DNA from: a virus
Strand: one strand, 5' to 3'
Length of the DNA: 25,993 bases
IMG/VR virus record: IMGVR_UViG_3300045116_000323
Location: 1 to 25,993 of that record
In this document: positions 1-25,993 of the stretch, in pieces
Layout: each line of letters begins with the position of its first letter
Numbering within the stretch: position 1 is the stretch's first letter
Position numbers and translations under genes: made by a program
Notes under the pieces: generated by a model
Seen by the model: the letters and a program-made list of their open reading frames with translations, nothing else
The model's database searches: none
Told to the model about the DNA's origin: nothing

Positions 1-14
1 AGCAAAGGGGGGCT

Positions 15-575
15 ATGAACCAAAAGAATAAATTGCGCATCAGCTATAGCCTGCTTAATTTGTGGGAACATGGTCGCCGGGAAGACGCGATGAAGCTTTA
101 TCTTCATGTTGAGGACAAGGAACCGACGGAAGCCATGAAACGCGGGATGATGTTTGACAGAATGGTTAAAGAGATTGTTATGAAAGAGAGCCGGTTGCCG
201 GATGAGCTCGGTGGGATACCATTAACGGGAGATGTCATTGCGAATCAGAAAATCATTACGCCGTTTGCAGATTTTGATTTATCAGCAGAGTTAGACATCC
301 GGGCAGGAAATGACATCATTGAAATAAAATGCAGCGAGATCATGGACAGTTCGGATTACGCAAACACTTTGCAGGTTCCGTTCTATTTATTTACCGCAGA
401 GTTAGCAGGACAACCGGCAACACGCGGCATGGTGTATCGGTATAATCCCGCAAAACATAACTACGATGTGAGCATCCTTTACTGGAACGACCGAGTAAGA
501 AATGAAGTTGATACTATTATAACTAAATACGGATTTGAGATAGAGCAAGCATTTCAGAAAGAAGGGATACTATGA
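15..575 (+). CDS. PD-(D/E)XK nuclease-like protein (RecB/Cas4-type fold)
   Basis: A 186-residue protein with the motif order of RecB-like PD-(D/E)XK nucleases. An N-terminal SYSLLNLWEHG stretch (residues 10-20) resembles the 'SxSxLxxF' opening of the family. A GMMFDRMVKEIV helix follows (44-55). The metal site is D94 followed by E103-I-K105, and a QxxxY motif (Q120-Y124) lies downstream. No iron-sulfur cysteine cluster is present (one cysteine only), so it is not a complete Cas4/AddB type. It probably acts on phage or host DNA during replication or recombination. The start is supported by a G-rich SD (AAAGGGGGG) just upstream. The stop overlaps the next start as ATGA, so the two genes are translationally coupled. 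The fold is well supported by motifs; the exact role is unknown. Confidence 0.75.
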   Translation: MNQKNKLRISYSLLNLWEHGRREDAMKLYLHVEDKEPTEAMKRGMMFDRMVKEIVMKESRLPDELGGIPLTGDVIANQKIITPFADFDLSAELDIRAGNDIIEIKCSEIMDSSDYANTLQVPFYLFTAELAGQPATRGMVYRYNPAKHNYDVSILYWNDRVRNEVDTIITKYGFEIEQAFQKEGIL

Positions 576-814
576 AATTTTATAGCCTGAAAAAACTTAT
601 CTCCGGCGAACGGGTTAATCCGATTTATACAGGAAAAACCCTTATTGCTTGTCCCGACAAGTATCTTGAAAAAGGCGATATACAAGTAACCTTCGGAGGT
701 AAACACATGATTATTACGAACGGTCAGAAGCCATTAACCTACAGGGTTTTTGATGATAAGTTCGGCAGAAAAGGAACCTACCGGCTTATGTACTTTGAGT
801 GGTTGCCATCATGA
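572..814 (+). CDS. Small phage protein of unknown function
   Basis: An 80-residue protein whose start overlaps the stop of the nuclease gene (ATGA) and whose own stop overlaps the next start in the same way. This argues for a real, coupled gene. The sequence is beta-rich and basic, with a 'LIACPDKYLEKGDI' segment near residues 24-37 and an aromatic C-terminus ending EWLPS. There is no membrane segment, metal motif or recognisable catalytic motif. Its position between a nuclease and a zinc-binding protein suggests an accessory role in early DNA metabolism, but no function can be assigned. Confidence 0.65.
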   Translation: MKFYSLKKLISGERVNPIYTGKTLIACPDKYLEKGDIQVTFGGKHMIITNGQKPLTYRVFDDKFGRKGTYRLMYFEWLPS

Positions 815-1251
815 AAAGCACCCGTTGCCAGTCATCAATAAAAACCGTCGGGACAAGTCATGGAAAAAAACTTTGTAAACATTGTAAACGTGATGTATCA
901 ATGCGGAACCCAAGTGGTTTCTGCGACCATCTGTATTATCCAAATTATTGTGATATTTGTAGCGGGAAACGGGAAGATTGGGAAAAGGAGTTTGATAATG
1001 TTTGGCTTAATCCAAACAATACCTTTCTTAGATGGGGCATATACTTTAAGGGGAAAGAGAAGATTGGACGTGCTCTTAAAAGAGATATAGGAGATTATGT
1101 TAAAGTTATTATCCGTTCCCTCCTCGCCCGTCAACGGGAGGAGTTGATAAATAGAAACTCTTGTCTCGTTTGCGGAGATATTTATATGTGTTCTTGTCAT
1201 AATCCAAGCTCATCAAGATATAAAGGTTCCGCCCTCCGAGAAAGGGGTTAA
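811..1251 (+). CDS. Small zinc-binding-type protein, unknown function
   Basis: A 146-residue protein starting at the ATG that overlaps the previous stop (ATGA); the frame also has a GTG four codons earlier at 799, which is less likely. It carries several cysteine pairs: CKHC near residue 23, a downstream CDIC, and CLVC followed by CSC near the C-terminus. This is typical of small phage zinc-ribbon proteins that bind nucleic acid. The last residues (SALRERG) are encoded by a 19-nt element that recurs at 1513-1531 and also supplies the SD of the next gene. Function unknown; zinc binding is inferred from the cysteine spacing. Confidence 0.6.
   Translation: MKSTRCQSSIKTVGTSHGKKLCKHCKRDVSMRNPSGFCDHLYYPNYCDICSGKREDWEKEFDNVWLNPNNTFLRWGIYFKGKEKIGRALKRDIGDYVKVIIRSLLARQREELINRNSCLVCGDIYMCSCHNPSSSRYKGSALRERG
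1227..1245 (+). repeat. 19-nt direct repeat, copy 1, spanning a gene end and the next SD
   Basis: TTCCGCCCTCCGAGAAAGG occurs identically here and at 1513-1531. In both places it encodes the C-terminal residues SALRER of the upstream protein and provides the purine-rich SD for the next ATG. It contains a CCTCC that can pair with the downstream AAGGG(G). Confidence 0.85.
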
Positions 1252-1256
1252 AAATC

Positions 1257-1436
1257 ATGAAAAAAGCATCATTAGAAAAACGATTTATTACCCTTGATGA
1301 AATGTTGAAAAAGCATTGGAATAGTTTATCTTTTTGGGGAAAGGTTCAATGGGTGTGGTGGGATATGGTTTTATTTTTGAAAAACAAGGCCATAAGTTTT
1401 TGGGAACAGGAGATCATCAGGAAATGGGTATTGTAG
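1257..1436 (+). CDS. Small Trp-rich hypothetical protein
   Basis: A 59-residue ORF beginning 6 nt after the previous stop, with GAAAGGGG as SD. It is basic and aromatic, with seven tryptophans, including a WVWWDMVLF stretch that could be membrane-associating. It overlaps the downstream zinc-motif ORF (1349-1543) by 88 nt in another frame. The two frames compete; the close spacing and SD favour this one being translated. No function is recognised. Confidence 0.5.
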   Translation: MKKASLEKRFITLDEMLKKHWNSLSFWGKVQWVWWDMVLFLKNKAISFWEQEIIRKWVL

Positions 1437-1543
1437 GCTCTAAGTATTATCGGTGTCTTGTTTGTGGAAAACGAGTGTATAACAAACAGTGGAAAAATGA
1501 TCGTAAAGCTCTTTCCGCCCTCCGAGAAAGGAAGGGGGTATGA
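1349..1543 (+). CDS. Small CxxC protein, overlapping frame
   Basis: A 64-residue ORF with a plausible internal ATG preceded by GGGGAAAGG. It has a single CLVC motif flanked by basic and aromatic residues (YYRCLVCGKRVYNKQW), as in very small phage zinc-knuckle proteins. Its stop overlaps the next start as ATGA and its C-terminus (SALRERKGV) repeats that of the 811-1251 product, which supports a real gene. It overlaps the 59-residue gene at 1257 in a different frame, so one of the two may be non-coding. Function unknown. Confidence 0.5.
   Translation: MGVVGYGFIFEKQGHKFLGTGDHQEMGIVGSKYYRCLVCGKRVYNKQWKNDRKALSALRERKGV
1513..1531 (+). repeat. 19-nt direct repeat, copy 2
   Basis: Identical to 1227-1245. 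It again lies at the 3' end of one gene and immediately upstream of the next start (1540), and contributes the sequence before the GAAGGGGG SD. Confidence 0.85.
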
Positions 1544-1659
1544 AATATAAATTCCTACGTTCAGGTCTGAAAAGCGACAACGGCAATCTATCCATGATGC
1601 GGCGTTGGCGGATAAAAATATTATCACCAAAATCCGCACTTGGATGCTTAAAAGAATAA
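1540..1659 (+). CDS. Very small basic hypothetical protein
   Basis: A 39-residue ORF starting inside the previous stop (ATGA) with a strong GAAGGGGG SD 2-9 nt upstream. The product is lysine/arginine-rich (for example MMRRWRIKIL in the middle) with no recognisable domain. The signals for translation are good; function is unknown. Confidence 0.45.
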   Translation: MKYKFLRSGLKSDNGNLSMMRRWRIKILSPKSALGCLKE

Positions 1660-1680
1660 AGACATTGGAGGAGGTATAAA

Positions 1681-1695
1681 CCTCCCCACGGGAGG
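1681..1695 (+). promoter_or_regulatory. RBS-proximal hairpin CCTCCC-CAC-GGGAGG, copy 1
   Basis: A perfect 6-bp inverted repeat with a 3-nt loop, just upstream of the start at 1713. The 3' arm is a consensus SD sequence and the 5' arm is its complement. A second GGAGGAGG at 1667-1674 can pair with the same CCTCC, so alternative foldings exist. The same 15-nt core recurs at 2215-2229. Confidence 0.6.
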
Positions 1696-1712
1696 AGAGG
1701 GAAAGGAAAAGT

Positions 1713-2207
1713 ATGAACATGCAACATTTAGTAAATTTAATAAATGAAAATACGGCAAGAGATAGAAGTAGTTATCATTTGACCTATGGTAATTTGATTA
1801 AAGCATTAAAAGAAGCACCGCCTAACGCTTTATTTGACAAAAGAATAAAAGGGATAGGTTCGTGGCGTGGTTCATATACTGAGATTGCTTTATACACTAA
1901 ATCATCTGGATACCATGCGGAAAAAGAAGAATTTAATGATTACGGAGGAGATAATTTTCAATATAAATATAAAAAATGGGAAAAAGAAAATGTAGTCAAA
2001 GCAGATAGTTTGTCACAAAATGCAAACGAACTCGCAAAAGTTTTAGAATCTTTACTTTGCTTACAGTTTGTTGGATATAAAGGTGGAAATTTTACCATAG
2101 AAGAATACAAACCTTTATGGCTTGAAGAAGATGAGAGTACATATTCGTCTTTGGCTATTATCGGAATTGATACAGAATTAAAGTTGATTACTAAAAAAGT
2201 TGATTAA
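1713..2207 (+). CDS. Hypothetical phage protein (SWRGSY motif)
   Basis: A 164-residue soluble protein with an SD (AAAGGA) a few bases before the first ATG; a second ATG lies two codons later. A conspicuous GIGSWRGSYTEIALY segment (about residues 47-61) resembles a short 'SYRGYY..LA' motif seen in uncharacterised phage early proteins. This is recalled similarity, not a search result. The C-terminal half is acidic and charged. There is no catalytic motif and no membrane segment. It is preceded by the CCTCC/GGAGG hairpin described separately. Base composition is distinctly A+T-rich compared with the structural genes. Confidence 0.6.
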   Translation: MNMQHLVNLINENTARDRSSYHLTYGNLIKALKEAPPNALFDKRIKGIGSWRGSYTEIALYTKSSGYHAEKEEFNDYGGDNFQYKYKKWEKENVVKADSLSQNANELAKVLESLLCLQFVGYKGGNFTIEEYKPLWLEEDESTYSSLAIIGIDTELKLITKKVD

Positions 2208-2214
2208 CAATGAC

Positions 2215-2229
2215 CCTCCCCACGGGAGG
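2215..2229 (+). promoter_or_regulatory. RBS-proximal hairpin CCTCCC-CAC-GGGAGG, copy 2
   Basis: The same 15-nt hairpin as at 1681-1695, here between the stop at 2207 and the start at 2244. A second SD (AAAGGAGG) lies between the hairpin and the ATG. Confidence 0.6.
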
Positions 2230-2243
2230 TGGAAAGGAGGAGT

Positions 2244-2372
2244 ATGAAGAAAACAATTTATTCTCTTGACGACTTGAAGGTAGGAAGTTTTTTATTTGGC
2301 TTGACATTAGGATTTGTTTTGGCAGGTATTTATACACAGCTTTTATTGTGGAGTATCATTCGTATTTTATAG
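2244..2372 (+). CDS. Small single-span membrane protein
   Basis: A 42-residue ORF with a strong SD (AAAGGAGG, spacing 5). Residues about 15-38 form one hydrophobic segment (FLFGLTLGFVLAGIYTQLLLW) preceded by a charged N-terminus, so an inner-membrane single-pass protein is likely. Such short membrane proteins are common in phage early regions (superinfection exclusion, host modulation), but the role here is unknown. Confidence 0.6.
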   Translation: MKKTIYSLDDLKVGSFLFGLTLGFVLAGIYTQLLLWSIIRIL

Positions 2373-2376
2373 TCTT

Positions 2377-2400
2377 TGAACACTTGGTGGATCAGAAGCT
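2377..2400 (+). repeat. 24-nt direct repeat, copy 1 (encodes E-x-LVDQKL)
   Basis: This 24-nt segment matches 2881-2904 at 22 of 24 positions. In one frame both copies encode a glutamate, an aromatic/histidine residue and then LVDQKL. Here that frame runs into an ATGA overlap with the gene starting at 2404. Confidence 0.7.
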
Positions 2401-2403
2401 AAT

Positions 2404-2883
2404 ATGAAGAGCAATTTACATAAAAAATTACAACAGAAGGCTATCGCATATTTAGCGAATAAGCAGTATTGGGTGAGAGCACAGGAATGGCCGACACCGG
2501 CGGGCATTATTGATGCTTACGGGATCAGCAATATCCGTAATTTTGATACCGCCGCCATTGAGGTAAAGGTGTCAAAAAATGATTATAAAAGCAGGAGTCA
2601 AAAAGATAAGGAATATAATGCAGAGCATCTCAACGGGCTTGCTAATTATTGTTATATTCTTTGTCCCGATTTTCTTATGGGTATGTGGTACGAAAGTCCG
2701 AAATGGGGAGTGCTTTGGTATTCGGAAAAAACAGGGAGATTGCGTCTTATGCGTGAGCCGACACGATTTGACATGAGCGATCATAATAAGTTGGCTGTCA
2801 TTATCAGTTTATTTAGTAGTGGAATAAATAACCCAGAAAAATTGTTACAAAGTGGGATAGTAGACGAGGAATCTCATGCTTGA
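2404..2883 (+). CDS. PD-(D/E)XK endonuclease-like protein (MmcB/VRR-like)
   Basis: A 159-residue protein with a compact nuclease-like pattern. An N-terminal helix (LHKKLQQKAIAYLANK) comes first, then the strand GIIDAYGI with D37, then AIEVKVSKNDY with E53-V-K55, and a hydrophobic strand NYCYILCP. This D...ExK arrangement with following basic residues matches small stand-alone PD-(D/E)XK proteins such as the MmcB-like DNA-repair family. A structure-specific or recombination nuclease is plausible. The SD before the ATG is weak; the start sits at the end of a short repeat whose own reading frame overlaps it as ATGA. Fold fairly sure, substrate unknown. Confidence 0.6.
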   Translation: MKSNLHKKLQQKAIAYLANKQYWVRAQEWPTPAGIIDAYGISNIRNFDTAAIEVKVSKNDYKSRSQKDKEYNAEHLNGLANYCYILCPDFLMGMWYESPKWGVLWYSEKTGRLRLMREPTRFDMSDHNKLAVIISLFSSGINNPEKLLQSGIVDEESHA

Positions 2884-2904
2884 ATACTTAGTGGATCAGA
2901 AGCT
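2881..2904 (+). repeat. 24-nt direct repeat, copy 2
   Basis: The second copy of the repeat at 2377-2400 (22/24 identical). Here it lies inside a 20-codon ORF (2876-2938) that overlaps the end of the nuclease gene and the start of the gene at 2922. Confidence 0.7.
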
Positions 2905-2921
2905 GGTGGAAGGAGGAGGAG

Positions 2922-3026
2922 ATGAAAATAGAATTTGAAAGAAAGGAGATCGGTAGCAGTCAACAAGGTTTTAGAGCGGTACTATTCGTGGAGGGAGCTT
3001 TTGAAAGGGATGAAAACAAAAATTAA
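2922..3026 (+). CDS. Very small charged hypothetical protein
   Basis: A 34-residue ORF with one of the strongest SD sites in the window (AAGGAGGAGGAG directly upstream). The product is charged with a short hydrophobic core (FRAVLFVEGAF). It ends six bases before the long RNA stem at 3032, so its mRNA carries that structure in its 3' region. No function is recognised. Confidence 0.5.
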   Translation: MKIEFERKEIGSSQQGFRAVLFVEGAFERDENKN

Positions 3027-3031
3027 GGAAT

Positions 3032-3136
3032 AGCTCTTTTCTATCGGGTGGGCATGGGGAGAGATGCTGAGTCCCGTAAACATGATAAATCGTGGAGGGT
3101 AATTACCCGAACGTACCCATCCGATAGAGGAGAGCT
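3032..3136 (+). ncRNA. Structured RNA/leader sequestering the SD of the next gene
   Basis: Positions 3032-3052 and 3116-3136 are complementary along all 21 positions as RNA (18 Watson-Crick pairs and 3 G-U). They enclose a 63-nt loop. The loop holds a hairpin GGGU-AAUU-ACCC (3097-3108) capped by a CGU/ACG pair outside a purine internal loop (3091-3113), and a second possible GGGA/UCCC helix (3057-3060 with 3072-3075). The 3' arm contains GAGGAG, the SD for the start at 3137. Two of the three G-U pairs fall on this SD, which would weaken the stem there. It looks like a translational switch or protein-binding leader; no known riboswitch class is recognised. Confidence 0.6.
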
Positions 3137-3349
3137 GTGTATAAAATGAAATCATCTGTAGCAATTGAAGAATGGGATTATATACCAAAAGAACTTGATG
3201 TCGGAACGATTGTGCATCGTGGAGAGAACGGCTATGCAATTATGGAGTTTTTAGATAAAAAAGGTTTTACAAAAGGTATGGTAGAGGTAAAAATTCTACG
3301 AATGAACAATACTGTTACTGGAAATTTTTATGACAAGTCGCGTAAATAA
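3137..3349 (+). CDS. Small hypothetical protein under a structured leader
   Basis: A 70-residue protein, starting at GTG 3137 or at ATG 3146 three codons later. The SD GAGGAG sits 4 nt before the GTG, inside the 3' arm of the 21-bp stem, which favours the GTG. The product is soluble with a beta-rich centre (VGTIVHRGENGYAIMEFLD) and a basic end. No domain is recognised. Its expression is probably controlled by unfolding of the upstream stem. It overlaps the next gene by 20 nt. Confidence 0.55.
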   Translation: MYKMKSSVAIEEWDYIPKELDVGTIVHRGENGYAIMEFLDKKGFTKGMVEVKILRMNNTVTGNFYDKSRK

Positions 3350-3509
3350 AATACTGCGGAAGTTTAATAGAAACATGGGTTATAATGATAGCCAAGTTCG
3401 GCAAGGGAAAAATCTTTACAAAAGGCTTAATCACAATAAAAGGCGTGAATTATTAAAAGAAATGCGACAATTTAATAACGAACAGGCTCAAGCCATAAAA
3501 CATGAATGA
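3330..3509 (+). CDS. Small basic hypothetical protein
   Basis: A 59-residue ORF whose ATG lies 20 nt inside the previous gene and whose stop overlaps the RusA gene start region. It is very basic (many Lys/Arg and Asn), predicted helical, with a KNLYKRLNHNKRRELLKEM centre, which would suit nucleic-acid binding. A shorter start at 3375 is possible. Adjacency to a Holliday-junction resolvase suggests a recombination accessory, but this is inference. Confidence 0.5.
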   Translation: MTSRVNKILRKFNRNMGYNDSQVRQGKNLYKRLNHNKRRELLKEMRQFNNEQAQAIKHE

Positions 3510-3873
3510 AATTCGTATTACCATCCACGGCAGACCAGCAAGCAAAAAGAACTCCAAACAGTTAATCCATGCGCGAGGCAGAGCGTTTTTCATTCCATCA
3601 AAAGCATATAAGGAGTTTTTGGAAAATGCACTGTACGAACTTATGACCGTTCGCAAGATGTTTCCAGAACCAATTACTACGCCGGTTGAAATTGAATATA
3701 AGTTTTACCAGAAAGGGAAACTGGAACAGGATAACGACAACGCCGAGGGGTCTATAAACGACCTGTTACAGGAAGCAAGAATTATCGCTGATGACAGGCT
3801 TATCAAAAAATGGAAAGGAGAAATCATAGGAGGACACCATGAGTGGAAAACCGAGATTCACCTTATATGGTGA
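3502..3873 (+). CDS. rusA: RusA-family Holliday junction resolvase
   Basis: A 123-residue protein with the RusA pattern: an N-terminal strand and GRPASKKNSKQ loop (10-20), a conserved SKAYKEF (33-39), then the acidic cluster D77-N-D79, D87 in NDLLQEA, and D97-D98 in IIADDRLI. In E. coli RusA the catalytic aspartates are D70, D72 and D91; D77, D79 and D97/D98 occupy the same order and spacing class. RusA dimers cut four-way junctions symmetrically, and phages use them to resolve recombination and replication branches before packaging. Length is normal for the family. The gene is coupled to its neighbours: it starts within the end of the previous gene, and the next gene starts 35 nt before its stop. 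Confidence 0.85.
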   Translation: MNEIRITIHGRPASKKNSKQLIHARGRAFFIPSKAYKEFLENALYELMTVRKMFPEPITTPVEIEYKFYQKGKLEQDNDNAEGSINDLLQEARIIADDRLIKKWKGEIIGGHHEWKTEIHLIW

Positions 3874-4168
3874 GGAGCTTCCGATAGTGTTTAGCCATCA
3901 TGCTAAAGATAGATTACGGGAGTTTCGCATTTCATTGAGTACCGCATACTATGATTTATGCGATGCAACTCAAGAAAAAGCCCCCAATGGAAAATATAAG
4001 AAGGAACGCTATAACGGAAATCAAGGGATAGTCTATTTGCGCTTCGGTCCGGTTATCTTTACCGGCAAGAGAATACTGGATTTCAGGACAAGGGATCCGA
4101 TATTTTTAGTGATAACCGTTACGGATCAGCGAGTAACCCTTCACAAGTACGGGGAAAGCGTTTTTTGA
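3839..4168 (+). CDS. Small protein resembling the DUF4258-type RelE-like fold
   Basis: A 109-residue protein with SD AGGAGG five bases before the ATG. It begins inside the rusA gene. After a short N-terminal strand comes FSHHAKDRLREFRIS (about 18-32), similar to the 'HAxxRxxxRxI' opening of DUF4258 proteins. A beta-rich C-terminal half follows (VYLRFGPVIFT, FLVITVTDQRVTLHKY). That family has a RelE/BECR-like shape, but no partner antitoxin is next to it, so a toxin role is not claimed. It is the last gene of the + strand early run; no clear terminator follows. Confidence 0.5.
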   Translation: MSGKPRFTLYGEELPIVFSHHAKDRLREFRISLSTAYYDLCDATQEKAPNGKYKKERYNGNQGIVYLRFGPVIFTGKRILDFRTRDPIFLVITVTDQRVTLHKYGESVF

Positions 4169-4216
4169 AATTAGCCTCAAAAACAAGCCTCTGTATTGAC
4201 CTACGATGACTTAATT

Positions 4217-4285
4217 CTAAAAAGGTGATACATCATTCGGCAACTCCTCCCTTGTTATACTTATGGGTTCGTCAGGATTTTTCAT
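4217..4285 (-). CDS. 22-residue mini-ORF duplicating the tail of the 4607-4885 product
   Basis: A 22-codon ORF whose ATG follows the upstream stop after one base (TGA-T-ATG). Its NPDEPISITREELP is closely similar to the C-terminal NPDEPATITGEDLP of the gene at 4607-4885, and the DNA is also similar. It may be a coupled micro-gene or the remnant of a partial duplication. Confidence is limited by its length. Confidence 0.35.
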   Translation of the reverse strand: MKNPDEPISITREELPNDVSPF

Positions 4286-4286
4286 A

Positions 4287-4604
4287 TCATTCAAATCTTT
4301 GGTAGATAATCTCCTCATCCGACAAATCCTCTGCCTCCTGCATCTCCTCTCTCCGCCAGCCATCCATCTTTATAGATATATATGTACCAGTAGCCCCTCC
4401 CAACGCGGCGGGGATGAAGTATAAAGGATTTTCAATCACGTTGTAAAAGCTATAAATTGACACCCCATAAAAGAATAGAGAGGCCAGCGTCGCCTGTAAC
4501 GCCTTCTTTTCCGTGACCCTCGCTATGTAGTATGCGTACACGGTATCGGCGATCATCTCCATTGTGAAGATGACCCCCGCAGTTTCCGGTGAAAACTCTG
4601 ACAT
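4287..4604 (-). CDS. Three-span membrane protein, unknown
   Basis: A 105-residue protein with three predicted membrane segments (about 9-29, 36-55 and 59-79) and an acidic cytoplasmic-type tail (residues 86-105). Lys/Arg before the second segment and after the third suggest an N-out, C-in topology. It follows the 92-residue gene with a TAA-TC-ATG junction. Proteins of this shape at the distal end of phage lysis regions include holin or antiholin candidates, but no family motif is visible. The general layout recalls DUF5698-like small membrane proteins (weak). Confidence 0.6.
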   Translation of the reverse strand: MSEFSPETAGVIFTMEMIADTVYAYYIARVTEKKALQATLASLFFYGVSIYSFYNVIENPLYFIPAALGGATGTYISIKMDGWRREEMQEAEDLSDEEIIYQRFE

Positions 4605-4606
4605 GA

Positions 4607-4885
4607 TTACTCCACATGATCCGGTAAATCTTCTCCTGTTATAGTCGCGGGTTCATCGGGATTGAGGACAACGCCTACCATCCCACCCTTGTCTACCAGG
4701 TTGATGACGACTCCCTGCCCGATGAGGTCACCGGCAAGATTGCCCGTCCCTTCAAATGCAATGGCACAATCTTTCAAACTTACTTCGCTTCCCGGTTCTA
4801 CATCCTCTGGGAGTAATACTACCACAAACGCGCCTAACGGCACGTCTTTACTGCGGATTTCAAACAGTTTACCTTCTACTCCCAT
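4607..4885 (-). CDS. Small beta-rich hypothetical protein
   Basis: A 92-residue, strongly acidic, glycine/valine-rich soluble protein. The start overlaps the HNH gene end by 10 nt and has GAGGG as SD. It ends with the NPDEPATITGEDLP motif that is partly duplicated in the 22-codon ORF at 4217-4285. No catalytic motif is visible. A structural or decoration role would suit the composition, but nothing proves it. Confidence 0.55.
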   Translation of the reverse strand: MGVEGKLFEIRSKDVPLGAFVVVLLPEDVEPGSEVSLKDCAIAFEGTGNLAGDLIGQGVVINLVDKGGMVGVVLNPDEPATITGEDLPDHVE

Positions 4886-5439
4886 AGTCCCTCAAACCAC
4901 CCCTTCTTTTTCCGTTTTCCTGCGAGCTTGTGCGGCTTCACGTCGGGTCGTGGTACCCCGTACTCTTGGGCCATTCGGTCAAATAACTCCTTTTCGTATC
5001 GTTCCGATCCCTCATCCTCATTCCAGAAACGTACGCCAGCTTCGTACAATTCTATATGCTTCTTTGCCGCACTCCTGAACGCATCCAGATCGCCCTTCCG
5101 GTATTCGTCCAGCGCCGCCCCCATATCGGGATGCCTGCTCCAATTCTCGTCGCTCCACGGGGCCAGATAGGTTTCACCGTGTTCGTCGTCTTGGGTCATG
5201 CCACTCCCCGTATGGTGTTTTTTACAACGCGGGATCGGTGTTGCATCATTGTTCGGATCGCCGCCCTCATATAGCACAACGCTTTCCGGTTCCAGATGAT
5301 CTACATCCGTAGCAATCGCACCACACAAGTGCCAGCCGTGTTGCTCATCATATATCGGAGTTATGCACTTTCCCCTTGTTACTTCTAATGCCCATCGTCT
5401 GACTTTTTCGGGGAAAGGCATAGTTAGTTTACATTCCAT
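4876..5439 (-). CDS. HNH-type zinc endonuclease-like protein
   Basis: A 187-residue protein with an HNH/beta-beta-alpha-metal layout. C25 and C39 form a first zinc pair, DVDHLEPE (45-52) supplies the catalytic-type histidine H48, N63-N64 lies in DPNND, and PRCKKHH gives C72 with H75/H76. This order (Cys...Cys, D-x-D-H, N, Cys-x2-His) is that of HNH proteins, which phages use as homing enzymes or with terminase. Here the gene lies among lysis and end genes, so a homing or packaging accessory role is open. The C-terminal 100 residues are helical and end in a basic segment (KRKKKGWFEGLWE). An internal ATG at codon 7 is an alternative start. Confidence 0.6.
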   Translation of the reverse strand: MECKLTMPFPEKVRRWALEVTRGKCITPIYDEQHGWHLCGAIATDVDHLEPESVVLYEGGDPNNDATPIPRCKKHHTGSGMTQDDEHGETYLAPWSDENWSRHPDMGAALDEYRKGDLDAFRSAAKKHIELYEAGVRFWNEDEGSERYEKELFDRMAQEYGVPRPDVKPHKLAGKRKKKGWFEGLWE

Positions 5440-5448
5440 CCACCAATG

Positions 5449-5670
5449 TCAACAAATCCTACTCTCCGGTTTATATTCGTATATCACCACATCGTGTTCA
5501 TGATCAAAAAGCTGATCATGCCGCGTGGCTACAACATTGGCTTCAAGATCAACCTCAAACCCCGCTACCCTGCGCCAGAATACAGTATCAAACTCATTCT
5601 CCGCGCACGTATAGCACCCCACTGCCCATTCGTGGGCTTTGCCGTATCTCGTTTCGTTGTGTATTGGCAT
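5449..5670 (-). CDS. Small hypothetical protein with CxxC
   Basis: A 73-residue ORF whose ATG follows the previous stop by one base (TGA-T-ATG), as elsewhere in this operon. It contains CYTC (19-22) and a histidine cluster (HDQLFDHEHDV, about 51-61), giving possible metal ligands. An opposite-strand ORF covers the same bases, but the coupling to the upstream gene favours this one. Function unknown. Confidence 0.45.
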   Translation of the reverse strand: MPIHNETRYGKAHEWAVGCYTCAENEFDTVFWRRVAGFEVDLEANVVATRHDQLFDHEHDVVIYEYKPESRIC

Positions 5671-5671
5671 A

Positions 5672-5905
5672 TCAAGACTGAATAAAAGTTTCCATTACGC
5701 GGTCATACCAACCCACCTCACGCAAGAACTTATCAAGAGCCGTTGCAATCGTTCCCAAGAGCATAAGCGAAGGGACGACCCATGACGGCAAATCAACCGT
5801 TCCCGAAAGTCCTGTAAGATATGCAACTCCCGCAGGAACCTGCGGCAGAAGCGTACGAAGCCATCGTTTAATAACCGCCATTTTTAGATCATATTTTTTC
5901 GCCAT
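5672..5905 (-). CDS. Small two-segment membrane protein, holin candidate
   Basis: A 77-residue protein starting at ATG 5905, chosen because AAGGGGG lies 8 nt upstream; the frame also opens at GTG 5914. A basic amphipathic N-terminus (MAKKYDLKMAVIKRWLR) precedes two moderately hydrophobic segments (about 22-37 and 42-58). Its position directly downstream of the peptidase endolysin and near another membrane gene fits a phage holin, which would form the membrane lesion that releases the endolysin. No specific holin family motif is recognised. Confidence 0.55.
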   Translation of the reverse strand: MAKKYDLKMAVIKRWLRTLLPQVPAGVAYLTGLSGTVDLPSWVVPSLMLLGTIATALDKFLREVGWYDRVMETFIQS

Positions 5906-5918
5906 AGAAATCACCCCC

Positions 5919-6869
5919 TTAATTTCGTATCAACCAATTATAAATGCGTTTTTTCCATCCGGTAAGCACGGGAAAGTTTAGTTTCTTCTTCAAATCCTCA
6001 AGATCAATCTGCAAGGTTTTTCTTGTATCTATTTCTTTTTGCAGTATTTCTTCACGCTCTTTTGCTTCCATTGTGAGTTTTGCATTTTCAATACGCATTT
6101 TCTCGTGATTTTCAGACAATGCCTTCATTTGTACCTCAAGATCAACAATCTTGTCATTAGCTTCTTTTAAGAGCTTGTCTTTTTGTGCAAGCGCATCATC
6201 GTTACCAACCAGTTTTTTTGCTTCATTGACTGCCGCCTCTAAACTTGCACCTACTCCCAATACCTCACAGACTGCTACAAACCAATTCCAATTTCTGTCC
6301 CGTTCCTCGCGAATCTTTGTTAGTTCAACCTGCAAATCAAGAGCATCTGATTTTGGAAGCTGTTTGTCATATGAACGGAATTGAATAATAGCCCGCTTTG
6401 GACCGCCATAAACATCAAGGTCTATAACCTGTCCGGTCCAAGGATCAACCGCAAAGATTTTATCTCCGTCATATCCGCACAATAAAACAAAGTGCATTTC
6501 CTCGCTTTCTGTTGCCGGGTTGAAATCTATCTCACACACTAAGGGAAAACCGCTATCAAGCAATTCCTTAATTTTCGTGATGCCCTGAACCGTAACTGGA
6601 CCGTCATATTTAGGGGAAAGATAGGTTTGATTCAGTCCGAGAACCGTGGACTTATACCACCGGAACAAGCCGCCCCCAGCGTCAAATCCTGAATTATCCT
6701 TGAGAATCGCGTTGACTTCATCCGGCTGTTTATTGACATACATTCCAAGAGCGGTAATAAGACAACCGTAATTACCGATAGTGAACTTTGAATTAGTGTT
6801 GTACCCAAGAAGAATCCCAGACCATTTGGGGTCGCGTTGTGAAGCAACCAATGGAACAGACAGCTTCAT
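5919..6869 (-). CDS. C39-like cysteine peptidase endolysin with coiled-coil tail
   Basis: A 316-residue protein. Residues 1-170 are a papain-fold C39-like peptidase: the opening SQRDPKW (10-16), the catalytic-type cysteine C36 in GNYGCLITALGMYV, H126 in EMHFVLLCGYDG and D142 in AVDPW. Such domains act as peptidoglycan-cleaving endolysins or virion peptidases in phages. Residues about 175-300 are a long charged helix with coiled-coil pattern instead of a usual wall-binding domain, ending in a basic aromatic stretch (GWKKRIYNWLIRN). Placement between an XhlA-like membrane protein and a holin candidate supports a lysis role. There is no signal peptide, so export would depend on a holin. Confidence 0.7.
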   Translation of the reverse strand: MKLSVPLVASQRDPKWSGILLGYNTNSKFTIGNYGCLITALGMYVNKQPDEVNAILKDNSGFDAGGGLFRWYKSTVLGLNQTYLSPKYDGPVTVQGITKIKELLDSGFPLVCEIDFNPATESEEMHFVLLCGYDGDKIFAVDPWTGQVIDLDVYGGPKRAIIQFRSYDKQLPKSDALDLQVELTKIREERDRNWNWFVAVCEVLGVGASLEAAVNEAKKLVGNDDALAQKDKLLKEANDKIVDLEVQMKALSENHEKMRIENAKLTMEAKEREEILQKEIDTRKTLQIDLEDLKKKLNFPVLTGWKKRIYNWLIRN

Positions 6870-6872
6870 AAA

Positions 6873-7118
6873 TTATTTCATTCTCAAGACCGTTTGTATT
6901 TCTTTGACAGCCAAACTTAACTCTCCGTAACGGGTTTCTACTCCCGTATATTTTGTAAGAATCTGATGTTGCTGTTCTAAAACCAAGTCCATTTTGGTTT
7001 CCAAAACAGACACTCGGGTAGTCCAAGCGGTAAAAGAAACAGCAAGTCCGACAAAAGTAACAATAATCGGAAAGATATTGTTAAACTGAAACCATGTCAT
7101 TGTGTCATTGCTTCTCAT
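6873..7118 (-). CDS. XhlA-like membrane/coiled-coil lysis protein
   Basis: An 81-residue protein with one hydrophobic segment (about residues 13-33) followed by a heptad-rich helix (about 35-80). This is the inverse of a classical holin but matches the general architecture of haemolysin XhlA/spanin-like lysis accessories. It starts three bases after the stop of the receptor-binding-type gene and ends three bases before the endolysin start, so it is co-translated with the lysis genes. A role in anchoring or regulating the endolysin or holin is inferred from architecture and context. Confidence 0.5.
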   Translation of the reverse strand: MRSNDTMTWFQFNNIFPIIVTFVGLAVSFTAWTTRVSVLETKMDLVLEQQHQILTKYTGVETRYGELSLAVKEIQTVLRMK

Positions 7119-7121
7119 AGA

Positions 7122-8225
7122 TTATGCGATTCCTGCCACCTTTTTAACGCTGGCGATGGATATACCACAGATTTTTTTAAGTGAGGCATAGGATACACCG
7201 GAAACCTTTTTAATAGACGATGGTATCGTATAGGTAACGACAAGTTTTGGTTTATTTGATCCTTCCGCCGCAACAATATCAATCCGCTCGTCTTGACCGG
7301 CGGACAATGATGGATCAGTGTTGGTTCTGTCATTTGCCGTTGACCATCCGAACTTTGTTATTCCCGTCTTGCTTATATTTCCAAGGCCAGTAGAATTTAA
7401 GGGAAAATCATTATATGCCGCCGTATTCCATACAGATGTACTTGTTTGCGTATCAGATTGAAGCGTCATTGTCCAGTTTGCGATATTATAATCAGAAGCA
7501 ACAAGAGCGGTATTACTTGCGGGAACAGCAACGAGTAAGTTAATATTAAAATCTTTACCTGAATCTATGTTCTTTCCATTTCCGTAATGACTTGCGGTTG
7601 CCGCAGAAATTACTGCGGCCGCTGTTAAAGCAGAAGTATCAAAAAGTGTAATAAAACGAGACATATCATAATTTGATGCTTGTCTGAAATGCCTTATAGC
7701 TGTTCCTCCAAAAGTTGCTGAACTATCGTCCGAGTAAGTTCCGGCTGAACTTCTGCATGTTGCATAACTTTCATTACCGCCTGCACGATAAACCTGTCCA
7801 TCTACACTTGTAGATTCTGGGTGTGCGTTAGGATTAAAGGTTGTTTCAGCAAATCTTACATATAATGCCTGTGATGCCCATAGGGGTTGCCTACGAAGTC
7901 CTAAATACCACGCAAGAAGTTCCTTTGCCTCATCAAAATCCCGTATCCAATGAGAAACAAGATCAATTGTTTGTAGGGCAGGATAAATCTTTGGTGCAAA
8001 TGTAGCGCGAGTTGTTACCACAAGCTGTGCCTCTATTTTATCTTTAGCGACAGTTCCAGCTTTAATATACCCATTAGGAAGCAAAAGACCGATTTTTTCG
8101 TTTGGAATATAAAAATTGTCGTGTTTAAGGTAATCACGACCCAAATTAGTGTTTGCAAACCACGTTACGAGCTTCGCGTATTTGCGAAAGAGAGAGTTCG
8201 GATTATTGGTGTAGCAGAGATTCAT
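7122..8225 (-). CDS. Virion structural protein, probable tail-tip/receptor-binding protein
   Basis: A 367-residue beta-rich protein lying between the fibre and the lysis genes, where podoviruses keep host-recognition proteins. The N-terminal third is mixed. The centre (about 140-335) is rich in Ser/Thr/Asn/Gly like beta-sandwich or carbohydrate-binding domains. The C-terminus (338-367) consists of three copies of an 11-residue unit of form [ILV]KK[IV]xG[IV]xxAS. The start is preceded by AAAAGGAG but at an unusually long spacing of 16 nt, a leader similar to that of the major capsid gene. No enzyme motif is seen. Confidence 0.55.
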   Translation of the reverse strand: MNLCYTNNPNSLFRKYAKLVTWFANTNLGRDYLKHDNFYIPNEKIGLLLPNGYIKAGTVAKDKIEAQLVVTTRATFAPKIYPALQTIDLVSHWIRDFDEAKELLAWYLGLRRQPLWASQALYVRFAETTFNPNAHPESTSVDGQVYRAGGNESYATCRSSAGTYSDDSSATFGGTAIRHFRQASNYDMSRFITLFDTSALTAAAVISAATASHYGNGKNIDSGKDFNINLLVAVPASNTALVASDYNIANWTMTLQSDTQTSTSVWNTAAYNDFPLNSTGLGNISKTGITKFGWSTANDRTNTDPSLSAGQDERIDIVAAEGSNKPKLVVTYTIPSSIKKVSGVSYASLKKICGISIASVKKVAGIA

Positions 8226-8255
8226 AACTTATTATTTTTTACTCCTTTTAATAAT

Positions 8256-9236
8256 TTATGTGTGTTCTACTTGTACTAACTGCGGATTGAAGTAAATCCG
8301 GTCAGCATGGGTAGCAACTCCCAAAATCTGTGTTACGCTATCTGTCGTTGTCGGCGCAGTCTGTGTAATCGCCCCGGCTGTTTCCGATAAATACAACAAA
8401 CCGCCAACTGTCCAGTTCCAGCTATCATCCCTTGCAATTCCCAAAAGAAGGAAACTGCCCGATGCGTCAGCCGATATAGTTGCCAACGCTATACCAACCA
8501 CGCTTGCTGTAGCGATCGCGCTTGCGTCAGCTTTCCACATCTTGCCATCGGATTTATAGTAGCAGACATTGCCAAAAACTACACTCTCGCCTGCCGTAAA
8601 AGTTGTCTTTAGACCCGTCGCCGTAGTATCAGAAGCAGGAGATTCGGTTAATAGAACATCCAGCGCGGGATCATTGGCATAACCAATCCGGGCAACGGCA
8701 AGCTCAACAGCCGTAATCGGTGTAGGAACCGTTGTTTCCAAAACCGTAATTACTGTGTTTCCACCTGAATAGGTTGAAGAAACCACAGTAACCACAACCG
8801 ATCCGTTTATGCGTACCCTACGCCCGGCGGTGTAATAAGAAGATTGGTCAACGCTGTTTATTCTGAATTGACTGGTAGAGTTCCGGGTAAAAGTGAGTGA
8901 GGCATCTTCGGTAAGATACCCGTTTTCAAGCGCATCAACCACAAAATCCCAATGTTTTGAAGTAATTTTTTGCTTATAAGGAGTGTTAGAAAGGTGCGCA
9001 ACTCCAACTCCGCCGCTATAAACGCCGCGCTCTATGGTTACAACGCTACCCGATACACTTGTAGCGCGTACTGTTTCACGGTCATCATCACTATCCGGGT
9101 CAATCTCAATGTAAGTAGGGAGTTTGCTTGAAGCCGGAGGGTTTGATACCGTCATTGTAGTGGCAACATCCGAAAGAAGGGCAGACAAAGTGCCGCTTAA
9201 AAGCCGTTCTCCTTGTGGTAAATGCTTTAACGCCAT
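8256..9236 (-). CDS. Tail fibre-type virion protein with shared C-terminal domain
   Basis: A 326-residue structural protein. The N-terminal ~110 residues form a beta domain typical of podoviral tail-attached proteins (SGTLSALLSDVATTMTV, IEIDPDSDDDRETVRAT). A linker follows, and residues 214-326 form a C-terminal domain that is about three-quarters identical by eye to the C-terminal domain of the collagen-like protein at 22806-23630, including the identical tail LVQVEHT. This suggests a common oligomerisation or receptor domain used by two fibres. It is transcribed from its own promoter (9245-9273), whose -10 box ends 8 nt before the ATG; there is no SD, so a near-leaderless mRNA is expected. 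Confidence 0.7.
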   Translation of the reverse strand: MALKHLPQGERLLSGTLSALLSDVATTMTVSNPPASSKLPTYIEIDPDSDDDRETVRATSVSGSVVTIERGVYSGGVGVAHLSNTPYKQKITSKHWDFVVDALENGYLTEDASLTFTRNSTSQFRINSVDQSSYYTAGRRVRINGSVVVTVVSSTYSGGNTVITVLETTVPTPITAVELAVARIGYANDPALDVLLTESPASDTTATGLKTTFTAGESVVFGNVCYYKSDGKMWKADASAIATASVVGIALATISADASGSFLLLGIARDDSWNWTVGGLLYLSETAGAITQTAPTTTDSVTQILGVATHADRIYFNPQLVQVEHT

Positions 9237-9244
9237 ATAGTTAT

Positions 9245-9273
9245 ATTAGACAATTCCAGTTGGCAAATGTCAA
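9245..9273 (-). promoter_or_regulatory. Leaderless-type promoter of the fibre gene
   Basis: On the - strand: TTGACA (9273-9268), a 17-nt spacer, TCTAAT (9250-9245), then 8 nt to the ATG at 9236. No SD lies between them. Confidence 0.8.
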
Positions 9274-9275
9274 TG

Positions 9276-11198
9276 TTAGTCTATGATCGTTTCATCACGC
9301 TCGTAGTCGTAGTCCTCAACCTCAAAAGTCCCTGCCATTGTCTGTACAAGACAATGATTGAACTCGTTGCCGGTTACTTCAATCTGCGGATAAATGGAGT
9401 ACGCTTCAAACTCAAGGAGTTTCTTGAGCAGGAATATCGCATCTGGCACGCTGTCAATAGCAATGCTTTCGTCAAACATTGCCTCGTCAAACATATACTC
9501 ACCGATTCCGCCACCGGTATCAAAAGTAACGCTTCTGGTATTAACAAGCGTGGAGCCGTCTTTGTAAAGATACAGCGACATATTGCCTCGCGGATTCTTG
9601 AGCTTTACCTTAAGATCATAAAAATACTTGAGAAGCATATCTTCACCGCCATCTATGCGTTTGACGCGGAAAGTTGCGGGAATCGTATCACCCACATCAT
9701 CATAAGTATTGTCAACAAGAAGTTGGTGGATTTCGCCAGTTCCAACTTGTGCGCCATACAGCTTGTTTTGTCCTGTCCCTGCATCCCATACAATAAAACG
9801 GTCATAAAGATAGTTTGTCCATTTTCCCAAGAACCCTAAGTACCGGCGGTCATAAGGAAACGCTACGGTTTTATCACATACGATAAACTTCTGTTCATAA
9901 AATATGGCGTGAAATGCGTCAAGGTCAGTTTTATCAAGTGCATCCAACTTTGGCTGAATCCTGTTTGATATGTCGCTGGTACGGATAACATTAAGCTGCG
10001 TTGGCTCCCACCCAAGAATACGGAATCTTCCGTCAGAGCCGAAAAAGGCAATGTCTTTTTCCATGCGCCAAACCGTATCAGGTGAGCGAGTGCCATATTG
10101 CGGAATAACTGCGGTTAGAAGTGGTCCTCCATCAGAACCAAATGTAAACTTCCAAATGGAGTTTTCCTTAAAAATAAGAAGGAAGTCAGAAAACCCAATC
10201 ATTGCGGTAATTTTTTCTCCGTCGCCCCTGCCGGGTTTTACCCATCCTCCATTGTCAGAGGGAGCTAAACTTTCCCAATTTGTGCCTGTGCCTCCATAGA
10301 ATACCGTATCAACCTCGGTATCGTTGCCAGACATAAAAAGAGTATTGGCATAAGACCCGTACAGGTTTGCCTTAACCCCGCCAGTAGTGTTAAATGTCGG
10401 AGCTTCGTGAATAAGCGATTGTTCTTCCGCGCCGTTATCAACATAGGTCATGGTTGCCCCGGATGATTGCTGTGCAACAAAAGTCAAAAGCGTCATTGTT
10501 CCGTCGTCTTTTGCCCGATAGACATTATATCCACGCATATTGGAATCGGTTTTACGGGTCCAAGTAAGCGTAAAATAATGGGTGGCATCCAGCGTTGACG
10601 GTCCCATATCGCTGTCCGTTGCAGAAATTTCGGTTTCTCCCGTATCGGTTACTGCAGTAACGCCATACTCATACGCCGCATCGCTTCCTGCACCGGTTAG
10701 CGCAATGCTTAATCCCGCAGGGGTTGTTACCGCTGTCCATTCAACAATGGTACTGCCGTCAGTTTTTGCCAGATAGTCAACCGCATTACCAAAATAGAAC
10801 CAATCTCGCAAAAGAATCCCCCGCATTTTTGCCGAAGCGTCCCAAGTCTTTGTACCGTCAATTTCAGTTACCGTTCCGCTGGTGTTAATTTTATAGACAT
10901 GACCGTCAACCATGACGATCAGAAGGTTTGTTGAAGTAACCGGGTTTTTATAGATTCCCCACCCGTTGAAATTAACGCCGCCTGCAACTGTCGCAAAAAG
11001 TGTTGCACCCCTGCGCGGCATACGGATAGAAGCCTTGCCGACAATCTCTATGTTTTGCCCCTCATAAAACTCGTTGTTGCGGATTTCATTGTCTTCCGCA
11101 AAAGAGTTTTCCCCGCGCTCCCAACCCTCAAAGTCCCACGGTTTTCTGCGCGGCAATGTTGCTATCCTTTGACTGTAAAATCCTGCCCCTTCTCGCAT
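9276..11198 (-). CDS. Large tail nozzle / DNA-stabilisation-type protein
   Basis: A 640-residue protein that follows the head-tail adaptor. The sequence is built of many short beta strands with repeated aromatic 'blade-like' motifs (for example GILLRDWFYFGNAVDYL, DFLLIFKENSIWKFTF, DIAFFGSDGRFRILGW), as in beta-propeller tail nozzles and packaged-DNA stabilisation proteins of podoviruses. Residues about 160-262 resemble an inserted fibronectin type III domain (YEYGVTAVTDTGETEIS ... GYNVYRAKDDG). It would close the portal-adaptor channel and form the short tail tube. Start at ATG 11198, 8 nt after the -10 box of its own promoter. Family assignment rests on order and sequence character. Confidence 0.65.
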   Translation of the reverse strand: MREGAGFYSQRIATLPRRKPWDFEGWERGENSFAEDNEIRNNEFYEGQNIEIVGKASIRMPRRGATLFATVAGGVNFNGWGIYKNPVTSTNLLIVMVDGHVYKINTSGTVTEIDGTKTWDASAKMRGILLRDWFYFGNAVDYLAKTDGSTIVEWTAVTTPAGLSIALTGAGSDAAYEYGVTAVTDTGETEISATDSDMGPSTLDATHYFTLTWTRKTDSNMRGYNVYRAKDDGTMTLLTFVAQQSSGATMTYVDNGAEEQSLIHEAPTFNTTGGVKANLYGSYANTLFMSGNDTEVDTVFYGGTGTNWESLAPSDNGGWVKPGRGDGEKITAMIGFSDFLLIFKENSIWKFTFGSDGGPLLTAVIPQYGTRSPDTVWRMEKDIAFFGSDGRFRILGWEPTQLNVIRTSDISNRIQPKLDALDKTDLDAFHAIFYEQKFIVCDKTVAFPYDRRYLGFLGKWTNYLYDRFIVWDAGTGQNKLYGAQVGTGEIHQLLVDNTYDDVGDTIPATFRVKRIDGGEDMLLKYFYDLKVKLKNPRGNMSLYLYKDGSTLVNTRSVTFDTGGGIGEYMFDEAMFDESIAIDSVPDAIFLLKKLLEFEAYSIYPQIEVTGNEFNHCLVQTMAGTFEVEDYDYERDETIID

Positions 11199-11206
11199 AT
11201 AGGGAC

Positions 11207-11235
11207 ATTAGACAATTTTTTATGGAGAATATCAA
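11207..11235 (-). promoter_or_regulatory. Leaderless-type promoter of the nozzle gene
   Basis: On the - strand: TTGATA (11235-11230), a 17-nt spacer, TCTAAT (11212-11207), and 8 nt to the ATG at 11198. The -35 box overlaps the last codons of the adaptor gene. Confidence 0.75.
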
Positions 11236-11885
11236 TAGGAGTAGGTACGATTGAACTTGTTATAGGTAAAAATAGTCGGAACATTCTGCGGAAGGTCTTT
11301 AATTTTATTAGAGGCATCCTGCAAAACAAGCTCCTCAATTTCTTCTTTGTAATCAACCAAGGCATTCCGTTCGTCGTAACGCTGGCGTTTGGCTCCATGT
11401 ACCATTGCCTTCATCAAAAGACAGATCGCCCCAAGCATATCTTCCGGTATTGACAGATTGAAAGTCGTATCATCGGCAGATACATTAACCCATCGCGGAT
11501 AATGCCAAATCTCAATATCCTCATCTCCATCAATGTCATTGGTAAATCCTATGGTTTTTCCGTCGGGCTTGAGATAGAAATGGTCGCTGGTTGTGTTTTC
11601 CTTTTGGTTGTAGTCTATCGGGGTCATTTTTTCATCGTCCATATATACTTCATAGATACCCCAATTCGGGTTATAGTCACTGATTTCGGAACTCAAATCA
11701 TACTCCTGTGTATCGTCAACAACGGTGAGTGTGTGTGATAATCGCGCCCAATTCCACCGGCGAACCTTAAGTACGCGCCTGATCGCCCGATTGCCAAAAG
11801 AGATGCGTTTTGAAGAAGTATCAGTTGAACCCTCATTGAGAAGGTTAGATGTTTCAATCAAAATAGGCGACAATGTGCTTATCAT
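11232..11885 (-). CDS. Head-tail adaptor (connector) protein
   Basis: A 217-residue protein placed between the C2H2 head protein and the nozzle gene. Its sequence suits the podoviral adaptor ring that binds below the portal: a helical N-terminus (NRAIRRVLKVRRWNWARL, about 33-50), the segment TVVDDTQEYDLS, aromatic beta strands, and a helical C-terminal half (ICLLMKAMVHGAKRQRYDERN). I place the start at ATG 11885, ten bases after the -10 box. The ATG at 11897 overlaps the TCTAAT itself and would lie upstream of transcription start. Function is inferred from order and character. Confidence 0.6.
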   Translation of the reverse strand: MISTLSPILIETSNLLNEGSTDTSSKRISFGNRAIRRVLKVRRWNWARLSHTLTVVDDTQEYDLSSEISDYNPNWGIYEVYMDDEKMTPIDYNQKENTTSDHFYLKPDGKTIGFTNDIDGDEDIEIWHYPRWVNVSADDTTFNLSIPEDMLGAICLLMKAMVHGAKRQRYDERNALVDYKEEIEELVLQDASNKIKDLPQNVPTIFTYNKFNRTYSY

Positions 11886-11895
11886 AGATAAACAC

Positions 11896-11924
11896 ATTAG
11901 ACAATTTATTTAAGCAATAGTCAA
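11896..11924 (-). promoter_or_regulatory. Leaderless-type promoter of the adaptor gene
   Basis: On the - strand: TTGACT (11924-11919), a 17-nt spacer, TCTAAT (11901-11896), then 10 nt to ATG 11885. The frame's first ATG (11897) lies inside the -10 box, so it cannot be the start of a transcript from here. Confidence 0.75.
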
Positions 11925-11928
11925 CTAA

Positions 11929-12297
11929 TTATTCGTCGGCGTGCTTGAGGCGAAGGTGGGATTTTAAGCCAGCCTCATTTTTGGCTTTGAAGGAGCAGTT
12001 AGGGCATGAATGAACGGTCGTTGATAGGGCTTCTGCCTCTTTTGCAAGTTCTTCTTGACCTTCCTGGCTAACATGAGCATCAATTCCCTGTCCTTTTTGA
12101 ACCATATAGTCTATGCCACACCGGGGACTTGCTAACAGAAAGTCAATGATTTCTTTGTCATCTGTTTCAAAAAGACCGTCAACAAATTGTGCTGACTTGC
12201 CAGCCTGATACCGGCGGTTACCAAGATTGTCATAAAGATACTGCGCGGGGAAAACGATGACCTTGAGATTACTTCTTGCGGGAGTGATGAACAACAT
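11929..12297 (-). CDS. Head-associated protein with C-terminal C2H2 zinc finger
   Basis: A 122-residue protein between the capsid and adaptor genes. The N-terminal ~70 residues form a small beta domain (LFITPARSNLKVIVF; KSAQFVDGLFETDD) like those of minor head proteins near the capsid gene. The C-terminus is a C2H2 zinc finger: CPNC, twelve residues, then H...H in LKSHLRLKH. The start is ATG 12297 because a promoter -10 (TATACT) ends 8 nt upstream; the longer frame from 12327 includes the promoter. A DNA- or protein-contact role in the virion is inferred. Confidence 0.6.
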   Translation of the reverse strand: MLFITPARSNLKVIVFPAQYLYDNLGNRRYQAGKSAQFVDGLFETDDKEIIDFLLASPRCGIDYMVQKGQGIDAHVSQEGQEELAKEAEALSTTVHSCPNCSFKAKNEAGLKSHLRLKHADE

Positions 12298-12305
12298 ACA
12301 AAGAT

Positions 12306-12334
12306 AGTATATTTTACAATGTGTCATTTGTCAA
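12306..12334 (-). promoter_or_regulatory. Leaderless-type promoter of the C2H2 head gene
   Basis: On the - strand: TTGACA (12334-12329), a 17-nt spacer, TATACT (12311-12306), 8 nt to ATG 12297. It lies directly downstream of the terminator that ends the capsid transcript. Confidence 0.85.
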
Positions 12335-12342
12335 GTACCACG

Positions 12343-12375
12343 AAAAAAGCGGCATTGCCGCAAGCTGCCGCTTTT
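12343..12375 (-). terminator. Rho-independent terminator after the major capsid gene
   Basis: Read on the - strand, AAAAGCGGCA pairs with TGCCGCTTTT (10 bp) around an 11-nt loop and runs into a TTTTTT tract. It lies 25 nt past the capsid stop and insulates the abundant capsid transcript from the next promoter. Confidence 0.9.
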
Positions 12376-12399
12376 CTCAACAATACTCTTTAGTGCCTG

Positions 12400-13557
12400 T
12401 TATGAGTAGCTGGTAACTCCGTAAAGAAGCCCATGTCGGGTTTCAAGAGCCAACCATAACCCAATCTCGGACAAGTATTCTTCTTTGACTTCATCAGCCC
12501 CGGCTGTTTGGCGATCTTTTAAGAGGTTAGTATCGCGACTAATCCCGTTTCCGCCAAGATACCGATAACCGACCAAGCTCATATCAACCCCGAATCCATA
12601 ACCAGCCCATGTGCTGTTTTCAGCAAACAGGCGTTCAATTACGAAATCAAGCTCTCCATGAATTGAAAGGTATTTGCTGATGGCAATTCCGTAGGTTTTA
12701 TCCTTCGGAAACATCTGCAATTTTCCTTTCGCCCAAGAATTAACTGCCGAAGCGATAAGAGGAGATAGGAAGCCCATCTTTTTCTCACCGCCTTTTACGA
12801 ACAGACTTTCAATCCACGCCTCAAACTCCGCCTCCGTAAGCGTTCCGCTTGCGTTGGTCAGATTCGTTGAAAGGAAGGACTTGACGCCGGCTGTTGCCCG
12901 GATCGGCTGTGAGCCACTCGTGTCTTCCTTAGCTTCGCCAAAGAAGAAAGATCGCTCAATGTCTCTCAAGTGAATCTGCAAATGCTCCCGTCGCAGGGAT
13001 GCCATATCGTTCATTTCGGCGTAAAGCTCTGTAGAAGCCTCGGTTCCCGTAACCGCAAATGGTTCACGGAAAATCTGCGTATAATTAGTACGCTTCGTTG
13101 CCTGATTGGTTAAAGCTGTTCTAATGGCTGCGCCTTCTGCGTTGACATTACCGATTATGACAAGAACATCATTATCAGTAAGAGTCGTTGCGGAGGTTGA
13201 ACCATATCCGCGAGATACCGTAAGGGTATTCGTAGAAACTGCACTGACGTAAAGATGCTCTGCGGTTGACACATCAACCACAATGTCGCCAGCGCGGAAC
13301 TTCGTACCATCATCAACCACGACGCTTGTAGCACCCGCCGTATAGTTCGTGGAGTAATTGACCGCATCCTGTCGTGAGGGTGCAGCTTTATCAAACCAGC
13401 GAAACTCCGGGTCGGTAACTCTGACTTTTGCGAGTTTCCGAGCGAAAAATGCGAGAACCGCATAATCGGGGTCTATCATGTAGAGCTTGTCTGCTACATC
13501 GTATTTACGAAGATCAGTATTGCTGTTTGTTCCTTTTGTACCTGATATTAAAGACAT
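12400..13557 (-). CDS. Major capsid protein, SU10/DUF5309-like (HK97 fold)
   Basis: A 385-residue protein immediately downstream of the scaffold gene. Features of the SU10-type major capsid family: N-arm DLRKYDVADKLYMIDPD, a small inserted beta domain (about 71-137, GATSVVVDDGTKFRAGDIVV ... LTVSRGYGS), then TQIFREPFAVTGTEAST (160-176), a long backbone helix LRREHLQIHLRDIERSFFFG, and a P-domain rich in beta strands ending in RHGLLYGV. It builds the icosahedral shell with HK97 topology. Unlike its neighbours it has a leader with AAAGGAG 12 nt before the ATG. A strong terminator follows. Confidence in the capsid role is high. Confidence 0.85.
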   Translation of the reverse strand: MSLISGTKGTNSNTDLRKYDVADKLYMIDPDYAVLAFFARKLAKVRVTDPEFRWFDKAAPSRQDAVNYSTNYTAGATSVVVDDGTKFRAGDIVVDVSTAEHLYVSAVSTNTLTVSRGYGSTSATTLTDNDVLVIIGNVNAEGAAIRTALTNQATKRTNYTQIFREPFAVTGTEASTELYAEMNDMASLRREHLQIHLRDIERSFFFGEAKEDTSGSQPIRATAGVKSFLSTNLTNASGTLTEAEFEAWIESLFVKGGEKKMGFLSPLIASAVNSWAKGKLQMFPKDKTYGIAISKYLSIHGELDFVIERLFAENSTWAGYGFGVDMSLVGYRYLGGNGISRDTNLLKDRQTAGADEVKEEYLSEIGLWLALETRHGLLYGVTSYS

Positions 13558-13598
13558 AATTTTATTTTACTCCTTTCCGTGAAGCGTCTATCTCACTT

Positions 13599-13626
13599 AT
13601 GAGAACATTAAATAACGGAAAGTCAA
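13599..13626 (-). promoter_or_regulatory. Possible promoter of the capsid gene (with SD-containing leader)
   Basis: On the - strand TTGACT (13626-13621) is followed, after 16 nt, by TCTCAT (13604-13599). This leaves about 41 nt to the ATG, including AAAGGAG. It is weaker than the other late promoters; a 17-nt spacing would give CTCATA. Confidence 0.4.
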
Positions 13627-13684
13627 ATTGCGCAAATAATATAGGGATAAGGGAGAATTAGCACTCTATGAAGAGTGAGTGCTA

Positions 13685-14665
13685 TCAAAATAGCTGTTTG
13701 TTCTTTGCCGCCTGCATACCTGCAATATCCTGTTCAATTACAGAAGGAGGCTGTTCGGTAGTGCTTGATAACTGTGGACCGCCCTTAGGTTGTTCCGTGT
13801 TATCAGGCGGAGGTGGGGAAGCCGGAGGAACCATTGAGATAAGATCAGACAGAAGCTCTTCATAATTCTCGTAACTCATAGGCTGCAATTCTTTGCCTTC
13901 CGCTTTTGCCTGCGCTTCCCGACGTACTTTTTCTCCATAAATAGTTCGCTCAAATCGGGTTTGCAGTTTCTCATCAGTCTTTAAGACGGGAAATGCCGTT
14001 TGTAGTTTATCAAGAATAGTTTGTGATTCCCGTTGAACTGCTACCTGTGCATCTCTTTCGCTATCTTCCTGCCGAAGCGCATCGTGGATAAGCCCGAACA
14101 TGGTCGCAGAAAGCGGACCGCCAAGAAGCGCACCCTGAATTGCGATAGAAAAGGATTTTGTGTAGTCCTTTAAGTATCCCGCAAGATTAAATGTCTTATC
14201 ATCATTGTAATAATTCTCCGGGTCTGGAATCTCGGTGCTGATAAGCGGAATCTTCTTTAATGTTTCAACCGTTTCAAGAAGTTTCTCGCGGGTTGTTTGT
14301 GCCGCATCAGTTTTTGGTGCAAGTTTTTCTACAACCTTTTTGACGGCATCAGTTGTCGTTGGTTTTGTTTCCGTCGGAGCAGAAGTTACTGGCTCCTTAG
14401 GTTTTTCCTCAACTTTCTTTTCTTCGGTTTTAGGAGTTTCTGTTTTTGGTTGCTCCTCTTTTTTCTCCTCGGTTTTTGGTTCATCACCGGGTTTTACTTC
14501 CGTTTTAGGTTCTTCTGTTTTTCCGGATTCAGTTGGTTTTGTTTCCGTGGTGGTTTCAGTAGCGGGAGTTTCTTCTGTAGCTGGCGCATCAGATAAAACT
14601 TCTGCGGTAGCTTTACCTTCTTCCGTGTCTGGAATATCGCGCATAAATGAAGGCTGGTCAGTCAT
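13685..14665 (-). CDS. Scaffold-type head assembly protein
   Basis: A 326-residue protein just upstream of the capsid gene. The N-terminal ~125 residues are a low-complexity Pro/Thr/Glu/Lys tract (repeated TEEKK, PKTE, ETKP units). The middle and C-terminal part is helical and charged (TTREKLLETVETLKK; ERDAQVAVQRESQTILDKLQ), ending with a proline-rich stretch and a short helix. Disorder plus a helical C-terminus before the capsid gene is the usual form of phage scaffolds, which guide shell assembly and then leave. A promoter -10 (TATCAT) ends 10 nt before the ATG. Confidence 0.7.
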   Translation of the reverse strand: MTDQPSFMRDIPDTEEGKATAEVLSDAPATEETPATETTTETKPTESGKTEEPKTEVKPGDEPKTEEKKEEQPKTETPKTEEKKVEEKPKEPVTSAPTETKPTTTDAVKKVVEKLAPKTDAAQTTREKLLETVETLKKIPLISTEIPDPENYYNDDKTFNLAGYLKDYTKSFSIAIQGALLGGPLSATMFGLIHDALRQEDSERDAQVAVQRESQTILDKLQTAFPVLKTDEKLQTRFERTIYGEKVRREAQAKAEGKELQPMSYENYEELLSDLISMVPPASPPPPDNTEQPKGGPQLSSTTEQPPSVIEQDIAGMQAAKNKQLF

Positions 14666-14675
14666 AATTTAGATT

Positions 14676-14704
14676 ATGATACATTACAAATAGCTTACTG
14701 TCAA
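14676..14704 (-). promoter_or_regulatory. Leaderless-type promoter of the scaffold gene
   Basis: On the - strand: TTGACA (14704-14699), a 17-nt spacer, TATCAT (14681-14676), 10 nt to ATG 14665. The -35 box overlaps the stop of the preceding gene. Confidence 0.7.
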
Positions 14705-15048
14705 GCGTCCTCAAAACGCTTCGTATTTTCTCTTATTTTCGGTGTCCACTTAACCCACTCATCATTTACCTTTTTATAGACAATGCCGTGTTTTAGTCCC
14801 CACAAATGAGGCGGAAACAGCCTGATTCCGTGGGAAAACATATCGCGGTGTACGGTACATTCCGCAAGGCGCAGATTTTGGTTGATTATTTCATAACGGC
14901 ATCTCTCTGCCTCTTTTTGCGTAAGATGAAAAACCTCCTGTTCTTCATGGATTTCTATCCGTTTAGCTTTTTCCTCCGCTTCCCAAAAGGATTTTGCCGC
15001 ATCGCTCTGCGGTTCAGATTTCTTTTCAGATTTGATAAGCGGTCGCAT
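14701..15048 (-). CDS. Small charged helical hypothetical protein
   Basis: A 115-residue protein. The start is taken at ATG 15048, which follows the upstream stop by one base (TAG-T-ATG). The N-terminal ~50 residues are very charged and helical (KSFWEAEEKAKRIEIHEEQE). The C-terminus is aromatic and basic (RLFPPHLWGLKHGIVYKK). It lies between the small DNA-related proteins and the scaffold. There is no recognised domain; a virion or assembly accessory is possible. Confidence 0.5.
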   Translation of the reverse strand: MRPLIKSEKKSEPQSDAAKSFWEAEEKAKRIEIHEEQEVFHLTQKEAERCRYEIINQNLRLAECTVHRDMFSHGIRLFPPHLWGLKHGIVYKKVNDEWVKWTPKIRENTKRFEDA

Positions 15049-15049
15049 A

Positions 15050-15205
15050 CTATTTTTTAGTCGGTACAAATCCGTGTTTTATAGCCTGCAACAAGCGCAT
15101 CTGCGCCATTGCCTTCTTCTGGCTGTCGTGCGTACCTTTTACATCACCGGTTTCCTTATTAACGGTGAGCCACTTTCCATCACGCTGCATTATTTTGTAC
15201 GGCAT
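15050..15205 (-). CDS. Small phage protein of the KGTHDSxxKAxxQxRLL type
   Basis: A 51-residue protein starting at ATG 15205, chosen because GGAGG lies 9 nt upstream; the frame is open to 15235. It matches a short motif frequent in phage genomes: KWLTVNKETGDVKGTHDS then KKAMAQMRLLQAIKHG. The motif looks like a compact helical DNA- or protein-binding unit. It overlaps the end of the preceding gene by 26 nt. The role is unknown but the family resemblance is good. Confidence 0.65.
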   Translation of the reverse strand: MPYKIMQRDGKWLTVNKETGDVKGTHDSQKKAMAQMRLLQAIKHGFVPTKK

Positions 15206-15542
15206 TTTTATTCGCCTCCTCTTTTTTGGATTCAAGGTGTTCCTGCAACTTCATCCGAGAATCAGCAAAGAATAGGCGTATATCTTCTATCACTTCAAGC
15301 CTACCATTTTGCTTGCCAATATAATAGTCCGTGTTTTCATTCGGTTGTTTTCCGTGGTTATTGCGGAGCCGGTAATATCCATCGCTTTCAATCTGCTGCA
15401 AGAACGCGACAAAGATATTATACCCCTCCCGTTTCGCCCACTCCGTTATGATAACACTTCTTTGATGTTCTTCTTCTTTTGCTCTTTGAACTTCCTCATC
15501 TTTTCGCGTTCGTATGGTGTGTTTGCGTAGTAACTCGCCCAT
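15180..15542 (-). CDS. Hypothetical protein (start uncertain)
   Basis: The frame is open from 15818, but its first part is the shadow of the zinc-ribbon gene. I use ATG 15542, giving 120 residues. The part downstream of 15446 looks clearly coding: NIFVAFLQQIESDGYYRL, DYYIGKQNGRLEVIEDI, then a charged helix LQEHLESKKEEANK. The first ~30 codons overlap the zinc-ribbon gene in another frame. The SD before the ATG is poor, so the true start may lie elsewhere. Function unknown. Confidence 0.5.
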   Translation of the reverse strand: MGELLRKHTIRTRKDEEVQRAKEEEHQRSVIITEWAKREGYNIFVAFLQQIESDGYYRLRNNHGKQPNENTDYYIGKQNGRLEVIEDIRLFFADSRMKLQEHLESKKEEANKNAVQNNAA

Positions 15543-15889
15543 TCTCGGCGGCTTTTCAGAGGCATCCCAAAGGTGTTTGACTTGGCTGTTAATACTTCCT
15601 CGGATGTCGCGTCGTCCACTTTGAGCCTCCACGACGGGATTTGCCGGAGATGAAGTTGCGGTATGCCGATTGGTTTTCCTGTATCGCGGCACTTTTTGCA
15701 CCGGAAAGTAAATGCGTTTAAGGACTGCCAATAGTCGTTTGTGTATCGGCATCTTTTGCACTTGAACTGTATGTGTTCTAATTTTTCGCATACCGGGCAA
15801 TAGAGTTTTGTGCGCCACTCTCCCTCGCGCACCTTAACCGTGGCAAGCAGTTTTCGTATACTTTGAGAATGTTCAAAACAGTAATCCAC
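15446..15889 (-). CDS. Multi-zinc-ribbon protein, unknown function
   Basis: A 147-residue protein beginning at GTG 15889, which lies 9 nt after a promoter -10; the longest frame begins at a TTG (15910) inside that promoter. Three cysteine pairs follow one another: CPVC, CKRC and CKKC (about residues 29-74), giving one or two zinc ribbons. A basic helical C-terminus follows (EREKMRKFKEQKKKNIKEVL). This suggests nucleic-acid binding. Located between the virion transglycosylase and scaffold groups; a packaging or transcription accessory would fit, without proof. Confidence 0.6.
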   Translation of the reverse strand: MDYCFEHSQSIRKLLATVKVREGEWRTKLYCPVCEKLEHIQFKCKRCRYTNDYWQSLNAFTFRCKKCRDTGKPIGIPQLHLRQIPSWRLKVDDATSEEVLTAKSNTFGMPLKSRREWASYYANTPYEREKMRKFKEQKKKNIKEVLS

Positions 15890-15898
15890 ATTACTTGC

Positions 15899-15927
15899 AA
15901 TGTAGCACAAGCCAAATAAGAAGTCAA
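15899..15927 (-). promoter_or_regulatory. Possible leaderless-type promoter of the zinc-ribbon gene
   Basis: On the - strand: TTGACT (15927-15922), a 17-nt spacer, TACATT (15904-15899), 9 nt to GTG 15889. The -10 is less canonical than in the other members of the set. Confidence 0.5.
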
Positions 15928-15930
15928 TTA

Positions 15931-16521
15931 TTAGGGAGCTTTGTATGCTTTATTAAAGACATCCAAAACTTCTTGAAGCCGTTTCGCATAAATATCGCCG
16001 CCGGAATCAGGATTATCGGAAACAGGAGCATACGCCGGAGCAAGATCATGCAGACCTCCGCTTTCACGAAACTTTTTATATGCGCCGGTTCTTGAACCTA
16101 TACCGCTTGTTGTGCGTTCAATAACATTTTCAACTGATGAAGGTTCGTAATATCCTGCCGGAAGATTGATACCCCAATTCGTGATGTTATATGCCCGGTG
16201 TCCAGGTGCTACATCTTTGCGTTTTGTAAGATTAGAACCAGCTCCGCTTTCAAGAACAGAAATAGCAGGAATCAAAAAGCGGTTGTTGTCTTTATACACA
16301 TCGGGATACTTCATTGCTTCGTCAGCAAATGTTGCCGCCAGTGTTGCCGCAGGTGGATTTCCCCAATTTTCAAATCCTGACTGAATCGCCTTTATCATTG
16401 CAGCCCTTCGCAATTCTTCTGGTGTTGCAGTAGGAGTTGTAATAGGCACAACGGGAGAAGCCTGCACTTGCGGTTGTGTTTTAATTCCAAACATAGCTTT
16501 GATTGCATCAAGTATGTTCAT
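15931..16521 (-). CDS. Virion-associated lytic transglycosylase/lysozyme-like protein
   Basis: A 196-residue protein whose start overlaps the portal stop (ATGA). After a short helix and a Pro/Thr-rich linker (20-34), residues about 60-196 form a lysozyme-like domain. E91 in AISVLESGAGSNL matches the catalytic glutamate of SLT-type enzymes ('ESGxG'), followed by NITNWGINLP and a C-terminal AKRLQEVLDVF helix. Such enzymes in the head operon are usually virion-borne and open the cell wall for DNA entry, unlike the C39 endolysin at 5919-6869 used for exit. The fold is probable; the location in the virion is inferred. Confidence 0.65.
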   Translation of the reverse strand: MNILDAIKAMFGIKTQPQVQASPVVPITTPTATPEELRRAAMIKAIQSGFENWGNPPAATLAATFADEAMKYPDVYKDNNRFLIPAISVLESGAGSNLTKRKDVAPGHRAYNITNWGINLPAGYYEPSSVENVIERTTSGIGSRTGAYKKFRESGGLHDLAPAYAPVSDNPDSGGDIYAKRLQEVLDVFNKAYKAP

Positions 16522-18482
16522 GGTAATTGTGGTGAAGCCGGAGGTGTAAACTGCATGGCGTTGGTTATCATCTCAAGAGGATTCGGCTGTGCGGACACCT
16601 GATCTGACTGCATGGTCGGAATCCCGGCAGGCGGAATTGCAGGCGCGCCTGGAAGCACAGGCGTAGCAGGCTCTACCGGTTTTTCCGGTTGTTTTGCTCC
16701 CAGCCGAGCCTTACGAATTTCCCGTACCCAATAAATTGCGTCAGTAATCCCGTATGCCTGTAAAAACTTATAGAGAAACTTGTCATAAACTTCTTCCGGT
16801 ATATTTGCAAACGGTCCCTTTTCAGTCATAAACCTATCGGCAACAGAGTTAAGTTTAATAGCTTCCGCCTGCTGGTCTATCGCCATTGCGCTGTTCGGAA
16901 TAACCCGAATGTCCATAAATCCTTTAATCTGTTTAAGGTCTGATGCCGGTATTTTCTTCTCCTCAATGTCGCCGGTATCACCCATCATACGGCTAATTCG
17001 GTCTTTTGTAATGAACTGTCGCGCCATCTCAAGGGCAAAATACCCGAGAGCCTTGAGCGTAACCTTCTCAAAAGTGCGCGCCTTAACGATAAACCGAGCA
17101 TTTGCCGCTTCCTGAATCAAACGCAAGCCGCCGTAGGTCCGACCAGCAAGCGTTTCACCCTCGTTACCCTTCACATAATCATTCACTCCTGTTACACGCT
17201 GTACTATAGCCATAAGCTCATCTGCCTCTTTATATGCAGAAGGTGTAACATCCTTGCCTGAAATCATACGAACAGCCCGTTCAACATCAGCAACCGCAGT
17301 CAAAGAGTTCGGTACGGGTACAAACTGATCGCCATTTACAATCATCTTCGGATTATAGAGCCAGTAATTAAGCATGGATTGCAGGAGATTATCAAAACGC
17401 ATATTGAGCGTATCGTTGATTCCGTCCTCAAGTTTTCTGATTGCGTCAATTTCTCCGAAGCTGAAATAGGAATGGGGGATAACTACATCGTGTCCAAAGA
17501 TAAACGGATCGGCAAGAATGTCGTAAGGATTCTTCATGCCCTCCTCGCCGGTCAGGTTATACTTTTCATTCACAAATACCGCAACCTTATCTCCCATCCA
17601 CATTTTATCCACGATAAGCATGGGAATTTTGTCATCATCGGTTGTCGTAATGTTGTTGGCTAACTGTGAAGAAAACAACTCAAAATACTTCTGGTAGAAA
17701 TCCTTGCTGATGTCAGGAGTAAATCCGCCCTTGCCAGAATCAGTCAGATTTTTTAGGTCTGCCATGATTGTCGGATCGTACCCGAACATCGCCGCTTCAT
17801 TTGCCAATTCCTCAAAAGTCATAAAGTCGCGTTCAATCTTGTAACGCATCCTACCTGGTTCAGCAAACGCCGGATCAGGCATGAAGTGAAAGAAGGGAAC
17901 GTGCTTGATGTCAAAATCATCCAAGAAAGGCGCGTCAATTAGCTTCTTAGAATAAAATACTTCCCCATCAGCCTTAGCCTTTTTTGCCAAATCCAAAACC
18001 TTTGCAATGTCCGCCTCGTCCTTGTGTCCGGTTTTCTCAAGATTAGCGAGATAGGAAACGCGCTTGCGAGTTTCCCTGCGCCAAAACGCGCGATACACAA
18101 CATTGCCGGTAATCAATTCTTCTTTTACTCCCCGAATCAGCTTGAGATAAATCGGTTCCCCAAGTATCTCAAGTTTCGGATTATTGTATTGGCTTTCAAT
18201 GACAATCTTGCTCGTTCCCTCAAACGGAACATCAGAGGGTTCAACCGCAACCGTAGTAAACTCCGGGTCTTTACCGATAATGCGGGGAAGCACGGTTTCA
18301 ACAATTTCATAGGAAATGGGGACACTCATTTTTGACTGGTAAGGATAATCCGTTTCGGTCATTCCGCCCACATCCAGCCTTCCGAGATAGTGTTTGTAGT
18401 TATCAATAGCCCTGTCCCAATGTCCTTGGCAAAGGTTTTTTGATTGAGAAAGCCGCCGCTTGTAAGTATCAAACATTGTCAT
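16518..18482 (-). CDS. Portal protein (P22/SU10-like)
   Basis: A 654-residue protein directly after terL. It has the long podoviral portal pattern: N-terminal helices with YPYQSKMSVPISYEIVETV, the HVPFFHFMPDPAF strand/clip segment, a stem region around SFGEIDAIRKLEDGINDTLN, and GETLAGRTYGGLRLIQEA before the crown. A proline/alanine-rich tail follows (about 595-654). Twelve copies form the DNA channel at one head vertex and dock the terminase and adaptor. The start at ATG 18482 is fixed by the -10 box 8 nt upstream; a second ATG lies two codons later. The stop overlaps the transglycosylase start. Confidence 0.85.
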   Translation of the reverse strand: MTMFDTYKRRLSQSKNLCQGHWDRAIDNYKHYLGRLDVGGMTETDYPYQSKMSVPISYEIVETVLPRIIGKDPEFTTVAVEPSDVPFEGTSKIVIESQYNNPKLEILGEPIYLKLIRGVKEELITGNVVYRAFWRRETRKRVSYLANLEKTGHKDEADIAKVLDLAKKAKADGEVFYSKKLIDAPFLDDFDIKHVPFFHFMPDPAFAEPGRMRYKIERDFMTFEELANEAAMFGYDPTIMADLKNLTDSGKGGFTPDISKDFYQKYFELFSSQLANNITTTDDDKIPMLIVDKMWMGDKVAVFVNEKYNLTGEEGMKNPYDILADPFIFGHDVVIPHSYFSFGEIDAIRKLEDGINDTLNMRFDNLLQSMLNYWLYNPKMIVNGDQFVPVPNSLTAVADVERAVRMISGKDVTPSAYKEADELMAIVQRVTGVNDYVKGNEGETLAGRTYGGLRLIQEAANARFIVKARTFEKVTLKALGYFALEMARQFITKDRISRMMGDTGDIEEKKIPASDLKQIKGFMDIRVIPNSAMAIDQQAEAIKLNSVADRFMTEKGPFANIPEEVYDKFLYKFLQAYGITDAIYWVREIRKARLGAKQPEKPVEPATPVLPGAPAIPPAGIPTMQSDQVSAQPNPLEMITNAMQFTPPASPQLP

Positions 18483-18490
18483 ACTTCTGT

Positions 18491-18519
18491 ATTAGACAAT
18501 TCTATTCACGAAATGTCAA
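18491..18519 (-). promoter_or_regulatory. Leaderless-type promoter of the portal gene
   Basis: On the - strand: TTGACA (18519-18514), a 17-nt spacer, TCTAAT (18496-18491), 8 nt to ATG 18482. No SD. Confidence 0.85.
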
Positions 18520-18521
18520 CG

Positions 18522-20924
18522 CTAACGAAATATCTTATACGGAACCTGCAAAGTTTTTTTCTTCTTTATTGTTTCCGCATTTTGTGGCATCTGCTTTTCG
18601 GTATTTTCATAGTTATCAAGAAGCCATAATGCGGTGGCAATAGTCTTGATGCGTTGTCCCTTGCCAAACGACATAACCATCTGGTCCCCGTCAACATTTA
18701 TAGTATCCCCCATTTCCTTAACAAGCTGCTCATCCCGTATCTCGCATTTTAACTGATCAACGCTTAACCGAAAATAGTCAACCGCTATCGGTAGCGTTGC
18801 GCTGGAAATCTTAAATCCCTCTTTATAAACAGGAAGCCCATGTTCGTCCGGCTGAAAACAAAGAAGGTTGAGATTGCTGCGCTTCTCAAGCTCCATGTAA
18901 ATCGCTTCGCCTTCCCCGTTCCGGTCAATAACTACCTGTGCATCGTTAAAGAATTGGCTTGCCCGTTCAAGGAGATTGACGAACATGACAGCAGTTAAAT
19001 CCCCCTCAATGCGCCCGACAATTTCATTGGTCTGCTTTTGCAGAATATACGCAACAGATTTATCCTCACGGGTTGCAAATATCATAAACGGCTCATCGGG
19101 TTCAATAAACATGGTCTTGCCATCAAGAGGTCTGAACACATAGACTAAAGAATTGCCTGCAATCTTATAAAATGTTTTTGACAAAAGAATAACCTTGCTT
19201 GCGGCACGGATATACTTCATCTGTGCAACTAACGCCTCGGTATTAAAAAACCCCCTATTGTCCCGCAGTTTTTTATCAAAATCCTTGAGAACATCCAGCG
19301 CAAACCATGAAGCCATAAGCAAGTCCCCGGCGTGTTGATCATAAGAATAAATTTGCATCTCATAAAGCAACTGTTTTACCTTGTCAAAATGTTCGGTAAC
19401 TTTGCGCGTCATGGGAAGCACCAGCTTATCTTGTTCAAGAAGCATGGCAAGATGCGCAAGCCCGGTTTCCGGGTTAAACTTTTTTGAACTGGTGGTATGA
19501 AATCCCTCAACGGGAATATCCTGTGCTAATTCCTGCCGAAGCATATCCTGAAAAGCAACATTCTCCACTCTCACCTTCACCGGTTTATAGTTATAATACG
19601 CATCCAACACCCGCTGCTTTACTTCATCCGGTGACCACTTGCCATAGTCAAGCCAAAGACAAACACGCCTCCGGTCATCAGTCAAACCCCATACCGCAAT
19701 CGCAGAGTTATCCGCTTCCCTGCTTTTGGAAATAGCAAGGTCAACACCGATAGCAATGATAAGATGACCGTAGCCAAGGTTGGACTGCGGTGCGGAGTTT
19801 TCCCATGAAAGCACAAGGTGCTTGCCTACCCCACGATCAACCATGCGTTTAAGGTCGCGCTCCTTAAACACCTTTTCTTCTTCCGTTGATGGCTCATTGA
19901 GATACTGCCGCATGAAAGAAGCACTACTCATATTCTGTTCAAATTTTTTTGCGATCAGTTTTTGAAATGACCACTTATCCTGCCACATCATGCCGCCTTT
20001 CAGATTCTCGTAGAGATGGTAACGCAAAGAAACTTCCTGCGAGAATATGTCCTGCGCTTTAAGAGCCATCGGGAAATCAGTAAGCCGCCACGGAACAAAC
20101 TTAAACATTGACCGCACACCGTCTTTATGTTGATACAGATATTTTTCGTGGTACATGAGTGCCTTGAGTTTGAGTTTAATGTCAAACTTTGAATCCTGCC
20201 AAAGCGCATCATATAAATCATCCCGATACCACGCCGTCCCTACGACAATCAAAATACCATTATCCTCAAGAATCGGCAGAAGAACATTTTCAAACCATTC
20301 GCGGGTTTTATTGCGCATCTGCTTGGTACGCGCTGTTTCAATATCAATAGGGTCGTCAAGAATAATAATGTCCGCCCGGCGGGAAATGAGCTTGCCGCCT
20401 ACACCGATTGCGGCAACAGTCGGATCTTTTTCAATATACCGCGCATTTTCCCTGCCAACCTGCAATGCTTTTTCTCCCCATTTTTTGGGATACTGCGGAA
20501 CAAGATAGCCGAGTTCATCGTGAAGTTTCTGGTTGTTTTCAAGATGAGCCATGATCGCGCGGTTGAATGAGGCGGCAATATCATCATTGCCCGACACAAT
20601 CATAATGCGGATGCTCTGATCTTTATAGATTCGCCATAAAGGATAGTTAATGGTGAAGCATTGGCTCTTGCTGTGGAAACGCGGAGCCATAAGCAGGATA
20701 TTGCGGTTCTGTCTTTTGTTCCTGCCGTCGTAAAGATAGAGCTTTCCGTCATCATGCTGGACAACCTTACTCGTGAGGATGTCATAAAAAAGCCGGTGAT
20801 GCCAGTTCATCGGAAGTTTGGAAGGAATATATGTTTCTACAAACTGTTCAAGATCGGGAACCGGAAGAGTGGTACGCGCCGGTTTCTTCATCGGCTCGTC
20901 ATCATACAAGTTATCTTCGGACAT
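18522..20924 (-). CDS. terL: Large terminase subunit with an extra C-terminal nuclease-like domain
   Basis: An 800-residue packaging motor. The ATPase domain has the Walker A variant APRFHSKS (80-87), Walker B IIILDD (186-191) and the coupling motif VVGTAW (227-232). The RNase H-like nuclease domain follows, with D395 in IGVDLA, E454 in VENV and D534 in HAGDLLMA as the expected metal-binding acids. Large terminases are usually about 450-650 residues. Here a further ~200 residues (about 595-775) resemble a second terminase nuclease core but lack the first catalytic aspartate (FMIFATREDKS) and have D in place of E (VVIDRNGEG). The ATG at 20924 lies 10 nt after a perfect TATAAT. It pumps DNA into the prohead and cuts it. 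Confidence 0.9.
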   Translation of the reverse strand: MSEDNLYDDEPMKKPARTTLPVPDLEQFVETYIPSKLPMNWHHRLFYDILTSKVVQHDDGKLYLYDGRNKRQNRNILLMAPRFHSKSQCFTINYPLWRIYKDQSIRIMIVSGNDDIAASFNRAIMAHLENNQKLHDELGYLVPQYPKKWGEKALQVGRENARYIEKDPTVAAIGVGGKLISRRADIIILDDPIDIETARTKQMRNKTREWFENVLLPILEDNGILIVVGTAWYRDDLYDALWQDSKFDIKLKLKALMYHEKYLYQHKDGVRSMFKFVPWRLTDFPMALKAQDIFSQEVSLRYHLYENLKGGMMWQDKWSFQKLIAKKFEQNMSSASFMRQYLNEPSTEEEKVFKERDLKRMVDRGVGKHLVLSWENSAPQSNLGYGHLIIAIGVDLAISKSREADNSAIAVWGLTDDRRRVCLWLDYGKWSPDEVKQRVLDAYYNYKPVKVRVENVAFQDMLRQELAQDIPVEGFHTTSSKKFNPETGLAHLAMLLEQDKLVLPMTRKVTEHFDKVKQLLYEMQIYSYDQHAGDLLMASWFALDVLKDFDKKLRDNRGFFNTEALVAQMKYIRAASKVILLSKTFYKIAGNSLVYVFRPLDGKTMFIEPDEPFMIFATREDKSVAYILQKQTNEIVGRIEGDLTAVMFVNLLERASQFFNDAQVVIDRNGEGEAIYMELEKRSNLNLLCFQPDEHGLPVYKEGFKISSATLPIAVDYFRLSVDQLKCEIRDEQLVKEMGDTINVDGDQMVMSFGKGQRIKTIATALWLLDNYENTEKQMPQNAETIKKKKTLQVPYKIFR

Positions 20925-20926
20925 AG

Positions 20927-20955
20927 TTGCAATTATTATACCATGTTGTTAGAAT
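20927..20955 (+). promoter_or_regulatory. Promoter of the glycosyltransferase operon, divergent from terL
   Basis: On the + strand: TTGCAA (20927-20932), a 17-nt spacer, TAGAAT (20950-20955), 17 nt to ATG 20973. It overlaps the terL promoter almost completely. It is weaker than the others, and the expected leader is about 10 nt without an SD. Confidence 0.5.
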
Positions 20956-20963
20956 AGTGTCAT
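20935..20963 (-). promoter_or_regulatory. Leaderless-type promoter of terL
   Basis: On the - strand: ATGACA (20963-20958), a 17-nt spacer, TATAAT (20940-20935), 10 nt to ATG 20924. It starts the leftward late transcription. Confidence 0.8.
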
Positions 20964-20972
20964 CTTTCAAAT

Positions 20973-21635
20973 ATGGATGAAATAAGAATCTTGGTGGGTA
21001 TGCCCTCAACGCAGATGATTCCCGTTTATACCGCGCGCTCGCTCATGGAATGGCAGCGATACCGCAAATATCCCTCGCAATTTCAATTCAAAATTGACAC
21101 CTACATTGAGAAAGCGCGCAATGAGCTGGTGTGGGCTGCCGTTGACCAAGGCGCAACGCACCTTATGTTCATTGATTCCGACATGGTGTTTCCATCCCAT
21201 GCCATTGACCGCATGGTGGAACAGCACAAAGATATTATCGGTGGTATGTACTTCGGCAGGATGCACCCGAAGTGCATGGCGTTCCATGTCAACCCGGATG
21301 GAACCGTAAGAAACGTTGACCCGTCAAAAGAACATGGAGTGTTTGAAGTTGATTTTGTCGGGACAGGCTTTATGCTCATAGACATCAAAGTTTTTACCAA
21401 ACTTGAACCGCCATTCTTCACATTCACCTATGACCTAACACAGTTCGGGTTAAAGAAACAGGGACCGCTGACGCTAACCGGAGAAGATACTTACTTCTGC
21501 CTGTCTGCAAAAAAGCAGGGATTCAAGGTTTGGGTAGACACCACATTTGAACTCGGTCATGTCGGAAATCATACCTATTACAAGCATGATTGGGAAGTGT
21601 ACCAAAAAGACAAGGAACTTTATGAACGAGCCTAA
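20973..21635 (+). CDS. GT-A fold glycosyltransferase
   Basis: A 220-residue cytosolic enzyme of the GT-A fold. The nucleotide-sugar/metal motif is D68-S-D70 in THLMFIDSDMVFP. Supporting motifs are IIGGMYFGR (88-96), GTGFMLIDIKV (130-140), G170-E-D in LTGEDTYFC (base region) and GHVG (195-198). The layout repeats in the paralogous gene at 22191-22763. It probably transfers a sugar onto a phage structural protein, phage DNA base or host glycan. The overlapping start of the methyltransferase and the nearby fibre gene suggest a joint modification pathway. The acceptor is not identifiable. Confidence 0.75.
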   Translation: MDEIRILVGMPSTQMIPVYTARSLMEWQRYRKYPSQFQFKIDTYIEKARNELVWAAVDQGATHLMFIDSDMVFPSHAIDRMVEQHKDIIGGMYFGRMHPKCMAFHVNPDGTVRNVDPSKEHGVFEVDFVGTGFMLIDIKVFTKLEPPFFTFTYDLTQFGLKKQGPLTLTGEDTYFCLSAKKQGFKVWVDTTFELGHVGNHTYYKHDWEVYQKDKELYERA

Positions 21636-22194
21636 TTTTACCGCCGACTGGTTTACCGGCAATATCCGAATCTGGGAACGGATACTCGCGCCATACAAAG
21701 AGAAACCGAACCTTCATTTTCTTGAAATAGGATGTTTTGAAGGAAGGGCTACCATCTGGCTTTTGGAAAATATACTGACCGGAGAATATTGCGACATTAT
21801 CGTCATTGATACATTTAAGGCATCCGATGAACACGGAAAAGATATGAGCGTTGGTTTGGAAACCAGATTTCGCAAAAACATTGAGGCATATAACAACAGG
21901 ATAATTGTAAAAAAGGGAATGTCACAGGACTGGCTCCGCATAATGGAAGGAAACGCATTTGATGTCATCTATATTGACGGATCGCATTATGCCGCCGATG
22001 TATTGTCCGATGCGGTTCTCTCCTTCCCGCTTCTTAAATCCGGCGGTATTATGATCTTTGACGATTACCAATGGCGGCCATATTCGGAGGAATGGAAAAT
22101 GCCGCGCGCGGCAATCAACGGGTTCTGCGCAAGCTATGAAAATAAAACAGAAATCATCCATGTCGGATACCAGCTTATCTTAAAAAAACTATGA
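21622..22194 (+). CDS. Class I SAM-dependent methyltransferase (Methyltransf_24-like)
   Basis: A 190-residue protein starting at ATG 21622 (AAGGA 5 nt upstream), 14 nt inside the preceding gene; the frame is open to 21547 but the upstream part is a shadow. It has a Rossmann methyltransferase core: motif I LEIGCFEGRAT (34-44), an acidic residue ending strand 2 (D63 in VIDTF), VIYIDGSHYAAD (115-126) and IMIFDDYQW (143-151) with the metal-binding-type acids of catechol/sugar O-methyltransferases. This points to O-methylation of a sugar or small molecule. Its stop overlaps the next glycosyltransferase start (ATGA). It probably acts on the same glycan. Confidence 0.75.
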   Translation: MNEPNFTADWFTGNIRIWERILAPYKEKPNLHFLEIGCFEGRATIWLLENILTGEYCDIIVIDTFKASDEHGKDMSVGLETRFRKNIEAYNNRIIVKKGMSQDWLRIMEGNAFDVIYIDGSHYAADVLSDAVLSFPLLKSGGIMIFDDYQWRPYSEEWKMPRAAINGFCASYENKTEIIHVGYQLILKKL

Positions 22195-22763
22195 CACCAA
22201 AGCTCTTTGTCGGTATGCACTCATGGGGAATGATAAAAACAAAAACCTTCATGTCGTTTGTTTCAGCTTTTTCACGGCTGCCGTTTTCGTATAAGCTGGT
22301 GGTGCATGAAGGCGCATACTGCCATTACTCACGCAATAAAATAGTATCCGGAGCAATCAATGGAGAAGCCACACACCTTATGCTTGTTGATGGAGATTTA
22401 ACTTTTCCGCCGGATTCGGTGAATCGGCTTTTTACACACAACCGCGATGTAGTCGGAGCATTGTACTACCGCAGGCAGCTGCCGAAATCCCCGACCTTTT
22501 CACAGATATCGGAAGGAAAACTTTATGTACCGGAGTTTATACCCGACAAACCTTTCAAGGTTTTTGCCATGGCTCCGGGATTCATGCTCATCAATGTTGA
22601 GGTCTTAAAAAAGATTCCCGACCCGTGGTTCTATTTTGAAAACTGGAACGGGCAGGAACTCGGCGAGGATGTGTACTTCTGCAAGAAAGTCCACGAGGCG
22701 GGTTTTGACATTTGGTGCGATCCGACCATAGACATAAAACATATCGGCGACTATTCTTATTAA
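22191..22763 (+). CDS. GT-A fold glycosyltransferase, paralogue of the gene at 20973
   Basis: A 190-residue enzyme coupled to the methyltransferase by an ATGA overlap. Motifs in the same order as the first glycosyltransferase: SRNKIVSGAINGEATHLML, D67-G-D69 in VDGDLTFPPDS, VVGALYYRR (87-95), APGFMLINVEV (128-138), G158-E-D in LGEDVYFCKK and a final HIGDYSY (184-190). It is shorter than its paralogue at the C-terminus and ends right after the HIG motif. Probably adds a second sugar to the same acceptor. No terminator follows; the fibre promoter begins 5 nt downstream. Confidence 0.75.
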   Translation: MTPKLFVGMHSWGMIKTKTFMSFVSAFSRLPFSYKLVVHEGAYCHYSRNKIVSGAINGEATHLMLVDGDLTFPPDSVNRLFTHNRDVVGALYYRRQLPKSPTFSQISEGKLYVPEFIPDKPFKVFAMAPGFMLINVEVLKKIPDPWFYFENWNGQELGEDVYFCKKVHEAGFDIWCDPTIDIKHIGDYSY

Positions 22764-22768
22764 CCTTC

Positions 22769-23645
<877 letters not shown>

Positions 23646-23651
23646 GTTTGT

Positions 23652-24512
23652 ATGCAGACTGTTGGCGCATACATTATCGCCAAGAATGAAGAAGCGATGG
23701 TCGGCAACTGCCTTTCCTCCCTCAAGGGCATAGATGAAATAGTTTTTGCAGATACCGGCTCTACGGACAAAACCATTGAAATCGCCAACGCGCATGATGT
23801 TAAACTTTTTACCGACTATACATGGGAGGACCACTTCTCAAAAGCGAGAAACCACGCGCTGACGAAATGCACAAAAGACTGGATACTGCGGATTGACTGC
23901 GACGAAACGCTTGAACCCGGCGGACTGGATAAAATCCGCAGGTTGATTGAAACCACGGAACACTCGGTTATTGATGTAACCATGTCTTACCCGCCCCACT
24001 CGCACTACGAACCCCGGCTGTTCCGCAATACTCCGGCGCATTTTTACATCGGCGCATCCCATGAGTATTTGAGCGTGCCGGGACAAATGATGAGCGACAT
24101 TGTTTTATTTGCCGGTGTTTCTCCAAACCATAAGAAAGACCCATTGCAGGCAACGCGCATCCTCAAAAAAGAACTGGACAAAAACCCCAACCTTGTGCGG
24201 GAGAAGTTTTACTATGCGCGGGAGCTATATTTACATGGCGACTACGGCAACGCAATTCTTTGGTTTGACAAGTACTTGCCGGTGTCAACATGGATATGGG
24301 AAAAAGCGGAAGCCTACTACTTCAAAGCTCTGTCGTTATGGAAGGCATACGAAGGAGAGCGTGCGCGCCGCACCATATTGCAGGCAATCCTTGTCAACCC
24401 GGACATGAAAAAAGCATGGGAACTTATGGCGGAGATGAACTACGAACCAAAACGGAGCGTATGGAAGAAACACGCGGAGATTGCAACGAACGAAAATGTT
24501 ATTTTCAAATGA
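23652..24512 (+). CDS. Family 2 glycosyltransferase with TPR-like C-terminus
   Basis: A 286-residue protein. Residues 1-160 are a GT2 domain with AYIIAKNEE (6-14), DEIVFADTGSTDKT (28-41), W58 and HFSKARNHAL (61-70), and the DxD equivalent D82-C-D84-E85 in RIDCDETLEPG. From about residue 165 on, helical repeats of TPR type follow (TRILKKELDKNP; YYARELYLHGDYGNAI; EAYYFKALSLWKAYEG). This architecture is common in bacterial and phage GT2 proteins that modify proteins or small glycans. Third sugar transferase of this cluster; the TPR part may bind the acceptor. The frame is clean; the start is fixed by the promoter. Confidence 0.8.
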   Translation: MQTVGAYIIAKNEEAMVGNCLSSLKGIDEIVFADTGSTDKTIEIANAHDVKLFTDYTWEDHFSKARNHALTKCTKDWILRIDCDETLEPGGLDKIRRLIETTEHSVIDVTMSYPPHSHYEPRLFRNTPAHFYIGASHEYLSVPGQMMSDIVLFAGVSPNHKKDPLQATRILKKELDKNPNLVREKFYYARELYLHGDYGNAILWFDKYLPVSTWIWEKAEAYYFKALSLWKAYEGERARRTILQAILVNPDMKKAWELMAEMNYEPKRSVWKKHAEIATNENVIFK

Positions 24513-24517
24513 AGCAC

Positions 24518-24546
24518 TTGACAGAAGAAAATAATAATTGTCTAAT
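24518..24546 (+). promoter_or_regulatory. Leaderless-type promoter of the 24553 gene
   Basis: TTGACA (24518-24523), a 17-nt spacer, TCTAAT (24541-24546), 6 nt to ATG 24553. The longest frame would start with a TTG inside the promoter (24538), so ATG 24553 is the start. Confidence 0.85.
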
Positions 24547-24552
24547 CACAGT

Positions 24553-25260
24553 ATGAGCAACAGAATAAATCTTGACCACATCCTTCCGGTGAAAAAAACC
24601 CTCACCTTTGATGAGAGTCTTGCCTATGCGCAGGGAACCATCACATCGGACGGAACAGTCGCAGATGACGGCGACACCATAACCATCGGAAGCAAAACCT
24701 ACACTTTCAAAACCGCGCTTTCGGATCCGGCAGTTGTCAATGAAGTGTTAATCGGCGCATCTGCGGCAGCAATGCTTGATAACTTAAAAGCCGCAGTCAA
24801 CGGCGCAGCAGGAGAAGGGACGCTCTATTCAACCGGAACCACAGCCAATGCGCAGGCGCAGGCAACTACCAACACAGACACAACGCAACTCATTGTCGCT
24901 CTGACAATCGGAGAAGCAGGAAATTCGGTGGTATTTACCGAAAGTGCCGCACACACAACGGTATCCGGTTCAGGTACGCTTACCGGCGGAGGAGCCAATG
25001 AACTGACCGAGGCAATCGGCGGAGAGGGCGGAATGTGTAGCGCAATCATCATCAATGCCCCGGACTTCACGGGAAGCATCACCATGACGGTATCAATCCT
25101 TGACGCGGATAGCGACCTTCTGTTTGAATCCACGCCGGTTAATGAAAACGCAGTAACGCGCATTGTGGTTGAACAGGTGCTTATGCCGGATGACATCATT
25201 AAAATTGTCGCAAGCGGAGAGGTTGAGGAATCCCTTGACCTTGAAGTGAGCATCAGATAA
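24553..25260 (+). CDS. Beta-rich virion protein, probable head decoration/fibre component
   Basis: A 235-residue protein starting at ATG 24553. The middle contains a module seen in many phage virion proteins (GTITSDGTVADDGDTITIG then a YTFKT strand, 'IGASAAAMLDNLKAAVNG', ATTNTDTTQLIV), a compact beta-sandwich often found in tail or decoration proteins. The C-terminal ~90 residues (SAIIINAPDFTGSITMTVSI ... LEVSIR) form a second beta domain. There is no signal peptide and no cysteine pair. Position between the glycosyltransferase and the capsid-staple-like gene suggests a surface protein of the head. The exact location is not provable from sequence. Confidence 0.6.
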   Translation: MSNRINLDHILPVKKTLTFDESLAYAQGTITSDGTVADDGDTITIGSKTYTFKTALSDPAVVNEVLIGASAAAMLDNLKAAVNGAAGEGTLYSTGTTANAQAQATTNTDTTQLIVALTIGEAGNSVVFTESAAHTTVSGSGTLTGGGANELTEAIGGEGGMCSAIIINAPDFTGSITMTVSILDADSDLLFESTPVNENAVTRIVVEQVLMPDDIIKIVASGEVEESLDLEVSIR

Positions 25261-25262
25261 CT

Positions 25263-25637
25263 ATGAACAAAATGACGGACATGGGTAAAAAAATGGAGAA
25301 ACCGCAAGTAGAGCCGGTCCCATCCACAAAAGATGATGTTTCCTACCCTCATCTCTACATTGATTCCGACCAGATGCCGGACCTTAAAGGAGTAGAGGTC
25401 GGCGATGAGATAGTCCTCACGGTTAAGGCAAAAGTAACCGGAGTGCGCAGCGAAGAGCATGACGGAAAATCCTGCACCTACTACGACATAGACCTCATGG
25501 AAGGCATGATGGAAGGTGCAAAGCAATCCAAAGACAATGAGGACATCTCCGGCATGATGGGAAAGAAAAAAGACAAGATGAGCGAGATGATCGGAGAAGC
25601 AGAGGACAACAAGGAACTTGACAAGGAAGAGGAATAA
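25263..25637 (+). CDS. Capsid-staple-like acidic head protein
   Basis: A 124-residue acidic protein following the decoration gene after 2 nt. The core SYPHLYIDSDQMPDL (27-41), VGDEIVLTVKAKVTGV (46-61) and CTYYDIDLM (71-79) follows the pattern of small 'capsid staple' proteins that reinforce SU10-type shells. The last ~45 residues are a Met/Lys/Glu/Asp-rich helical tail. There is no SD at the start, so it is translated by coupling with the upstream gene. Family assignment is from memory of the pattern and moderate only. Confidence 0.5.
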   Translation: MNKMTDMGKKMEKPQVEPVPSTKDDVSYPHLYIDSDQMPDLKGVEVGDEIVLTVKAKVTGVRSEEHDGKSCTYYDIDLMEGMMEGAKQSKDNEDISGMMGKKKDKMSEMIGEAEDNKELDKEEE

Positions 25638-25646
25638 TAATATAGT
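25618..25646 (+). promoter_or_regulatory. Promoter of the structured RNA at 25649-25729
   Basis: TTGACA (25618-25623), a 17-nt spacer, TATAGT (25641-25646). It lies across the 3' end of the staple-like gene. Expected start of transcription is near 25652-25654, i.e. 76-78 nt before the next ATG, unlike the leaderless members of the set. Confidence 0.75.
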
Positions 25647-25648
25647 TT

Positions 25649-25729
25649 GGATACAGACAGATTCGCAACCCTCGCATGGGTACAGGTTTCTGACGCGAAT
25701 CTGTGCCTGTATCCAGGCGAGGGTTTTTT
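25649..25729 (+). ncRNA. Switch-like structured RNA / attenuator ending in a T-run
   Basis: Two incompatible folds are visible. Fold A: 25649-25666 pairs with 25695-25714 (18 bp with a 2-nt bulge). Fold B: AACCCTCGC (25667-25675) pairs with GCGAGGGTT (25717-25725), enclosing GGGTACAGG (25678-25686) paired with CCTGTATCC (25706-25714, one G-U). This forms a stacked hairpin followed directly by the remaining T tract. Fold B is a Rho-independent terminator and fold A disrupts it. With its own promoter this makes either a terminated ~77-nt small RNA or an attenuator for the gene at 25730, whose ATG touches the T-run. No known riboswitch class is recognised. Confidence 0.65.
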
Positions 25730-25969
25730 ATGAAAGGCTTTAATTGGGAAAAAATACGCAGAGAAGATGCGTTTCTACGGACGCAAAAAATTCTCATTCC
25801 ACCCAGAGAGCGAATGAGCAGACAATTACCATCGGAAAAACAACTCCTATTTATTCAATCTCTCGGATACTCCGGCAAAAAACCATCCTCAAAACTTCAC
25901 GCATCACACATTATTGAAACCTGTTTAACAAACAAGCGGATATTCGGAGAAAAGCACTCTTATATGTAA
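25730..25969 (+). CDS. Small hypothetical protein downstream of the attenuator-like RNA
   Basis: A 79-residue protein. ATG 25730 is used; the frame also opens at GTG 25703 inside the RNA hairpin, which is unlikely. It is basic, with a central ROLP-type patch (MSRQLPSEKQLLFIQSLGY, about 28-46) and then SSKLHASHIIETCL, resembling short 'P-x-E-K-Q...LGY.G..P' modules found in small phage and bacterial proteins. No SD is present, since the T-run immediately precedes the ATG. Expression should depend on read-through of the terminator-like structure. Function unknown. Confidence 0.5.
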   Translation: MKGFNWEKIRREDAFLRTQKILIPPRERMSRQLPSEKQLLFIQSLGYSGKKPSSKLHASHIIETCLTNKRIFGEKHSYM

Positions 25970-25993
25970 CGAAAGAGGCGAACTGCGTCGTGC

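Follow-up and report, generated by a model that had tools for sequence, protein, structure and literature searches.

The window analysed here is the whole 25,993-base virus record IMGVR_UViG_3300045116_000323, from an uncultivated phage that carries a terminase and an SU10-type capsid and portal. Its structural genes run leftward from 20924 and a rightward gene set spans 20973 to 25637, followed by a leader element and then by a 79-aa ORF at 25730; the contig ends at 25993 (Table 1). Two glycosyltransferase-like genes adjoin the terminase (20973-21635 and 22191-22763) and look like mutual duplicates, since both match the same regions in relatives. The operon that includes p25263, the gene immediately preceding the element, would supply read-through transcripts across it, and the leaderless promoter listed upstream is the likely source of such RNA.

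Table 1. Features of the leader element and its surroundings in the window.
Feature	Position	Strand	Basis or remark
Upstream leaderless promoter, TTGACA-17-TCTAAT	24518..24546	+	Precedes ATG 24553 (genes 24553-25637)
p25263, 124-aa acidic protein upstream of the element	25263..25637	+	Homologue in relative L004 5229-5600, 39% identical
Promoter P, TTGACA (25618-25623), 17-nt spacer, TATAGT (25641-25646)	25618..25646	+	11/12 matches
Arm A, 5' strand of H1 (competing/antiterminator helix)	25649..25666	+	Each base pair checked individually
Expected transcription start, an A 7 nt past the -10 and within arm A of H1	25653	+	Inferred from the -10 position only
Arm B, 5' strand of terminator hairpin T	25667..25686	+	Fold, inverted-repeat search, pairing check
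Arm C, GCGAATCTGT, inner 3' strand of H1, partner of 25657-25666	25695..25704	+	Pairing check
Arm D, CCTGTATCC, common to H1 (as 25707-25714) and T	25706..25714	+	Fold and pairing checks
Arm E with T-run; 25717-25725 pairs at the base of T, TTTTTT occupies 25724-25729; SD GAGG 25719-25722 included	25715..25729	+	Fold, SD analysis
p25730, 79-aa ORF, ribosome-binding site in the terminator 3' arm; C-terminal module LPSEKQL-LGYSG-P-S-AS-I	25730..25969	+	39% identity/69 aa to RNase H family protein

Two long helices, H1 and T, can form within 25649-25725, and the strand CCTGTATCC is common to both. H1 consists of 18 Watson-Crick pairs (25649-25656 with 25707-25714 and 25657-25666 with 25695-25704) interrupted by a 2-nt bulge at 25705-25706, and the segment that contains it (25649-25714) has a fold energy of -32.3 kcal/mol (z -6.1 against dinucleotide shuffles). 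T pairs 25667-25675 with 25717-25725 and, beyond a 2x2 internal loop, 25678-25686 with 25706-25714, and runs into TTTTTT at 25724-25729; its segment (25665-25730) has a fold energy of -35.6 (z -7.1, likewise against dinucleotide shuffles). T is unmatched in length among the nearby inverted repeats of the window and ranks first by hairpin energy among 293 terminator-like sites found in 31 scanned sequences, which comprise the window and the loci of near and more distant relatives and include some overlapping pieces of the same contigs. Read on the minus strand, the same hairpins have no T-run behind them.

Because 25707-25714 is used by both helices, H1 and T are mutually exclusive. Chance formation of H1 was assessed by holding the terminator arms fixed and shuffling only the upstream arm and the loop; none of 5000 such shuffles matched the energy of the competing fold (observed -32.3; mean -19.7, sd 2.6). 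The competing helix is thus beyond chance and is not a by-product of the terminator. The initial annotation had described a two-part terminator hairpin ending in a T-run, an 18-bp stem that excludes it by competing for one strand, and the attenuator-like logic that follows from such an arrangement. The hairpin, the exclusivity and the logic are all present at the positions given above; the stem has its 18 pairs, with the bulge, but would be only 14 bp long in an RNA that starts near 25653.

The same annotation had recognised a promoter with a 17-bp spacer ahead of these helices, and promoter P, whose -35 lies within the last codons of p25263, agrees with this assignment: the window has four sites that match at least 11 of the 12 positions, where 20 shuffles averaged 0.55. 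Promoters of this phage follow a common pattern (a -35 of TTGACA with at most one mismatch, a 17-base spacer and a -10 such as TCTAAT or TATAAT), and in nearly all of those other than P the -10 ends 6-10 nt ahead of an ATG, as seen for the starts at 24553, 22806, 18482, 11198, 9236, 20924, 14665 and 12297; at a similar promoter, that at 11904, it is less clear which start codon applies. Messages from these promoters would have little or no leader, as had been suggested, and leaderless messages are reported to be common in certain bacterial groups (PMC3160421). Promoter P shares their -35 and spacing, and yet the first listed start codon (25730) lies 84 bases past its -10. The expected 77-nt leader is therefore exceptional, in line with the earlier remark that a dedicated leader stands out in this phage. 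Besides the expected start, positions 25651-25654 are plausible alternatives.

The exact promoter block TTGTCTAAT occurs five times in the window (24538+, 18499-, 11904-, 11215- and 9253-) and represents the form TTGACA-17-TCTAAT, usually 6-8 nt before an ATG (11904 again being less clear). A related block, ATAATCTAAT, precedes 22806, and some relatives carry TTGTATAAT in place of TTGTCTAAT. Simple promoter scans miss TTGACA-17-TCTAAT because of the C at position 2 of its -10. Elsewhere, a strong terminator-like hairpin with a T-run (12349-12378, minus strand, stem 12361-12349) lies directly upstream of a leaderless promoter at 12334.

The position of the hairpin, about 30 nt past the stop codon of p25263, would also suit an ordinary terminator at the end of the operon 24553-25637, with the promoter match coincidental or driving little and p25730 expressed by read-through; non-coding gaps occur where converging operons meet in two relatives, L004 and L086. 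We regard this explanation as unlikely: promoter P matches 11 of 12 positions at the phage's own spacing, and a simple terminator would have no need of a competing helix.

The hairpin T and its TTTTTT stand directly before the ATG at 25730. The initial annotation had described the ORF that starts there as having no SD; this proved mistaken, as GAGG at 25719-25722 lies 7 nt before the ATG, and its duplex with the anti-SD is predicted at -7.8 kcal/mol, a value similar to those of the phage's other SD-led genes. Since GAGG falls within the 3' arm of T, the T fold would hide the SD and H1 would leave it free. An Allomeiothermus silvanus protein of the ribonuclease H family aligns through its C-terminus with p25730, at 39% identity over 69 residues (database E 2e-3), which supports p25730 as a real gene. 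Searches of Pfam, PHROGs and NCBIfam assigned p25730 to no family, and viral contigs yielded no relatives of it.

The balance between the two folds is predicted to depend on where the RNA begins. A start near 25653 would drop GGAT (25649-25652) from the transcript; the full H1 stem is possible only in read-through RNA, where it can be extended by at most four more pairs, to about 22. For RNA 25653-25729 the predicted energies are -35.6 for T and -26.7 for H1, a preference for T of 8.9 kcal/mol, and for RNA 25640-25729 they are -40.2 and -39.4, a preference of 0.8 kcal/mol. In RNA that begins at 25600 and ends at 25729 the two folds are predicted to be near a tie, and the addition of downstream sequence is predicted to move the balance toward H1 for RNAs that start at 25640-25649. 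Loss of the outer four H1 pairs, as expected for a start at about 25653, would consequently shift the balance by about 8 kcal/mol. The predicted direct-path barrier between the folds is about 25-30 kcal/mol, and which fold forms is therefore probably decided while the RNA is being made. In a rough co-transcriptional walk, promoter-made RNA mostly adopted H1-type folds, opposite to the equilibrium prediction, and longer RNA gave variable results; since the result of the walk shifts with the threshold and with the random sampling of candidate folds, we set it aside as evidence on the direction of the switch.

The equilibrium preference for T in promoter-made RNA would also be consistent with a stand-alone phage small RNA gene, consisting of a promoter, a 77-nt body and an ordinary intrinsic terminator, in which H1 would be a stable folding intermediate or part of the RNA body and no switch would operate. 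Genes of this kind usually have a promoter with a strong terminator directly after it, and we consider this explanation possible, if doubtful. It leaves unexplained both a competing helix of 14-18 bp on the terminator strand and the use of the 3' arm as the SD of a gene that begins right after the T-run, and a search of the phage for antisense targets of the 77-nt RNA found no complementarity outside the element longer than 11 nt, this longest match being complementary to the T-run together with its flank.

The most economical account of all the features, to which we give an even chance, is an attenuator-type phage leader that would double as a small RNA and whose terminator would also cap the ribosome-binding site of a small gene. 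In such a mechanism, promoter P would start an RNA of about 77 nt in which arm B may pair with arms D and E to form T, whereupon RNA polymerase would stop at the T-run and release a short RNA, and T in any read-through RNA would bury GAGG. Were arm A instead to take arms C and D first, giving H1, no terminator would form, GAGG would be free, and the 79-aa gene at 25730 could be both transcribed and translated. Because promoter P is expected to start transcription inside arm A, promoter-made RNA would lack the outer H1 pairs and strongly prefer T at equilibrium, and RNA from the upstream operon would carry all of arm A and lie near balance between H1 and T. In its simplest use, transcript origin, together with folding kinetics or a trans-acting factor, would decide the expression of p25730.

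A stricter version of this attenuator-type reading, to which we assign a rather low probability, is a ligand-free switch in which the 5' end of the transcript itself serves as signal: transcripts of the local promoter, lacking the outer four antiterminator pairs, would terminate and bury the SD, and those of the upstream operon, carrying the full antiterminator, would turn p25730 on, so that the gene would be coupled to upstream transcription in the absence of a regulator protein. If true, this would be a compact example of a single hairpin arm acting as terminator, SD cap and competitor strand, with the outcome set by the position of a promoter inside the antiterminator arm. The construct is small and the proposal directly testable.

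The closest working parallels, by analogy, appear to be IsrK of the Salmonella prophage Gifsy-1 and gene e of phage T4. In IsrK, a small RNA promoter, read-through of a terminator and alternative structures control a small ORF, with RNA structures of nearly equal energy deciding downstream translation (PMC4825925). At the level of sequence features the element resembles IsrK in being phage-borne, with its own promoter, an intrinsic terminator, a small ORF downstream and an RNA of about 80 nt; the regulatory helix of IsrK, however, pairs with the ORF and its short RNA acts in trans, whereas the competing helix of the element would act on the terminator itself. In the leader of T4 gene e (lysozyme), as in those of soc and 49, transcript origin decides access to the SD (reviewed in PMC3014915). 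In gene e, a helix present in long transcripts is missing its 5' strand in promoter transcripts, whereas the expected start inside arm A would remove only the outer four pairs of H1. The sign also differs at the predicted equilibrium, as the long transcript of gene e hides the SD and the short one exposes it, while the long RNA of the element would gain an SD-freeing helix; the other fold of the element is, in addition, a candidate transcription terminator.

A terminator and a competing helix likewise meet on a common strand in bacterial attenuators and expression platforms, as in the trp, rplJL and similar leaders (PMC3913778, PMC4538822). Unlike these leaders, the element has no known signal, leader peptide, protein site or relatives. 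Exclusivity between a terminator and a competitor is the expression-platform logic of ligand- or protein-sensing switches, and the initial annotation had accordingly raised a ligand-sensing riboswitch, along with a packaging or antitermination RNA. These proposals gained no backing from our searches, which yielded no Rfam match, no conserved aptamer and no homologue. That the element is strictly a riboswitch or a protein-bound attenuator seems to us very unlikely, as it would belong to no Rfam family and have no conserved binding core and no relatives, and the two helices use most of the 77 nt and leave little room for an aptamer. CRISPR repeat units are about 28-37 nt long. An RNA anti-CRISPR, that is a solitary CRISPR repeat, or a packaging RNA is the least probable of the explanations considered, and extremely unlikely. 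Solitary repeat units are often found immediately after a phage promoter (PMC10651486). Stems of 18 bp and an intrinsic terminator, however, are unlike a repeat unit.

Rfam searches at the gathering score gave no match to the element, and at relaxed thresholds gave only matches of weak E-value to eukaryotic microRNA and U6 models. Phage and plasmid sequences held no convincing similarity to the region or its RNA. The shared-strand pattern was found in no viral contig and eight times in genome contigs, where we estimate that about 7-8 matches would be expected by chance, and none of these eight has a comparable T-run terminator behind it.

Scans with the terminase and portal identified about ten contigs of one clade, with terminases about 52-62% identical where well covered. 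No cultivated representative of this phage group came to light. The element is absent from all relatives found, several of whose contigs break off before the corresponding place. As no relative carries it, neither conservation nor covariation speaks for or against the structure. The nearest and syntenic relative, L004, has a different non-coding stretch after its p25263 homologue, and in relative L005 the next gene follows that homologue directly. The stretch in L004 comprises about 600 apparently non-coding nucleotides (4600-5228, minus strand) and is modestly structured (z -3.1 for 4940-5228), with no Rfam match, no tRNA and no strong promoter or terminator. In a further relative, L003 (IMGVR_UViG_3300038566_000387), a 542-aa protein encoded at 8491-10119 reads by eye like a full GroEL-type chaperonin, and its gene is preceded by an ORF at 8193-8489 that, by eye, appears GroES-like.
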